DNA from: an uncultured Holophagaceae bacterium
GTDB lineage: Bacteria; Acidobacteriota; Holophagae; Holophagales; Holophagaceae
Assembly (NCBI GenBank): GCA_903937385.1
Contig: CAIZZF010000014.1
Location: 1 to 64,000 of the forward strand
Direction: 5' to 3'
DNA length: 64,000 nt
Shown: positions 1-64,000 of the stretch, one piece after another
Layout: each line of letters opens with the position of its first letter
Position numbering within the stretch: position 1 is the stretch's first letter
The notes under the pieces: model-generated
The model's input: the letters and a program-made list of their open reading frames with translations, nothing else
Told to the model about the DNA's origin: nothing
Database searches by the model: none
Program-made: the position numbers and the translations under genes

Positions 1-29
1 GGGCCCGAGACCAGGCTGAAATCACGCCT

Positions 30-82
30 CGAGGCAGGCCGGCTGCGGTCGGGCTACGCCCTCCCTACGCCGGCCTGCCTCG
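30..82. repeat. 14-bp perfect inverted repeat
   Basis: CGAGGCAGGCCGGC at 30-43 is the exact reverse complement of 69-82, with a 25-base loop. It could fold as a strong hairpin, perhaps a terminator at the end of the IS coding region that would lie to the left. There is no clear T-tract, so terminator function is uncertain. Confidence 0.7.
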
Positions 83-88
83 CACCTA

Positions 89-133
89 GGGGGTCAGGAG
101 TTTTGTCGCTAAGGGGGGTCAATAGTTTTGTCG
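89..133. repeat. Pair of 20-bp direct repeats (IS end)
   Basis: GGGGGTCAGGAGTTTTGTCG at 89-108 recurs at 114-133 with only the two bases after TCA changed (AT for GG). The period is 25 bp. Such repeats inside an IS end usually serve as transposase binding sites. The last 24 bases of the response regulator ORF lie in the second copy. Confidence 0.8.
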
Positions 134-525
134 GTTGACACCAGTTCGCGACGTCGCAGGCGGGTTGCCACGGCGCTCAGCAGTTCCTTAGCAGAGAAGG
201 GCTTGGTGAGGAAATCGTCGGCGCCGAGGTTCATGCCCTTACGTTGGCTTGCACGGTCCGTCCGGGCAGTCAGGAGCATGAAGGGGAGGTTTGCCAGTGC
301 TGGATTCCGCCGAACGGCTTCCAGGACGCCAAAGCCATCCAAGCCCGGCAGCATCAGGTCGCACAGAACCAGGTCTGGAGCGGGCACCTCGAACAGGAGT
401 TGGAGCCCAGTGACCCCGTCCGGCGCACTCCGCACCACATAACCTTCGAGTTCGAGCAGCAGGCAGACGTTCTTGCGGCTGTCCGCATCGTCCTCAATGA
501 GCACAATGACGGGCTTAGGCTGCAT
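109..525 (-). CDS. Single-domain response regulator, C-terminus altered by IS end
   Basis: A 138-residue receiver domain of a two-component system. The acidic pocket (E11, D12, D13), the phospho-acceptor D56 in LVLCD, the switch T87 (LLTAR) and K108 (TKPF) are all present, so the domain should be phosphorylated and switch normally. The start ATG overlaps the last 11 bases of the upstream histidine kinase, so the two are translationally coupled and probably cognate. From residue 129 on (VSTDKTIDPP) the protein is encoded by the IS terminus. The receiver core is complete, but any natural C-terminal tail or output domain has been lost. Whether an output domain once existed cannot be told from this window. 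Confidence 0.88.
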   Translation of the reverse strand: MQPKPVIVLIEDDADSRKNVCLLLELEGYVVRSAPDGVTGLQLLFEVPAPDLVLCDLMLPGLDGFGVLEAVRRNPALANLPFMLLTARTDRASQRKGMNLGADDFLTKPFSAKELLSAVATRLRRRELVSTDKTIDPP

Positions 526-1855
526 GGTTACCTCTCAAAAGCGCCTTCAAACGGATGCGGATCCTGGTTCCCCGGCCTTCCTGGCTGTCCAGTTCAAGGT
601 CGCCCCCAAGCAACGCCAGGGCATCCCGGACAATGCTCAAGCCAAGCCCGGTTCCTCGCACAGCACCGCTGTTGGAGCCGCGTTGGAACCGCGTGAACAC
701 GCTGGCCTGCTCGGCCAGGGGAATGCCAATGCCGGTGTCCTCCAGTTCCAGGATCAAGTCCGACCCTGACTTCCGTGCACGCAGCAGGACTCGACCCTCC
801 GCAGGTGTGTATTTCTGGGCGTTGTTCAGCAGGTTGCTGAGGACCTGTCGCAGAAGTTCCTCGTTAACCTTGACCACCCCGAGGTCTGAGGCCAGATCCA
901 GTTCGACTCCCGGAGTATCCCCAGTGGCCCCGTGGCTGGCGGCGAGTTCCTGGATCCAGGGGTTCAGGGGGAATTCCCGGGCCTCACCACCAGATCCACC
1001 TGCGTCCAGCCGGTGCATGAACAGCACATCGTCGATCATGCTGGTCAGGTGAAGGACTGCCGACCGGATGCGGGTGGTCATTTCCAGGTGGCGCTCGGGC
1101 TCCAGGCGTTCCCGATGGCGTTCGAGGATGTCGGTACTGGTGCCAATGGCATGGAGGGGGGTGCGGAATTCATGGGAGACCGTGGTGATGAATGCCTCCC
1201 GGAGGGCTGCCAGTTCGGTCCGTTCGCGAACAAGTTCGAGCAGTTCCCGTTCGCGCTTCCAGCCTTGGCGCCGCCCCCGGCTGACCCAGGAGGTAGCGGT
1301 CAGGCCGATGAGGTGGGCGACAAGGTAGGCCATGAGAATGGAAAGCAGGGCCACGAAGCCCACATGCACCTTCACGAAGAGCGCGAAGAAGATGCCGGCA
1401 GTGGAAAACAACAGGGGCACTGAGGCTTTGATCCAGCGGCGGTCCGGCATGATCGCGTACATGGTCAGCACGCCGATGACTTCCAGGGTCACGTTCTGGC
1501 TGTAGGTTCGAGGGCGGCTGGTCAAAACGGCCAGGTTCGACAGGAATATGCCCACGCCGAGGGCCAAGGCCCAGGCTTCCTGACTACGTGGACTGCGGAC
1601 CCTGGGGACAGCCACCACCATGGCCACGCAAAACCCAATAAAGACCAAACGGACGGTGAGCAGGGCGTAGAAGGCTCCAGTGCTGCCAAGGAGCGCTTGA
1701 TCGGCGGCGATGAGGAGCGCATAGGCGGCCCCGAACAGGACCGCACCATAGACCAGGATGGTTCCATCGATGGCGAGGTGGTCCAAGCGGTACTGGGCCT
1801 CCTCCTCGGGGGCAAGGAGGTCCAGACTGGTCAGGAAAGGAGTAAAAGGCGACAT
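515..1855 (-). CDS. Membrane sensor histidine kinase
   Basis: A 446-residue kinase. The N-terminal 190 residues hold about six hydrophobic segments with short loops, an integral-membrane sensor of unknown ligand. A short coiled linker then leads to a HisKA helix with phospho-acceptor H228 (SHEFRTPL), and a HATPase domain with N box (LLNNAQKY), DTGIGIP and GTGLGLSI. The ATG at 1855 is chosen because the reading frame upstream of it looks non-coding (charged, no hydrophobic signal); the Shine-Dalgarno is weak. The gene overlaps the downstream response regulator by 11 bp, its probable partner. Confidence 0.88.
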   Translation of the reverse strand: MSPFTPFLTSLDLLAPEEEAQYRLDHLAIDGTILVYGAVLFGAAYALLIAADQALLGSTGAFYALLTVRLVFIGFCVAMVVAVPRVRSPRSQEAWALALGVGIFLSNLAVLTSRPRTYSQNVTLEVIGVLTMYAIMPDRRWIKASVPLLFSTAGIFFALFVKVHVGFVALLSILMAYLVAHLIGLTATSWVSRGRRQGWKRERELLELVRERTELAALREAFITTVSHEFRTPLHAIGTSTDILERHRERLEPERHLEMTTRIRSAVLHLTSMIDDVLFMHRLDAGGSGGEAREFPLNPWIQELAASHGATGDTPGVELDLASDLGVVKVNEELLRQVLSNLLNNAQKYTPAEGRVLLRARKSGSDLILELEDTGIGIPLAEQASVFTRFQRGSNSGAVRGTGLGLSIVRDALALLGGDLELDSQEGRGTRIRIRLKALLRGNHAA

Positions 1856-2074
1856 GCGGCAGTCCGATGGGGGCTGTCTACAGTATGACCCGCTTGAAGC
1901 CATGGGCCGGGCCTGGTGCTCAGAAGTACAATGAATAAAGGTCTTGACTCGTCGCTTCAGCCGAAGATCATTCAGTGCCGCCCCTTCGGTGAAACCGGCC
2001 ACTTCCTTGAGGCCCTCCCTGAAGTGCACAGAGGACCCCTTCCTCATCCTGAGTCGGTCCTGCAAAGAGGAGTC

Positions 2075-2272
2075 TCACCGCGTGGGCGGTCGCTCACTCC
2101 GAGGCACCGAGGAACCCGAGGAGGATGCCTCCTTGGGCTTTTCAGCATTGACCAAGATTTCGCCAACCGGAACCAGACGATCCGGGATGACCACGTTTTC
2201 GGTTGCAGCGCGAACCACGCTGAACGCGGTGACGTTCGGATCGGCAGTGGGGTGTTGCTTCCGTTTCAGCAT
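2075..2272 (-). CDS. Small hypothetical protein
   Basis: A possible 65-residue protein, Lys/Arg-rich at the start, then a segment (TADPNVTAFSVVRAAT) that resembles the opening of many short uncharacterised bacterial proteins carrying a DPNxxAxxVVxxAT-type motif, and a low-complexity Ser/Pro/Glu tail. It lies upstream of the kinase gene in the same direction. No convincing Shine-Dalgarno is seen (GAGG sits only one base before the ATG). The function is unknown, and it may be a chance ORF. Confidence 0.42.
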   Translation of the reverse strand: MLKRKQHPTADPNVTAFSVVRAATENVVIPDRLVPVGEILVNAEKPKEASSSGSSVPRSERPPTR

Positions 2273-2444
2273 GCCTCAAGTATGCGGCATTTGGGGAGGG
2301 GGCTGCCAAGGGCCTGGGTCCGAAATTTATTTCAAACTGACCCACTACCGGCCAGAGGCATGCCGTGCAACCCTGATGCAGATAGCTTATGCTTGACCCA
2401 AATAATCCAGGCAGACCTTCAATGATGTTGAGACAGGAACGCCG

Positions 2445-2906
2445 ATGAACCCACCACCCGCGAGAGTCTGTCACTGGTGTGGGAAGGATTCGGGTTTCGG
2501 GACGTGGCCTCTCCCAAGCCATATCTGCAAGTCGTGTTATGCGGAGCTGCTCGGGGTGCCCGCCCTGACAAGAGAGGAAATCGACACCCTGCCCTATGGA
2601 GCGATCGAGCTGGATGCGACTGGCTCGATCCTCAGCTACAACCAGGCGGAGGGAGAGCTCGCAGGACTGGACCCCGCCCGAGTCATCGGAAAAAACTTCT
2701 TCAAGCAGGTTGCCCCCTGCACCGATGTGAAGGCATTCCACGGTCGGCTCGCAGAGTTCATCCATTCGGATGCTGGTCCGCAGTCCTTTGCCTTCATCTT
2801 CCAGTTCCCGGGCGGGCCTGTGGAGGTGAACATCACGTTCATCAGCACCGATCGGGAGACCGCGATGGTGCTCGTCCATACGCTCGGCTCGAAACCAATG
2901 CCCTAA
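2445..2906 (+). CDS. Photoactive yellow protein-like PAS sensor with N-terminal CxxC/CxxC motif
   Basis: A 153-residue protein in two parts. Residues 9-31 contain C9xxC12 and C28xxC31, spaced like a small zinc ribbon. Residues about 46-150 match the PAS fold of photoactive yellow protein (PYP) closely: LPYGAIELD, YNQAEGELAG, VIGKNFFKQVAPCTD. Residues equivalent to PYP Y42, E46 and C69 are all kept (Y65, E69, C92); C69 is the cysteine that carries the p-coumaroyl chromophore and Y42/E46 hold its phenolate. PYP T50 and R52 are replaced by A73 and L75. No tyrosine ammonia-lyase or dedicated coumarate ligase lies nearby, so chromophore supply is unproven. A cytoplasmic light or redox sensor is inferred; a non-photoactive PAS is the alternative. 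Confidence 0.82.
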   Translation: MNPPPARVCHWCGKDSGFGTWPLPSHICKSCYAELLGVPALTREEIDTLPYGAIELDATGSILSYNQAEGELAGLDPARVIGKNFFKQVAPCTDVKAFHGRLAEFIHSDAGPQSFAFIFQFPGGPVEVNITFISTDRETAMVLVHTLGSKPMP

Positions 2907-2935
2907 GCTGGCTGACAACTCAAGGCGCGGCACCC

Positions 2936-3634
2936 ATGCCCACCCTCTTCGACGCCCACAGCCACCTGCCTCAGCCGGGAAGAGCCGAACCGGACCATTG
3001 GCGCGTGGTCTGTGGCACCCACGAGGCGGATTGGGGAGCTGTCCTGGCCCATGCGGCGGGCAACGCGAAGGTCATTCCGATGCTGGGCCTGCACCCCTGG
3101 TTCGTGGACGAGGCAGCGCCCGGGTGGGAGCTGCGCCTGGAGGCACTGCTGCGGACCCACCGCTGCGGCATGGGCGAGTGCGGCCTGGACTTCAGTCGGC
3201 AGGCTGCGGACCGGGCCGCTCAGGAGAGGGCCTTCCGGACTCAGCTCCGCCTCGCCCACACCCTGGGCCGACCCGTGGCCATCCATGCGGTGCAGGCCTG
3301 GGGACGCCTCCTGGACCTGCTGCGGGAGGCAGGCGTGCCAACCGCGGGGGCGCTGGTCCATGCCTACTCCGGCAGCCCGGAGACCGCCCAGGTGCTGCAG
3401 GGCCTGGGCGTGTATCTGTCTTTCTCCGGGGACCTGCTGGCGCCGAATCGGCCAAAGCCGGAGGAGGCGCTGCGCACCGTGGCTGCGGACCGCCTGCTGC
3501 TGGAGAGTGACGGCACGGCCGACCTGCGACAGGTATTCCAGGCTGCCGCCGCCCTCCGCGGGGTCGAGCCGGAGCTCCTCGCGGCCCAGACCTGGGAGAA
3601 TGGGCGACAGTGCTTCAAGGAGTGGCTGGCATGA
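2936..3634 (+). CDS. TatD-family metal-dependent hydrolase
   Basis: A 232-residue TIM-barrel hydrolase of the TatD deoxyribonuclease family. The metal ligands are visible: H8xH10 at the N-terminus (DAHSHL), Glu in GMGECGLDF, His in AIHAVQAW, His in LVHAYSG and Asp in LLESDG. Family members act as 3'-5' DNases or D-aminoacyl/phosphoester hydrolases, so the true substrate is open. The protein is slightly shorter than E. coli TatD (about 260). Its TGA overlaps the ATG of tcdA (ATGA), so the two genes are translationally coupled; the ATG at 2936 is the only start that begins at the conserved barrel strand. Confidence 0.88.
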   Translation: MPTLFDAHSHLPQPGRAEPDHWRVVCGTHEADWGAVLAHAAGNAKVIPMLGLHPWFVDEAAPGWELRLEALLRTHRCGMGECGLDFSRQAADRAAQERAFRTQLRLAHTLGRPVAIHAVQAWGRLLDLLREAGVPTAGALVHAYSGSPETAQVLQGLGVYLSFSGDLLAPNRPKPEEALRTVAADRLLLESDGTADLRQVFQAAAALRGVEPELLAAQTWENGRQCFKEWLA

Positions 3635-4371
3635 GGTGGTATTCCCGCAGTGAGCTGCTGCTCGGCGAGGCGGCGCTGGACCGGCTGCGCCGGGCGCGCG
3701 TGACCGTGTTCGGACTGGGGGGCGTGGGCTCCTTCGCCGTAGAGGCCCTGGCCCGGGCGGGCGTGGGGCACCTTCGCCTGGTGGACCACGATGGCGTCGG
3801 CCCCAGCAACCTCAACCGCCAGCTCTACGCCCTGCGCTCGACCCTGGGCCAGCCCAAGGCCGAGGTGGCTGCAGCCCGGGTGCGGGATATCAACCCCGAC
3901 TGCGATGTGGAGGCCCTGGTCACCTTCATCCACACGGACACGCTGCCGGCGCTGCTGGAGCCCCGCCCCGACGTGGCCATCGACGCCATCGACTCCATGA
4001 CCTGCAAGGTGGCCCTCATGGTCACGGCCCACCAGCAGGGCCTTCCCCTGATTTCCGCCATGGGGGCCGGCGGTCGCCTGGACAGCAGCCTGCTGCGGGT
4101 TGGCGACATCAGCGAGACGCGGCTCTGCCCGCTCGCCTCCCGGGTACGCAAGGAACTGCGCAAGGCCGGCATCACCCAGGGCATCCGCTGCGTCTACTCC
4201 CTGGAGCCCGCCGACAACAAGCGCCCGGCCAATCCCGTGGACATCGAACCCCACCGAGGGCCGGGCCGGGTCCGGCAACCTGTGGGGACGATTTCCTACA
4301 TGCCAGCCATCGTGGGCCTCAAGGTAGCCGAAGAAGTCCTGCGAATGTTGCTCGCTGTCCCCACCGAGTAG
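3631..4371 (+). CDS. tcdA: tRNA threonylcarbamoyladenosine dehydratase (ThiF/E1-like)
   Basis: A 246-residue ThiF/MoeB-type adenylating enzyme. The Rossmann nucleotide loop GLGGVGS (residues 28-34), the following acidic residues (LVDHDGVGPSNLNRQ) and the ATP-handling Arg are present, as is the SAMGAGGR segment and a C-terminal PVGTISYMPAIVG block typical of TcdA (CsdL/YgdL). The enzyme cyclises t6A37 of ANN-decoding tRNAs to ct6A using ATP at the cytoplasmic tRNA. The length matches the family. It is coupled to the upstream tatD-like gene by a 4-bp overlap; the earlier in-frame start at 3610 would lie within that gene. Confidence 0.88.
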   Translation: MRWYSRSELLLGEAALDRLRRARVTVFGLGGVGSFAVEALARAGVGHLRLVDHDGVGPSNLNRQLYALRSTLGQPKAEVAAARVRDINPDCDVEALVTFIHTDTLPALLEPRPDVAIDAIDSMTCKVALMVTAHQQGLPLISAMGAGGRLDSSLLRVGDISETRLCPLASRVRKELRKAGITQGIRCVYSLEPADNKRPANPVDIEPHRGPGRVRQPVGTISYMPAIVGLKVAEEVLRMLLAVPTE

Positions 4372-4413
4372 CTTTTCCCATCTCTGAGATCGCAAAGCGA
4401 TTTCGGAGCAAGC

Positions 4414-6039
4414 CTAGCGCCCCGTCGGAGCCCCGTACTCCGCGTAGGTCCCCTGGAAGTCCTCGATGCCGTCATCGGTGAGGTGCCAGATGCGCGTGGC
4501 CACTTCGTCGATGATGTCCTCATCGTGGGTCACGAAGAGGATGGTGCCTTCGTAGCGCTGCAGGGCATCGTTGAGCCCGATGACCGCTTCCAGGTCCAGG
4601 TGGTTGGTGGGCTCGTCCAGCACCAGGATGTTGGGCTTCTGCAGCATGAGCTTGCAGAACAGCAGCCGGCAGGACTCGCCACCGCTGAGCACGTCCGTCA
4701 TCTTGTTGCCCTCTTCACCGCGGAAGAGCATCTGGCCCATGATGCCGCGGATCTGCTCCTTGGTGGCCTCGGGGTCGAACTGGTGCAGCCAGGTGACCAG
4801 CTCATAGCCCTTGGGGATGCTCTCGGCGAAGTCCTGGGAGAAGTAGCCCACGTTGGCCTCGTGCCCCCACTTCACCTCGCCGCCGTCCAGCTTCAGGCCC
4901 AGCTCGGTGACCTGCGGCGCGTTGGCCAGCAGGGCGTTCAGCAGGGTGGTCTTGCCGATGCCGTTGCGACCCATGAGGGCCACCTTCTCGCCCCGCTGCA
5001 CCATGGCCGAGAAGCCCTTGATGACCTCGTGGCGGCCGCCGGTGCCGTCCTTGTCGGTGTCGTATCCCTTCTTCACGCCCTCGAACTCCAGGGCGTAGCG
5101 GCCACCGGGCTTGTTGAGGTTGAACTTGATGAAGGGGCGCTGGATGTTGCTGCGGGCCAGGTCGCTGGGCTGCAGTCGCTCCACTTCCTTGCGGCGGCTG
5201 TTCACCTGGCTGCTGCGGGTGCCTGCGGCGAAGCGCTGGATGAACTCGTTGAGCTGGGCGATCTTCTTCTCGCGCTGGGCGTTGTCGGACTCGATGCGCG
5301 ACCGCACCTGGATCTTGGCCATGACCATGTCGTCGTAGCCGCCGGTGTACTGGATGATCGTCTGGTAGTCGATGTCGGCGATGTGGGTGCAGACGTTGTT
5401 GAGGAAGTGGCGGTCGTGGCTGATGACGATGACCGTGCCCTTGTAGCGGCTGAGGAACTCCTCCAGCCAGTGGATGGAGTCGAGATCCAGGTGGTTGGTG
5501 GGCTCGTCCAGCAGCAGGGCCTGGGGGTTGCCGAAGAGGGCCTGGGACAGCAGCACGCGCACCTTCTGGCCGCCCTGCAGCTCGCCCATCTTGCGCCCGT
5601 GGAGGGACTCGGGAATGCCCAGACCGTCCAGCAGCACGGCGGCGTCACTCTCAGCGGTGTAGCCATCCTCGTCGGCCACTACGCCCTCGAGCTCGGCGAC
5701 GCGCATGCCGTCCTCGTCGGTCATCTCGGGCTTGTCATAGATGGCATCGCGCTCCTGCAGCGCCTTCCACAGCCCCGCGTTGCCCATGATCACCGTGTCG
5801 ATCACCCGGAACTCATCAAAGGCGAACTGATCCTGGCGCAGGATGCCCATCTTCCGAGGACGGATCACGTTCCCCATCTGCTGCTCCAGCTCACCCGAGA
5901 GGATCTTCATGAACGTGGACTTCCCCGACCCGTTCGGCCCCGACAGGCCATAGCGGCGCCCGGGATTGAACGTGGTGGTGACATCCTCGAACAGGATCTT
6001 CGCGCCGTAGCGCATGGTGACGTTCTGCACAGCAAGCAT
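4414..6039 (-). CDS. ybiT: ABC-F ATPase, YbiT type
   Basis: A 541-residue soluble protein with two ABC domains and no membrane segment. The first Walker A is GPNGSGKST (residues 34-42); both halves carry a signature motif (LQGGQK and LSGGES) and LLLDEPTNHLD/LVLDEPTNHLD Walker B boxes; an inter-domain linker of helices follows VISHDRHFLNNVCTH. The block LRQDQFAF..F.V.DTVIMG and the opening MLAVQNVTMRYG match E. coli YbiT. ABC-F proteins act on the ribosome E site; YbiT's exact role is unsettled. The start at 6039 is preceded by GGGAG at 8 bases and a TAGAAT -10 box; the longer frame upstream would cover the promoter. Confidence 0.9.
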   Translation of the reverse strand: MLAVQNVTMRYGAKILFEDVTTTFNPGRRYGLSGPNGSGKSTFMKILSGELEQQMGNVIRPRKMGILRQDQFAFDEFRVIDTVIMGNAGLWKALQERDAIYDKPEMTDEDGMRVAELEGVVADEDGYTAESDAAVLLDGLGIPESLHGRKMGELQGGQKVRVLLSQALFGNPQALLLDEPTNHLDLDSIHWLEEFLSRYKGTVIVISHDRHFLNNVCTHIADIDYQTIIQYTGGYDDMVMAKIQVRSRIESDNAQREKKIAQLNEFIQRFAAGTRSSQVNSRRKEVERLQPSDLARSNIQRPFIKFNLNKPGGRYALEFEGVKKGYDTDKDGTGGRHEVIKGFSAMVQRGEKVALMGRNGIGKTTLLNALLANAPQVTELGLKLDGGEVKWGHEANVGYFSQDFAESIPKGYELVTWLHQFDPEATKEQIRGIMGQMLFRGEEGNKMTDVLSGGESCRLLFCKLMLQKPNILVLDEPTNHLDLEAVIGLNDALQRYEGTILFVTHDEDIIDEVATRIWHLTDDGIEDFQGTYAEYGAPTGR

Positions 6040-6061
6040 CTTGGTTACTCCCGAACCCATC

Positions 6062-6067
6062 ATTCTA
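6062..6067 (-). promoter_or_regulatory. Candidate -10 box of ybiT (TAGAAT)
   Basis: TAGAAT reads on the minus strand 22 bases before the chosen ybiT start, leaving room for a transcription start and the GGGAG ribosome site. The same TAGAATG string precedes the transketolase gene, acnB and the tRNA. No good -35 is apparent. Confidence 0.45.
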
Positions 6068-6111
6068 ACGCAGGGGCTCGGTTTCTCCGAGGGGCGTTCT
6101 CTGCTGCCCTG

Positions 6112-6144
6112 CTCCAAACGGTGCCCTGCGGGCCCCGTTTGGAG
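6112..6144. repeat. 10-bp inverted repeat between ybiT and ssb
   Basis: CTCCAAACGG at 6112-6121 pairs with CCGTTTGGAG at 6135-6144; three further G/C pairs inside can extend it. It lies upstream of the ybiT promoter and downstream of the ssb terminator hairpin. It may be a second termination or transcript-end structure. Confidence 0.6.
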
Positions 6145-6180
6145 ATTTGGCGGCTGCGCCGCGAGAAGATCCGTTCATAC

Positions 6181-6213
6181 CTTCAAAACGGCGCCAGAGG
6201 CGCCGTTTTGAAG
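6181..6213 (-). terminator. Rho-independent terminator of ssb (perfect 15-bp hairpin)
   Basis: CTTCAAAACGGCGCC (6181-6195) and its exact complement (6199-6213) flank a 3-base loop. On the minus strand, the direction of ssb, the G/C core is followed by TTTTG, the usual terminator form; it is symmetric and could also stop plus-strand transcripts. It begins 31 bases after the ssb stop codon. Confidence 0.8.
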
Positions 6214-6243
6214 CCGTGCCGAACCGATCGGCGGGACAACACC

Positions 6244-6696
6244 CTAGAACGGAATGTCGTCGTCGGGGAAGCTGCCGCCGGCGGCGGGGCTGGGGGCGCC
6301 GTGGTCCTCGGCCTCCTGGGCGCCGCCGCGGCTGTAGCCGCCGTCCCGGGGCCCGCTGTCATCCATGCGGCCCAGCATGACGAAGTTGTCGCAGCGGATG
6401 TCGCAGGCGGTCTTCTTGACGCCGGCCTGGTCGGTGTACTCGCGGTACTGGATGCGGCCCTCGATCATCACCTGCTTGCCCTTCCGCAGGTACTTCTCGG
6501 CGATCTCGGCCTGCTTGCCCCAGACCACGATGTTGTGCCACTCGGTCTTGCTCTGCTTCTCCCCGGCCTGGTTCTTCCAGGTCTCGGTGGTGGCCACGGA
6601 GAACCGTGCGACCTGCTGGCCCGAGGGGGTGGATTTCAGCTCGGGATCGCGCCCGAGGTTGCCGATGAGCAGAACCTTGTTCAATGAACCGGACAT
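6244..6696 (-). CDS. ssb: Single-stranded DNA-binding protein
   Basis: A 150-residue SSB. An N-terminal OB fold (about residues 4-110; LNKVLLIGNLGRDPELKST, WHNIVVWGKQAEIAEKYLRKG) is followed by a Gly/Ala/Ser-rich disordered linker and the conserved acidic tip DDDIPF that recruits replication and repair partners. It coats single-stranded DNA as a tetramer. A strong TAAGGAGGACATC ribosome site precedes the ATG. The gene stands alone, divergent from the amidotransferase gene and followed by a perfect terminator hairpin. Confidence 0.96.
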   Translation of the reverse strand: MSGSLNKVLLIGNLGRDPELKSTPSGQQVARFSVATTETWKNQAGEKQSKTEWHNIVVWGKQAEIAEKYLRKGKQVMIEGRIQYREYTDQAGVKKTACDIRCDNFVMLGRMDDSGPRDGGYSRGGAQEAEDHGAPSPAAGGSFPDDDIPF

Positions 6697-6793
6697 GATG
6701 TCCTCCTTAGATCAGCGGAGCTCTCCGCCGCACCGTCGACTCAGACCATCTGAGGGGGTGGTAGGGTGATGAGGATTCCCGCGAGCGAAACCC

Positions 6794-7543
6794 ATGTCAA
6801 GTGCCAACTCAAACCTCCTCGTGAGCTGCAGAAACAAGTCCGGCGCGGTGAAGCATTATCTTCCCGCCCTGAAAGGCGCAGGGTGGGCCGCCGAGCCCTG
6901 CCTGCTGGCGCCCGGGGACCCCCTGCCCGACCTGGACGGGGCGCTCGGCCTGCTGCTCACGGGCGGCTCGGACATCCATCCCCGCTGCTGGGAAAGTGTG
7001 GATGCCGTGCACCGTGAGGCCGACGTGGACGAGGACCGGGATGCCTTCGAGCTGCCCCTGATCCGGGCCGCCTGGGAGCGGAACCTGCCCATCCTCGGCA
7101 TCTGCCGCGGCGAGCAGATCCTCAACGTGGCCCTGGGCGGCAGCATGATCCAGCATGTGCCGGAGTACTACGACTGCGATCCCACCCGCCACCAGCACGG
7201 CACGCAGGAGCATCCGGAGATGCGCCACCGGGTGCAGCTGGCCCCGGGCTCGCGGCTGCGGGCGCTGCTGGGCGAGGACGTCTTCCTGGTGAACAGCCGC
7301 CACCACCAGGCCGTGAAGCAGGTGGCGCCGGAACTGACCGCCGTGGGCTGGCACCTGGACACTGTCCATCCCAATACCGGCCCCCTGGTCGAGGCCCTCG
7401 AGGCCCGGGATCCTGCCCGCTGGGTCTTCGGGGTGCAGTGGCACCCGGAGAACCTGGTGGGCCTCAGGGGTCCCGCCGGGGAAGCCGCCCGGGACCTCTT
7501 CGCCGCCTTCGTGGCGGCCCTCCGGCAGCAGGGCCGGGACTGA
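6794..7543 (+). CDS. Class I glutamine amidotransferase / gamma-glutamyl-GABA hydrolase-like (peptidase C26)
   Basis: A 249-residue cytoplasmic hydrolase of the PuuD/C26 group. The nucleophile C104 sits in GICRGEQ and the His-Glu of the triad are H217 and E219 (VQWHPE); GGSDIHP (residues 58-63) and the NSRHHQAV block are typical of gamma-glutamyl-gamma-aminobutyrate hydrolases. It likely cleaves a gamma-glutamyl amide. No other putrescine-pathway gene is next to it, so the physiological substrate is open. It is divergent from ssb; a TAGGGT box at 6762-6767 might be its -10. Confidence 0.85.
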   Translation: MSSANSNLLVSCRNKSGAVKHYLPALKGAGWAAEPCLLAPGDPLPDLDGALGLLLTGGSDIHPRCWESVDAVHREADVDEDRDAFELPLIRAAWERNLPILGICRGEQILNVALGGSMIQHVPEYYDCDPTRHQHGTQEHPEMRHRVQLAPGSRLRALLGEDVFLVNSRHHQAVKQVAPELTAVGWHLDTVHPNTGPLVEALEARDPARWVFGVQWHPENLVGLRGPAGEAARDLFAAFVAALRQQGRD

Positions 7544-7584
7544 CCGCCACCGGGTGTGGTTTGATGGGGAAAACGGGAGTCTCC

Positions 7585-8373
7585 ATGTCTGCCCCCCTCC
7601 GCTTCGAGATCGCTGACCGCGTCGCCACGCTGACGCTGGACCGGCCTGACCGACTGAATGCCCTGGTGCCCGAGATGAAGGAGGGCTTCGAGGAGGCCCT
7701 CGCCAAGGCGGCGGAGCCCGGTGTGAAGGTGCTGCTGCTGCGCGGCGCGGGCCGGGCCTTCTGCGCCGGGGGGGACATCGGCTGGATGGCCAAGGCCCTG
7801 GCCGAGGGCCGCTGGCCGGAGATGGAGGCCCTGCTGGACCTCGGCGCCTTCGTGGCCTGGGGCCTGGCGACCCTGCCCCGGCCCGTGGTGGCCGTGGTCC
7901 AGGGCCCGGCGGCGGGCGCCGGCATGAGCCTCGCGCTGGGCGCGGACCTGCGCCTGGCCGCGCCCGAGGCCGCCTTCAGCATGGCCTTTGTGAAGATCGG
8001 CCTGCACCCGGACTGGGGCGGCAGCGTGATGTTGGGGCGGCTCGTGAATGCCGCCATTGCCTCGGAGCTGATGCTGACCGGGGACACCCTGGGCGCCAGC
8101 CGGGCCCTGGAGCTGGGCCTGGTGAACCGGATCGTCCCAGCGGACCAGCTGGACGCCGAGGCCGAGGCCCTGGCCCGCCGCCTCGCCGCCGGTCCCGCGG
8201 CGACCTTCGCCCGCATCAAGGCCTCGGTGCTGCGAAACCAGGGGCTGGACGCGGACAGCCTCCGTGCCCGCCTGGAGGCCGAGGGCGCGCAGATGAAGGC
8301 CGCGATGCGCCATCCCGATGCCCAGGAGGGGCTGGCCGCCTTCCTGGAGAAGCGGGTACCTCGGTTCGCCTAG
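7585..8373 (+). CDS. Enoyl-CoA hydratase/isomerase family protein, PaaG-like
   Basis: A 262-residue crotonase-fold enzyme. The CoA oxyanion-hole segments (AFCAGGDIGWM, residues 58-68, and GPAAGAG, 107-113) are clear. Both glutamates of true enoyl-CoA hydratases are missing (S115 and F135 stand there), while D143 in HPDWGG matches the catalytic Asp of PaaG-type ring-epoxide or double-bond isomerases. An isomerase rather than a hydratase is therefore inferred; the substrate is unknown. GGGAG six bases before the ATG at 7585 selects this start over an in-frame ATG at 7564. It follows the amidotransferase gene by 41 bp. Confidence 0.85.
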   Translation: MSAPLRFEIADRVATLTLDRPDRLNALVPEMKEGFEEALAKAAEPGVKVLLLRGAGRAFCAGGDIGWMAKALAEGRWPEMEALLDLGAFVAWGLATLPRPVVAVVQGPAAGAGMSLALGADLRLAAPEAAFSMAFVKIGLHPDWGGSVMLGRLVNAAIASELMLTGDTLGASRALELGLVNRIVPADQLDAEAEALARRLAAGPAATFARIKASVLRNQGLDADSLRARLEAEGAQMKAAMRHPDAQEGLAAFLEKRVPRFA

Positions 8374-8392
8374 GGCGAGTCCTCCCGCAGAT

Positions 8393-8431
8393 GCTTGATT
8401 ATTTTCGGCATTGTATTAAATTATTATTTCT
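8393..8431 (+). promoter_or_regulatory. AT-rich upstream region of the Cys-rich gene
   Basis: About 39 bases with TTGATT, TATTAAATTATTATT and almost no G/C, in sharp contrast to the surrounding DNA. It directly precedes the ATG at 8432 and has no Shine-Dalgarno. It probably holds the promoter, and could be an operator for a metal-responsive repressor; no clear dyad was found. Confidence 0.4.
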
Positions 8432-8734
8432 ATGCAGCCCGTCCTCACCATCTGCGCCGACTGCGAGCGCCGGGCTCTGCGCCGCCCCCGGCAGGGCCGG
8501 GCCATGACCGAGGCCCTGCGCTGTCTAGCCCTGCTCCTGCTGAACCGGAAGCGGTTCCAGGGGCTCCAGATCGTCCGTGAGCACTGCCTCCAGAATTGCC
8601 CTCTGGGCCGGGTCTGCGTGACCCTGAAGCAGGACGGGTGCGAGAGCCGCCATCATCTGGCCGCGGAGGACGATCTCAAGGCCGTGGTCCGGCGGCTGGT
8701 GCGCCCGCCCAAGTCGAAGCCGAGCCCGATCTGA
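8432..8734 (+). CDS. Small Cys-rich protein, resembles metal-binding DUF1636/thioredoxin-like ferredoxins
   Basis: A 100-residue protein with C8xxC11 near the start and a CxxxCxxxxxC cluster in the middle (HCLQNCPLGRVC), then another Cys. The spacing recalls the small [2Fe-2S] thioredoxin-fold or DUF1636 metal-binding proteins, but the match is only by eye. Redox or metal handling is inferred. The start codon has an A/T-rich leader and no ribosome site, suggesting special regulation or a leaderless transcript. It converges with the Ser/Thr kinase gene 13 bp downstream. Confidence 0.6.
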   Translation: MQPVLTICADCERRALRRPRQGRAMTEALRCLALLLLNRKRFQGLQIVREHCLQNCPLGRVCVTLKQDGCESRHHLAAEDDLKAVVRRLVRPPKSKPSPI

Positions 8735-8747
8735 ACCCCGGAACGCA

Positions 8748-11552
8748 CTAGGGGCGACCCCCACCCAGGAGTTCAGTCCGCAGCAGATCAAGCTCGGCCC
8801 GGGTCTCGGGGGCCTGCCGCTTGGGATCCGCCAGGGCCTTGGCCACTTCCTGGAGCGCCACTTCCCGCTCGCCGAAGCGCAGGGCCGACCAGGCCAGGGC
8901 CCGGTGCACATAGGGCGAGTCCAGGCTCCCCGAGGGGATCTGCGCCAGCAGATTCGCCGCGGCCTTCGCATCGGGGCGAGGCTGGCGTAGGAGGCACTCC
9001 GCCAGCCCAGCCTGGGCATCCCGGCGCACCCCGGGCGTCACCCCGGCGGGCAGCAGCTCCAGCGCCCGCTGGTAGCCCTCCCGGGCCTCCTTGAAGTGGC
9101 GCTGGAGGCGCTCCACCTCCGCGCCGTAGAACTGGCACTCCGCTTCGACGGTCCGGAGGCCCACGGCCTTGGCTTTTGCCAAAGCCCGGCCATGGAAGTC
9201 GACGGCTTCCAGGATCTGGCCCTTCATCTGGGCCAGGATGCCCAGGTTCCGGAGACAGGAGATCTGCCCGTTCTGGTCACCCACGGACTCCCGGGCAGCC
9301 AAGGCGCGGCTGAGCAAGCTCTCGGCGCCGGGTAGGTCCCGTGTCATGAGAGCGATGACCCCCAAGTTGTTCAGGGCCAGGGCCTCGCCCCAGCGATTGC
9401 CCAGGCCCTGGTGGAGCTTCAGGTTGCTGTGATAGAGAGCAGCCGCGGTGCCGAGGTCGCCATTCTTGAGGGCCAGGTTCGCCAGATTGTTCTGGGCCAG
9501 GGACAGGTAGAACTGATCACCCGTCTGCTGGCTGAGCTGGAGGGACCGGTCGTAGAACCCCTGGGCCTCCCGGAGCTGGCCCCGCTCTGCCGCGATGAGT
9601 CCCAGGTGGTTATAGGCGATGGTCTCGCCATCCCGGTCACCGATCTCGAGCGCCATGGCCAGGGAGGCTTCCCGCAGCCGCTGGGCCTCGTCCAACCGGC
9701 CCAGGTCCTTGGCCAGGTAGGCCTGCAGCCCCAGGGCGCGGCCCTCGGCCCAGCGATCCCCCGTGGCCCGGGCGGACATGAGAGCCCAGTTCGCCACGGC
9801 CGGGGCATACTCCCGGCCCAGGCGCCGGAGGCAGGCGGCGTAGCCGGAGACTGCGCTGGAGAAGCCCGGTGCCTGCATGGCGGCCTCGCGCAGGAAGGGT
9901 TCGCTGCCCTTGAAGTCCCCCTTCAGGAATAGCGATTTCCCGTTGGCGTAGGCAGAGAAGACTTCGGGGGGGATGGGCTGGCTCCGGGTGGCGCTGGACC
10001 GCAGCGGATCCACCTTCCGCAGCAGGTCGTGGGCGGCGGGATCCACCAGGGCATAGGGCGCGAAAGCCCCGACCCGGGGAGCCTTCACGACTCCGGAGGC
10101 CCGCGCCCGCCCGGCCTGGTCCACCAGCTCGTAGGTGAGCAGGTGCGCGGGGCCCGCAGGGTCCTGGCTCAGCGTGCCCCGCAGCAGAAGCCGGACGCCC
10201 AGGGCCTGGGCGATCCGTACCTGCCCGGCAGATTCCTGGGCCTCGGCAGGGTTCAGCCGGAAGCCGGTGATGGCCCGGCTGACGGCCTCGGACTCCACCA
10301 CCGCCAAGCGATGGGAGCCCTGCAGGGCATTGGCCAGGAGCTCGGTCATGCCAACGCTCACCACGGCATCCAGGGTGGAATCCCCGGTGAGGTTGCGGAT
10401 GGGCATGACCGCCATGCGGGGGGCGTGGTCCTGCCCCAGGTCCGCGATGATGCTGCGGCCGAAGAGGTAGTAGCCAGGCCCAGCGAGGAGGATGAGGGCG
10501 GCCATGCTGCCTGCGGCCCACCAGCCCGCCGGGGTGCGGGTCAGGTGGCGGGACAGGACCGCCGCCACCTCGCTGGCGCTGGGGCGCTTCTGGGGGTCCT
10601 TCCGGAGCATGGCGCGCAGCAGCGCCGCGATCTTGCGCGGGAGCTTGCGACCCCGCAGGGTCTTGGGCCTGTCATCGAGGGTGGCCACCATCCGGGCCTG
10701 CCCCTCCCCAGGGAAGGGGTGATCCCCCAGCAGCAGCTCCCAGGCCACCACTCCCAGGGAGAAGATGTCGCTGGGCGGCCCGACCCGCCGCCCCCGCATC
10801 TGCTCCGGTGAAGCGTAGGTGGGACTGCCCATGAAGGTGCCCACTTCCGTGAGCTCCCCCCAGGGGGGCGGTGAGGGCACCGAAGACGATCCCGGGTCGG
10901 TCAGCTCCTCGCCCAGCGGCGCCCCGGTCGCTCCCACCGTCTGCCCCGCGGCGGCCGCACCCTTCAGCAACTGGAGGTTGGGGGCTGGCCCGGTCGCCAG
11001 CTGGACACCGGAGTTGCTCTCGTCGACCAGCCGCGCCAGGCCGAAGTCCAGCACCTTGACTTGACTCGAGGCATCCAGCATGACGTTGCTGGGTTTCAGG
11101 TCCCGGTGGACGATGCCCTTGGCGTGGGCGGCTTCCAGGGCATGCGCGATGGACCGCAGCGCCTGCAGCTTCTGGCGCAGGTCCATGCGCGGAGCTGCGG
11201 CCAGGAGCGTCTCGCCCTCGATGAACTCCATGGCGATGAAGGCGCTGTCGCGGGCCTCGACCCAGTCATGCACCTGGCAGACGTTGCCGTGGTTGAGCTG
11301 GGCCAGGGCCATGGCCTCCCGGCGGAAGCGGCCGGTGGAGGCCACCTGCCCGTCGTGCCCCAGGCGGATGGCCTTGAGGGCGACTTTCCGCTCCAGCACG
11401 GGATCCCAGGCCAGGTAGACCGCTCCCATGCCGCCCTGGCCCAGCAGGTTCCGGACCTGGAAGCGGCCGACCTCGGTGCCGGGAGCCAGCCGCAGCAGGT
11501 CGGGCGACCTGGGCGTGGTGGCGTCGGAGGGCTCGGAGTCGGAGGGGTGCAT
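8748..11552 (-). CDS. Transmembrane Ser/Thr protein kinase with TolB/FlgO-like and TPR domains
   Basis: A 934-residue receptor kinase. Residues 28-340 form the kinase: glycine loop GQGGMGAVY, Lys60, HRDLKPSN (D151), DFG 169-171 and SPEQM 248-252. Between DFG and the SPEQM block lie about 80 residues instead of the usual 30, a Ser/Thr/Pro/Ala-rich insertion in the activation segment. One membrane helix follows (343-365). The rest would be outside the cytoplasm: a segment (MAVMPIRNLTGDS) like TolB/FlgO-type N-terminal folds, then at least six TPR-like repeats. It may sense periplasmic protein partners. The ATG at 11552 (AGG 7 bases upstream) is preferred over an in-frame TTG at 11576. Confidence 0.88.
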   Translation of the reverse strand: MHPSDSEPSDATTPRSPDLLRLAPGTEVGRFQVRNLLGQGGMGAVYLAWDPVLERKVALKAIRLGHDGQVASTGRFRREAMALAQLNHGNVCQVHDWVEARDSAFIAMEFIEGETLLAAAPRMDLRQKLQALRSIAHALEAAHAKGIVHRDLKPSNVMLDASSQVKVLDFGLARLVDESNSGVQLATGPAPNLQLLKGAAAAGQTVGATGAPLGEELTDPGSSSVPSPPPWGELTEVGTFMGSPTYASPEQMRGRRVGPPSDIFSLGVVAWELLLGDHPFPGEGQARMVATLDDRPKTLRGRKLPRKIAALLRAMLRKDPQKRPSASEVAAVLSRHLTRTPAGWWAAGSMAALILLAGPGYYLFGRSIIADLGQDHAPRMAVMPIRNLTGDSTLDAVVSVGMTELLANALQGSHRLAVVESEAVSRAITGFRLNPAEAQESAGQVRIAQALGVRLLLRGTLSQDPAGPAHLLTYELVDQAGRARASGVVKAPRVGAFAPYALVDPAAHDLLRKVDPLRSSATRSQPIPPEVFSAYANGKSLFLKGDFKGSEPFLREAAMQAPGFSSAVSGYAACLRRLGREYAPAVANWALMSARATGDRWAEGRALGLQAYLAKDLGRLDEAQRLREASLAMALEIGDRDGETIAYNHLGLIAAERGQLREAQGFYDRSLQLSQQTGDQFYLSLAQNNLANLALKNGDLGTAAALYHSNLKLHQGLGNRWGEALALNNLGVIALMTRDLPGAESLLSRALAARESVGDQNGQISCLRNLGILAQMKGQILEAVDFHGRALAKAKAVGLRTVEAECQFYGAEVERLQRHFKEAREGYQRALELLPAGVTPGVRRDAQAGLAECLLRQPRPDAKAAANLLAQIPSGSLDSPYVHRALAWSALRFGEREVALQEVAKALADPKRQAPETRAELDLLRTELLGGGRP

Positions 11553-11608
11553 CGTTCTGCCTGGCAAGGGGCTCAAGACATGGGTCAGGGGGCTTCAGGG
11601 CTGGCGGG

Positions 11609-11911
11609 TTATCGCGCCCCCCGGGTCTGGGCGGCCTCGATCAGTTCCTTGATGCGGCGGGCATCGGCCTTCCCATGGCCGTGGCTGGTGAGGGGATCAC
11701 TGCCGCCGGTGCTCTCCACGAGAATGTCCGACCACAGCAGCCCGGTGTCGATGCGGACACTGGCCACCTTGGACAGGTGGATGCTGATCTCGTTCAGCGT
11801 GAACCAGGAGCGCTTGCGGCGCACCACCGCGGCGTCCGTGACCTCGATGACCGTGGCGAAGAGGTGGTTGCCCTTGGTCCAGCGGCTGGCCTGGAAGGTC
11901 TCGGTGGCCAT
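11609..11911 (-). CDS. Small PH-domain-like protein
   Basis: A 100-residue protein of beta-strand character (HLFATVIEVTDAAVVRRKRSWFTLNEISIHLSKVASVRIDTGLLWSDILVEST) resembling bacterial PH (bPH) domains. A Gly/His segment and a helical KADARRIKELIEAAQ end follow, typical of such domains. Its ATG overlaps the stop of the transketolase subunit gene (ATGA), so the two are cotranslated. Role unknown. Confidence 0.65.
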   Translation of the reverse strand: MATETFQASRWTKGNHLFATVIEVTDAAVVRRKRSWFTLNEISIHLSKVASVRIDTGLLWSDILVESTGGSDPLTSHGHGKADARRIKELIEAAQTRGAR

Positions 11912-12879
11912 CAGAGCGCGGACTTGGCCGCGGCGGCCACGGCCTGGGGCGTGATGCCGTAGGCTGCCAGCAGCTGGTCGGGCTTGCCGCTCTGGCCGAA
12001 CTGGTCCTGCACGCCCACGCGGCGGACCGGCATGGGATGGGCTGCGGAGAGCACCTCGGCGACGATGCCCCCGAGGCCGCCATGGGCCTGGTGCTCTTCA
12101 CAGGTGACCACGGCGCGATGGGTGCGAGCCAGGGCCACCAGCGTGTCCTGGTCGAAGGGCTTGAGGGTGGGCGTGTGCAGCACGGTGGCCTCGATGCCCT
12201 CGGCGGCCAGCAGCTCCGCGGCATCCAGACAGATGCTGGTGCCGAGCCCGCAGCCCACCAGCAGCACGTCCTTGCCGGCGCGCATCACCACGGCCTTGCC
12301 GATCTGGAACTGGTAGTCCTCGCCGTGGATGCGCGGGAACTTGTCGCGGGTGAGGCGGATGTAGACCGGGCCCTGGTGGGCGTAGGCAGCGCGCACGGCC
12401 TGCCGGGTCTCGCGGCCATCCGCCGGGGAAAGGACCGTCATGCCGGGGATCATGCGCATGAGGGCCAGATCCTCCAGGCACTGGTGGGTGCCGCCGTCCT
12501 CGCCGACAGTGAGGCCGGCGTGGGTGGCGACGATCTTCACGTTCTGCTGGCCCAGGCCCACCGCCTGACGCACGATCTCGTAGGCACGGCCCGTGGCGAA
12601 CATGGCGAAGGTGCTCAGGAAGGGCACCACGCCCGTGGTGGCGGCGCCGGCGGCGGCGGCCACCATGCCCTGCTCCGCCGCGCCCATGTTGAAGAAGCGC
12701 TCCGGAAAGGCTTTGGCGAACTTGCCCGTGCGGGTGGAACCAGCCAGGTCAGCGTCGAAGACCACGATGTTCGCCCCCTCGTTCCCCAGTTCCACCAGGG
12801 TGTCTCCGTAGGCATCCCGCAGGCTGTCCATCGCGCCACCGGTCTTGCCGCCCACCCCCGCCGTCTCCAACCCCGCCAT
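11911..12879 (-). CDS. Transketolase, C-terminal subunit
   Basis: A 322-residue protein covering the pyrimidine-binding and C-terminal domains of a split transketolase. The thiamine-diphosphate Glu region is present (FNMGAAEQGMVAAAAGAA), as are FATGRAYEIVRQ, GEDGGTHQ and the C-terminal GGLGGIVAEVL block. Partner N-terminal subunits bind the diphosphate and metal; none is next to this gene. The start at 12879 has GGAG 6 bases upstream and lies downstream of a TAGAAT box; the ATG at 12903 overlaps that box and is rejected. A PH-like gene follows with a 4-bp overlap. Sugar specificity (transketolase or a DXS-like role) cannot be set from this half alone. Confidence 0.88.
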   Translation of the reverse strand: MAGLETAGVGGKTGGAMDSLRDAYGDTLVELGNEGANIVVFDADLAGSTRTGKFAKAFPERFFNMGAAEQGMVAAAAGAATTGVVPFLSTFAMFATGRAYEIVRQAVGLGQQNVKIVATHAGLTVGEDGGTHQCLEDLALMRMIPGMTVLSPADGRETRQAVRAAYAHQGPVYIRLTRDKFPRIHGEDYQFQIGKAVVMRAGKDVLLVGCGLGTSICLDAAELLAAEGIEATVLHTPTLKPFDQDTLVALARTHRAVVTCEEHQAHGGLGGIVAEVLSAAHPMPVRRVGVQDQFGQSGKPDQLLAAYGITPQAVAAAAKSAL

Positions 12880-12901
12880 GCCTGCTCCTGTCAAAACGTC
12901 C

Positions 12902-12907
12902 ATTCTA
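12902..12907 (-). promoter_or_regulatory. Candidate -10 box of the transketolase operon (TAGAAT)
   Basis: TAGAATGG on the minus strand, 22 bases before the chosen start and directly before the GGAG ribosome site. The upstream in-frame ATG (12903) is part of this box, which argues against its use. Confidence 0.5.
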
Positions 12908-12953
12908 CGCGAGGCGGAGCCCCGCTGGGCGGACCGCTTCCCCGGGCGCCGGG

Positions 12954-12959
12954 TAGACT
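12954..12959 (+). promoter_or_regulatory. Candidate -10 box, six bases from the start codon
   Basis: TAGACT ends exactly six bases before the ATG of the membrane-protein gene. Transcription would begin at or next to the start codon, giving a leaderless mRNA. CGGACC at 12930-12935 is a weak possible -35. Confidence 0.4.
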
Positions 12960-12965
12960 CGAGCC

Positions 12966-13964
12966 ATGGCCTTGCGCGTCCCTTTCTCGAGCCTGCTCTG
13001 GGGCGTCTTCGTCGCCCTGGGCGGCGCCGTCCTGGTCTTGCGCCTGCGGCAGCCGGGGCACCCGGCCCTGCCTGGACTGACCGCCGCCCTGTTGTTGCTG
13101 CTGGCCCTGCGGCTGGCTGCCATGCTGCTGGACTGGTGGGCGGGTCGGCTGCCCCCCACCCGGCTGCTGCTGCCCGCGGTCCTGCTGATCGAGGGCCTGG
13201 GGCTGGCCATGGCGGGAGCCTCCCCGGCCGCCACCGCCGTCCGCTTCGCCACGGCAGCCGGGCTGGAAGTCCTGCTCCTGGTGCTGGCGATCCGGACCCT
13301 GCGCCAGACCCGGGCCCTGCTCGGGCACTGGCCCGAGGACCGCATCGCCACCGCCTTCTCGGCCTTCGTGCCAGCCCGGGCCGCGCGGCTCATGGCCCTG
13401 GAGCTGGTGATGCTCGGCAGCGCACTTCACTTCCTCGTCGGGGGCTACCGCCAGGAGGCTCCGGAGGGCTTCACCCACCACCGGGAAGCCGCCCTCCGCG
13501 CCATCCTTCCGGCCCTGCCGCTGATGATCCCGGGCGATTTCCTCCTGACGAGCACGCTCCTCAAGGGCATGGCGCCCTGGCTGCGCTGGCTGCTGCATGG
13601 TTCCAGTGCCTATGGGGTGCTCTGGCTGGTCGGCTTCTACGCCACCCTCAAGGCCCGTCCCCATCAGCTGCAAGACGGCCGCCTGGAGCTGCACCTGGGC
13701 CTCCTGAAGTCGGCCACCCTGCCCGCGAGCCTGGTGCTCTCCGCCTCACCCATGCCCAGCTTCGACGATGACTGGGCTCGCCATGGCTACCTGAAGGGCG
13801 TGGAGAAGCTGGTGGCCAAGGGCAACACGATCCTCGAACTGAGGCTCTCTGCGCCGGTCCAGGTGATGGGCCTCCTGGGTCCCGGCCGCCCCACGGACCG
13901 CCTCGCGGTCTCCGTGGACGATCCCTCGGCCTTCCTCGTCGCCCTGGGGCGACCGTGCGCCTGA
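12966..13964 (+). CDS. Integral membrane protein of unknown function
   Basis: A 332-residue protein. Its first 240 residues contain roughly seven hydrophobic helices, many Leu/Ala/Gly; the last 80 residues are soluble, with a mixed alpha/beta look ending in a short segment of a possible binding domain (LELRLSAPVQVMGLLGPGRPTDRLAVSVDDP). No recognised motif. The ATG sits six bases after a TAGACT box and has no Shine-Dalgarno. Its stop overlaps the GTG of hrpB by 10 bp, so it is translated together with the helicase. Confidence 0.8.
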   Translation: MALRVPFSSLLWGVFVALGGAVLVLRLRQPGHPALPGLTAALLLLLALRLAAMLLDWWAGRLPPTRLLLPAVLLIEGLGLAMAGASPAATAVRFATAAGLEVLLLVLAIRTLRQTRALLGHWPEDRIATAFSAFVPARAARLMALELVMLGSALHFLVGGYRQEAPEGFTHHREAALRAILPALPLMIPGDFLLTSTLLKGMAPWLRWLLHGSSAYGVLWLVGFYATLKARPHQLQDGRLELHLGLLKSATLPASLVLSASPMPSFDDDWARHGYLKGVEKLVAKGNTILELRLSAPVQVMGLLGPGRPTDRLAVSVDDPSAFLVALGRPCA

Positions 13965-16423
13965 GCCTGCCCATCGATCCCCTCTTGCCCGCCCTCGTGG
14001 AGAGCCTGCAGTCACGGCCGAACCTGGTGCTGCAGGCGGATCCCGGCGCCGGCAAGACCACCCGGGTGCCGCCGGCCCTGCTGGACGCGGGGCTTCTGGG
14101 CGCCGGCGAGTGCTGGATCCTGGAGCCCCGGCGACTGGCCGCGCGGCTGGCGGCGACCCGGGTCGCCGAGGAGCTGGGCGAGTCCCTGGGCCAGCGGGCG
14201 GGCTACGCGGTGCGCTTCGAGCAGAAGGTGTCCCGGGAGACGCGCCTGCGCTTCGTCACCGAAGGCCTGCTGCTGCGGCGGCTGCAGGGAGACCCACTGC
14301 TGAAGGGCATCGCGGCCGTGGTGCTCGACGAGTTCCACGAGCGCCACCTGCACACGGACCTGGCCCTCACCCTGCTGCGGCGCCTGCAGCGAGCCCAGCG
14401 GCCCGACCTGCGGCTGCTGGTCATGTCCGCCACCCTGGACCCGGGCCCCGTGGCGGGCTACCTGGATGCGGCGGTTCTGCAGAGCGAGGGGCGCAGCTTT
14501 CCTGTGGAGACCACCTTCCTGCCCCGGCCCGACGACCGGCCCGTGGAACTCCAAGTCGCCGAGGCCCTCGACCGCCTCTACGGCGAGGGGCTGCGGGAGC
14601 ACACCCTGGTCTTCCTGCCGGGCGCCGCGGAGATCCGCGCCTGCCTGAAGGGCTGCGAAGCCGTGGCCACGCGCCGGGGCCTGAGCCTGCGCCCCCTGCA
14701 CGGCGAGCTCTCCCCGGACGCGCAGGCCCACGCCCTGGGTGCCAGCGACCAGCCGAAGGTCATCCTGAGCACCAACGTGGCCGAGAGCTCCGTCACCCTC
14801 GACGGCATCGGCGCCGTCGTGGACTCGGGCCTGGGTCGCGAGGCCTCGCACTCGCCCTGGTCCGGCCTGTCCGGGCTGCGCACCGTGCGCATCAGCCAGG
14901 CCCGCTGCATCCAGCGCACAGGCCGGGCGGGACGCACGGGGCCGGGCCGCTGTCTCCGCCTCTACCCCGAGGCCGACTATGCGGCCCGACCGGCCTTCGA
15001 CACCCCGGAGCTCCAGCGCGCAGATCTGGCCGAGCCGCTGCTGTCCTTGCACGGCATGGGCATCGGGGACCCCGCGGGGCTGGCCTGGTTCGAGCCGCCG
15101 CCCGAGACCTCCATGGGCGCTGCCGAGGCCCTGCTGGCGCGCCTGGGCGCCCTGGAGAACGGGACGTTGACCCCCCTCGGTCGGCGCATGGCGGACCTGC
15201 CCCTGCACCCACGCCTGGCCCGGCTGGCCGTGGCGGGCGCCGACCTGGGCATCCCCCAGCTGGCCCTGCGCGCCGCGGCCCTGCTGGAGTCCGGCAGCCT
15301 CTCGGCCCGGCAGGGCCTGGACCGGGCTCCGGTGAAGACGGGCCATGGCGCCGACTCGGACCTGCTGCTGCGCCTGGACCAGTTCGAGGAGGCCGGGGCC
15401 GCGGGCTTCGGCGCCGGGGCCTGCCGGGCCGCGGGCCTCGATGCGGCGGCGGTGCAGCGGGCGCGGCGGGCCGTGCAGTCCCTGGCCCGCCTGCTGCCCT
15501 CCCCCGCCGAGCCTGCCGATGCCGAGCTGCGGCTGCTGCAGGCCCTGCTCCGGGCCTACCCAGACCGGGTGGGTCAGCTCTCCGCCAACGGCACCTGCGC
15601 CTTTGCCGGCGGCGGTGGCGCGCGGCTGGACCCGGGCAGCCGGGTGCGCCGGCCGGGCCTGATCCTGGCCCTGGAGGCCGAGGCCGTGAAGCAGGGCACC
15701 GGTGGCCAGACCCTGATCCGCCTGGCCTCCCGCTGCGAGGGGGACTGGCTGCTGGAGGCCTTCCCGGAGCGCCTGGAGGCCGTGGACGAGGTGCTCTTCA
15801 ACCCCGGCGCGGCCCGGGTGGAGCGGCGCTCCGAGATCCGCTACGACGGGCTCTCCATCGACAGCAGCCGGGGTCCCGCGGACCCCGGCGATCCCCGGGT
15901 GGCCGCCCTGCTCGCCGAGGCCCTCCGGGACCGCCCTCTGGACGAGGTACCCGCCCGGTTCCTGGCCCGCCTCGCCTTCCTCCGGAAGCACCGGCCGGAC
16001 CTGGCCCTGCCCGAGGACCTGCTGGGACCCCTCCTGGCCGGCGCCTGCGCAGGTCGAACCACCCTCCGGGAGGTCCAGGACGTGGACTGGCCCCAGGCCT
16101 TCCGCCACGCGTTCCCCCCGGAGACCCTCCGCCTGCTGGAGGCCTGGGCCCCGGAGACCATCCAGCTGCCCAAGGGCCGCCCCACCAAGGTGCACTACGA
16201 GGACGACCCCCCCTGGATCGCCTCCCGCCTCCAGGAGTTCTGGGGGCTCAAGAAGACCCCGACCGTGGCCGGGGGCGCGGTGCCCCTGGTGCTCCACCTG
16301 CTGGCGCCCAACATGCGGGCTCTGCAGGTGACCACGGACCTCGCGGGGTTCTGGCAGCGGGCCTACAAGGAACTGCGGCCAGCCCTGTCCCGCCGCTACC
16401 CCAAGCACCACTGGCCCGAATAG
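13955..16423 (+). CDS. hrpB: ATP-dependent helicase HrpB
   Basis: An 822-residue DEAH/RHA-type helicase. Walker A ADPGAGKTT (28-36), the DEFH box D125-H128, SATLD (motif III), TNVAESSVTLDGI and the QRTGRAGRTGPG motif VI are all there. HrpB-type C-terminal blocks (winged helix, ratchet and a HrpB_C-like domain near LPKGRPTKVHYEDDPPWIASRLQEFWG) complete a normal family length (about 820). It unwinds RNA or RNA:DNA in the cytoplasm; its cell role is poorly defined. The GTG start overlaps the upstream gene by 10 bp. Confidence 0.93.
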   Translation: MRLSLPIDPLLPALVESLQSRPNLVLQADPGAGKTTRVPPALLDAGLLGAGECWILEPRRLAARLAATRVAEELGESLGQRAGYAVRFEQKVSRETRLRFVTEGLLLRRLQGDPLLKGIAAVVLDEFHERHLHTDLALTLLRRLQRAQRPDLRLLVMSATLDPGPVAGYLDAAVLQSEGRSFPVETTFLPRPDDRPVELQVAEALDRLYGEGLREHTLVFLPGAAEIRACLKGCEAVATRRGLSLRPLHGELSPDAQAHALGASDQPKVILSTNVAESSVTLDGIGAVVDSGLGREASHSPWSGLSGLRTVRISQARCIQRTGRAGRTGPGRCLRLYPEADYAARPAFDTPELQRADLAEPLLSLHGMGIGDPAGLAWFEPPPETSMGAAEALLARLGALENGTLTPLGRRMADLPLHPRLARLAVAGADLGIPQLALRAAALLESGSLSARQGLDRAPVKTGHGADSDLLLRLDQFEEAGAAGFGAGACRAAGLDAAAVQRARRAVQSLARLLPSPAEPADAELRLLQALLRAYPDRVGQLSANGTCAFAGGGGARLDPGSRVRRPGLILALEAEAVKQGTGGQTLIRLASRCEGDWLLEAFPERLEAVDEVLFNPGAARVERRSEIRYDGLSIDSSRGPADPGDPRVAALLAEALRDRPLDEVPARFLARLAFLRKHRPDLALPEDLLGPLLAGACAGRTTLREVQDVDWPQAFRHAFPPETLRLLEAWAPETIQLPKGRPTKVHYEDDPPWIASRLQEFWGLKKTPTVAGGAVPLVLHLLAPNMRALQVTTDLAGFWQRAYKELRPALSRRYPKHHWPE

Positions 16424-16438
16424 GCACCCCTCCTGCGC

Positions 16439-16444
16439 TACCCT
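16439..16444 (+). promoter_or_regulatory. Candidate -10 box, six bases from the start codon
   Basis: TACCCT ends six bases before the GNAT ATG at 16451, the same spacing as at 12954 and 57258. The six bases TGAGGG could instead act as a ribosome site placed too close to the ATG. Confidence 0.3.
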
Positions 16445-16450
16445 TGAGGG

Positions 16451-16936
16451 ATGTTCACCTTCCGCCCCATCCGCCCCGCGGACGACGCAGCCATGGCTGC
16501 CGTCATCCGCGCCGTCATGCCGGAGTTCGGCGCCGATGGCCCCGGCTTCGCGATCCACGACCCCGAGGTGGACCACATGAGCGCGGCCTATGGGATCCCT
16601 GGCGCCGCCTACTTCGTGGTGGTGGATGCCACCGACCGGGTGGTGGGCGGGGCCGGCGTGGCCCCCCTGGTGGGCGGCGAGCCCGGAGTCTGCGAGCTGC
16701 GGAAGATGTACTTCCTGCCCGAAGCCCGGGGCCAGGGCCTGGGGGAAGCCCTGCTGCGCCACTGCCTGGGGGTGGCCGGAGCCCTGGGCCACCGGACCTG
16801 CTACCTGGAGACCCTGACGGGCATGGACCAGGCCATCCGGCTCTACCGGAAGCTGGGGTTCCGGACCCTCTGCGCCCCCCTGGGCCGGACCGGCCACGGC
16901 GGCTGCGACCAGTGGTTCTCCCGGGAGCTGCCATGA
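16451..16936 (+). CDS. GNAT-family N-acetyltransferase
   Basis: A 161-residue GNAT fold. The acetyl-CoA loop RGQGLGEAL (motif A) follows ELRKMYFLPEA; LYRKLGFRTL is motif B. The opening FTFRPIRPADDAAMAAVIRAVM is typical. Substrate (small molecule or protein N-terminus) is unknown. Its TGA overlaps the acpS ATG (ATGA), so the pair forms one transcript. Confidence 0.85.
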   Translation: MFTFRPIRPADDAAMAAVIRAVMPEFGADGPGFAIHDPEVDHMSAAYGIPGAAYFVVVDATDRVVGGAGVAPLVGGEPGVCELRKMYFLPEARGQGLGEALLRHCLGVAGALGHRTCYLETLTGMDQAIRLYRKLGFRTLCAPLGRTGHGGCDQWFSRELP

Positions 16937-17301
16937 TCGTCGGCCTCGGAACGGACCTGTGTCCTCCGAGCCGCTGGCGGCACCTGGTCCAGCGTTTCGG
17001 GGCCGAGAAGGCGGCGGGGCGGATCCTCCACCCGGAGGAGCTGGCCTACCTGCTGGAAGGGAACCGGGAGCGGTTGCCCGAGCGCCTCGCGGGCCGGTGG
17101 GCCCTGCGGGAGGCCTTCGGGAAGGCCCTGGGCACAGGCCTCGATGGCTGGTCCTGGAAGGAGCTGCGCTACGTGAATGGCCGCCTCTGGGCGGTGGGAG
17201 CCCTGGCCCAACTGCTGGCAGAGAGGGAGATCGGCACCCTACACGGGAGTGTCTCCCATGACGGGGACCTGGCCCTGGCGGTGGTCATCCTCGAGCGATA
17301 A
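16933..17301 (+). CDS. acpS: Holo-[acyl-carrier-protein] synthase
   Basis: A 122-residue 4'-phosphopantetheinyl transferase. It starts MIVGLGTDL with the Mg-binding D8, and the second motif is RWALREAFGKALGTG, with the Glu and Lys that pair to it. HGSVSHDGD supplies the C-terminal GSxSHD block. It charges apo-ACP from CoA, a prerequisite for fatty acid synthesis. The length is normal. The ATG overlaps the acetyltransferase stop by 4 bp. Confidence 0.92.
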   Translation: MIVGLGTDLCPPSRWRHLVQRFGAEKAAGRILHPEELAYLLEGNRERLPERLAGRWALREAFGKALGTGLDGWSWKELRYVNGRLWAVGALAQLLAEREIGTLHGSVSHDGDLALAVVILER

Positions 17302-17347
17302 CTCAAGGCTTGGGCCGTTGAGCCGATCCCGCAGGTAGGACGACTCG

Positions 17348-18205
17348 ATGGACCCACTTCAGGCCAAGCAACAGATGACCCTTGCCGAATTCCGGAGCCT
17401 CCGGGATTACATCTATGCCAAGTCGGGCATCTTCTTCAGTGAGTCCAAGCAGTATTTCCTCGAAAACCGCCTCAGCAAGCGCATCAGCGACCTGAAGCTG
17501 CGCAGCTACGCCGACTACATGTCCATGCTGCAGGGCAGCCAGGGCCCGGCGGAGCTCAAGCGCCTGTTCGTGGAGATCACCACCAACGAGACCAGCTTCT
17601 GGCGCAATCCGCCCCAGATCGAGGCCTTCCAGAACATCGTCCTGCCGGACGCGGTCAAGCAGGCCCGGGAGCGGGGCCAGAGCCGACTCCGGATCTGGTC
17701 GGCGGCCTGCTCCAGCGGCGAGGAGCCCTACACCCTGGCCATGATCTGCCAGGAGCTGAAGGACACGGTGCTGCGGGGCTTCACGGTGGAGATCCTGGGC
17801 ACGGACATCAGCGAGAAGGTGCTGGCCCTGGCCCAGGACGGGGTCTACAACAGCTACACCCTGCGGAACCTCACGCCAGAGCAGATGAACCGCCACTTCA
17901 CGGCCCTGGGCAAGGACCTGTTCCAGGTCAAGCCCGAGCTGCAGCGCTTCACCAGCCTCAAGAACTTCAACCTCGTGGACTATGCCTCCTATCGGCAGCT
18001 CGGCACCTTCGACATCATCTTCTGCCGGAATGTGCTGATCTACTTCGACGAGGCCGTGAAGACCAAGGTCCTCCAGGAATTTCACAACCAGCTGCACCCT
18101 AAGGCTTACCTCCTGGTTGGACACAGCGAAAGCATCCATGCTTTCAACACTGGTTTCGAGCTGCTGCACTTCAGCAAGGCCATGGGTTACCGGAAGCGGA
18201 CCTGA
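17348..18205 (+). CDS. cheR: CheR chemoreceptor methyltransferase
   Basis: A 285-residue SAM-dependent glutamate methyltransferase. The N-terminal helical domain (about 8-75) carries receptor binding, NETSFWR is at 80-86, the SAM-site block WSAACSSGEEPYTL at 117-130 and DIIFCRNVLIYFD near the catalytic Asp/Asn complete it. It methylates glutamates of MCPs at the membrane. It is the first gene of a run cheR-HDOD-HDOD-cheB, but no cheA, cheW or cheY is in the window, so its receptor and pathway are unknown. No MCP is in this operon; one is 33 kb away. Confidence 0.94.
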   Translation: MDPLQAKQQMTLAEFRSLRDYIYAKSGIFFSESKQYFLENRLSKRISDLKLRSYADYMSMLQGSQGPAELKRLFVEITTNETSFWRNPPQIEAFQNIVLPDAVKQARERGQSRLRIWSAACSSGEEPYTLAMICQELKDTVLRGFTVEILGTDISEKVLALAQDGVYNSYTLRNLTPEQMNRHFTALGKDLFQVKPELQRFTSLKNFNLVDYASYRQLGTFDIIFCRNVLIYFDEAVKTKVLQEFHNQLHPKAYLLVGHSESIHAFNTGFELLHFSKAMGYRKRT

Positions 18206-18217
18206 GCGGAGCGGATC

Positions 18218-19066
18218 ATGCCCATCACCCCCCAAGAACTGATTGCGAACCTCGGTGACCTGCCCCCTCTTCCCCAGGTGGCCTCCCAGGTGCTGCGCGT
18301 GTCTGCCGACCCGGATGCCAATGCCGAAGACCTTCGGAAGGTCATCTCCACGGACCAGGCCCTCACCAGCCAGATCCTGAAGATCTCCAACTCGGCCATG
18401 TTCGGCATGGTTCGGGAAGTCACCACGCTGACCCAGGCGATCATGACCCTCGGCTTCAGCACCATCAAGAGCGTGGTCATCGCCAGCTCCGCCAAGAACC
18501 TCTACCACCGGGGCTCGGTGGGCCTGCAGGAGCGCCTGATCTGGGAGCACGCGCTGATCGCGGCCATCGCCAGCCGGGCCTTCGCCAAGAGCCTCCGCTT
18601 CCCCCGCGTGGAGGAGGCCTTCATCGGCGGCCTGCTGCACGACATCGGGAAGTCGGTCCTAGGGGTGAAGTTCCCTGAGCGCTACGGGGCCCTGCTGCGC
18701 ACGGTCTACAACGAGGGCGGGGTCTGCCTGAATCTGGAGCTGGATACGTTCGGTTTCGACCACGCCATGGTGGGCGAGGCCCTGGTGGGCAAGTGGAACC
18801 TGGCCTCGAGCCTTCAGTCGGCGGTGCGCTGGCACCATGATCCCGCCCAGGCCCCCAAGGACCACCAGGAGCTCTCGGCCATCGTGGCCCTCGCGAACCA
18901 GATGGCCCTGGAGGAGAAGGTCGGCATCGGCGATCCCCAACACCTTGAAGGTTCTTCCCAGCAGGCGATGGAGATCCTCCGGGTCGGCCCCGAAGCTCTG
19001 GCCGGCATCAAGGAGGGCATCCGGGCCGCCATCGAGCAGGACAAGACGATGATCGCGGAGTTCTAG
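18218..19066 (+). CDS. HDOD-domain signalling protein (first of two)
   Basis: A 282-residue protein occupied almost fully by an HDOD domain. The start LPPLPQVASQVLRVSADPDANAEDLRKVI is standard; the catalytic-type HD pair is kept (H141 D142 in LLHDIGK, H111 in WEHALIA), unlike many HDOD proteins that have lost it. Action as a phosphohydrolase or as a scaffold in two-component or chemotaxis signalling are both possible. It is preceded by GGAG and lies 12 bp after cheR. The next gene is a related protein in the same direction, so this looks like a tandem duplication. Confidence 0.9.
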   Translation: MPITPQELIANLGDLPPLPQVASQVLRVSADPDANAEDLRKVISTDQALTSQILKISNSAMFGMVREVTTLTQAIMTLGFSTIKSVVIASSAKNLYHRGSVGLQERLIWEHALIAAIASRAFAKSLRFPRVEEAFIGGLLHDIGKSVLGVKFPERYGALLRTVYNEGGVCLNLELDTFGFDHAMVGEALVGKWNLASSLQSAVRWHHDPAQAPKDHQELSAIVALANQMALEEKVGIGDPQHLEGSSQQAMEILRVGPEALAGIKEGIRAAIEQDKTMIAEF

Positions 19067-19930
19067 ATGATCACCCGGGAGCAGTTCATCTCGCGTCTGA
19101 AGGCCAAGTCCCTTCCGAGTCTGCCGTTGACAGTGGTGGCTCTGGGCGAGGCCGTGCAGGACGAGCGCTGCACCGTGGACCGCATCCTCGGCATCCTCTC
19201 GAAGGATCCCTCACTCTCCGCCACCCTGCTGCGCCTCGCCAACTCCGCGCTCTACGCCGGAACCGGCTCCATCCAGGACCTGCGCAGCGCCGTGCTGCGC
19301 CTCGGCTTCGATGCCGTGGCCAACCTCGGCACTGGTGCTGCGGTGGTGCGCACCTTGAAGGGCGGCACCCACCTCAACGCCGTGAAGCTGTGGCAGCACA
19401 GCGTGGCCGTGGGGCTCACTGCCAAGGGCATCTGCGTCCTGGCCAAGCGGCACGGCCAGGCCGAGACCGCCTTCCTGACCGGCCTGCTCCACGACATCGG
19501 CAAGATCGCCCTGGACACCTGCTACCCCGAGGCCTATGCCACGGTGCTCCAGCAGGTCGAGGCGGGCGCCCTCTTCATCGACGCCGAGCGGGCGGTGCTG
19601 GGCCTGGACCACGCCGAGGCCGGCGCCCTCCTTGCCGCGGAGTGGTCCTTCCCCCAGACCATCGTGGAGGTGATTCGCGACCACCACGAACCCCAGCCCG
19701 GCGATTTCCTCCCCAACCTCATCCACCTCTCGGATCTGCTGGTGCGGACCCGCATTCCCATGGGTCCTGCGGATGAGCACCTGCTGGTGTCCCTGGATGA
19801 CCTGCCGGCCTTCAAGGCCGTCATGGCCGGCGCCCTCCAGAAGGATCTGGATGTGGAGCGTCTCACCTTCTCCATCGATGACGAGCTGGACCATGCCATG
19901 GCCTTCGTCGAGCTGGCTTTCCAGGCCTAG
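19067..19930 (+). CDS. HDOD-domain signalling protein (second of two)
   Basis: A 287-residue HDOD protein, start LPSLPLTVVALGEAVQDERCTVDRILGIL, with the HD pair retained at H142 D143 (LLHDIGK) and H111 (WQHSVAV). It follows the first HDOD gene with its ATG immediately after the previous TAG, so translation is coupled. The two are clearly paralogues but diverged. Partner proteins are not known from the sequence; the location before cheB suggests a shared phosphorelay. Confidence 0.9.
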   Translation: MITREQFISRLKAKSLPSLPLTVVALGEAVQDERCTVDRILGILSKDPSLSATLLRLANSALYAGTGSIQDLRSAVLRLGFDAVANLGTGAAVVRTLKGGTHLNAVKLWQHSVAVGLTAKGICVLAKRHGQAETAFLTGLLHDIGKIALDTCYPEAYATVLQQVEAGALFIDAERAVLGLDHAEAGALLAAEWSFPQTIVEVIRDHHEPQPGDFLPNLIHLSDLLVRTRIPMGPADEHLLVSLDDLPAFKAVMAGALQKDLDVERLTFSIDDELDHAMAFVELAFQA

Positions 19931-19939
19931 AGGAGTCCC

Positions 19940-21049
19940 ATGACGATCCGGATCCTGGTGGTGGATGACAGCCCATTCATGCGGAAGACCCTCCAGAAGA
20001 TGCTGGAGGAGGCCCCGGACCTCCGGGTGGTCGCCACAGCGCGGGACGGCCTCGACGCCCTCGAGAAAATCCAGGAATTCAAGCCCGACATCGTCACCCT
20101 CGACATCGAGATGCCCCGCATGGACGGCCTCTCCTGCCTGAAGAAGATCATGGCCGACCACCCCATGCCGGTGCTGATGGTCTCGAGCCTCACCCAGGAG
20201 GGCGCCCGGACCACCCTGGAAGCCCTCTCCATCGGCGCCCTGGACTTCATTCCCAAAGAGAACAGCTACGCAAGCATGAGCATCCTGCAGATCCAGCACG
20301 ACCTGCAGGAGAAGGTGCGCCGCCTCGCCCAGTCCCCCCGGTTCCACCGTGCGCCCCCGGCGCCGAGCGCGGCGGGGCCAGCGCACGCGCTGCCCCCGCC
20401 AGCGGCCCCGCTGCACCGACCCGCGGCCCTGCCAAAGGCGCCGGTCCCCGCCGGCGCCAGCCTCGCCTCCTCGCCCCAGGCAGAGCTCCTCGTCATCGGC
20501 AGTTCCACCGGCGGACCCAAGGCCCTCCAGGACATCCTGCCCTCGCTGCCGGCCAACCTGCCGGTGCCCTGCCTCATCGTCCAGCACATGCCCAGCACCT
20601 TCACCAAGCCCTTCGCGGATCGCCTGGACGGCCTCTGCCAGGTCCACGTAAAGGAAGCCGAGCAGGGGGAGCCCCTGAAGGCCGGCACCGTCTACATCGC
20701 GCCAGGCGGAATCCACCTGACCTATGGCCCCCGCGGCGCCAAAGGCTGCATCGAGCTCAATCCCGAACCCCTCGCTTCTCTGCACCGTCCCAGCGTCGAT
20801 GTGCTCTTCCTCAGCGTGGCGGAGCTGTTCCGGGGGCAGGTGCTGGCCGGGATCCTCACCGGCATGGGCGCGGATGGGGCCAAGGGCATGGAGCAGCTGA
20901 AGCTCCGGGGCGCCTACACCTTTGCCGAGTCGGAGGAGTCCTGCGTGGTCTACGGCATGCCCCGCGCCGCCGTGGAGCGGGGCTGCGTCGATGTGGTGGC
21001 CCCCCTGAGCGAGATCCCAGGCCAGCTCCGTCGGCACTTCAGGATCTAG
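19940..21049 (+). CDS. cheB: CheB protein-glutamate methylesterase/response regulator
   Basis: A 369-residue two-domain enzyme. Receiver: D9/D10 pocket and D55 phospho-site (VTLDIEMPRMDG). A long Ala/Pro-rich linker (about 132-180) joins the methylesterase, with catalytic S189 (GSSTGG), H216 (VQHMPSTFTKPF) and D312 (TGMGADG). It removes methyl groups placed by CheR. The linker is longer than usual. A good AGGAGTCCC ribosome site precedes the ATG. The gene is in the same operon as cheR. Confidence 0.94.
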   Translation: MTIRILVVDDSPFMRKTLQKMLEEAPDLRVVATARDGLDALEKIQEFKPDIVTLDIEMPRMDGLSCLKKIMADHPMPVLMVSSLTQEGARTTLEALSIGALDFIPKENSYASMSILQIQHDLQEKVRRLAQSPRFHRAPPAPSAAGPAHALPPPAAPLHRPAALPKAPVPAGASLASSPQAELLVIGSSTGGPKALQDILPSLPANLPVPCLIVQHMPSTFTKPFADRLDGLCQVHVKEAEQGEPLKAGTVYIAPGGIHLTYGPRGAKGCIELNPEPLASLHRPSVDVLFLSVAELFRGQVLAGILTGMGADGAKGMEQLKLRGAYTFAESEESCVVYGMPRAAVERGCVDVVAPLSEIPGQLRRHFRI

Positions 21050-21080
21050 GCGGGAACCGAGACTATCGGATGGGGCGACA

Positions 21081-21968
21081 TTGATCGAGAACCTGGCACT
21101 GACGCCCGCACTGCTGGGATCCCTGAGAATCCCGGCGGCGGCAGCGTCGACCGCGGCCCTGACCGCAGCGCTCGGCGGTCAGACCCTCGAGGCCACCCTG
21201 GAGGCCCTCCTGCCCGAGGGGATGCTGCTCCGGCTGGCTGATGGCGAGCTGCTGAAGGCTCAGGGCGACCTGCCCTTTCCGACGGGCAGCACCCTCATCC
21301 TCAAGACGCTGCCCCTGCCGGAAGGCGCAGGCATCCGGCTGCAGGTGGTCCGGGCCACACCTCCACCCGCACCTGCAGTGCTGGCGCCGCTGATCTTCGG
21401 GGAGGCCGCCCAGCTGCTGGCGCGAGCGCAGGCAGGCAATGATCAGGCCCCCCTCGCAGCCCTGCTCCGCAGCTTCCTCCAGGCGGGCTCCGCCATCGCC
21501 GAGCAGCCCGAGAGCTGGTTCACCTGGATGAAGGAGGCCATGAAGACCCTGGCCGATCCTGCCGCCTCCCCCGCCGAGGCCCCCTTTCACCAGCTCCAGG
21601 CCAAGGAGGGCACTGGCTGGTTCGAGATTCCTCTCCCCTGGGCCACGGGGGTCGAGCCTCTGCGGATCTGGATCGAGGACGAGCGGGATGCCGCGGGAGC
21701 CGAGGCGACGCCCACCCACCGGGTGTTCCTGAGTGTCCCTTTCAGCGCCCTGGGCGAGGTGCGCATGGGGCTGGAGCAGCGCAGCTCCGGCCTGCGGGTG
21801 CGCCTCTGGCTCCAGGATCCCAGCCAGGTCGCCGCCTTGCGTCCCGAGCTCGAGGCGGAGCTGAAGACCCTCGGGCGGCCCGTGGACCTTCAGGTGCTGA
21901 CCCTGCCTCCGGGGCTGCCCGACCTCCGCGCCATGGCGGGAGCCTCCCCGCTCCAGGCCATGGGCTAG
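21081..21968 (+). CDS. FliK-like (flagellar hook-length domain) protein
   Basis: A 295-residue protein beginning TTG. The C-terminal part (about 212-280, [49 protein letters not shown]) matches the FliK C-terminal domain pattern by eye; the N-terminal two-thirds is Ala/Leu/Pro-rich and has no visible match. FliK normally sets hook length, but no flagellar gene lies nearby. It may be a chemosensory or surface-appendage protein re-using the fold. The start is uncertain: TTG at 21081 is preceded by GGGGCGACA. Confidence 0.6.
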
Positions 21969-21970
21969 CC

Positions 21971-23005
21971 GTGAGCACTCCCGCCCTTCCCAAGGACAGC
22001 CCCAACCGGCGGCTGGAACAGCTCATGGCCTGCACCGGCGCGATTCCCTGGTCCATGGACCCGGAGAACGGAACCTGTGTCTATCTGGGTCGTTCCGAGG
22101 AGGAGCTCTTTGGCTGGCCCCAGGAGAGCTGGCGTGCCCTCCCCTTCTGGGGCGCGGTGATCCACCCCGAGGACCAGGCCGCCTTCCGCAGCTTCCTCCA
22201 GGACCTGGACCCCGCGCCTGGCAGCCCCCAGTTCGAGTTCCGGCTCCAGACCCCCGAGGGGGGCGCCCACTGGGTGCGGGCCGCCGGAGGGCTGGAGTCC
22301 TCCACCCCGGAGAGCCATGTGATGGGCTTCCTCTTCGACATCCATGCCCAGAAGATGGCCGAGCAGAATGTCCTGGAGGCCTCCCTGAGACAGAAGGACC
22401 TGCTGCTGCGCGAGATCCACCACCGGGTGAAGAACAACCTCCAGGTGGTCTCCAGCCTGCTGCGGCTGCAGGCCTCCACCAATCCGGATCCCGCCCTGCA
22501 GCGGGCCCTGCAGGAAGCCCAGGAGCGCATCCAGGCCATTGCCCTCATCCACCAGAAGCTCAAGCACGCTCCCGATTTCTCCCAGCTGGACCTGCCTGGC
22601 TATGTGCGAACGCTGGCGGAGCGGCTGGTGCGGACCTATGCGAGCGTCCCGGCCCTCATCGACCTGCAGGTGCGGGTGGCGGCGGTGGAGATCGGCCCGG
22701 ACGCCCCGATGCCCCTGGGCCTGATCCTCAACGAGCTGGTGGCCAACGCCCTCCAGCACGCCTTCCCCCCGGGCGAGGGGGGCAGCCTCGACATCGAGAT
22801 CGGCCCGGACGTCAGGGGCTGGGTCACCCTCCGGGTGGCCGACTCCGGGCAGGGACTTCCGGCCACCGTTGAGCTGGACCGGGGCGGTCTGGGATTCCAG
22901 CTGGTCAAGGCCCTGACCGATCAGTTGTCCGGGGTCCTGGAGCTGGAACGGCGCCGGGGGGCCTCCTTTCTCCTGAGTTTCCCCCCCGCCCGACGACAGC
23001 CATGA
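21971..23005 (+). CDS. PAS sensor histidine kinase (HisKA_2 type)
   Basis: A 344-residue soluble kinase. A PAS domain (about 15-130, [25 protein letters not shown]) is followed by the HisKA_2 motif [13 protein letters not shown] (H150) and a HATPase domain ([35 protein letters not shown]). These short-phosphotransfer kinases often act with single-domain regulators. No membrane segment, so it senses something inside the cell. GTG start; its TGA overlaps the ATG of the hybrid kinase (ATGA), so they are coupled. Confidence 0.9.
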
Positions 23006-24924
23006 CCCCCTCCCGCATCCTCATCGTCGAAGACGAAGCCATCGTGGCCATGGACCTGAAGCTGCATCTCCAGGAGCTGGGCTACGGCGCGGTGGACTTG
23101 GCCGGCAGCGGCGAGGAGGCCCTGGAGGCCGCCGCCCGCCAGGCTCCGGACCTCGTGCTCATGGACATCTCGCTGGGCTCTGGGATGGACGGCATCGTGG
23201 CGGCGCGACACCTTCAGAACCTGGGCATTCCCGTGGTCTTCCTGACAGCCTTCGCCGACGAGCAGACCCTGGCCCGGGCCAAGGAGAGCGGCCCCTACGG
23301 CTACCTCCTGAAGCCCTTTGACGAGCGGACCCTCCACTCCACCGTGGAGATGGCCTTCTACCGGCACCGCATGGAGCAGGAGCTCAAGGCCAGCGAGTCC
23401 AGGCTGCGGGCCATCATCGAGCACGCGCTCGACCTGGTGGTGATCCTCGACCGCTCAGGCCAGGTGGTCTACAGCAGCCCTGCCGCCGGAAGGGTCCTGG
23501 GGTATCAGGCGGGTGAGCGGTTGGGAACCTCGGCCGTCGACCTGATCCATCCCGGAGACCGGGCGCTGTTCCAGAAGGCCTTTCTGGACCTGAGCCAGAC
23601 CCCCGGCAGTTCCAGGACCCTTGAGATCCGGGTGCTCCATAGGGACGGCACCCCCCGACTCATGGAGGCCATCTCGCACAACGCCCTGGACGTTCCGGGC
23701 GTCCATGGCATCGTGGTGAACGCCCGCGACGTGACCGAGCGACGGCAGGCCGAGCAGGACCGGCAGGACATGGAGTCCAAGGTCCAGCAGGCCCAGAAGC
23801 TGGAGAGCCTCGGTGTGCTGGCGGGCGGCATCGCCCATGACTTCAACAACCTGCTCATGGGCATCATGGGCCATGCGGGACTGGCCCTGATGGACCCCGA
23901 CCTGCAGCCCGCCATGCAGCGCCGCCTCAACCAGATCGAGATGGCCGCCACCCGCGCCGCCGAGCTGACCAACCAGCTGCTGGCCTATTCCGGGCGAGGC
24001 AAGTTCCATGTGGAGCCGCTCTCCCTCTCCCGCCTGGTGGATGAGATGGAGAGCCTGCTGGAGACCGTGATCTCCAAGAAGGCCCTGCTGGAACACCGGT
24101 TCGCCCCGGACCTGCCTCTGATCGACGGGGACGCCACCCAGGTCCGGCAGGTCATCATGAACCTCATCACCAACGCCTCCGATGCCCTGCAGGACCGGGT
24201 GGGGAGGATCACCATCTCCACGGGCACGGTGGAGACCGGCACCCTCACCCACTGCCTCGCCGGCACCCCGCCAGACGGCACCTCGGTCTATCTCGAGGTG
24301 GCTGACACAGGCTCCGGCATGGATGCGGACACCCTCCAGCGCATCTTCGATCCCTTCTTCACCACCAAGTTCACGGGCCGGGGGCTCGGCCTCGCTGCGG
24401 TGCTCGGCATCATGCGCGGCCACCACGGTGCGGTGCAGGTCCTCAGCTGTCCCGGCGAGGGGACCTCCTTCCGCCTGCTCTTCCCCCGTTCGGAGGAGGT
24501 CATTCCCGTGGAGCCCTGGGAGGATCGGCCCCTGGACGCCTACTTCAGCCACGGAGACATCCTGGTGGTGGATGACGAGGAGGCGGTTCGGAGCGTGGCC
24601 TCCCTGACCCTGGAAGGCTGCGGCTTCCGGGTCCAGACAGCCGGAGACGGGCGCGAAGGGCTCCAGGTCTACCGAGAGCACGCTGAGCAAATCCGGGCCG
24701 TGGTCCTGGACCTCACCATGCCCGTGCTGGGTGGGGATGAGGTGCTGGCGGAGCTGAGGAACAGCATCGGCCCCGGCGCCACGGTCCCCGTGCTGCTGTC
24801 CAGCGGCTACAGCAGCAGCGACATCGCAGGCAACCTGCAGCGCTGCGGCCCGATCCAGTTCCTCCAGAAGCCCTACAGCCCCCTGGACCTGATCCAGAAG
24901 ATCCGGGCCTGCCTCGGCGAGTGA
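23002..24924 (+). CDS. Hybrid histidine kinase, REC-PAS-HisKA-HATPase-REC
   Basis: A 640-residue soluble hybrid. Receiver 1 (D55 in LVLMDISL; K104 in LKPF), PAS (about 135-250), HisKA with H279 ([10 protein letters not shown]), HATPase ([20 protein letters not shown]) and a C-terminal receiver ([21 protein letters not shown]). The REC at both ends suggests it takes phosphate from another kinase, perhaps the one encoded just upstream, and relays it. Its stop (TGA) and the lpxD stop on the other strand lie back to back in TGATCA. Confidence 0.92.
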
Positions 24925-25926
24925 TCAGCCCTTCCGCAGCTGCTTCATGAGCCTCGGCAGCCGGTTCAGGGCCGCCTGGGCCTCGGCCCACTCCCGGTGG
25001 GGACGGGCCGGGAACCCCGTGACGAAGCTGCCTTCGGGCAGGCTCTTCGCCACCACACTGTTGCCGCCCACCACGCTGCGCGCCCCGATTTCGATGTGAC
25101 CCACGACCCCGGCCTTGCCCGCCAGGGTCACGTAGTCGCCCAGTTTCGTCGAACCGCTGATGCCCGACTGGGCCACCAGCAGGCAGTGGCTCCCCACCTG
25201 GACGTTGTGGGCCACCTGGACCTGGTTGTCGATCTTGGAGCCGGTCCCGATCCGGGTGGGGCCCAGCACGCCGCGATCGATGCAGACACAGGCGCCGATC
25301 TCCACGTCGTCGCCCACCTCCACCCAGCCCACCTGGGGAATCTTGGTGTGGCGCCCCTCCACGAGGACGTAGCCGTAGCCGTCGCTGCCCACCACAGAGT
25401 TGGCGTGGATGATCACCCGCCGACCCAGCCGCGTCTGGCGGTAGAGCACCACGCCCGGGAAGAGCTCACAGCCCTCCCCCAGCTCGCAGTCGTCGCCGAC
25501 ATGGACGCCGGGATGCAGCACACAGCCAGCGGCCACGACCGTTCGGGCACCCACCGTGGAGCCTGGGGCGATCACGCAGTCGGCGCTGAGCACCGCGGAG
25601 GCGTGCACCGCCGTGGTGCTCCGCTCAGGCGCCGGCTCGGGATGCAGCCAGCCAATGGCCTGGGCGAAGCACCAGTAGGGGTGCGGGACCCGCAGGACGG
25701 GCCGGTCACCCAGATCGGTCTTGGCATCCACGAGGATCAGGCCCGCCGGACTCTCCTTGGCCTTGGTGGCATACCTGGGGTTGGCAAGGAAGGAGATGGA
25801 GCGTTCTCCAGCCTCTTCCAGCGGCTTCACTTCGGAAATGGGGCGATCCAGGGGACAATGGTCCAGAGTGCCACCCAAACGTTCGGCCAGATCCTGCGCA
25901 GTCAGGGTCATCGGGGTCCGGGACAT
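24925..25926 (-). CDS. lpxD: UDP-3-O-(3-hydroxyacyl)glucosamine N-acyltransferase
   Basis: A 333-residue left-handed beta-helix acyltransferase. Hexapeptide repeats run from about residue 110 to 320 (GSTVGARTVVAAGCVLHPGVHVGDDCELGEGCELFPGVV and the end block GKAGVVGHIEIGARSVVGGNSVVAKSLPEG), with the NxVQVAHNVQVG segment that holds the catalytic His and the N-terminal LpxD uridine-binding domain. It adds the amide-linked acyl chain in lipid A synthesis, in the cytoplasm. GGAGCACCC precedes the ATG. It stands apart from the bamA/fabZ/lpxA group where lpxD often sits. Confidence 0.94.
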   Translation of the reverse strand: MSRTPMTLTAQDLAERLGGTLDHCPLDRPISEVKPLEEAGERSISFLANPRYATKAKESPAGLILVDAKTDLGDRPVLRVPHPYWCFAQAIGWLHPEPAPERSTTAVHASAVLSADCVIAPGSTVGARTVVAAGCVLHPGVHVGDDCELGEGCELFPGVVLYRQTRLGRRVIIHANSVVGSDGYGYVLVEGRHTKIPQVGWVEVGDDVEIGACVCIDRGVLGPTRIGTGSKIDNQVQVAHNVQVGSHCLLVAQSGISGSTKLGDYVTLAGKAGVVGHIEIGARSVVGGNSVVAKSLPEGSFVTGFPARPHREWAEAQAALNRLPRLMKQLRKG

Positions 25927-26011
25927 GGGTGCTCCTCAGCAGTCTTCAGTCTTCAGGGTACGGCCTCCAGTTTCCAGTCCTCCCATCATTTCGACCTTCC
26001 GAGTTCCCCGC

Positions 26012-26806
26012 ATGCACCCTGTTCTCCTTGAGTTCGGCTCCTTCCCCCTGGGCACCTACGGCCTGCTGCTGGCCATCGCCTTCTTCGCGGGGACCGCCCT
26101 GGCCAAGCGCCAGGGGAGCCTGGACGGCCTCTCGCCCTCAGCCATCACTGATCTGGGCATCGCCATGCTGATCTCGGCCCTCCTGGGCTCGAAGCTGCTC
26201 ATGATCGTCGTGGACCTCATCGGCGGTGCCCCCCTGCGGGACGTTTTCTCACTCGGCACCTTGCGGGCTGGTGGAGCCATCCACGGGGGAATCATCGCTG
26301 CCACGGCGGTGTTCTTCTGGAAGCTCCGCAAGGGCCAGGGCCTGCCCCTCCGGGTCACCGGCGACGCTCTGGTGCCCGGTGTGGCCCTGGGCCAGGCCAT
26401 CGGCCGCCTGGGCTGTTTTTCCGCCGGCTGCTGCTACGGCACCGAGTCCCACCTTCCCTGGGCCACCACCTTCACGGATCCCCTCGCCCGTGCCTTCAGC
26501 GGCACGCCGCTGGGCATTCCGCTGCATCCGGTCCAGGTCTACAACTGCCTGGCCAACCTCCTGGTCATGGCCATTCTGCTGGTCGCCCGCCCCAAGCGCA
26601 GCTTCCGGGGTCAAATTTTCGCCCTCTACTTCATGGTCGAGGGCATTGGCCGCGTCATCACCGAGACCTGGCGGGGTGACGTGGATCGCGGCACGGACTG
26701 GCTGGGCTGGACCTGGCTCAGCACCGGTCGTCTTACAGGTCTCGCCTTCGCCCTGCTGGGCCTGGGCCTCTGGGCGGCGTGGAGCCGCACAAGGGAAACA
26801 CGATGA
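26012..26806 (+). CDS. lgt: Prolipoprotein diacylglyceryl transferase
   Basis: A 264-residue inner-membrane enzyme with about seven hydrophobic segments. Key blocks are GGAIHGGIIAA, GRLGCFSAGCCYGTES (the Lgt signature region with the Arg) and HPVQVYNCLANL, plus a GRVITE segment near the C-terminal end. It transfers diacylglyceryl from phosphatidylglycerol to the lipobox Cys. The ATG at 26012 begins the first helix; the longer frame upstream is charged and non-membrane. Its stop overlaps the rluD ATG (ATGA). Confidence 0.93.
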   Translation: MHPVLLEFGSFPLGTYGLLLAIAFFAGTALAKRQGSLDGLSPSAITDLGIAMLISALLGSKLLMIVVDLIGGAPLRDVFSLGTLRAGGAIHGGIIAATAVFFWKLRKGQGLPLRVTGDALVPGVALGQAIGRLGCFSAGCCYGTESHLPWATTFTDPLARAFSGTPLGIPLHPVQVYNCLANLLVMAILLVARPKRSFRGQIFALYFMVEGIGRVITETWRGDVDRGTDWLGWTWLSTGRLTGLAFALLGLGLWAAWSRTRETR

Positions 26807-27783
26807 TGCAGTTCTGCGCCGAGGCTGGCGCCCCCCGTCTGGACCGCTATCTCGCCGACCTCCATCCAGAGGTGCCTCGCGCCCGCTGGGATGCCCACGT
26901 CCGCACCGGCCTGGTGAAGGTGAATGGCCAGCCCGTGACCAAGGGCGGCGTCCGCCTGCGCCCCGGAGACGTGGTGGAGACGGACCTGCCCGTGATCACC
27001 GTGGCTGCGGCCCACCTGGAGGCGGAGGACATCGACCTGCCGACGCTCTACGAGGATGGGCTGCTGTGGATCGTGGACAAGCCTGCCGGCATGGTGGTGC
27101 ACCCGGGTCCCGGTCATCCCGGCGGCACCATCGTCAACGCCCTGCTCCACCGCCTGAAGACCCCGGTGGAGGTGGATGTCCTCGCTGAACCCTCGGAAGA
27201 TGCCGAAGAGCTGTCCTCGGGCTGGCCGGGCCTGGTCCACCGCCTGGACCGCTACACCACCGGCTGCCTCTGCCTCGCCAAGACCCTCGACGCCCAGCGG
27301 GCCATTCAGGACCAGTTCAAGGCCCGGACCGTGGAGAAGCGCTACCTGGCCATCGTGCGCCATTCCCCGCGTCTGCCCCAGCTGGGGAGCCTGCTCATTG
27401 ACCAGCCCATCGCCCGGCACAAGCACGACCGCCTCCGCATGGTGGTGGCCGCAGGCGGCCGCCCGGCTCAGACCCGGATCCGGGTGCTGGCCCGCACCTC
27501 CAGCATCGCCCTGGTGGAGTGCGAGCTGCTCACGGGCCGCACCCACCAGATCCGGGTGCACCTCGCGCACCTGCGGGCACCGATCATGGGGGATACGCTC
27601 TACGGTGGCCCCGGCAGATGGCAGGACATCGACAGCCAGCCCCTGCTGCTGCCCCACCCGGCCCTCCATGCCTGGAAGCTCTCCGTGGACCACCCCGGCA
27701 CTGGGGAGCGCATCAACGCCATCGCCCCCCTGCCCGAGGCTTTTCGGGCCCTGGCCGCGTCCTTGGGCTTGCCCGAAGCCTGA
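26803..27783 (+). CDS. 23S rRNA/tRNA pseudouridine synthase (RluD family)
   Basis: A 326-residue enzyme with an N-terminal S4 RNA-binding domain (about 12-60) and a pseudouridine synthase domain. The catalytic D149 is in HRLDRYTTG; GRTHQIRVH and LYGG blocks confirm the family. It isomerises specific uridines in structured RNA, RluD type most likely 23S rRNA helix 69. The ATG at 26803 overlaps the lgt stop; the GTG at 26779 lies inside lgt and is not needed. Confidence 0.9.
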   Translation: MMQFCAEAGAPRLDRYLADLHPEVPRARWDAHVRTGLVKVNGQPVTKGGVRLRPGDVVETDLPVITVAAAHLEAEDIDLPTLYEDGLLWIVDKPAGMVVHPGPGHPGGTIVNALLHRLKTPVEVDVLAEPSEDAEELSSGWPGLVHRLDRYTTGCLCLAKTLDAQRAIQDQFKARTVEKRYLAIVRHSPRLPQLGSLLIDQPIARHKHDRLRMVVAAGGRPAQTRIRVLARTSSIALVECELLTGRTHQIRVHLAHLRAPIMGDTLYGGPGRWQDIDSQPLLLPHPALHAWKLSVDHPGTGERINAIAPLPEAFRALAASLGLPEA

Positions 27784-27850
27784 GCGGGATGCATCATCCC
27801 ACCGGCGGATCCGCCCCCGGGGGGATTCTGCGCCCTGAGAATGGACTCCC

Positions 27851-28315
27851 ATGCTCGCCAACCTGACCCAACCCATCACCCTGGACTCGCTGCTGAAGGA
27901 CTACCCCTGGCTGCCAGGGGTGTTCTTTGCCGTCCTGTGCCTTGTGGTCCTGCTTCTGGTGTCCCTGCCCCGCCTCGCCACCTGGCGCCGGGGGAAGGGC
28001 CGCCCGGTGCTGACTCCCATCCAACTCGAAGCCATGCTGATGGGTGCCGGCGCGCTGGTGGTGGATCTGCGGAACGCCCAGGACTTCGCCAGCGGTCACA
28101 TCCGGGGCTGCCTGCACGTCCCCTACGAGGGGGTTGCAGCCCGATTCGTGCAGCCCGATCCCAGAGCAAAACGGGCCCTGGTCCTGGTCGATGAGACCGA
28201 CCTGCTCTCCCACCAGGCCCTGGACCTGCTGGTCGCGCGGGGCTTCACCTGGGTCTATGTCCTGAAAGGCGGCATGGAGGCCTGGCGCAGCGCCAATCGG
28301 CCCCTCACCAGGTAG
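27851..28315 (+). CDS. Membrane-anchored rhodanese-like protein lacking the catalytic cysteine
   Basis: A 154-residue protein: one membrane helix (about 22-40), then a rhodanese domain (residues 55-152; VVDLRNAQDFASGHIRGCLHVPY, GFTWVYVLKGGMEAWR). At the active-site position the usual CxxGxRS loop reads VLVDETDLLSHQA, with no Cys, so sulfur transfer is unlikely and a binding or scaffold role is more probable. It lies 67 bp after rluD and may share its transcript. Confidence 0.85.
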   Translation: MLANLTQPITLDSLLKDYPWLPGVFFAVLCLVVLLLVSLPRLATWRRGKGRPVLTPIQLEAMLMGAGALVVDLRNAQDFASGHIRGCLHVPYEGVAARFVQPDPRAKRALVLVDETDLLSHQALDLLVARGFTWVYVLKGGMEAWRSANRPLTR

Positions 28316-28327
28316 CGTCAGGCCACC

Positions 28328-28915
28328 CTACTTCTTGCTGGGTTCACTGAGCAGCGCCGCCGTGGGGGCGCTCTGGAACTCAAGGTGGGTGATCCACCAG
28401 CGCTTGCCGTCCCAGCCGCACTGAAGTGCGTTTACTCCGGTGTACATGGCCGGGCCGTCGGCGGTCAGGCGGATCTCGTAGGCCGACCAGACCTGGGCGA
28501 TCCCCTCGTGCTTCTGCACGGTGACACTCGTGCCCTTCTCGAAAAAGCCCTTTTCCCATTGAGGGATGGCGAAGCTGAGGAAGGCTTCCAGCTCCAGAGG
28601 GCGCAGGAAGGCTCCCTTCTCCGGATGGCGGGCAGCCACCATGATCCGGGCCTGAAGGTGGAAGAGGCTGCGAATCTTCTCGATGTCCCGCTTCTGGTCC
28701 TTGGGTCCGGAGATGAACGCGTAGAGCGATGCTGTGAGCGCCTCAGGAGTGCCGGCTTCGGCGCTGCTGAGGTCGGCGCGGACCACTTCCTTCAGGGGGT
28801 TCGAGCTGGCCTTGCCGCTCGGAGCGGGCGTTGGCGCCGGCAGCGGGAGGGGCACCGGGGGCGGCCCCTGGGCGGCCAGGGTGAAGGCGGAGAGGCAGAG
28901 CAACGCGCGGAACAT
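28328..28915 (-). CDS. Exported NTF2/SnoaL-like protein
   Basis: A 195-residue protein with a signal peptide (MFRALLCLSAFTLAAQ) and a Pro-rich spacer, then a fold resembling NTF2/SnoaL-like secreted proteins: ALTASLYAFISGPKDQKRDIEKIRSLF, FLRPLELEAFLSFAIPQWEKGFFE, IAQVWSAYEIRL and WDGKRWWITHLEF. A pocket-forming periplasmic role, ligand unknown, is inferred. GGAGG precedes the ATG at 28915; the longer start would overlap ampG. It is the gene right after ampG. Confidence 0.8.
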   Translation of the reverse strand: MFRALLCLSAFTLAAQGPPPVPLPLPAPTPAPSGKASSNPLKEVVRADLSSAEAGTPEALTASLYAFISGPKDQKRDIEKIRSLFHLQARIMVAARHPEKGAFLRPLELEAFLSFAIPQWEKGFFEKGTSVTVQKHEGIAQVWSAYEIRLTADGPAMYTGVNALQCGWDGKRWWITHLEFQSAPTAALLSEPSKK

Positions 28916-28938
28916 AGAACCTCCGAAGTAGGACAATG

Positions 28939-30153
28939 TCACGCCTGTGGCTCTTCCGGAAGCCCCCAGCGGTCCCAGAGCAGCAGCAGGAGCAGACCCG
29001 GGATCGCGGCGGCGGCGCAGACCGGGAAGTAGAGCTTCCAGCCATAGGCGTCAGCCATGAAGCCGGTGAGCCCCGCGAAGAGGCTGCGCGGGAGAGCCAT
29101 CAGGGCGCTGAAGAGAGCGTACTGGGTACCCGTGTAGGAGCGGTTGCAGCTGCCCATCAGCAGCGCGGCAAAGGCGCTCCCGCCCATGCCGAAGGCCAGG
29201 TTTTCCAGCGTGTTGGCCGCCACCAGGAGGGGCAGGTGCCGCCCCAGCAGGGAGATGACCCAGAAGCCCAGGATGCTGCCGGCCTGCAGGAACCCGCACA
29301 GCCAGAGGGCCCGGCGGAGGCTCATGCGGGTGAGCATCCACCCCCCCAGGAGCCCGCCGCCAATGATGGCCAGCATGGCCGTGGTCTTCTGCACGGTGCC
29401 CACCTGCATCTTGGAGAAGCCCATGCCCCGGAGCAGGAAGGGCATCGTCATGGACTCCGCGAGCCAGTCCCCCAGCTTGTAGAACACGGCAAAGCCCAGC
29501 AGGTAGGCAATACCCTTCCGCTGGAGCAGGTCCTTCAGGGGACCCGTGATGGCCTCCTGGAGGGTCTTCGGGGCGGAGGCGATGGTATCGGTGTTCACCG
29601 CCAGCCAGGTCCCGAGGGTGCCCAGGAGGGTGAGGGCGGCCATGGCCAGGTAGGTGGCACGCCAGCCCAGGGCCTGCGCCAAGATCAGGGCCAGGCCGCC
29701 GCTCACCAGCATGGCCACGCGGTAGGCGGCGATGTGGATGCTGTTCCCGAGGCCGAGCTGCTTCTGGTCCAAGGCCTCGGCCCGCCAGGCGTCCACGGCG
29801 ATGTCGAAGGTGGCGCTGGTGAAGGCCACGGCCAGCGCCAGGAGGACCACCCGCGAGAGGTCCAGGTGCGGCTGCGCGAAGCCCAGCAGGACGAGGGCCA
29901 CGGCCATGCCCAGTTGCATGAGCGCCATCCAGCCCCGGCGGCGGCCCAGGCCCGGCAGGGCATAGCGATCCAGCAGCGGCGCCCAGAACACCTTCAGGCT
30001 GTAGGGCAGCGTCACGAAGCTGAAGAGGCCGATGGTGCCGAGGCTGAGGCCCTCGTCCGTCATCCAGGCCTTCAGGGTCGAGCCCGTCAGGTAGAGGGGC
30101 AGCCCGGAAGCAAATCCGAGCAGGATCAGGACCAACAGGCGACGGCGCGGCAT
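28939..30153 (-). CDS. ampG: AmpG-like muropeptide permease (MFS)
   Basis: A 404-residue inner-membrane transporter with about 12 hydrophobic segments. The opening LVLILLGFASGLPLYLTGSTLKAWMTDEGLSLGTIGLFSFVTLPYSLKVFWAPLLDRY is the AmpG signature. It imports anhydromuropeptides for cell-wall recycling. The gene is somewhat shorter than E. coli AmpG (about 490), lacking the two extra helices some members have. It precedes the NTF2-like exported gene and comes after a terminator-like region behind acs. Confidence 0.88.
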   Translation of the reverse strand: MPRRRLLVLILLGFASGLPLYLTGSTLKAWMTDEGLSLGTIGLFSFVTLPYSLKVFWAPLLDRYALPGLGRRRGWMALMQLGMAVALVLLGFAQPHLDLSRVVLLALAVAFTSATFDIAVDAWRAEALDQKQLGLGNSIHIAAYRVAMLVSGGLALILAQALGWRATYLAMAALTLLGTLGTWLAVNTDTIASAPKTLQEAITGPLKDLLQRKGIAYLLGFAVFYKLGDWLAESMTMPFLLRGMGFSKMQVGTVQKTTAMLAIIGGGLLGGWMLTRMSLRRALWLCGFLQAGSILGFWVISLLGRHLPLLVAANTLENLAFGMGGSAFAALLMGSCNRSYTGTQYALFSALMALPRSLFAGLTGFMADAYGWKLYFPVCAAAAIPGLLLLLLWDRWGLPEEPQA

Positions 30154-30217
30154 CCCTGATGGTAGCGGCAGCTGAGGGCGGCGGTTATCCGGATGCTGGC
30201 GGTTGGCAGAAGAGAAT

Positions 30218-30293
30218 GCCCGGCTTCGCCGGGCTTTCTCGCGGGGATCCGGGGGTATTCGCGCAGCGAAGCGGAGCGTGGAACCCCCGGATC
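30218..30293. terminator. Two hairpins in the acs-ampG gap
   Basis: GCCCGGC/GCCGGGC (30218-30224 and 30228-30234, 3-base loop) is followed on the plus side by TTTCTC; a larger hairpin GATCCGGGGGT/ACCCCCGGATC (30246-30256, 30283-30293) lies 11 bases on. They sit just downstream of the acs stop and probably end its transcript; the motif CGCAGCGAAGCGGAGCG in the larger loop is repeat-like. Confidence 0.55.
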
Positions 30294-30297
30294 AAGG

Positions 30298-32229
30298 TCA
30301 ATCAGCAAGGGTGCTAAGGTCGCCCGGATCCTGGCCCAGAGCCTGGGCCTTGAGGGCCCGGCGGAGGATCTTGCCGGAGCGCGTCTTCGGCAGGCTGGCG
30401 CAGATCTCGATCTCGCTCGGCATGGCGATGCCGCCCAGATCCTCACGGACGTGGTCCTTGAGGCTGGCGATGAGGCCGGGGCCCGTGGAGACACCCGCCC
30501 TGACCACCACGAAGGCCATGATCCGCTCGCCCTTGATGGGATCGGGCAGCCCGACCACCGCGCTCTCGGCCACCGCAGGGTGACGGATGAGCGAGCCCTC
30601 CACATCGGCCGTTCCGATGCGGTGTCCGGCCACGTTCAGCACATCGTCCGAGCGGCCCAGAACGGCGAAGTAGCCATCCGCATCCTTCACGGCCACATCC
30701 CCCACCGTGTAGTAGCCGGGGATCTCCTTCCAGTATTCCTCGTAGCGCTTGTGGTCGTTCCACACGGTCCGCAGCATGTAGGGCAGCGGGAACTTGATGA
30801 CCAGCAGGCCGCCCTGGCCGTTGGGCACCGGGCTGCCGTCGTGGTTCACCACGGCCATCTGGGCGCCGGGCATGGGCTTGCCGGCTTTGCCCGGGCGGGC
30901 TTCAAAGGTGGGCATGGTCCCGATCACCGGACCCGCAATCTCCGTCTGCCACCAGTTGTCCACCACCTGCCCGTTGCCCTGCCCGACCAGATGCTGCTGG
31001 GCCCAGCGGTGGGCCTCGGGGTTCAGGGGTTCACCCGCGCAGGCCATCAGCCGCAGCTTGGAGAGGTCGTACTTGCCCGGGGCTTCGGCGCCGTGGCTCA
31101 TCCACATGCGCACTGCCGTGGGGGCGGTGAACATGACGTTGACACCGAACCGCTCACAGATCTCCCAGGTGACCTCGGGGCTCGGGTAGTCCGGCGCGCC
31201 CTCGCGGCAGAGCACGGTGGCCCCGATGCTGAGCGGGCCGTAGACGATGAAGCTGTGGCCAACCACCCAGCCGATGTCGGAGGTGCTCCAGTAGATGTCG
31301 CGCTCCTGGATCTGATAGAAGGCCTTGCTCAGGTAGTTCACGCCCACCAGGTAGCCGCCGGTGGTGTGGACCACGCCCTTGGGCTTGCCGGTGGTGCCGC
31401 TGGTGTAGAGGATGAACAGCGGGTGCTCGGCGTCCACCATCTCGGGATCGCAGTGGATCTCTCGCCCCCGCTGGATGTCGTAGAAGTCCTTCTCGCGCTC
31501 GCTGGCGAAGCTGACCGGATCGTCCCCGGGGCGGGAGCCGCGGCGGTGGACAATCACGTGGTCCACCGAGGTAAGGTCGCGCACGGCCTCGTCCACGATG
31601 GGCTTGAGGGCGATGGACTTCCCGCGGCGGTAGGTGAAGTCGGAGCAGACCACCACCTTGGCGCCGGCGTCCTCAATGCGGGTGCGCAGGGCCAGGGCGC
31701 CCATGCCCGCGTAGACCACGCTGTGGATGGCGCCGATGCGGGCGCAGGCCAGCATCGAGATGATGCCCTCGGGCGTGAGGGGCATGTAGAGGATCACGCG
31801 ATCACCCTTCTTCACGCCCAGGCGCTTGAGGGTGTTGGCGAAGCGGTTCATCTCGCGGTAGAGGCGGTTGTAGGTATAGGAGCGCTCGTCGCCATCCTCG
31901 CCCACCCACAGCAGTGCGGCCTTGTTGCGGCGATCGCTGTGCACGTGGCGGTCGATGCAGTTCACCGTGGCATTGAGCTTGCCACCCACGAACCAAGCAT
32001 GGTTGGGGGCGTTGAACTGGAGCACCTCAGTCCAAGGCTCGGCCCAGTCCAGGGCGCGGGCCTTCTCCGCCCAGAAGGAGGCCGGATCTTCCTGAGCCAG
32101 GGCGCACTCCACCTCGTAGTTGATGGCCGCCTGCTTGGCAAGCCAGCCCCGCATGGGAATGGGTGCCTCACCTTTCTGCAGCGCATCGATGGTGGCTTTT
32201 TGGGTAAGGCTGATTTCCACGTCGCTCAT
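30298..32229 (-). CDS. acs: Acetyl-CoA synthetase
   Basis: A 643-residue AMP-forming acyl-CoA ligase. The P-loop motif YTSGTTGKPKGVVHTT, the WWQTEIAGP acetate-pocket block, DIGWVVGHSFIVYGPL, DVLNVAGHRIGTAD and the C-terminal SGKILRR with the acetylatable Lys are all present. It activates acetate to acetyl-CoA and feeds the TCA cycle (acnB is 11 kb away). GGAG five bases before the ATG. The acetate Trp pocket argues against a coumarate ligase. Confidence 0.95.
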   Translation of the reverse strand: MSDVEISLTQKATIDALQKGEAPIPMRGWLAKQAAINYEVECALAQEDPASFWAEKARALDWAEPWTEVLQFNAPNHAWFVGGKLNATVNCIDRHVHSDRRNKAALLWVGEDGDERSYTYNRLYREMNRFANTLKRLGVKKGDRVILYMPLTPEGIISMLACARIGAIHSVVYAGMGALALRTRIEDAGAKVVVCSDFTYRRGKSIALKPIVDEAVRDLTSVDHVIVHRRGSRPGDDPVSFASEREKDFYDIQRGREIHCDPEMVDAEHPLFILYTSGTTGKPKGVVHTTGGYLVGVNYLSKAFYQIQERDIYWSTSDIGWVVGHSFIVYGPLSIGATVLCREGAPDYPSPEVTWEICERFGVNVMFTAPTAVRMWMSHGAEAPGKYDLSKLRLMACAGEPLNPEAHRWAQQHLVGQGNGQVVDNWWQTEIAGPVIGTMPTFEARPGKAGKPMPGAQMAVVNHDGSPVPNGQGGLLVIKFPLPYMLRTVWNDHKRYEEYWKEIPGYYTVGDVAVKDADGYFAVLGRSDDVLNVAGHRIGTADVEGSLIRHPAVAESAVVGLPDPIKGERIMAFVVVRAGVSTGPGLIASLKDHVREDLGGIAMPSEIEICASLPKTRSGKILRRALKAQALGQDPGDLSTLAD

Positions 32230-32357
32230 GGAGGGCTCCGGAAGGGGGGTGGAATGGATAAATGGGGGATGTTAGGAGGGAAGGTAGCATGGGAAGCGGC
32301 CCACTTCAGCCAAAATTGCGGTCACATCATCTCCCCAACTTCCGCTGGAAACCCCCT

Positions 32358-32999
32358 ATGGCCACCATTTACGACTCATCCATCAGCTATGACCTCCATC
32401 CGAGCGTGGCCCATGTGCAGGCCATGCTGGCGAACCTCAAGGCCAGGACCGGACTCGATCTGGGGGCGTGGGTGGCTCGAGTGAAGGCGGAGGGTCCCGC
32501 CGAAGAAAAGGCCCGCCGGGCCTGGTTCAAGGCCCAGGGCCTCGGGGGCAACCAGGCCCTGTTCCTCGCTGAGCGCAGCATGGGCAGTTCAGGCCATGCC
32601 TTCGACGACACGCCCCAGGGCTACCTGGCGGCGGCGCCCGACTACGTCAGCCAGCAGTACACCGGGAAGAAGGCGGCCTTTGCCCCGCTGTATGGGCAGC
32701 TCGTGGGCCTTGTCCGCACCCTGGGTCCCGACGTCAGGATCTGCCCCTGCCAGACCATGGTTCCCTTGTACCGGCAGCATGTTTTTGCGGAAGTGAAGCC
32801 CTTAGCCTCCCGGCTGGACCTGGGCCTCGCCCTGGGCGATCCCGCCTCTGTGACCGACCCCAGCGGCCGCCTTCGCGAGACCGGCGGCTTCGCCCGGAAA
32901 GACCGGCTCACCCACAAGCTTGAAGTCCGTACTACAGCTGATCTGGAGGATGCCCTGGCCTGGCTGAAGGTGGCCTACGAGCGGGACCGGCCCGTCTAG
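32358..32999 (+). CDS. DUF4287 and DUF5655 domain protein
   Basis: A 213-residue protein. The first 75 residues follow the DUF4287 pattern (LDLGAWVARVKAEGPAEEKARRAWFKAQGLGGNQALFLAE), and 95-210 the DUF5655 pattern (PLYGQLVGLVRTLGPDVRICPCQTMVPLYRQHVFAEVKPLASRLDLGLAL). The function is not established. Its TAG and the TAG of the convergent ybaK-like gene share a CTAG. Confidence 0.85.
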   Translation: MATIYDSSISYDLHPSVAHVQAMLANLKARTGLDLGAWVARVKAEGPAEEKARRAWFKAQGLGGNQALFLAERSMGSSGHAFDDTPQGYLAAAPDYVSQQYTGKKAAFAPLYGQLVGLVRTLGPDVRICPCQTMVPLYRQHVFAEVKPLASRLDLGLALGDPASVTDPSGRLRETGGFARKDRLTHKLEVRTTADLEDALAWLKVAYERDRPV

Positions 33000-33481
33000 G
33001 GCTGGGGCACGGCGGCCTGCACCCGCTGAATCGACAGGACCCTCTCGAGCTCCCCGGGGGCCAGGCCCACAAGAAAGCCCCGACTGCCGCCGTTGAGGTA
33101 GATGCGCTCCAGCTCGAAGAGGCTCGCTTCCGCATAGACGGGCAGGGCCTTCTTGGTGCCCAGCGGGCTGGTGCCGCCCACCAGGTAGCCGCTGTGCCGG
33201 TTGGCAACCTCGGGCTTGCAGGGGTGGATGGCTTTCGCTCCGACCTGACGGGCCAGCTCGCGGGTGCTCACCTCGCGGTCACCATGCATGAGGATGATGA
33301 GGGGCGCACCCTTCTCGTCCTCCATGACGAGGGTCTTGATAACCGCGTGTTCCGGCACACCGAGTTCCCGGGCACTGACGGCGGTTCCGCCATGCTCCTC
33401 GTTGCGGTAGAGGTGCTCCGTATAGGCCACGCCAGCCTGCCGGAGCAGCCGGGTCGCATGGGTGGAGGGAGCCTTGGACAT
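32996..33481 (-). CDS. ybaK: YbaK/EbsC-type aminoacyl-tRNA deacylase
   Basis: A 161-residue editing enzyme that hydrolyses mischarged Cys-tRNA(Pro). The conserved lysine in VIKTLVM and the segments GDREVSTRELARQVGAKAI and GYLVGGTSPLGTKKALPVYAE (GxxSPxG) are of the YbaK group. The ATG at 33481 is preferred; six residues upstream look like leader. It converges with the DUF4287 gene, with 4 bp shared. Confidence 0.88.
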   Translation of the reverse strand: MSKAPSTHATRLLRQAGVAYTEHLYRNEEHGGTAVSARELGVPEHAVIKTLVMEDEKGAPLIILMHGDREVSTRELARQVGAKAIHPCKPEVANRHSGYLVGGTSPLGTKKALPVYAEASLFELERIYLNGGSRGFLVGLAPGELERVLSIQRVQAAVPQP

Positions 33482-33520
33482 GCCCCCATGATTCCACATC
33501 CCGCGCGGCGGCCGGAAGGC

Positions 33521-34624
33521 TCAGCCGACCGGCCCGCTGTCCGGCAGGGACTCTCCGGGCTCGGCCATGGCCAGTTTCCGGAAGGCAGAGGCCTTGATCG
33601 CGGCGTAGAGCTCGCTTCCGGGAACGATGTTCAGATCCTGCGCCGCGGCAGGGACGATCTCCGCAATGAGCCGGCCCTGCCCGACAGCCAGCTCCACGCC
33701 CGTCCGGCTGCCGCTCTCGAAGAGCGAGACGACCGTGCACGCCAGCAGGTTGCGGGCGCTGATGGCCTCCGGATGCCGCTTGAAGAGGATGATGTCTTTC
33801 GAGGAGAGCTCGAAGAGCCCGCCGGACGTCTCCTGCGCTCCTCTCGGCAGCACCAGCTCGCCGCCCTCCCAACGGTACACCGAGGCTCCGCCCTCGAGCC
33901 GCATGCCCGTCAGGCGGAGAAGGTTGATGTAGCCCACCGGACTCAGGCCCATGCGCTCACGGGCCAGGTGCTCCGTGGTCGTCTGCGCGGTCACCCGGCC
34001 CCCGGCCAGGGCGATCACCTGCTCGGTCATGAGGCGCATCTCCAGCATGGAGTGCGAGATGAACAGAAAGGGAAGGTGGAACTCCCGGCACACGGCCTTC
34101 AGGTGGCTGATGATCTGGAACCGCAGGTGGTCGTCCAGGGCCGAGAGGGGCTCATCCATGAGGAGCAGCTGCGGATTCGAGAGCACCGCCCGCCCGATGG
34201 CCACCCGCTGCTTCTCCCCCCCGGAGAGGTTGTTCACGCCCCGGTCGAGCAGGGGCTCGAGCTGCAGCACGCGAACCAGGCTTTCCAGGTCGATGCGGCG
34301 GTGCTCGGGCGCGCAGCGCTTGAGGCCGTAGAGCAGGTTTCCGCGCACGCTGAGGTGGGGAAACAGGCTGGGCTGCTGGAAGACGATGCCGATGCGTCGA
34401 CGGTCGGGTGGAACGTCGATCCGGCGTCCGCTGTCGAAGAGTGGGGTGCCGTCGAGGAGGATGCTGCCCCGGTCGGGCTCCATCAATCCGGAAACCAGAC
34501 TCACCAGGGTGGACTTGCCGCTCCCGGAGGGGCCGAAGATCCCGCAGGCCTCCCCCTGGATCACCAGATCCAGGTCCAGCGAGAAGGCGCCGAACTGCTT
34601 GTGGGTGGCCAGCCGCAGCTCCAT
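33521..34624 (-). CDS. modC: Molybdate ABC transporter ATPase
   Basis: A 367-residue cytoplasmic ATPase. Walker A GPSGSGKST, Q-loop QQPSLF, signature LSGGEKQRV and Walker B LLLMDEPLSALD are in order; the last 150 residues carry a TOBE/Mop-like region (RNLLACTVVSLFESGSRTGVELAVGQGRLIAEIV) that binds oxyanion. It powers uptake together with ModB and ModA. It starts one base after the modB stop, so the operon is modA-modB-modC on the minus strand. Confidence 0.93.
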   Translation of the reverse strand: MELRLATHKQFGAFSLDLDLVIQGEACGIFGPSGSGKSTLVSLVSGLMEPDRGSILLDGTPLFDSGRRIDVPPDRRRIGIVFQQPSLFPHLSVRGNLLYGLKRCAPEHRRIDLESLVRVLQLEPLLDRGVNNLSGGEKQRVAIGRAVLSNPQLLLMDEPLSALDDHLRFQIISHLKAVCREFHLPFLFISHSMLEMRLMTEQVIALAGGRVTAQTTTEHLARERMGLSPVGYINLLRLTGMRLEGGASVYRWEGGELVLPRGAQETSGGLFELSSKDIILFKRHPEAISARNLLACTVVSLFESGSRTGVELAVGQGRLIAEIVPAAAQDLNIVPGSELYAAIKASAFRKLAMAEPGESLPDSGPVG

Positions 34625-34625
34625 G

Positions 34626-35309
34626 TCAGTCCAGCCTCGTCATGCGGCGCCCGAGCTGCTCGTGCAGCAGCAGGACCGCCACCGAGAGGACGATGGAGAC
34701 CAGGCACAGGGCCAGGGCCATGGGATCACCCCCCGGCGAGCTCGCATAGTCGTAGATGGCGAGAGGGATGGTCTGGGTCACCCCGGGGATGTTGCCGGCC
34801 ACGATGATGGTGGCCCCGAACTCCCCCAGCCCCCGGGCGAACATGAGGACCGAGCCCGCCACCAGACCCCGGATGGACAGGGGCAGGATTACGGTGAGCA
34901 GGCAGTCCAAGGGACCCGCACCCAGGGCCCGAGAGGCCTGGATCAGGCGTGGGTCGATGGCCTCCATGCCCACGCGGATGGCCCGGACCATGAGCGGGAA
35001 GCCCACCACCGCGGTGGCGATGACCGCCGCTTTCCAGGTGAAGAGCACCGGCACCCCCAGGGAGGCCAGCGTCCTCCCGAGCCAGCCGTGCCGCCCCAGC
35101 AGGATCAGCAGCAGGTAGCCAATCACCACCGGCGGCAGGGTCAAGGGCAGGTTCACCAGGACATCCAGGGCCAGCTTGCCCCGGAAGCGGCCGTAGCTCA
35201 GGAGGTAGGCGGCCAGGAAGCCAAACGGGAGCGAGACCACGGTGGCCGCCAGGGACACCTTGAGGGAGAGCAGGATGGCGGAATACTCGGCAGAGCTGAA
35301 CGCGGGCAT
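34626..35309 (-). CDS. modB: Molybdate ABC transporter permease
   Basis: A 227-residue inner-membrane permease with five to six hydrophobic helices and the EAA-like loop (RAIRVGMEAIDPRLIQASRALGAGPLDCLLTVILPLSIRGL). Its end FARGLGEFGATIIVAGNIPGVTQTIPLAIYDY is diagnostic for ModB. Six bases separate it from modA. Confidence 0.95.
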   Translation of the reverse strand: MPAFSSAEYSAILLSLKVSLAATVVSLPFGFLAAYLLSYGRFRGKLALDVLVNLPLTLPPVVIGYLLLILLGRHGWLGRTLASLGVPVLFTWKAAVIATAVVGFPLMVRAIRVGMEAIDPRLIQASRALGAGPLDCLLTVILPLSIRGLVAGSVLMFARGLGEFGATIIVAGNIPGVTQTIPLAIYDYASSPGGDPMALALCLVSIVLSVAVLLLHEQLGRRMTRLD

Positions 35310-35315
35310 GGCAGC

Positions 35316-36056
35316 CTATTGTACGGAGAAGCCGTACTTCACCAGCACGACCTTGGCTTCGGCCGACCGGAGGTGGTTGTAGAAGGCGACGACCTCGGGC
35401 TTCGCCGCTCCGGAAAGCGTCAGCGCCATGGGGTAGACCACGCGCGGGTACAACTCCTGGGGCACGCGGAAGAGGAGCCGGGCCCGGGTGGCCTGGAGGG
35501 CGTCGGTGGCATAGACGAAGGCCCCGTCCACCTCACCCCGCTCGGCGTACATCAGGCACTCCCGGACGTCCTTGGCCTGGACCAGCTTCTTCTCGAGCAG
35601 CCGGTCCAGCCCAGCCCGCTTGAGCGCCTCCATGGCGTATTCCCCGGCCGGGACGCTCTTCGGACTCCCGATGGCGATCTTCTCCAGCTTGGCCAGGTCC
35701 TGGAGGGAGGCAGCCCTGCCCGGAGCCCCCACAAAGACCAGCGCGTTGTAGGCCAGGGTTGTGATGCTGGCAGCCTGGACCAGGTTCCGCTCCCGGAGGT
35801 AGTCCATCCAGGCCTGGTCGGCAGAGATGAAGAGGTCGGCGGGCGCGCCCGCTTCCAGCTGCTTGGCCAGGGTGCCCGAGGCGCCGTGGTTCTTGAGGAT
35901 GGCCACCCCGGGGTGGGTCTTGGCGAAGCTGTTGCTCAGCTCGCCGAGGCTCTCCCGGAGGCTCGCGGCCGCGGAAACCGAGACCTCGCCAGCCCCGACC
36001 TGACCCCCCACCAGCAGCAGGAGCCCCATCAGCAACCGGGTGGCGAGCCTCTTCAT
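35316..36056 (-). CDS. modA: Molybdate-binding periplasmic protein
   Basis: A 246-residue exported binding protein: signal peptide to about residue 22, then SAAASLRESLGELSNSFAKTHPGV and the pocket segments SGTLAKQLEAGAPADLFISADQAWMDYL and AYNALVFVG. It delivers molybdate or tungstate to ModBC. A GGAGGATC ribosome site precedes the ATG. No riboswitch or ModE-box was recognised in the short upstream region. Confidence 0.95.
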   Translation of the reverse strand: MKRLATRLLMGLLLLVGGQVGAGEVSVSAAASLRESLGELSNSFAKTHPGVAILKNHGASGTLAKQLEAGAPADLFISADQAWMDYLRERNLVQAASITTLAYNALVFVGAPGRAASLQDLAKLEKIAIGSPKSVPAGEYAMEALKRAGLDRLLEKKLVQAKDVRECLMYAERGEVDGAFVYATDALQATRARLLFRVPQELYPRVVYPMALTLSGAAKPEVVAFYNHLRSAEAKVVLVKYGFSVQ

Positions 36057-36121
36057 CGCAGATCCTCCAGCCCCATGGTGACAAGAGTCGGGGCCTTCAC
36101 TGCTTTGAATTTCATGGCGGG

Positions 36122-36928
36122 TCAGCGCAGGCTGCCGGAGCCATGGCGGAACCAGTCCAGCAAGATCCCCTCAGGCAGATCCAGCCCAAAGGCGTCCTGC
36201 AAGAGGGGGATCAGGTCCTCCAGCGCCACCTCGCGACCGGCCACCTCCTCTCCCCGGAACTCGGCGTAGGCCTGGTTGCGCAGGAGGCGCCGGACCTCGG
36301 GACCGGGCTGCTGGACGATGAGGTTTCGGCGGAAGCGGGAGTCCGGATGGGTGCTGGTGAAGTGGTTGCCGACCTCGAAATCGATTGGGAGCCTAGGCTC
36401 TGGAACGAAGGCATAGAGATCCTCCCAGACACCGCGGTGGAAGCTCTGCAGCACCTGGAGCCCATCCTCGGGAACAACCCGGTAGGTGTTCTGGAACTGG
36501 GCATGGGCCTCGCCATCCTGGGGCACGGGGTGCAGCAGCCCTTCGAGCCCGAAGCCCACATCGCAGAGCCACGGGTTACCCTCCACCCGCACCAGCAAGA
36601 GCATGTGGGTCCGCGGCAGGATCCCGGTCACCCCGAGCCGGACCCGCGCCTCGCAGGCCATGACCTCGAAGCCGAGGCCTTCAAGCACCGCCTGGAACAG
36701 GGTGTTGTGCTCGAAGCAGTAGCCGCCACGCTGCCGCTCCACCAGCTTCTCCTGCAGAGAGGCCAGATCGAGGTGGATCGGACGACCCAGCAGCACGTCC
36801 ACGTTCTCGAAGGGGATCGTGCTGGCGTGGGCGAGGTGCAGGGCGCGGAGGCCCGTCAGGTCGGCGGCGGGCCGGCTGGCAAGCCCGATGCGTCGGAGGT
36901 AGGCGTCCAGGTCCAGGTCAGCGGGCAT
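36122..36928 (-). CDS. nat: Arylamine N-acetyltransferase
   Basis: A 268-residue cytoplasmic acetyl-CoA-dependent transferase with the Cys-His-Asp triad C71 (RGGYCFEHN), H108 (THMLLL) and D123 (CDVGFG). It acetylates arylamines or hydrazines; native substrate is unknown. The ATG at 36928 is chosen; five residues upstream would need a TTG start. It lies just downstream of the DinB gene on the same strand. Confidence 0.9.
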   Translation of the reverse strand: MPADLDLDAYLRRIGLASRPAADLTGLRALHLAHASTIPFENVDVLLGRPIHLDLASLQEKLVERQRGGYCFEHNTLFQAVLEGLGFEVMACEARVRLGVTGILPRTHMLLLVRVEGNPWLCDVGFGLEGLLHPVPQDGEAHAQFQNTYRVVPEDGLQVLQSFHRGVWEDLYAFVPEPRLPIDFEVGNHFTSTHPDSRFRRNLIVQQPGPEVRRLLRNQAYAEFRGEEVAGREVALEDLIPLLQDAFGLDLPEGILLDWFRHGSGSLR

Positions 36929-36984
36929 GGTGCACAGCCCCAAGGCGGTGGGAGGTTCGGATCAAGGGCATACGACCTCCTCGG

Positions 36985-37476
36985 TTAGACGGACCGGGTC
37001 TGCCACGCGACCAGGTTTCGCCGAATCTGGCGGGCGTGGAGCTCCAGGTGCTCGCCGTAGCTGCGCAGCCAGTCATCAGTGCCGTAGGGACCGCTGTGGC
37101 TATGGCGACCCATGCGGCCCCAGGCCTCCTCGGGCAGGCGGGCCAGCAGGGTCGAGGTGTGGGCGCGCACCGTCTCCACCAGATGCAGAGATGCCTCCGG
37201 ATCGCTGCCCTGGTAGTCGAAGCGCTGGGTCCAGACATTCTCGTCGTAGCCCACGATGAGGGGCTCGGGTTCCGCCAGCAGAAGGCGGATGCGGATGGCC
37301 GCGTAGGTCTCGGAGTCGGCACAGTGGGCCACCACCTCCAGGGCGCTCCAGGCCCCCACCGCGGGTCGCCAGAGGCGCATCTCCGTCGGCGCCTCGTCCC
37401 AGGCCCGTCGCAGCAGGCTGGGCCCGGTTCGGTAGCGCTCCAACCAGGAGCTCCGGGTCGCGGCATCCATCGACAT
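36985..37476 (-). CDS. DinB-like protein
   Basis: A 163-residue four-helix DinB/DUF664-type protein. His residues in VAHCADSE, and HSHSG..YGEHLELHARQIRRNL near the C-terminal helix, are the likely metal ligands. DinB proteins are often thiol-dependent transferases or hydrolases. GGAGG six bases before the ATG. The nat gene follows 56 bp on. Confidence 0.85.
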   Translation of the reverse strand: MSMDAATRSSWLERYRTGPSLLRRAWDEAPTEMRLWRPAVGAWSALEVVAHCADSETYAAIRIRLLLAEPEPLIVGYDENVWTQRFDYQGSDPEASLHLVETVRAHTSTLLARLPEEAWGRMGRHSHSGPYGTDDWLRSYGEHLELHARQIRRNLVAWQTRSV

Positions 37477-37580
37477 GCGTCACCTCCTCTCCAGGATGGG
37501 CGGAATGGTTCCAAATTGAACCCTCAGCTTGCGAGGCAGGCATGGTTTCATGGAAGGTCTCGCCCCCATCAGGAGCCCCC

Positions 37581-40181
37581 GTGACCTCTCGCCGCCTCAC
37601 CAGCCTCACCTTGGCCCTGGCCGCCAGCCTCCTGGCTGCGCAGCGCACCCCTCAGCAGGCACCCCCGGCCGGGGCGCCGAGTGCCGCACCCCGTGCCAAT
37701 GGGGCGTCCACGCCGGTGCCGGACGCCAGCGAGCCCAAGCCCTATGACAAGGTCGTCACCGCCGAAGCCAAGTCCCAGGACGGCTTCATCAAGGTCCACC
37801 AGCTCAAGGGCAAGACCTACTTCGAGATCCCCAAGAGCCGCCTGGGCCAGGAGTTGCTGCTGGTGGTCTCCGCCAACCAGACCCCCGCGAACATCGACCA
37901 CGCCGGACGGGTGGTGGACTCCACCGTGGTGCGGTGGGTGGTGAAGGAGAACCGCGTGCTGTTGCAGGAGGTCTCCCACGCCCTGGTGGCAGACCCTTCC
38001 CTGCCCGTGGCCAAGGCCGTGGCCGCCGCCACCCGGGACACCATCCTGATGAGCTTTCCTGTGGAGGCCTTCGCCAAGGACGGCGCCCCGGTCATCGAGG
38101 CGACGCGCCTGTTCACCACGGAAGTGCCAGAACTCAGCGCCCGCCAGCTCCTGGGCGCCCAGTCCTTCGATCCCGCGCGGAGCTACCTGGACAAGGTCAA
38201 GGCCTTCCCCGCGAACCTGAACGTCGAGGCGGTGCAGACCTACAGCGTGCCCTTCAGCATGGGTCCCATGCCCGGTAGCTCCAGCCCCTTCGGCGCCCCT
38301 GGCCTGCGGCCCGGTACCAGCGGCTCGGTGACGATGTTCTTCTCCTTCGTGCAGCTGCCGGAGAAGCCGATGTTGCCCCGGGTCTCGGACGAGCGTCTGG
38401 GCTTCTTCAGCGTGCGGAATACCGACTACGGTCGGCCGGACCACGAGGCCAGCCGCCGCTCCTACATCACCCGCTGGCGCCTGGAGAAGAAGGACCCCGC
38501 CGCGGCCCTCAGTGAGCCCGTAAAGCCCATCACCTTCTACATCGACCGCGCCACGCCGGAGACCTGGGTGCCCTTCGTGAAGAAGGGCGTGGAAGCCTGG
38601 CAGGTCGCCTTCGAGGCTGCCGGCTTCAAGCAGGCCATCGTGGCGAAGCTCGCCCCCACCCCCGAGGAGGATCCGGACTTCGACGCCGGCGACGCGCGCT
38701 ACTCCGTCATCCGCTGGGTGCCCTCGCCCGTGGCCAACGCCTACGGCCCCCACATCAGCGACCCCCGCACCGGAGAGATCCTGGAGGCGGACATCGTGCT
38801 CTACCACAACATCCTGCAGCTCCAGCGGGACTGGTACTTCACCCAGGTCGCCCCGCTGGACAAGCGGGCCCAAGGCCTCCGGCTTCCCGATGACCTCATC
38901 GGCGACCTCCTGGCCTACGTGGTGACCCACGAGGTGGGCCACTCCCTGGGCTTCCCCCACAACTTCAAGGCCAGCTCGCAGTATCCCTTCGAGAAGATCC
39001 GGGACAAGGCCTGGGTGAAGAAGATGGGCCATGTGTCCACCCTCATGGACTACTGCCGCTTCAACTACGTGGCCCAGCCCGAGGACGGCTTCGAGCCGGC
39101 GGACCTGGTGCCCAAGCTCGGCCCCTATGACATCTTCGCGGTGAAGTGGGGCTACACGCCCATTCCCGGGGCCAAGACCTCCGATGACGAGAAGGCCACC
39201 CTCAATGCCTGGCTGAAGCCCCAGGAGAAGGAGCCCTGGCTCCGTTTCTCCACGCCCGGCACCTCGGGCATCGACCCCGGCGACCAGACCGAGGCTGTGG
39301 GCGATGCGGACCCCGTGAAGGCCACCACCCTTGGCACCAAGAACCTCCAGCGGGTCCTGGGCCTGCTGCCGAAGGCGGCCCTGAAGGAAGGGGAGGACCT
39401 CAAGGAGCTCAGTCACCTCTATGACGCCGTCTGGGGCCAGTGGCGGCGCGAGCTCGGTCACGTGACCGTCCTGGTGGGTGGCTACGACACCGAGAACAAG
39501 CACGGTGGCCAGACTGGCGGGCGCTTCACGCCGGTGGCCGTGGCCCGCCAGGCCGAGGCGGTGAAGTTCCTCAGTGGCGCCGTGCTCAAGACGCCCACTT
39601 GGATCCTCGATTCGGCCCTGCTCGCCAAGCTCGAACCCGGCAGCGGCCAGATGCGGTTGCTCTCCGCGCAGCGCGGGGTCCTCGGCGCCCTGCTGGACCG
39701 GGCACGCCTCAGCCGCCTGGAGGAACAGGAGGCCCAGCTGGGCGAGAAGTCCTACGCCATCGGCCAGCTCCTGGCAGATCTGCGGTCCGGCATCTTCACC
39801 GAGCTCACTGGAGCGGCGCCCAAGGTCGATCCCTACCGCCGCAACCTCCAGCGGGCCTATGTCGAGCTGCTCGGGAACCTGCTCAACCAGCCGGCGATGC
39901 CGACCATGGCCGCCGGAGGCCTGGGCATGACTGTCCTCATGGTGAACACCAGCGACGACTGCCGGGGCGCCGTCCGCGCCGAGCTCAAGGCACTGCAGGC
40001 CCTCGTGGCCAAGCCCGGCGCACCCAAGGCCACCCGGGCCCACCTGGAGGACCTGAAGGACCAGATCGCCCGGGTGCTGGATCCCAAGTTCCAGGCCGCC
40101 CCGCCCTCGGCCGCCACGGCCACCCCGTCCCGCCGGGTGGAAGAGACCTGCTGGCCCAGTGCGGCCAGTCTCGAGAACTGA
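37581..40181 (+). CDS. Exported zinc metalloprotease (DUF4953/DUF5117)
   Basis: An 866-residue exported protease. Signal peptide (MTSRRLTSLTLALAASLLAAQ), DUF5117-type N-terminal region and the zincin motif HEVGHSLGFPH (H450, E451, H454, H460) of the DUF4953 domain. The C-terminal 350 residues are uncharacterised. It presumably acts in the periplasm or outside the cell. The GTG at 37581 with AGGAG five bases away is preferred over the ATG at 37542, which would place a non-signal leader before it. It is 40 bp before the ggt gene. Confidence 0.88.
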   Translation: MTSRRLTSLTLALAASLLAAQRTPQQAPPAGAPSAAPRANGASTPVPDASEPKPYDKVVTAEAKSQDGFIKVHQLKGKTYFEIPKSRLGQELLLVVSANQTPANIDHAGRVVDSTVVRWVVKENRVLLQEVSHALVADPSLPVAKAVAAATRDTILMSFPVEAFAKDGAPVIEATRLFTTEVPELSARQLLGAQSFDPARSYLDKVKAFPANLNVEAVQTYSVPFSMGPMPGSSSPFGAPGLRPGTSGSVTMFFSFVQLPEKPMLPRVSDERLGFFSVRNTDYGRPDHEASRRSYITRWRLEKKDPAAALSEPVKPITFYIDRATPETWVPFVKKGVEAWQVAFEAAGFKQAIVAKLAPTPEEDPDFDAGDARYSVIRWVPSPVANAYGPHISDPRTGEILEADIVLYHNILQLQRDWYFTQVAPLDKRAQGLRLPDDLIGDLLAYVVTHEVGHSLGFPHNFKASSQYPFEKIRDKAWVKKMGHVSTLMDYCRFNYVAQPEDGFEPADLVPKLGPYDIFAVKWGYTPIPGAKTSDDEKATLNAWLKPQEKEPWLRFSTPGTSGIDPGDQTEAVGDADPVKATTLGTKNLQRVLGLLPKAALKEGEDLKELSHLYDAVWGQWRRELGHVTVLVGGYDTENKHGGQTGGRFTPVAVARQAEAVKFLSGAVLKTPTWILDSALLAKLEPGSGQMRLLSAQRGVLGALLDRARLSRLEEQEAQLGEKSYAIGQLLADLRSGIFTELTGAAPKVDPYRRNLQRAYVELLGNLLNQPAMPTMAAGGLGMTVLMVNTSDDCRGAVRAELKALQALVAKPGAPKATRAHLEDLKDQIARVLDPKFQAAPPSAATATPSRRVEETCWPSAASLEN

Positions 40182-40221
40182 CGTCACGCCAGCCTGATCG
40201 GCAAGCCCCCAGGGAGGCCCC

Positions 40222-41928
40222 ATGCCCACTGCCCGGATCCTTCTCGCGCTGGCCCTCGGGCTCGCGGCCACCCTGCCCCTCGGGGCGGGGGACCGCGTCA
40301 CCGGCCGGGCCTTCGCCACCCGCTCCGAGGTGGCGGCCCAGCACGGCATGGCCTGCACCAGCCAGGCCCTGGTCACCCAGATCGCCCTGGACATCCTCAA
40401 GCAGGGTGGCTCTGCCGTGGATGCGGCCATCGCCGCAGACGCGGCCCTGGGCCTCATGGAGCCCACGGGGAGCGGCATGGGCGGCGACCTCTACGCCATG
40501 GTCTGGGATGCCAAAGGCAAGAAGCTCCACGGCCTGAACGGCAGCGGCCGCTCGCCGAAGAGCCTCAGCCTCGAGCACTTCCAGAAGCTCGGCCTCAAGC
40601 ACATCCCGCCGCAGGGCCCCCTGCCCGTCAGCGTACCCGGCTGTGTGGACGCCTGGTTCGAGCTCCACCGCAAGTTCGGAAAGCTCCCCATGGCGCAGGT
40701 GTTGGCACCCGCCATCCGCTACGCCCGGGAGGGCTTCCCTGTCTCCGAGCTGGTCGCCTACTACTGGGACCGCAGCGTGCCCGCCCTGGGCCGATTCCCG
40801 GGCTTCCTGGAGACCTTCACCGTGGACGGCAAGCGGGCTCCCCGCAGCGGGGAGGTCTTCCGCAACCCCCGCCTGGCCCGCACCCTGGAGCTGCTCGCCA
40901 AGGAAGGGCGCGACGCCTTCTACAAGGGCGAGATCGCCCGGAAGATCGACAGCTACATGAAGACCCAGGGCGGCTTCCTGAGCTATGAGGACTTTGCCGC
41001 CCACCACTCGGACTGGGTGGAGCCGGTCTCCGTGAGCTACCGGGGCTACGACGTCTGGGAGCTGCCCCCCAACGGCCAGGGCATCGCGGCCCTGCAGATG
41101 CTGAATATCCTCGAGGGCTACGACTTCTCCAAGATCCCCTTTGGCAGCCCCCGCCACGTGCACCTGTTCACCGAGGCCAAGAAGCTGGCCTTCGAGGACC
41201 GGGCCAGGTTCTACGCGGACGCCGCCTTCATGAAGGTGCCCCTGGGCTGGCTGCTCTCCAAGGACTATGCCGCCCAGCGCCGCGCCCTCATCGACGAGGG
41301 CCGCGCCGCCCGCCGTCTCGAGGCGGGCCACCCGCCCCTGAAGGAGGGCGACACCGTCTACCTCACAACAGCAGATGGCGACGGCAACATGGTGAGCCTG
41401 ATCCAGTCCAACTACCGGGGCATGGGCAGCGGCATGACCCCTGGCGACCTGGGCTTCTGCCTCCAGGACCGGGGCGAGCTGTTCAACCTGGAGGAGGGCA
41501 ACGCCAACACCTATGCCCCGGGCAAGCGCCCCTTCCACACCATCATCCCGGGCTTCATCACCAAGGGCGGCGAGCCCTTCCTGAGTTACGGCGTCATGGG
41601 CGGCGAGTTCCAGCCCATCGGACACACCCAGATCGTCATGAACATGGTCGATTTTGCCATGAACGCCCAGGAGGCCGGGGACGCCCCGCGCATGAGCCAC
41701 GACGGCTCACCGGAGCCCACGGGCGAGAAGGGCAAGCTGCCCGGCACCATCCAGCTGGAGAGCGGCTTCCCCTACGAGACCGTGCGGGAGCTCATGAACC
41801 GCGGCCATGGCGTGGGCTGGATGCTGGGCGGCTACGGCGGCTACCAGGCCATCCGCTGGGATCCCAAGCAGAAGGTGTTCTTCGGGGCCTCGGAATCACG
41901 CAAGGATGGCCAGGCGGCTGGCTACTAG
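40222..41928 (+). CDS. Gamma-glutamyltransferase (YwrD-like)
   Basis: A 568-residue Ntn hydrolase precursor. A signal peptide (about 1-22) is followed by the large chain; the nucleophile of autocleavage is T378 (GDTVYLTTADGDGN), and the oxyanion GG is in GVMGGEFQPIGHTQ. The DTVYLT variant matches YwrD-type rather than E. coli Ggt. It cleaves gamma-glutamyl bonds of glutathione in the periplasm. GGGAGG precedes the ATG. It follows the protease gene in the same direction. Confidence 0.9.
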   Translation: MPTARILLALALGLAATLPLGAGDRVTGRAFATRSEVAAQHGMACTSQALVTQIALDILKQGGSAVDAAIAADAALGLMEPTGSGMGGDLYAMVWDAKGKKLHGLNGSGRSPKSLSLEHFQKLGLKHIPPQGPLPVSVPGCVDAWFELHRKFGKLPMAQVLAPAIRYAREGFPVSELVAYYWDRSVPALGRFPGFLETFTVDGKRAPRSGEVFRNPRLARTLELLAKEGRDAFYKGEIARKIDSYMKTQGGFLSYEDFAAHHSDWVEPVSVSYRGYDVWELPPNGQGIAALQMLNILEGYDFSKIPFGSPRHVHLFTEAKKLAFEDRARFYADAAFMKVPLGWLLSKDYAAQRRALIDEGRAARRLEAGHPPLKEGDTVYLTTADGDGNMVSLIQSNYRGMGSGMTPGDLGFCLQDRGELFNLEEGNANTYAPGKRPFHTIIPGFITKGGEPFLSYGVMGGEFQPIGHTQIVMNMVDFAMNAQEAGDAPRMSHDGSPEPTGEKGKLPGTIQLESGFPYETVRELMNRGHGVGWMLGGYGGYQAIRWDPKQKVFFGASESRKDGQAAGY

Positions 41929-41931
41929 CGG

Positions 41932-43134
41932 CTAGAGGAAGGAGATCGGATCCAGGTCCCAGTCCCCAGGCTCCTCATAGTCCTCGATCTCCTCTGGAGC
42001 GTGGAGCAGGTGCAGGTCCTTGACGGGTAGCCGCAGGCTCAGCTTGGTATCGAACACCAGGCGCACCATGGGGCGCAGGAGGTCCTCGCTCTGTTCGACG
42101 ACCACCGCCAGACGCCCACTGGTGAGGCGGACCAGCGCACCCACCGGATAGATCCCCAGGGTGCGGATGAACTGCTGGACCAGGTCGCCATCCAGGTGGG
42201 CGCCGCTCCACTCCAGGAGCTTCTTCAGCACCTCGGAGGGCTCCATCCCTTTGTGGTAGACCCGGTTGGAAGTGAGGGCGTCGTAGACATCCACGATGGC
42301 GGCCATGCGCCCGATCTGGGAGATGCCCTCCCCGGGAATGCCCACGGGATAGCCCCCGCCGCCCATGCGCTCGTGGTGCTCGCCGGCGATCCGGATGACC
42401 ATCTCGGAGATCCCGGGGACTCCCGTGAGGAGGTCCCGGCTGATGACGGCATGGGACTTCATGATGGTGAATTCCTCTTCCGTGAGCTTCCCGGGCTTGT
42501 TCAAGATCTCGTTGGGGATCTTCATCTTCCCGATGTCATGGAGCAGCCCGCCGAGACCCGCCTCATGCACCAGGTCGGCAGGCATGCCTAGGGCATTTGT
42601 GAAAGACACCAGCAGCGCACAGATGCTGACGCTGTGCTGGAAGGTGTAGGTATCAGCTGCTTTGATACGGCAGAGGCTGAGCAGGGCGCCGGGGTTCCGA
42701 AGCACCGAGGCGTTGATCTCCTTCACCAGCGGTCCGGCCTTGGCGGGGTCCACCTGCTTGCCCAGTCGCACGTCCTGAAGCAGGCCGTCGACCATGACCG
42801 AGGCCTCCCCCAGAATCCGTCTGGCCTGGACGGACTCCTCCTTCTGGGAGACCCGGGCCGTCGGCAACGCGGCCCCGGCGGCGGCTGACTGCTTCAGCTG
42901 CTGGTCGAGCACCCGGTCGATCTCGGCCTTGGTCGGGGCCCCGGCGACATCGTCCCCTCGTTCGGTGTCGATGTAGAGCTCAACCATGCCCTGATCCCGC
43001 ATCTTCTGGATCTGGTCCGGATGACGCAGCAGGAAGCGTTGCCGCAGGAAGCCGTGCTGGAGCCAGCCGCAGTTCAGGTCGTGGATGTACATCCCCGTCC
43101 TGAGATCCTCGACCCGCACCCGCTTGATCGTCAT
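41932..43134 (-). CDS. HD-GYP domain cyclic-di-GMP phosphodiesterase
   Basis: A 400-residue protein: N-terminal DUF3391-like domain (KRVRVEDLRTGMYIHDLNCGWLQHGFLR), then HD-GYP (HDIGKMKIPNEILNKPGKLTEEEF, HHERMGGGGYPVGI, DVYDALTSNR). The HD and GYP motifs are intact, so hydrolysis of cyclic di-GMP is expected. A C-terminal acidic tail follows. It converges with the gamma-glutamyltransferase gene with 3 bp between stops. Confidence 0.9.
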   Translation of the reverse strand: MTIKRVRVEDLRTGMYIHDLNCGWLQHGFLRQRFLLRHPDQIQKMRDQGMVELYIDTERGDDVAGAPTKAEIDRVLDQQLKQSAAAGAALPTARVSQKEESVQARRILGEASVMVDGLLQDVRLGKQVDPAKAGPLVKEINASVLRNPGALLSLCRIKAADTYTFQHSVSICALLVSFTNALGMPADLVHEAGLGGLLHDIGKMKIPNEILNKPGKLTEEEFTIMKSHAVISRDLLTGVPGISEMVIRIAGEHHERMGGGGYPVGIPGEGISQIGRMAAIVDVYDALTSNRVYHKGMEPSEVLKKLLEWSGAHLDGDLVQQFIRTLGIYPVGALVRLTSGRLAVVVEQSEDLLRPMVRLVFDTKLSLRLPVKDLHLLHAPEEIEDYEEPGDWDLDPISFL

Positions 43135-43289
43135 GGCCCTTATCCACCGCCTGATCCTTGGATCGGCCTAGAAGGATCCGAGGTTGAAAGCTGACCTGGC
43201 CTGGAGCGACCAGGTCGTGGCGCAACCCAGCCCAGCCGGGGTAATCAGGCCCTGGCAGAGCATCTGGCGCCCAGGGGCGGGGCTGGATG

Positions 43290-43295
43290 TAGAAT
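43290..43295 (+). promoter_or_regulatory. Candidate -10 box of acnB (TAGAAT)
   Basis: TAGAATGG 44 bases before the GTG of acnB. No convincing -35. Confidence 0.4.
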
Positions 43296-43339
43296 GGGGG
43301 TTCGGACCGCGCCCAGCGGCGCTCTCAGGGGAGTTGACC

Positions 43340-45916
43340 GTGCTCGAAGCCTACCGCCTCCATGTCGCTGAACGCGCCGCCATGGGCATTCCGCCCTTGC
43401 CACTCACGGAAGCCCAGACCTCCGGGCTGGCAGCCCTGCTCGCCACTCCCCCTGCGGGCGAGGAGAAGGTCCTGCTGGACCTGCTGATCCACCGCGTACC
43501 CGCCGGCGTGGATGATGCCGCCCGGGTGAAGGCGGCCTTCCTGGCCAGCGTCGCCAAGGGCCAGGAGAAGGTGGCCCTGGTCTCTCCCGAGAAGGCCACG
43601 GAGCTGCTCGGCACCATGCTCGGCGGCTTCAACGTGAAGCCCCTCATCGACCTTCTGGACGATGCCAAGGTGGGCGCCCTCGCCGCCGAAGGCCTGAAGA
43701 AGACCCTGCTGGTCTTCGACGCCTTCGCCGAGGTGAAGGCCAAGGCCGATGCCGGTAACACCAACGCCAAGTCCGTCCTCCTGTCCTGGGCCGAGGCCGA
43801 GTGGTTCACCAGCCGCCCCGAAGTGCCCCAGAGCCTCACCCTGACCGTGTTCAAGGTCACGGGCGAGACCAACACCGATGACTTGTCCCCGGCCCCGGAC
43901 GCCTGGAGCCGCCCCGACATCCCGCTCCACGCCCTGGCCATGCTGAAGAACGCCCGGCCCGGCATCGAACCTGACGAGGCTGGCAAGGTGGGCCCCCTCA
44001 AGCAGCTCGAGGCTCTGAGGGCCAAGGGCAACTTGATTGCCTACGTGGGCGACGTGGTTGGCACTGGCTCCTCCCGCAAATCCGCCACCAACTCGGTGCT
44101 GTGGTTCACGGGTGAGGACATCCCCTTCGTGCCCAACAAGCGCTTCGGTGGCGTCTGCCTGGGTTCCAAGATCGCGCCCATCTTCTACAACACCATGGAG
44201 GACGCCGGCGCCCTGCCCATCGAGCTGGATGTGAACAGCATGGACATGGGGGACGTCATCGAGCTGCGCCCCTACGAGGGCAAGGCCCTGAAGAACGGCC
44301 AGGTCATCGCCGAGTTCAAGGTCAAGTCAGAGGTCATCTTCGACGAAGTCCGCGCCGGCGGCCGCATCCCCCTGATCGTCGGCCGGGGTCTCACCGCCAA
44401 GGCCCGCGTGGCGCTGGGTCTGCCCGAGTCCACGATCTTCCGCTTCCCCGCGATCCCCACGGACACCGGGAAGGGCTTCTCCCTGGCCCAGAAGATGGTG
44501 GGCAAGGCCTGCGGTGTGAAGGGCATCCGTCCCGGCACCTACTGCGAGCCCCGCATGACCACCGTGGGTTCCCAGGACACCACGGGTCCCATGACCCGCG
44601 ACGAGCTGAAGGATCTGGCCTGCCTGCAGTTCTCCGCCGACATGGTGATGCAGTCCTTCTGCCACACCGCGCCCTATCCCAAGCCCGTGGATGTGAAGAC
44701 CCACCGGGAGCTGCCTCCCTTCATCACCAACCGCGGCGGCGTCTCTCTCAAGCCCGGAGACGGCGTCATCCACAGCTGGCTGAACCGCCTGCTGCTCCCC
44801 GACACCGTTGGCACCGGCGGCGACTCGCACACCCGGTTCCCCATCGGGATCTCCTTCCCAGCAGGTTCGGGCCTGGTGGCCTTCGCCGCCGCCACGGGCG
44901 TCATGCCCCTGGACATGCCAGAGTCCGTGCTGGTGCGCTTCAAGGGCGAGCTGCAGCCCGGCATCACCCTGCGGGATCTCGTGAACGCCATCCCCTACTA
45001 CGCGATCAAGCAGGGCCTGCTCACCGTCGAGAAGAAGGGCAAGAAGAACCTCTTCAGCGGCAAGATCCTGGAGATCGAAGGGCTGCCCAAGCTCAAGGTG
45101 GAACAGGCCTTCGAGCTGTCCGACGCCTCGGCCGAGCGGTCTGCCGCAGGCTGCACCGTGCACCTGGACAAGGAACCGATCATCGAATACATGACGTCCA
45201 ACATCACCCTCATGAAGTGGATGATCGCGAACGGCTACGAGCACCGGGAGACCCTGGAGAACCGCATCAAGGCCATGCGCGCCTGGATTGCCAACCCCGA
45301 GCTGCTGGCCCCGGATGCCGACGCCGACTACGCGGCGGTCATCGAGATCGACCTGGCCGACGTGAAGGAACCCATCCTGGCCTGCCCCAACGATCCGGAT
45401 GACGTCAAGCTGCTCTCCGTGGTGGCTGGCGAGAAGATCGATGAGGTCTTCATCGGCTCCTGCATGACCAACATCGGCCACTTCCGCGCCGCCGGGAAGC
45501 TGCTGGACGGCAAGTCCGACCTCGCCACGCGCCTCTGGATCGCCCCGCCCACCAAGATGGATGCCTACGTGCTCACCCAGGAGGGCTACTACGGCATCCT
45601 GGGCCGCACCGGCGCCCGCATGGAGATGCCCGGCTGCTCCCTGTGCATGGGCAACCAGGCCCAGGTGCGCAAGGGTTCCACAGCCATCTCCACCTCCACC
45701 CGCAACTTCCCCAACCGGCTGGGTCTGGACACCCGGGTCTACCTGGGCTCCGCGGAGCTGGCCTCCATCTGCGCTCTGCTGGGGAAGATCCCGACGGTGG
45801 CCGAATACACGGAGCTCGTCGGGGTCATCGCCCAGAAGTCCGCTGACATCTACCGCTACATGAACTTCGACCAGATCCCGGACTTCCGCGAGGTCGCTGA
45901 CACGGTGACGGTCTAG
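43340..45916 (+). CDS. acnB: Aconitate hydratase B
   Basis: An 858-residue TCA enzyme converting citrate to isocitrate. It opens [16 protein letters not shown] and keeps the AcnB order (HEAT-like domain, swivel domain with [32 protein letters not shown], then the [4Fe-4S] domain); the cluster cysteines lie in [10 protein letters not shown] and PGCSLCMGN, and another in the [17 protein letters not shown] region nearby. The match with E. coli AcnB is very high. AcnB can also bind mRNA as apo-protein. The GTG is preceded by GGGGAG. It shares a CTAG stop overlap with DUF5131. Confidence 0.95.
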
Positions 45917-46701
45917 GAACCCGTCGCCCCCATCCGGTTCACGCTCAGGTAGTTCAGGATGTCCTTCAGGAAGGCCTCGGCCGTAGGTCCGTTCGCCAGC
46001 CAGGGGTAGAAGGTCTGGCCCTGGCTGGAGCTGGCGCCGCTGACGGGAACTCCGAACAGGGCCCTGGGGCAGCTGAGGTCACAGGCGAGGAATCGCACGG
46101 CGGCGGGGACCTTGAGCAGCGACAAGATCCGCTGCTGGGCCCCTGCCCGGTCCTCGATGGTCGTGCCCAGCCAGACGTTCCGGGGTGGCTCGCCCGCCAG
46201 CCAGCGCTCCAGCCAGGCGACAAACAGCCCCTCCTCGCTGGCGTTCGGTTCGGACCGGGCAAGCTCGAGCGCGGCCTGCAGTAAGGCGGGGATGACCTTG
46301 GGCTGGCGAGTGAGCAGCATCCACGTCAAGTTGGGGGTCTGCTGCATGGTCTCCAGTGCCACCCGCCGGGCCTGATCCAGAGCCCTGTCATCGGCCCAGA
46401 AATCCCCCATTGAGTTCGTGAAGATCTTCAGGGTCTGGCTGGCCTCCCGCGCCTCCCGATCACAGCGACGGGCCGCTTCGCAGGCAGACTCCAGGGTGAT
46501 GCAGTGCTTGGCCTCGGGGAGTTCCTCCCCACCTGGAAGGAGCCCCCGGTCGACCTCGCCGGAAACCGGGTCTCTCGGGTTCCGGGATTTCCCGGTCCGG
46601 GATTCGGCATAGCAGACAGCACAGACCTGGGAAACCTCGTTCCGGGTCCGCCAGAAATCGACCGAATAACCATCGCGAAGCGTGGGGATGACTTGCGCCA
46701 T
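45913..46701 (-). CDS. DUF5131 (phage Gp37/Gp68-like) protein
   Basis: A 262-residue member of a family found in phages, plasmids and chromosomes. The CAVCYAE motif, [26 protein letters not shown] and [20 protein letters not shown] match DUF5131, which is suspected to be radical-SAM-like because of its CxxCYA motif, although a full CxxxCxxC is not visible here. GGAAGG precedes the ATG at 46701. It lies between acnB and ribH, unlike its usual mobile neighbours, and starts from an A/T-rich region. Confidence 0.78.
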
Positions 46702-47060
46702 GAAACCTTCCTTGGAACTCACCGTGATTATTTCAACTCATGAACTTTTAACTTCGCGCGGGCTCAGTCCCTGTCAAGCGCACTAGGGGACCACCCGCCG
46801 ACCCCTGAACCAGCCCTTTCTGCCGCATAGCGAGGCCAGTCCTGGCTCAGGCTGATCTCCGGACTGGCTGGACAAACCTTTGGAAAAATTCTCGACATCG
46901 CCAAGGCACCCAAAACCCAGCACTGGAGCCTGCTTCCAGCCCCGCCCAGGCCATCCCTGCGAGGCCCAGGAACCCCACCCCCCGGTTACGGCTTTTCGAT
47001 TTGCATAACTTGCGTTCATGCTAGACTTTTTCCTCTTCAACCACCTTTCGGGGGGTTCCC
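46702..47060. other. 359-bp intergenic region with the ribH promoter
   Basis: The region between divergent DUF5131 and ribH holds no credible ORF. A probable promoter for ribH is TTTGCA (47000-47005), 16 bases, TAGACT (47022-47027). The ribosome site is the G-run before 47061. The DUF5131 side (46721-46757) is A/T-rich. No FMN riboswitch pattern was seen. Confidence 0.55.
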
Positions 47061-47546
47061 ATGGGGATCTTTGAGGGCCACATCCGCGTTCATGAAGGCG
47101 ATCGTTTCGCCTTGGTGGCGTCGCGCTGGAACGACTTCATCGTTGAGCGGCTGATCCAGGGCGCGCAGGACTGCATCCTCCGCCACGGCGGCAAGGAGGA
47201 CCAGCTGGACCTCATCCGGGTTCCCGGAAGCTTCGAGCTGCCCCAGGTGGCCAAGCTGGCGGCCCAGAGCGGCCGCTATGCGGGTGTCATCGTGCTCGGC
47301 ACGGTGATCCGGGGCGGGACGCCCCACTTCGACATGATCGCGGCCGAGGTCACCAAGGGCGTCGCCCAGGTGGCCCTGGACACTGGGCTGCCCATGAGCT
47401 TCGGCGTCCTGACGACGGACAGCGTGGAGCAGGCCATCGACCGCGCCGGCGCCAAGATGGGCAACAAAGGCTGGGAGGCCGCCATGAGCGTCCTGGAGAT
47501 GGTGGATCTGACCCGCACCCTCGGTGCCAAGAAAGGGCGCGACTAG
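47061..47546 (+). CDS. ribH: 6,7-dimethyl-8-ribityllumazine synthase
   Basis: A 161-residue lumazine synthase. [25 protein letters not shown] (catalytic H89) and [17 protein letters not shown] match the family. It condenses the two riboflavin precursors in a capsid-like oligomer. The ATG has a G-rich ribosome site; nusB begins directly after its stop, so the two are cotranscribed, a common pairing. Confidence 0.95.
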
Positions 47547-48014
47547 ATGGGTGTTCGCCGCCGGGGGCGGGAGTACGCCCTGCAGATGCTCTACGCCATG
47601 GACCTGACCGGCTACCAGCCGGATCAGGTCTTTGCGGGCTTCTACACCATCCAGGACCTGAACCGGGACGCCTTCTACTACGCCCGCCGGCTGGTGGATG
47701 GTGTGCACGGCCACCTGGAGGAGATCGACGGAGCCCTGGCCAAGTACGCAGAGCACTGGAAGATCCATCGCATGGCCGCCGTGGACCGGAACCTCCTCCG
47801 GCTTGGCCTCTACGAGCTGATGTTTGTGCGGGAGGTCCCCTTCCCCATCGTCATCAACGAGGCCCTGGAGATCGTGAAAGAGTTCAGCGACCAAGAGGGT
47901 ACCCAATTCCTGAACGGCATTCTTGATGCGGCAAGAAAAGAGTTCCGCCCAGAAGAAACCGGCCCGCGAATCAAAAAGAAGGCACCTGCGGCAGAATCTG
48001 CCGAAGATTCCTGA
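47547..48014 (+). CDS. nusB: Transcription antitermination factor NusB
   Basis: A 155-residue all-helical antiterminator, ending RIKKKAPAAESAEDS in a charged disordered tail. RGREYALQMLYAMD, DRNLLRLGLYELMF, VINEALEIVKEF and FLNGILD are typical. It binds boxA with S10 in rRNA operon transcription. ATG directly after the ribH stop. Confidence 0.95.
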   Translation: MGVRRRGREYALQMLYAMDLTGYQPDQVFAGFYTIQDLNRDAFYYARRLVDGVHGHLEEIDGALAKYAEHWKIHRMAAVDRNLLRLGLYELMFVREVPFPIVINEALEIVKEFSDQEGTQFLNGILDAARKEFRPEETGPRIKKKAPAAESAEDS

Positions 48015-48015
48015 C

Positions 48016-48044
48016 CTGACCGGCCTGCCTCGGTTTGCTATGCT
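48016..48044 (+). promoter_or_regulatory. Candidate promoter of accBC
   Basis: CTGACC (48016-48021), 17 bases, TATGCT (48039-48044), each matching four of six consensus bases. It gives a leader of about 30 bases before accB, whose GGAGCCTCG provides the ribosome site. Confidence 0.5.
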
Positions 48045-48083
48045 CGATCCCTTCCCCCGACTGACCTGATCGTTGGAGCCTCG

Positions 48084-48650
48084 ATGAGCACCCCCCGCAA
48101 GAAGTCCCCTGCTGTAAAACAGTCTCCGACCCCTGCTCGACCGGCTGCGCTCCCCGCCAAAACAGCCTCGAGCCCCCTGGGCCTCGAGGAGATCAAGGCC
48201 CTGATCGCCCTGGTGGGCCGCGAACCCTTCCAGGAGTTCGAGTTCGAGGCGGGTGATATGCGCTTCCGCATCCGCAAGGACGGTCCCGCCCCCGTGATGC
48301 AGGCCCCGGTGGCAGCCCCGATGATGATGGCGGCCCCTGCGGCCCCCATGATGCAGGCCCTGACCGCGCCGATGGCCGCTCCCGTCGCTCAGCCGGTCGA
48401 AGATCCCAACATCCACTTCGTCACGAGCCCCATCGTGGGGACCTTCTACCGGGCCTCCAACCCGACCGCCACGCCCTATACCTCCCCGGGTGACTACGTC
48501 AAACCTGGCCAGACCCTCTGCATCATCGAAGCCATGAAGCTCATGAACGAGATCGAGAGCGACGTGGCGGGCGAGGTCATCAAGGTGCTGGTGGAGAACG
48601 GCACACCCGTCGAGTACGGCGAACGGCTCTTCGCCGTGAGAATCGGCTAG
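48084..48650 (+). CDS. accB: Biotin carboxyl carrier protein of acetyl-CoA carboxylase
   Basis: A 188-residue protein: N-terminal accC-binding segment, an Ala/Pro/Met-rich linker (about 67-105; runs of AAPMM), and the biotinyl domain with K152 in EAMKLMNE as the biotin site. It carries carboxyl groups for the first step of fatty acid synthesis. It overlaps in operon with accC by two bases of gap. Confidence 0.94.
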
Positions 48651-48652
48651 CC

Positions 48653-50083
<1,431 letters not shown>

Positions 50084-50111
50084 GGACGTCCAGGAGACCC
50101 CCTGATTCCGC

Positions 50112-50117
50112 TAGAAT
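50112..50117 (+). promoter_or_regulatory. Candidate -10 box of tRNA-Thr (TAGAAT)
   Basis: TAGAATGG, nine bases before the tRNA 5' end, so the transcript would begin only about two or three bases before the mature tRNA. No clear -35. Confidence 0.5.
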
Positions 50118-50126
50118 GGACCCTGC

Positions 50127-50202
50127 GCCGCCTTAGCTCAGTTGGTAGAGCTCCAGCTTTGTAATCTGGTGGTCACCCGTTCGATTCGGGTAGGCGGCTC
50201 CA
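50127..50202 (+). tRNA. tRNA-Thr (anticodon UGU)
   Basis: A 76-base cloverleaf: acceptor GCCGCCT/AGGCGGC, D-arm GCTC/GAGC, anticodon loop TTTGTAA (anticodon TGT, reads ACA), T-arm ACCCG-TTCGATT-CGGGT, encoded CCA (50200-50202). The anticodon stem pairs CCAG/CTGG but position 31-39 is a C-T mismatch. It stands between accC and the MCP gene. Confidence 0.92.
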
Positions 50203-50323
50203 ATTTGTAATGCATCTGCGGCCACCCCCCGGTGGCCGCTTTCGTAACGCTGAATCCAAATGGGCAAGTTCTAACCTTCACGAGCATTTCACCCGATGGT
50301 CCATTGAACAGAGCGGAGTCGGC

Positions 50324-51901
50324 GTGAACTGGACCATGGGATTCAAAATCCGGGCACTCGTGTTCCTGGTCTGTGGGCTCTTCGCCCTCCAGGAAGCCTT
50401 CTACGTCTTGCCCACTTTCAATTCCAAGCTCCTCGAGCGCAGGCAGAGCGAGAACAAGGCCGTGGTAGAGGTCGCCTTCGGTGTGGTCGAGCACTTCGCA
50501 GCCATGGAGTCCTCGGGGAAGGCCTCCCGATCAGAGGCTCAGGCCCTGGCGCAGGGCGCGCTTCGGGGCCTCCGCTTCGAGGGCGGCAACTATTTCTGGA
50601 TCAACGACCTCGAGCCGCGGATGCTCATGCACCCCACCAAGCCTGAGCTCGAAGGGAAACCCGTGGCGGACCTCAAGGATGCTTCCGGGAAGGCCTACAT
50701 GGTGGAGATCGCGAAGGTCGCCAGGCAGTCCGGAGGAGGCTTCGTGGCCTACGACTTCCTGAAGCCGCAGACCGGCAAGGTGGTGCCCAAGATCTCCTAC
50801 GTGAAGCTCTACTCACCCTGGGGCTGGGTGGTAGGCAGCGGGGTCTACCTGGATGAGGTCGCAACTGAAGGGTGGAAGATGGCCCTCACCCTCGGCCTGG
50901 GGATGGTAGCCGTGATGGCGCTGGCGTTTCCGGTCTTCCGGGTCATGACGGGCAGGATCAACACCTCGGTCAGGGAGGTCCGGGACGGCATCGAAACCAT
51001 CGTGGCCGGCCGGCTCACCCATCGCTTCAAGGTGCTGGGGCAGGACGAGCTCGCGGAGATGGCGGGCAACCTCAATGGACTGGTCGAACGGCTCCAGGGC
51101 GACTTCAAGGGGATCCTGCACGCTTCAGAATCGACGGCCTCGGGAGCCACCCAGCTCAGCGCCACCAGCCATGAGCAGCTGCGGGCCGCGGAGGAGGTCG
51201 CGAATGGCGCCCAGGTCCTCAAGGCGGCCCTGGAGCGCAATGTCGGCAGCATCGAGCAGGTGCGCGAGTCCCTGGATCAGACCGGGGGCCAGATCGGCCA
51301 GGCCGCCCTGCAAGTGGAGGGCGCCGTCGAGGCCACGGAATCCGGCCGGGCGGCTGCCGAAGAGAGCTTCCAGGCCATGGAGGAGATCAAGACGGTCTCA
51401 GACCGGATCGTGAAGGCTGTGCAGCTCATCCAGGAGATCGCCCGGCAGACCAACCTGCTGTCGCTGAACGCGGCCATCGAGGCAGCCAAGGCGGGGGCCC
51501 AGGGCAAGGGCTTCGCGGTGGTCGCGGAAGAGGTCCGGAAGCTGGCCGAGCGCTCAGGCGGGGCGGCGCGGGAGATCTCCGCGATGATCGAGGAGACCCA
51601 CCAGGCCGTGGGACGGGGTCAGGAAACGTCCCGGCTCACCCTGGAGAAGTTGCAGGTCATCCTCTCGGGCATCCTCGAGCTCACCGGAACCGTGCTCTCC
51701 ATCCGGATCTCCACAGAGGAGGAAGGGAACGCCATTGAGCAGATCCGGGCCCAGGTGCTGGAAGGAGAGAGCCAGGCCGAGCGGAACGCCTCTGCGGCCA
51801 TTGAGCTGAGCGCCAGCGCAGAGCAGGTCGCCGCCACCGCCCACGAGCTGTCCCGAGTCGCGGATGGCCTGGCGGAAACCGTCAGTCGCTTCACTGTTTG
51901 A
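50324..51901 (+). CDS. Methyl-accepting chemotaxis protein, single Cache sensor
   Basis: A 525-residue receptor. One N-terminal helix (about 7-27), a periplasmic sCache-type domain ([54 protein letters not shown]), a second helix, HAMP, then a long coiled signalling domain with the hairpin tip [38 protein letters not shown]. There is no C-terminal CheR-docking pentapeptide. The GTG at 50324 has GGAG five bases upstream. A STAS and a phosphatase gene follow closely, an unusual neighbourhood. Confidence 0.92.
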
Positions 51902-51953
51902 GCACCCATCCAGACAGCAGCAATGACTGCTGCCCATTCCTGAAGGAACCATC

Positions 51954-52268
51954 ATGAGCAGTCCCATCGTCAAGATCCAAGGCGCTGTCGCGGTCCTGAG
52001 CCCTTCCGGCAGGTTCACCTCCGAGTCCCACACCGCCTTCAAGGAAGCCTCCTATCCGTTGGTCGAGAACCCCTCGGTCACCACCATCTGCATCGACCTG
52101 GCAACGGTCTCCTACATGGACTCGTCCTCCCTCGGCAGCCTCCTCCTGCTGAGAGAAAAGGCCACGGCCAAAGGCAAGAAGGTCACGTTGCGGAACCCGA
52201 ACCCAACCCTGCTTCCCACCCTCAAGATGATCAAGTTCGACAAGCTCTTCGAAACCTCGAACACCTGA
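51954..52268 (+). CDS. STAS-domain anti-sigma factor antagonist
   Basis: A 104-residue single STAS domain. YMDSSSLGSLL places the phosphorylatable Ser (S57) after D56. Such proteins bind an anti-sigma or other target when dephosphorylated. The phosphatase and a HATPase kinase-like domain that could control it are both encoded in the next gene (9 bp away). Confidence 0.92.
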   Translation: MSSPIVKIQGAVAVLSPSGRFTSESHTAFKEASYPLVENPSVTTICIDLATVSYMDSSSLGSLLLLREKATAKGKKVTLRNPNPTLLPTLKMIKFDKLFETSNT

Positions 52269-52277
52269 GCCCGGCTC

Positions 52278-53930
52278 ATGCGCATCCTTGTCGCCGAAGA
52301 TGACGCTGCCACCCGCCTCCTGATCCGGCGCGTGCTGGAGAAGGAGGGCTACGAGGTCACACTCGCCTGCGACGGCCTGGAGGCCCTGGACCGCTTTGCC
52401 CAGGCTGTGCCGGACATCGTCATCACCGATTTCCAGATGCCGCGCATGGACGGCCTGCAGCTCTGCCGCGAGCTGACGGTCGCCCGTGGCGAGCGCTTCG
52501 TGCCCCTCATCATGCTTACGGGCGGACAGGACGCGGATCTGCTCCACAACAGCCTGGAGGCGGGAGCCCTGGAGTTTCTCAACAAGCCCATCCGCCCGGA
52601 CGAGCTCGTTGCCCGGGTGAGGGCCATTGCCGCCATGTCGGCCATGCACTTCACCCTGGCCAACAACCAGGAGGAGACCCTGGGTGAGATCGCCATCGTC
52701 AAGCACCTGCTTGAGCGGCTGACCTCACCGGGCCTGAAGCTCATGCCACCAGGCTTCGCCATGGAGACCCTCCAGACCCGCCGGATCAATGGCGATGCCT
52801 GCTCCTACTTGAGAGGCATCGGGGGCAACCACTTCGGTCTGCTCTGCGATGCGACCGGGCATGGCCTCGTGGCTGGCGTGAGCACACTGCCGGTCCTGGA
52901 GACCTTCCAGACCATGGCCTCCCGCGACATCCCGCTCGAATCGATCTACCGGGAGATCAACACCAAGCTGTGCCGGCTGCTCCCCTCCGACCGCTTTACC
53001 TGCCTCATCATGTTCAGGCTGGACCCCGAGATGGGCATCTTGACGGTGCTCAACGCAGGGATGCCCGATGTGTTCCTGTTCAGGAGTGACAGCCAGGAGC
53101 TCCGGGTCTTCACCTCCAGGAACTTCCCGGCCGGCATCCTGGAGGACCAGGGTGAGATCGAAGTCGAGGATGCCGCCGTGGTCTCCGGGGATCGCCTCTT
53201 CGCGTGCAGCGACGGCCTGCTCGACCTGTTCGCCGAGCCGATCCTCCGCAAGCGCTTCCTGCGCCGCGGCACGAGATACTCCGCCGCGGAGGACCAAGCC
53301 TGGCTGAGAAACACCCTCCGGGTGAGCCTGAAGAACGCAGAGCAGCATGACGACCTCACCTGGGCCCTGTGGGAAGTCCCCCCGCCCATGCCTCTGGACC
53401 TGGGGCAGGATCCGCTCCTCCCCCCCACCGAAACCGTGGCGGGGCTGGTGCTCCAGTTCGACCTGGACCCAAGGATTCATGGGGTCCGGGACCTGGTGCC
53501 GAACATCCTCGGCCTGCTGGGCTACAAGGGGGTGCCCTCCTCGACGCTCCAGAAGCTGGGCATCGTCCTCACGGAAGGGCTCGACAATGCCGTGGATCAT
53601 GGCCTGCTCGGGCTCCTCTCGACCCTGAAGGCCAATGGCTTTGAAAACTATGAGGCCCGCCGGAAGGAAGCCCTTGACGCCCACGGGACCGGCCTTGCCC
53701 GGTGCCGACTGGCGCTCCACTACACGCCCGGCGCAGTCCCCGTCCTGCACCACCTGACAGTCGACATCTCGGACGATGGGCCCGGCTTCGACTGGGCCGC
53801 CCATGCGCAGTCCAAGGGTCCAGGAGAATTGGCGCCGCACGGCCGGGGCATCCTCCTGATGAAGGCACTCACCGCGGACTTCCAGTTCAACGAAGTGGGT
53901 AACGCGGTCTCCTTCACCCTGGCCTGCTGA
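52278..53930 (+). CDS. Response regulator with SpoIIE phosphatase and HATPase domains
   Basis: A 550-residue protein: receiver (D51 in IVITDFQMP; K in LNKP), PP2C/SpoIIE phosphatase (about 165-385; NGDACSYLRG, CDATGHG, CSDGLLD, HDDLT) and a C-terminal RsbW-like HATPase (about 410-550; VLTEGLDNAVDHGLL, DDGPGFDW, HGRGILLM). Phosphatase and kinase functions of a partner switch are thus in one chain, under a receiver. Its natural partner is likely the STAS protein just upstream. Stop TGA before the propeller kinase gene. Confidence 0.92.
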   Translation: MRILVAEDDAATRLLIRRVLEKEGYEVTLACDGLEALDRFAQAVPDIVITDFQMPRMDGLQLCRELTVARGERFVPLIMLTGGQDADLLHNSLEAGALEFLNKPIRPDELVARVRAIAAMSAMHFTLANNQEETLGEIAIVKHLLERLTSPGLKLMPPGFAMETLQTRRINGDACSYLRGIGGNHFGLLCDATGHGLVAGVSTLPVLETFQTMASRDIPLESIYREINTKLCRLLPSDRFTCLIMFRLDPEMGILTVLNAGMPDVFLFRSDSQELRVFTSRNFPAGILEDQGEIEVEDAAVVSGDRLFACSDGLLDLFAEPILRKRFLRRGTRYSAAEDQAWLRNTLRVSLKNAEQHDDLTWALWEVPPPMPLDLGQDPLLPPTETVAGLVLQFDLDPRIHGVRDLVPNILGLLGYKGVPSSTLQKLGIVLTEGLDNAVDHGLLGLLSTLKANGFENYEARRKEALDAHGTGLARCRLALHYTPGAVPVLHHLTVDISDDGPGFDWAAHAQSKGPGELAPHGRGILLMKALTADFQFNEVGNAVSFTLAC

Positions 53931-54087
53931 GATCCTGAGGTCCGGAGAACGGTGGCCTGGATTAACTCTGGCCCCGAGCCTGACCGAAAAATCAGGCATG
54001 ACCTTCCGGGGAGGGCGTTTCCATCTAGATCGTGGCGTTTCCGCTTGCCTCCAGGCGCTGGAGGCGGGCCAGAGGGGGTCTGCCTGG

Positions 54088-57000
54088 ATGACCCGGGTGC
54101 TTGTGGTTGGCCTTCCCCGTCGGGTCTGGCTGCTGGTGCTCGGCCTGTTCATTGCGCTCCCGCTTGCGGCCCAGGCCCTGGCCATGCGCCACTTCGACCG
54201 GCGGGATGGCCTGCCCCAGAGCCAGGTGACGGCCCTGCTCGAGGACCGCAACGGCTTCATCTGGGCCAGCACCAATGAGGGGGTGACCCGGCTGGGGCCG
54301 AACGGGTATCAGCTGTTTGACGCCACTACCGGCCTTCGCGCAAAGGACATCGTCTGCCTGTTGGAAGACCGCGCCGGGGCAATCTGGGCCGCCAGCGCCG
54401 AGCGCGGGGTTGCGCGGATCCGCGGCCGGGAGATCACGACCTTTGGGCTCAAAGAGGGCCTTCCGGACGAGACCACGCGGGCCCTTCTGGAGACCCGGCG
54501 TGGGGACCTGCTGGTCGGCACCGGACAGGGTCTTGTGCGGCGCCAGGGAGAACGCTTCGAGCGCATTCCCCTGCCGGAGCCCTGGGAATTGACTCCCATC
54601 CAGGCCCTGGCCGAAGACACCGAAGGCTGGGTGTGGCTCGGTGCCCGCAAGGGGACCGTTGCCCGGTGGAGGGAGGGCGCCTTCGAGGTGGCCGTGTTGC
54701 CCTCAGCCACGGGAACCTCCCCCCTGGTCACCATCCGGACGGACCCCTCTGGCCAGGTCTGGATTCTCGAGGCGGAGCGAATCCTGAGGCGAAGCCGGGA
54801 CGGTCGCTGGCAGGTGGAGTCCCTGCCGGGGCTGCCCGCCTCGGCCGTCTTCACCGGCCTCTCTTTCACACCGGCAGGCGAACTCCTCCTCTCGCTTGGT
54901 TCGGATGGACTCTACCTGCGGCAGCCCGATGGCAGCCACCGGCTCCTGAACCGCCAGAACCTGCTCTGCCGGGATTCCATCAACTGCGCCCTGCGGGACC
55001 GGAACGGCGGCCTCTGGATCGGCACCGACGGCGACTACCTCTGGGCCCAAGCCCTCCCGGGCCTCTGGAGCCTGACCCGCGACACCGAGACAGACCTGAG
55101 CCTGGGCCTCGGCTCGGTGACCGCCTTTCTGGCGCTTCCAGGCAACCGGATGCTGTTCGGGAGCAACAACGGAGTCATCCTCTGGCAGCAGGGCAAGGGC
55201 GTGCTGAAACGCTGGTCGCGCAGGGATGGTCTGCCTTCCGAGGATGTGTGGCTGCTGCACGAGGACGGTGGGGGCGGGGCCTGGGTCGGCACCCTGAAGG
55301 GCCTGATCCGCCTCGGCTCCGACCAGCGCATCCATCCGGGCCCTCCGGAACTGGAGAAGAGCCATATCCAGTGCATGGTCCGGAGGGGCAACCGGCTGTG
55401 GGTCGGGACCGACATGGGACTGGTGGAGCTGGATCTCCAGGGGCGGTTTCTGGGACGCCACCACCCTGTCCAGGAGACCGGCTACACCTCGGTTCACTGC
55501 CTGCTGGTGCGCGGCGAGGAGCTGCTGGTGGGCACCAGCGTCGGTCTCTTCAGCTTCGAGCGGGGAAGCTTCCACCGCTATCTCACCGGCGGTCCCTTGG
55601 ACCACATCCAGGTCCTGGCCCTCCATGCCGACAACCGGCAGCGCCTGTGGGTGGGGACCTCCCAGAACCTCCTGGTGAACGATTCCACCGAGGGTTCCTG
55701 GAGCAGCCTGGACCTGGAGGCCGGTGGGCAGCCACTGTACGGCATCACCTGGATCCGCGGTCTCGCTTCCGGGGGAACCGCTATCGGTCATGCCAAGGGC
55801 GTCACCATGCTGCCCCGGGAAGGCAAGCCCGTGCTGATCACGCATCGGCTGGGACTGATCTCGGACGAGACCAACCAGGGGGGCGCCCTCGAAGATGGCC
55901 TGGGCCGCCTCTGGATCGGGATGGTGGGCGGCGCCTGCTTCATGGAAGCCGGGGCCAGCGTCCCGGAATACCCCCTGCCGACCCCCGTGGTCCTGGACAT
56001 CACCTGGGAGCGGGGAACCTTCTGGATGCCCAAGGAGGTCACCCTGCCGCCCGGCTTCGCCTCCCTGGTGGTCCATGTGGACTCCGGCTCACCCAACACG
56101 CCCGTCCCGGTCCGCTTCGAGGCCCAGCTCGACGAGCTCGGTGGCAGCTGGCAGGCCCTGGAATCCGGCAACGGGAGCATCCAGTTCGGGGGCCTGAGCC
56201 CCGGAACCCACCTGCTGCGGTTCCGGACCAGCCTCGACGGCACGGTCTGGAACGAGGCCGCACCGGTGCGCCTGACCATCAAGCCCACCTGGTATCAGAC
56301 GCTCTGGGCCCGCTTGATCCTGATGGCGGTCCTGGCCTCAGCCTGCGTCCTGGTCATCCGGGCACGCTTTCGCACCCTGGAGCGGAACAATGAAGCCCTG
56401 GAGGCGAAGGTCCGCTCCCGGACCAAGGAGTTGCAGGCCTGGACGCGGGAGCTGGCGCTTCGGAACCAGGGCATGGAGTGGACCCAGCGACAGCTAAAGG
56501 ACACCCTCGAGTCCCGGATGCAGATGATCAACACCGTCAGCCATGACCTCCGCTCTCCTCTCACCAGCATCCTGCTCAGCGTGGAGCGCATCAACGGGGG
56601 CGGAGCCGAGGTAGAGCCCGGCCTGGCGAGAGTGCTGGGCATCATGAAGCACGAGGCCCATCGGCTGGACGGCATCCTCAAGAGCCTTCTCGACAAGAAC
56701 CGCGCGGAGTCCATGACCGACCGGCTGTCCCTGAAGCTGACCCATCCCCAGGATCTGCTCGAAAACCTCGAGACCACCCTCCAGCTCAAGGCCGAGGCCC
56801 GGGGGCTCCGGCCACGACTCGACCTCGATGCGGATCTGGCCGAGACCTGGGTCCTGCTGGACTCGGTGGCCATGCGGCAGGTGTTGTTCAACCTGGTGGA
56901 GAACGCCCTCAAGTTCACGGAGCCCCCGGGCGCCGTGGGGGTCCGGACCCGACTCCAGGGGAACCACTGGCACCTGGAGGTCTGGGATACGGGCCGGGGG

Positions 57001-57207
57001 ATTCCCCGCGCCGAGTGTGAGCGGCTCTTTCATCCCTTCGAACAGGGCCAGCATCAGGACGCCAAGAAGGGCTGGGGTCTGGGCCTCTACATCTGTCGGA
57101 CCATCGTGGAGGCCCATGGCGGGCGCATCGAAGTGGAGAGTGAAGTGGGCAGCGGCTCGGTGTTCCGGGTGAGCCTGCCCCTGGTGGGCAGCGAGACGCC
57201 GGCCTGA
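54088..57207 (+). CDS. Two-component propeller sensor histidine kinase
   Basis: A 1039-residue kinase. Signal peptide or anchor (VWLLVLGLFIALPLAAQA), then repeats of the two-component propeller type (LEDRNGFIWASTNEGVTRL, LETRRGDLLVGTGQGLVR and about ten more, to near 660), a Y_Y_Y domain, one membrane helix (LILMAVLASACVLVI), coiled coil, HisKA with H819 (SHDLRSPLTS) and HATPase (DTGRGIP, GWGLGLYI). No receiver or HTH follows, so an external regulator is needed. The ATG at 54088 starts a signal sequence; the longer start at 53998 lacks a good ribosome site. Confidence 0.9.
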   Translation: MTRVLVVGLPRRVWLLVLGLFIALPLAAQALAMRHFDRRDGLPQSQVTALLEDRNGFIWASTNEGVTRLGPNGYQLFDATTGLRAKDIVCLLEDRAGAIWAASAERGVARIRGREITTFGLKEGLPDETTRALLETRRGDLLVGTGQGLVRRQGERFERIPLPEPWELTPIQALAEDTEGWVWLGARKGTVARWREGAFEVAVLPSATGTSPLVTIRTDPSGQVWILEAERILRRSRDGRWQVESLPGLPASAVFTGLSFTPAGELLLSLGSDGLYLRQPDGSHRLLNRQNLLCRDSINCALRDRNGGLWIGTDGDYLWAQALPGLWSLTRDTETDLSLGLGSVTAFLALPGNRMLFGSNNGVILWQQGKGVLKRWSRRDGLPSEDVWLLHEDGGGGAWVGTLKGLIRLGSDQRIHPGPPELEKSHIQCMVRRGNRLWVGTDMGLVELDLQGRFLGRHHPVQETGYTSVHCLLVRGEELLVGTSVGLFSFERGSFHRYLTGGPLDHIQVLALHADNRQRLWVGTSQNLLVNDSTEGSWSSLDLEAGGQPLYGITWIRGLASGGTAIGHAKGVTMLPREGKPVLITHRLGLISDETNQGGALEDGLGRLWIGMVGGACFMEAGASVPEYPLPTPVVLDITWERGTFWMPKEVTLPPGFASLVVHVDSGSPNTPVPVRFEAQLDELGGSWQALESGNGSIQFGGLSPGTHLLRFRTSLDGTVWNEAAPVRLTIKPTWYQTLWARLILMAVLASACVLVIRARFRTLERNNEALEAKVRSRTKELQAWTRELALRNQGMEWTQRQLKDTLESRMQMINTVSHDLRSPLTSILLSVERINGGGAEVEPGLARVLGIMKHEAHRLDGILKSLLDKNRAESMTDRLSLKLTHPQDLLENLETTLQLKAEARGLRPRLDLDADLAETWVLLDSVAMRQVLFNLVENALKFTEPPGAVGVRTRLQGNHWHLEVWDTGRGIPRAECERLFHPFEQGQHQDAKKGWGLGLYICRTIVEAHGGRIEVESEVGSGSVFRVSLPLVGSETPA

Positions 57208-57257
57208 GGCGCCCATCCTGGCGCCGGTTTCCGCCTGAGGCCCATGGGCTTCCGCGC

Positions 57258-57263
57258 TATCCT
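57258..57263 (+). promoter_or_regulatory. Candidate -10 box, six bases from the start codon
   Basis: TATCCT ends six bases before the ATG at 57270, as at 12954 and 16439; CTGAGG at 57235-57240 is a weak possible -35. This suggests a leaderless transcript. Confidence 0.35.
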
Positions 57264-57269
57264 CGGACC

Positions 57270-58046
57270 ATGTTCCTGCCGCTCTACCTGGGCATCCTGC
57301 ACGCCGTGGAACCCGACCATGTGGCCGTGGTGACGGGAGTGTCGCTGTCGGGCGAACGCCGGGGCGCCTGGAAAGTGGGATTGGCCTTCGGCGCCTCGCA
57401 CATGCTGGCCGTGGCCCTCATCGCCGTGGCCGCGACTTTCCTGGGTCAGACCTTCCTGGGTGACCGCTTCTTCCTGTGGATGGATCGGGCAGCCTGGGCC
57501 CTGGTGCTCGCCCTGGGCCTCTGGAACCTGACCGCGGCCCTGGGGCTGCGCCGGATCGCCACCCACAGCCATGCTCACCAGCATGGACCCCTGGCCCATG
57601 CCCACCCCCACCTCCACACCCGGGGTGCCGCCGGGCTCCGACTCCAGCTGAAGCCAGGCCGCCAGCCAAGCCAGCCCGCCACGCGCCGCAAGATCACCTC
57701 GGCCCTCCAGCCCCTGGCCCGCCGGGCGCCCAAGCACCACGCCAGCGGTGCCTCGGCCCATGGCTATCACCACGCCGCCGCCTGGCTGGGCGCCTTCTTC
57801 GGCCTGGGCGGGGTCCGAGGCTTCACCTCGCTGATGAAGAACGCCGGCATCTCCGGCCAGCTCCAGTTCCTTGAGGCACTCCTGCTCTTCGGCCTGGGCA
57901 TCACGGCCATGTTCACCCTGCTCAGCGCGGCCTCCGGCTGGCTGGCGATCCGCATGGGCACTCAGGCCCGCTTCCGTCGCCTGCTCTACGCCCTCTCCGG
58001 GGTGGGCAACGTGGTGGTGGGCCTCTACTTGATGCTCAAGGCATGA
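57270..58046 (+). CDS. NicO/RcnA-like nickel-cobalt transporter with His-rich loop
   Basis: A 258-residue membrane protein with about six hydrophobic segments. [11 protein letters not shown] (H11-H17) is the metal-site signature of nickel/cobalt permeases. A cytoplasmic or periplasmic loop (about 98-170) carries some fifteen His residues, likely a metal buffer. Import or export cannot be set by sequence. Its stop overlaps the murJ ATG. Confidence 0.82.
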
Positions 58047-59650
58047 GCGACGCCTCCCGCAGGCCCAGCCTGCTGCGCTCCGCGGCCGTGGTGTCCTTCA
58101 TGACGCTGCTGAGCAAGGTCACGGGCCTGCTCCAGACCTTCTTCCTAAGCCACGTGCTGGGAGCGGGTGCCGCCGCGGACGCCTTCTACGTGGCCATGCG
58201 CCTGCCCAACCTGCTGCGCCGCTTTACCGCCGAAGGCACCATGACCGCCGCCTTCCTGCCCACCCTGGCCGAGGCCGAGACCGCCGAGGGCGAGGCTGCC
58301 ATGAAGGCCGTGGCAGCCCGGTTCCTGGGCACCCTGCTGGCGTTGCTCCTGGTGGGGGTGGCACTCGTGCTGCTCTTCATGGGGCCCTTGGCCAGTCTGC
58401 TGATGGTGGGCCGCCCCGGTGTCCAGGGCGCCCTCACAGCGAAGCTGGGCCGCATCATGTTCCCTTACCTTGCCCTGGTGAGCCTCACGGCAGGCTTCAC
58501 GGGGCTGCTCAACCTGCGCCACCGTTTTGCCCTCGCAGCCTCGGTCTCCGTGTTCTGGAACCTGGCCTTCATCGCCTTCGGCTGGACCACCCTGCAGGTG
58601 CTGGAGCGGGGTGGCCCTGCGCCCTACGAGACCGTCGGCGTCGTGTGCGCCTTCGCCGTCCTGGCGGGCGGTGTCATGCAGCTGCTGGTGATCCTGCCCG
58701 CTGTGCGCCAGGAAGGTTTCGGGCTGTCCCTCGGCTTCCACCTCCGCGATCCCTGGGTGCGCAAGGCCCTGGGGCGCATGGGCCCCGGCCTGCTGGTGGC
58801 AGGCATCTACCCCATCAATGCCCTCATCAGCACCACGCTGGCCTCGAAGCTGGCCGATGGTGCCCAGACGGTGCTCTTCAACAGCGGCATGATGGGCGAG
58901 ATGGTGCTGGGGCTGTTCGCCATGAGCCTGGCCACGGCGGGCCTGCCCACCCTGAGCCGACAGGCCGAGGCTCGGGACTGGACCGCCCTGAACCGCAGCC
59001 TGATCCAGTCCATCTCGGCCTCGGCCCTCCTGGTGTTGCCTGCATCCGTGGGCCTCGCGGTGCTGGCGCGGCCCATCTGCGCCCTACTCTTCCGCACCGG
59101 CGCCTACACCCCGGCGGCTTCGGACTGGACGGCTCTCACGGTGGTCTTCGGTACCGTGGGCCTGGTGTTCGTCGCGGCCCAGCGCCTGGGCAACCAGGCC
59201 CTCTACGCCCTGAAGGACTACCGGGGCCCCGCCACCATGGCGGGAATCACGCTCGTGCTGAACGTCGCGCTGAGCCTCGCGCTGCTCAAGCCCCTGGGCA
59301 CCGGCGGCCTGGCCCTGGCCAATGGCCTGGCCAGCCTGGCAGGCGTGCTGGGGGTCCTGCTGCGCCTGCGGCCGCGCCTGCCCGGCCTGGACCTGGGTCC
59401 CCTGCTGAAAGGCACCGCCCGGGCCCTGGCCGCCGCAGCACTCATGGGCCTCCTGGCCTGGCTGGGAGCCCACCTGCTAGGGTTGGACGCCCCCCACGCC
59501 TTCACCCGCGGGGCCCTGGGCGTGCGCCTGCTGCCTCTGGTCGCCCTCTGCGCCGCCGCCTACGGCCTGCTGGCCTCAGCCTTCGGCCACCCCGAAGCCC
59601 TGGAGCTGGTCGGGAAGGTGAGCTCGAAGCTGGGACGGAGCAAGCCATGA
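58043..59650 (+). CDS. murJ: Lipid II flippase MurJ
   Basis: A 535-residue MATE/MVF-family membrane protein with about 14 hydrophobic segments. The opening [56 protein letters not shown] is diagnostic. It flips lipid II in peptidoglycan synthesis. It overlaps the metal transporter stop and the dtd ATG by 4 bp each, so three genes form one transcript. Confidence 0.95.
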
Positions 59651-60081
59651 AGGCCGTGATCCAGCGTGTGCAGCGGGCCACGGTGCGCAGTGGCGAGCTC
59701 GAGGCCGCCATCGGCCCAGGGCTCCTGGTGCTGGTGGGTCTGGAAGCCGGGGACACGGAGGAGGCCTGTGCCTGGGCCGCCGCCAAGATCGCCTCCCTGC
59801 GGATCTTCTACGACGCCGAGGGCAAGATGAACCTCAGCCTCCAGGACATTGGTGGCGAGATCCTCGCCGTGAGCCAGTTCACCCTGGCCGGCAGCATCGC
59901 CAAGGGCCGCCGCCCTTCCTTCGACCGGGCCATGAAGCAGGACGAGGCCCGGGTGCTCTTCCGGCGCTTCCTGGAACTGCTGAAGGTCCAGCATCCGCAG
60001 GTGAAGTCCGGCTTCTTCCAGGAGCACATGGAGGTCGAGCTCGTCAACGACGGCCCCGTGACCTTCATCCTCGAGCGCTGA
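59647..60081 (+). CDS. dtd: D-aminoacyl-tRNA deacylase
   Basis: A 144-residue DTD enzyme that removes D-amino acids from t[33 protein letters not shown] and [11 protein letters not shown] (the Gly-Pro motif) are typical. The ATG overlaps the murJ stop. A strong hairpin follows the stop. Confidence 0.95.
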
Positions 60082-60087
60082 GGCCCT

Positions 60088-60125
60088 GCAAGCAAAGGCC
60101 GGGCAGGTGCCCGGCCTTTGCTTGC
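60088..60125. terminator. Bidirectional terminator between dtd and the S9 peptidase
   Basis: GCAAGCAAAGGCCGGGCA (60088-60105) and its exact complement (60108-60125) pair over 18 bp around a two-base centre. It lies between two convergent genes, 7 and 13 bases from their stops, and has A and T runs on both arms, fitting termination in both directions. Confidence 0.88.
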
Positions 60126-60137
60126 GTGCGCAGGAGC

Positions 60138-62858
60138 CTACTTCTGCAGCTCGAGGGTGAGCACCGCACCACCCATCTGCGGCAGGGTGGCAGAGGTCTT
60201 CAGCACCTTGCGGGTGACCGTGTCAATCCAGATGGTGGTGCGGCCGGGATCTCCCTCGGCGGAGGTGAGCTCCAGCTTCCAGGCCTTGAAGCTGCCGGCG
60301 GGAACCTGGAGGTCCTCCTGGCCCGTGACTGTCGCCTTCTTGAGCTCGACCTTCTGGCGCTGCAGGTCCACATTGCGGAACGTGACGCTGTAGCCCGAGG
60401 CCAGGGGCAGGCAGGCCAGCACCTCCTGGGCTCCCGGGCCGTCGGCGAAGGCGCCGCCGCCAAGGTCGAGGCTGATGGGCTTGGGAGCCCCACCCATGGC
60501 CATGGAGCCGGTGACCTTGGCGCCGTCGAAGACCAGCTCGATGGTGACGGGCCCCTGCTTCACCGTGCGCTTCACGGGCACCAGGGAGTCCTTGGCCAGG
60601 ATGGCGGCATCCACGGCTTCGCCGCCAGGCAGCTTGGTGGCCTCGGTGACCAGCCAGGCGCCACCTTCCTCCTTCACGGTGCGCACCATGGAGATGGGCA
60701 TGCTCTGCGGCCCCATGGCGATGCTGCCGACATAGGTGTAGCTGCCGGCCGTCAGCTTCGCGCTGGGTGTGGGTACCCCCACGGAACCGGCATCTGTTTT
60801 CTTCACCAGCACCACGGTCCTGGGATCCACGGTGATCTCGGGCAGGCGCTGCATGACGTCAGGCTTCCCACCCTCCTGGAACCGGGCCTGGAGGTGCTTG
60901 GCGAGGAACTTCTCCGCCGCGGCCATCATGGCCTGGCTGTTCACGGGCCGGGCGAAACCATGGCCTTCGTCCGGGGCGCAGATGTACTCCACAGGGAAGC
61001 CGCGGTCCCGGAGGGCGATGACGATCTGCTCGCTCTCAGCCTTCTTCACGCGGGGGTCGTTGGCGCCCTGCACCACCAGCAGCGGGGTCTTGATCTTGGC
61101 GACGGAGTTCAGGGGGGACTGCCGCTCCAGCTGCTTTTTGCCCTCGGGCGTGTTGGGGTTGCCCATGCGCTCGTGGAAGATGATGCGGCCCGCCTCCCAG
61201 TAGGGAGGGATGGTCTCCAGCAGCGTCAGCAGGTTGGAGGGACCGACGATGGAGACTGCGGCGGCATAGAGGTCAGGGGTGAAGGCCACGCCCGCGAGGG
61301 TGGCGTAGCCGCCGTAGGAGCCGCCCATGATCGCCACGCGCTTGGGATCCACGGTGCCGAGCTTGACCAGATGCTTCACGCCCCAGGTGAGGTCGTCCTG
61401 CATGCGGTCGCCCCACTGCTTGTTGCCGGCATTCAGGAACTTCTTCCCGTAGCCGGTGGAGCCCCGGAAGTTGGGGGCCAGCACCGCGTAGCCGCGGTTG
61501 GCCAGGAACTGGGCGTAGGGGTTGAAGCCCCACCCATCCCGGGCCCAGGGCCCCCCATGCGGGAACACCACCAGGGGCAGGCCCTTCGCCGGCACCCCCT
61601 TGGGCAGACTCAGGTAGGCGGGAATCTCCAGACCGTCGCTGGACTTGTAGCGGATGGATTGCATGGGAACCAGGGGATCCCGGGGCAGGTCCTCGCGGGA
61701 GACATACTCCAGGCTGAGCTTCTTGGTGCGGCGATCAAACAGGTAGCGGGTGCCCGGATCCCGGTCGCTGGAGGCGGCCACCAGCAGCAGCTGCTCGTCG
61801 GCGCTGGAGGAGCCCATGTTGATCTCCCGCCCCGGCAGCTGCTTCTGGAGCAGCTTGTAGTCAGCCTCCCAGGCCTTGTCCTTCCAGTAGATCCGGGTGC
61901 GGTCGTCCTGGTAGGTGGTGGCGATCAGCTCGTCGCTGAGGTCCGAGAAGATGGCCGAGCCGAAGTCCACCCGGCCCTTGGGATCAGACTCAAGCTTCTC
62001 CTCCTTGCCCGTGGCGGGATCAAAGAGGACCAGTTCCAAGAGGTCCCGGTTTCCCTTGTTGGTCTCCAGGTAGACCCGCTTCCCATCCTTGTGGAAGGCC
62101 ACGGGATCGGCAGACTCGAACACGCCGCACTCATAGACCTTGGTGAAGCCCTCGGGATCCACCCGGAGGATCTCCGTGTCCCCCTTCTCGGTCGTGCGCA
62201 GGGCGAGGCGGAGGTTGGCCTGCTTGTCGAAGACCCAGCCCGCGATGCGCTCGTTGTTCTTGCGGAGCAGGTTCCGCTCGCCGGTGGAGATCTTGACCTT
62301 GTAGACGTCGTGCCAGGCGGCATCGCGGTCATTCAGGCCCACGTAGATCGTGTCGGGATCGGCCTTGGGCACGGAATAGATCATCGCCCTGGCCCCCTTG
62401 GCGGCGGTCAGGTTGCGGGCTTCCGGAGCCTCCTTGCCCGCGGCAGCCGGGGCCGCGGGGTCCACGGCATAGACGTTGTAGTTCTCGTCGCCATCCTTGT
62501 CCTGGACGAAGAGGATCTGCTTGCTGTCCCGGCTCCAGAAGAAGCCCGGGATGGGCCGCTTGGGATCAGCGGTGAGGAGCCGCCCCTTGGTATAGGGGTC
62601 GCCCACCTTCTTGACCCAGACGTTCCGGGTCTCCTTCCAAGGCTTGAGGAAGGCGATCCACTGCCCGTCAGGAGACAGCTGGGCGCCGGCAATCTCGGGG
62701 TTACCGAAGAACTTGTCCCGGTCGACGAGGGGGGGCAGCTGGGCCTTCCGGCCGGTGGCGGGGGCGGGAGCCTTGACTCCCTCTGCGGCCAGCGGCAGGG
62801 CCAGGGCCAAGGCAAGGCCTGACCCCAGGAGCCGAGTCAGGAGAAGGGGATGGTTCAT
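60138..62858 (-). CDS. S9 peptidase with an extra C-terminal domain
   Basis: A 906-residue exported hydrolase. Signal peptide (1-25), beta-propeller-like segment (about 35-430), and an alpha/beta hydrolase catalytic domain with Ser514 (GGSYGGY), Asp in GANDPRV and His in DEGHGF. It cleaves peptides, prolyl-oligopeptidase/acylaminoacyl type. After about residue 675, some 230 residues form a separate domain of beta type (GSYTYVGSIAMG, WLVTEATKLPGG, KAWKLELTSAEGDPGRTTIWIDTVTRKVLKT), reminiscent of DUF3108-like lipid-fold domains; it is not part of normal S9 enzymes. GGAG precedes the ATG. Confidence 0.88.
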   Translation of the reverse strand: MNHPLLLTRLLGSGLALALALPLAAEGVKAPAPATGRKAQLPPLVDRDKFFGNPEIAGAQLSPDGQWIAFLKPWKETRNVWVKKVGDPYTKGRLLTADPKRPIPGFFWSRDSKQILFVQDKDGDENYNVYAVDPAAPAAAGKEAPEARNLTAAKGARAMIYSVPKADPDTIYVGLNDRDAAWHDVYKVKISTGERNLLRKNNERIAGWVFDKQANLRLALRTTEKGDTEILRVDPEGFTKVYECGVFESADPVAFHKDGKRVYLETNKGNRDLLELVLFDPATGKEEKLESDPKGRVDFGSAIFSDLSDELIATTYQDDRTRIYWKDKAWEADYKLLQKQLPGREINMGSSSADEQLLLVAASSDRDPGTRYLFDRRTKKLSLEYVSREDLPRDPLVPMQSIRYKSSDGLEIPAYLSLPKGVPAKGLPLVVFPHGGPWARDGWGFNPYAQFLANRGYAVLAPNFRGSTGYGKKFLNAGNKQWGDRMQDDLTWGVKHLVKLGTVDPKRVAIMGGSYGGYATLAGVAFTPDLYAAAVSIVGPSNLLTLLETIPPYWEAGRIIFHERMGNPNTPEGKKQLERQSPLNSVAKIKTPLLVVQGANDPRVKKAESEQIVIALRDRGFPVEYICAPDEGHGFARPVNSQAMMAAAEKFLAKHLQARFQEGGKPDVMQRLPEITVDPRTVVLVKKTDAGSVGVPTPSAKLTAGSYTYVGSIAMGPQSMPISMVRTVKEEGGAWLVTEATKLPGGEAVDAAILAKDSLVPVKRTVKQGPVTIELVFDGAKVTGSMAMGGAPKPISLDLGGGAFADGPGAQEVLACLPLASGYSVTFRNVDLQRQKVELKKATVTGQEDLQVPAGSFKAWKLELTSAEGDPGRTTIWIDTVTRKVLKTSATLPQMGGAVLTLELQK

Positions 62859-63002
62859 GGGTCGGACTCCTCAGGAAAAAGGGGTTGGGTCGGCTACGAA
62901 GGAAACGGGGAGGGGTTGAGCGGCGAGCAGAGGGGAATCCGGGCCCGAGCATAGCTGCTCACGCCATCTCCAGAGAAGGGCCCCTGGTTAAAAAAAGGGA
63001 TA

Positions 63003-63485
63003 TCACCCGGGGCTGCAGTGGATGCGGCTGGGGGGGAAGGCCTCGCCCAGGACCTTGCAGGCGGTTGCATGGCCCCAGGGTCCCTCCAGCGGAATCACTA
63101 CCGCCACCAGCAGGTGGGCTGGGAGTCCTTCTACCAGCCTGAGCAGAGCCCGTTTCCGCAACCCCGACGCGAAGTGTTTGAGCACCCCCTCCGCGCAGGA
63201 CCAAGCCTCCGCCTCCGTCGGTAGCCAGCATCCGCCGTCGGACAGATACCTTCGGAAGCCTGGCTGGTAGCTGATCCCAAGGATCCCGCAGGCATACTTC
63301 CCAACGCCGAACTCCCCCAGATAGGCATGCACCTGGGCCTCACATCCTGGGGAGACGCTGACGAGCAGATCCTTCTCCAGGGTGAGGGGGAGTAGGGCCT
63401 TCATCTCAGGCAGCGTGTTCCCGCAGCCCAAGGCCTGCGCGAACACTCCCTGCGGGTAGGCGGGTGGCATTTCCGGGAAAAGCAT
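63003..63485 (-). CDS. Hypothetical protein
   Basis: A 160-residue protein with no recognised motif. It is rich in Gly, Leu and Ala, with five cysteines (at CGN, GCE, ACG, GGC, SCA) and two Tyr-rich stretches (VHAYLGEFGVGKYACGILGISYQPGFRRYL). ATG at 63485 is used; a GTG at 63497 is an alternative. It follows an unknown protein gene on the same strand, 32 bp apart, so the two may be an operon. Function unknown. Confidence 0.6.
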   Translation of the reverse strand: MLFPEMPPAYPQGVFAQALGCGNTLPEMKALLPLTLEKDLLVSVSPGCEAQVHAYLGEFGVGKYACGILGISYQPGFRRYLSDGGCWLPTEAEAWSCAEGVLKHFASGLRKRALLRLVEGLPAHLLVAVVIPLEGPWGHATACKVLGEAFPPSRIHCSPG

Positions 63486-63517
63486 CGGTCCATTCACCTC
63501 GGTTCGTGAAAGCCTCG

Positions 63518-63991
63518 TCAGATTCCCGAGACCTGACGCAATCCCAAGCCCTGAGCCTGTCCTCCTGGAAGCGGCTGTGGGCAGACCGTCGCAGGACGTC
63601 TCAGGTTGGAGAGGGATTCAGAGAGCCCCGTGAGAATGCCCCGAAGGTTCAGTTCTACGGCGGGGAACGGCTCCCCAATCCCAGTGGCAGCGGGTTCCTT
63701 GTGGGCCACGGAGACTGAGATCTGAGCATCCTGCTTACGAAGCCTCATGACGAGCCGTTGGCTCTGGCCTTCCTGGGACCTTAGGTGAAAGCCCAGGTCT
63801 ATCCCTTCCTGTTGCATGGCAAGGAGGAAACGGACCACGCACGGGTCCTGGACGAGGAGCGGTGTGGGTCCTGGGGTGACCCGAATCAGGAAGGACCCAA
63901 AGCTATCCTGCTGGGGATTCTGCAGGATGCCGCCACACCGGATGATGGCCATGCGCAGCAGGTCCAGCAGGCTGATGAGCGTTGGGTTCAT
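63518..63991 (-). CDS. Hypothetical protein
   Basis: A 157-residue protein without visible motif. Its first half (ISLLDLLRMAIIRCGGILQ) could be an amphipathic helix, and the middle (FLIRVTPGPTPLLVQDPCVVRFLLAMQQEGIDLGFHLRS) is mixed. The tail is Gly/Pro-rich. It may pair with the gene just downstream (63003-63485). The ATG is close to the window end, and the gene is complete here. Confidence 0.55.
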   Translation of the reverse strand: MNPTLISLLDLLRMAIIRCGGILQNPQQDSFGSFLIRVTPGPTPLLVQDPCVVRFLLAMQQEGIDLGFHLRSQEGQSQRLVMRLRKQDAQISVSVAHKEPAATGIGEPFPAVELNLRGILTGLSESLSNLRRPATVCPQPLPGGQAQGLGLRQVSGI

Positions 63992-64000
63992 GGGTTGGCC

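Follow-up and report, generated by a model that had tools for sequence, protein, structure and literature searches.

The gene at positions 2,445 to 2,906 of the window (the whole stretch of 64,000 nucleotides that was analyzed, from an uncultured Holophagaceae bacterium) encodes a member of the PYP family in which a PYP-type PAS domain follows an N-terminal four-cysteine ribbon, an architecture that we call ribbon-PYP. The original prediction of this combination is real and was understated, as the architecture forms a conserved branch that reaches phages. To judge from the sequences compared here, the PAS domain and the ribbon are kept together under purifying selection in this branch, which is also present in phages. 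Our preferred reading, which we hold tentatively, is that the protein is a PYP-family sensor with the ribbon as its output, and that the phage copies may act on a lysogeny repressor. The features of the window are the following.

109 to 525, minus strand: receiver-like ORF, read by eye, diverging from the ribbon-PYP gene
515 to 1,858, minus strand: histidine kinase (HisKA, HATPase_c), diverging from the ribbon-PYP gene
2,445 to 2,906, plus strand: ribbon-PYP gene, 153 aa, ATG start (ORF reading; TIGR02373 E 1.1e-29; dN/dS about 0.14 against L003)
2,469 to 2,537, plus strand: four-cysteine ribbon, residues 9–31 (C9, C12, C28, C31), from the sequence, pattern in 26 of 26 relatives, zinc putative
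2,574 to 2,885, plus strand: PYP-type PAS domain, about residues 44–147 (matched stretches 44–134 with TIGR02373 and 44–130 with H. halophila PYP; domain end estimated from the 46-row alignment)
2,637 to 2,639, plus strand: Y65, equivalent of PYP Y42 (ungapped alignment to H. halophila PYP)
2,649 to 2,651, plus strand: E69, equivalent of PYP E46 (same alignment)
2,718 to 2,720, plus strand: C92, equivalent of the chromophore-binding C69 (same alignment)

The open reading frame and its residues are as first described. Residues 44–134 match the NCBIfam model TIGR02373 (photo_yellow) with E 1.1e-29, and residues 44–130 align without a gap to the H. halophila PYP sequence from the PDB (E 2.2e-21, 46% identity over the shared stretch), whereas the Pfam PAS match is far weaker (E 4e-10). 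The claims that the domain keeps the equivalents of Y42, E46 and C69 and that it is more than a random PAS match are thereby borne out, and in the family alignment that had been proposed as a check C92 falls on the C69 position and not outside it. Two facts would suit a chance likeness between an ordinary PAS domain and PYP: Pfam files the domain under PAS, and its TIGR02373 score of 103.1 bits misses the equivalog cut-off of 143.05 bits. However, the PYP matches surpass the others by many orders of magnitude and the identity to H. halophila PYP is 46% over the shared stretch, and with the two PYP matches in hand we rejected this explanation as extremely improbable. According to PMC9664959, TIGR02373 recovers only about 20% of the homologs of PYP that BLAST retrieved, and membership in the family is defined by homology together with Cys69, Tyr42 and Glu46 being usual and not required. 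The window protein is a PYP family member by this definition, since among PAS domains it is closest to PYP and carries the Cys69 equivalent C92; the Tyr42 and Glu46 equivalents are both present as well.

The suggestion that changes at the T50 and R52 positions make the protein special did not survive comparison. The window protein has A73 and L75 there, identical to the Ala50 and Leu52 of the consensus of 984 PYPs given in PMC12826048, and we rejected these positions as an oddity. Real differences from H. halophila PYP are Gly at M100 and Phe at 94 and 98. The sole structure model, by AlphaFold from 3 sequences, had a pLDDT of 57.5, which is too poor for use and counts against our preferred reading.

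The four cysteines lie at C9, C12, C28 and C31, where the original prediction had placed them, in the arrangement CHWC-x15-CKSC, that is, CxWC-x15-CxxC with two CxxC knuckles. The pattern CxWC-x(8-17)-CxxC, with all four cysteines kept, occurs in all 26 proteins with this architecture, a count that is a check on the grouping and not an independent sample because the rows were assigned to the ribbon group by the N-terminal reach of their profile match. When 19 other PYP frames were checked for the pattern, only L005 had a CxxC, a single one that precedes the probable start. A pair of CxxC knuckles, the first with a fixed W between its cysteines, is typical of zinc ribbons.

It is unlikely, in our estimate, that the ribbon is instead a disulfide redox switch or an iron-sulfur or other metal site, with the PAS domain only tuning it. 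Such a ribbon would fit the Pfam results on the window protein, where no ribbon model passed its cut-off (Gin E 0.074, 13.5 of 27 bits; DZR E 0.16, 12.6 of 27.3 bits), so that our ribbon call rests on the four conserved cysteines; it would also fit a spacer that ranges from 8 to 17 residues, and the identity of a metal is not readable from sequence. The knuckles with their fixed W speak for zinc, as does a similar HGICxxC ribbon in other proteins of the genus. A search for that pattern in 3 genomes gave 9 places in two of the three; by eye, a CxxC...HGICxxC ribbon lies near the C-terminus of 6 larger frames (L113, L115, L116, L118, L119 and L120, in G000 and G033), and a short frame, L121, has CAWC...HGICxxC.

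The sequences searched came from Acidobacteriota samples, plasmids, INPHARED and IMG/VR. The PAS alignment holds 46 stretches, from 26 ribbon proteins (20 bacterial and six viral) and 20 other PYPs. C69 and E46 are invariant in all 26 and likewise in all 20 others, and N43, G59, F62, F63, A67 and P68 are invariant in the 26 despite a lowest pairwise PAS identity of 28%. Y42 is Y in each of the 20 bacterial ribbon-PYPs, and is F (five) or V (one) in the virus copies; this loss counts against the preferred reading. So does position 100, which is Met in none of the 26 ribbon proteins as against 12 of the 20 other PYPs. Work on H. halophila mutants links M100 to the return to the dark state, and its absence suggests a slow return if a chromophore is bound.

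The window gene is under purifying selection: against its 91% identical relative L003, dN is 0.048 and dS 0.340 (NG86), and dN is below dS in all six pairs compared, with ratios of about 0.09 to 0.22. In a tree built without the ribbon columns, one branch splits the 26 ribbon proteins from the 20 others. This branch is moderately supported (69/85; 70% of 200 bootstrap trees), a point against our reading, and L178 and L166 have long branches, so a single origin of the fusion is likely on this tree and not proven. Inside the ribbon group, a branch sets the virus rows apart together in 76% of bootstrap trees. The PYP-type sensor reading draws on several of these results: PYP is the best match, all 26 proteins retain C69, E46, the six further invariant residues and the ribbon cysteines, dN falls well short of dS in every pair, and one branch separates the 26 proteins from the 20 others.

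A PYP match was found in 24 of 77 genomes of the family, and 19 loci in 18 of them align from the ribbon onward, all 18 belonging to the genus of the window; with 47 genomes of that genus listed, the distribution within it is patchy. The other six matching genomes of the family (G034, G080, G083, G085, G088 and G093) have PYPs without a ribbon, that of G034 being short. In a set of 396 Acidobacteriota genomes, 20 had a PYP match (14 of the genus, one of the family and five of other families), and the ribbon was present in one of the last five, G170 (L166). The total is 20 distinct bacterial ribbon-PYPs in 19 genomes, 18 of the genus and one other from the Acidobacteriota, where L003 (an uncultured Holophagaceae MAG contig) and the G023 copy were counted once. 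Plasmids gave nine records with PYPs; five were read out, and none of their six PYP frames has a ribbon.

Several other arrangements were noted in these genomes. The genome of the window itself (G000, 97.8% complete, 30 contigs) has a second ribbon-PYP, about 64% identical to the window copy, at G000:C5:240369-240797 (L002, L049); a PAS-rich hybrid histidine kinase lies downstream of it, and a GGDEF-FHA gene lies upstream. On contig C16 of G170 (L167), about 10 kb separates a ribbon-PYP from a plain PYP. By eye, a histidine-kinase-like part follows the PYP in L140 (G088) and L142 (G093), whose genomes share the family of the window's genome, and a V4R-like domain follows it in L145 (G080) and L164 (G402). 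In L141 (G083), L144 (G085) and L163 (G251) the PYP forms the C-terminal end of an EAL-like protein. In the excerpts of PMC12826048, EAL is described only with PYP at the N-terminal end.

When the bacterial neighborhoods of 17 ribbon loci were compared, with the G063 and G065 loci left aside, 11 lay at one place, downstream of a gene with malic-enzyme and phosphotransacetylase domains (in L062), and six lay elsewhere; no neighbor is common to all copies among the loci compared, which weighs against our reading, and the G170 locus has no evident operon. An operon with the histidine kinase and the receiver-like ORF of the window was rejected, as these genes diverge from the ribbon-PYP gene and other genes occupy the place in the 91% identical relative (L059). 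An operon with tatD, which begins 29 nt downstream of the ribbon-PYP gene, was also set aside: the adjacency is kept in the 91% sister and absent from the 11-genome locus, and is therefore no argument for function. At G015, a Pyr_excise gene (L055:10991-11425; 1.9e-20), of the pyrimidine-dimer DNA glycosylase family, lies about 0.75 kb from the ribbon-PYP; that a gene for UV repair lies close to a putative light sensor is perhaps due to chance.

For virus copies, a profile scan of IMG/VR with the bacterial alignment found five contigs, and a DNA pattern scan found the same five, a sixth (L190) and one spurious match (L187), which was rejected as a 109-aa frame without PYP likeness. The proteins of all six contigs keep the ribbon, E46 and C69. 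Four further IMG/VR scans gave no additional ribbon-PYP contigs; the scans need exact short patterns, so the count is at least six. Terminase, portal, major head, head protease or tape-measure genes are present in five of the six contigs in the stretches read. The sixth, L176, has a primase-helicase and no structural genes within the 7 kb sampled. When Terminase_6N was run against all six complete records, two matched, one of them over the cut-off, and a tyrosine integrase is present in two contigs (L190 and L181). PHROGs at E 1e-4 gave no family for the window protein (P0001) or for the L175 PYP, and the INPHARED phages held no match for the window protein, the L174 PYP or the L190 repressor. 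A prophage search with a phage-led profile in 396 Acidobacteriota genomes, apparently the same set as above, added only two weak ribbonless matches. The genes upstream of the virus PYPs are as follows.

L175: directly upstream, same strand, 220 aa, 4-nt overlap, Peptidase_S24 (1.9e-12)
L176: directly upstream, same strand, 209 aa, 11-nt overlap, Peptidase_S24 (1.4e-16)
L190: directly upstream, same strand, 292 aa, 20-nt overlap, Peptidase_S24 (2.1e-17)
L174: an HTH_3 gene, then an IrrE-like Peptidase_M78 gene (3e-12), then the PYP after 25 nt
L178: upstream gene of 95 aa, 4-nt overlap, weakly like an Arc repressor (E 0.0011)
L177: upstream gene of 237 aa, gap of 9, no family match

The three S24 genes also match the PHROG annotation 'transcriptional repressor'. 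A recognized repressor module thus lies directly upstream in four of the six contigs, S24 of the CI/LexA-like kind in three and HTH with an IrrE-like protease in one, which we take to be an ImmR/ImmA-like module; the weak match in L178 and the absence of any in L177 count against our reading. From this gene content we infer that the virus PYP region is an immunity region. The phage part of the preferred reading draws on the structural genes in five contigs and the repressor modules in four.

On the supply of a chromophore, the original prediction had noted that no chromophore-making genes are close by, and the whole-genome check extends this statement. Among PF00221 lyases, the residue pair HL marks TAL and SH marks HAL. 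The genome of the window has one PF00221 lyase, with the SH pair as in histidine ammonia-lyases, so that no TAL-type lyase was found among its PF00221 matches; nor does it have a PYP-type coumarate ligase, the best match being 33% identical over about 105 residues, and 13 other AMP-binding genes are present. Both absences count against a PYP-type sensor. A typable lyase is present in 17 of the 19 ribbon-PYP genomes and is HAL-type in each, G028 having a lyase fragment only and G011 (72% complete) no lyase. The six virus records hold no PF00221 lyase. Elsewhere in the same class, G048:C369 (L066) has pyp, a PYP-type ligase and a TAL-type lyase (YHL) in a row. Four genomes of the family (G083, G085, G093 and G088; L157–L160), each with a non-ribbon PYP, encode an additional PF00221 lyase, whose motif RYHGCGLG has neither the HL nor the SH pair.

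These absences invite the explanation that the protein is a former photoreceptor, now a thiol, redox or acyl-CoA sensor that uses C92 for other covalent chemistry and to which light is irrelevant. We consider this rather doubtful, though a serious competitor. It would account for the lack of a TAL-type lyase in all 17 ribbon-PYP genomes with a typable lyase, for the missing PYP-type ligase in the window's own genome and for virus copies that lost Y42 and have no lyase. Against it, Y42, E46 and C69, together with F62, F63, A67, P68 and F96, are kept in 20 of 20 bacterial copies. The missing TAL is moreover weak evidence: in PMC12826048, TAL occurs in only 5% of 113 pyp operons and pCL in 32%, and uptake of p-coumarate is considered. 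As a control, the G050 PYP scores over the family cut-off and sits beside a PYP-type ligase, and the lyases of that genome have only SH and FH pairs; a missing HL lyase therefore does not exclude a working PYP.

Under the preferred reading of a PYP-type sensor, C92 in the PAS pocket would bind an aromatic ligand covalently as a thioester, either p-coumaroyl or something close to it, from an acid taken up and not made from tyrosine. Blue light, or gain or loss of the ligand, would change the fold, and the ribbon would hold a structural zinc and serve as the output face for contact with a partner. For the phage PYPs this partner is probably the regulator whose gene lies immediately upstream, and the PYP may work as an antirepressor or co-repressor at the lysogeny switch. 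Small blue-light receptors that antagonize repressors are known, BluF with BluR in E. coli and LdaP with PpsR in Dinoroseobacter shibae, which speaks for this mode. More speculatively, and with little confidence, temperate phages could possess their own PYP-type photosensor, translationally coupled to the lysogeny repressor, through which blue light or an aromatic acid from plants would contribute to the choice between dormancy and lysis; the window gene belongs to the same branch.

How PYPs transmit their signal is called an important gap in the abstract of PMC12826048. A built-in ribbon, and in phages a candidate partner one gene upstream, bring the question of PYP output within reach of experiments on just two small proteins. 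By itself, the bacterial protein would count as a modest variant, and it is the phage branch, mostly beside repressors, that gives reason for the experiment. If the phage copies sense light, a photoreceptor would bear on the lysogeny decision, for which the titles and opening lines of abstracts searched yielded no precedent. The same search, in whose scope most subscription journals did not fall, yielded no ribbon-PYP or phage PYP. The claim that an N-terminal double CxxC is not a feature of known PYPs agrees with the two main texts, PMC9664959 and PMC12826048: neither has the words 'zinc', 'Geothrix' (our tentative guess at the genus of the window) or 'Holophaga' or treats phages, and 'CxxC' is absent from one of them.

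Among known systems, the window protein is most like the PYP family as represented by H. halophila PYP, with which it shares the PAS domain with Y42, E46 and C69 and the VIGKNFF..VAPCTD stretch. It differs in the four-cysteine ribbon that replaces the usual N-terminal cap, in Gly at M100, and in a genome without a TAL-type lyase or PYP-type ligase; the gene row of L066 is like that published for H. halophila. The ribbon is similar to the HGICxxC ribbon found in sensor-like proteins of that genus in having CxxC followed by (H)GICxxC, but those proteins are larger and have a longer spacer and a C-terminal ribbon. The phage CI/LexA-like S24 and ImmR/ImmA-like modules are of the same kinds as those upstream of the virus PYPs in four of the six contigs, and we know of no such phage module that carries a PYP. 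BluF/BluR and LdaP/PpsR work in the same mode as that proposed for the phage PYPs, but they are BLUF and LOV flavoproteins, not PYPs, and are not phage switches.
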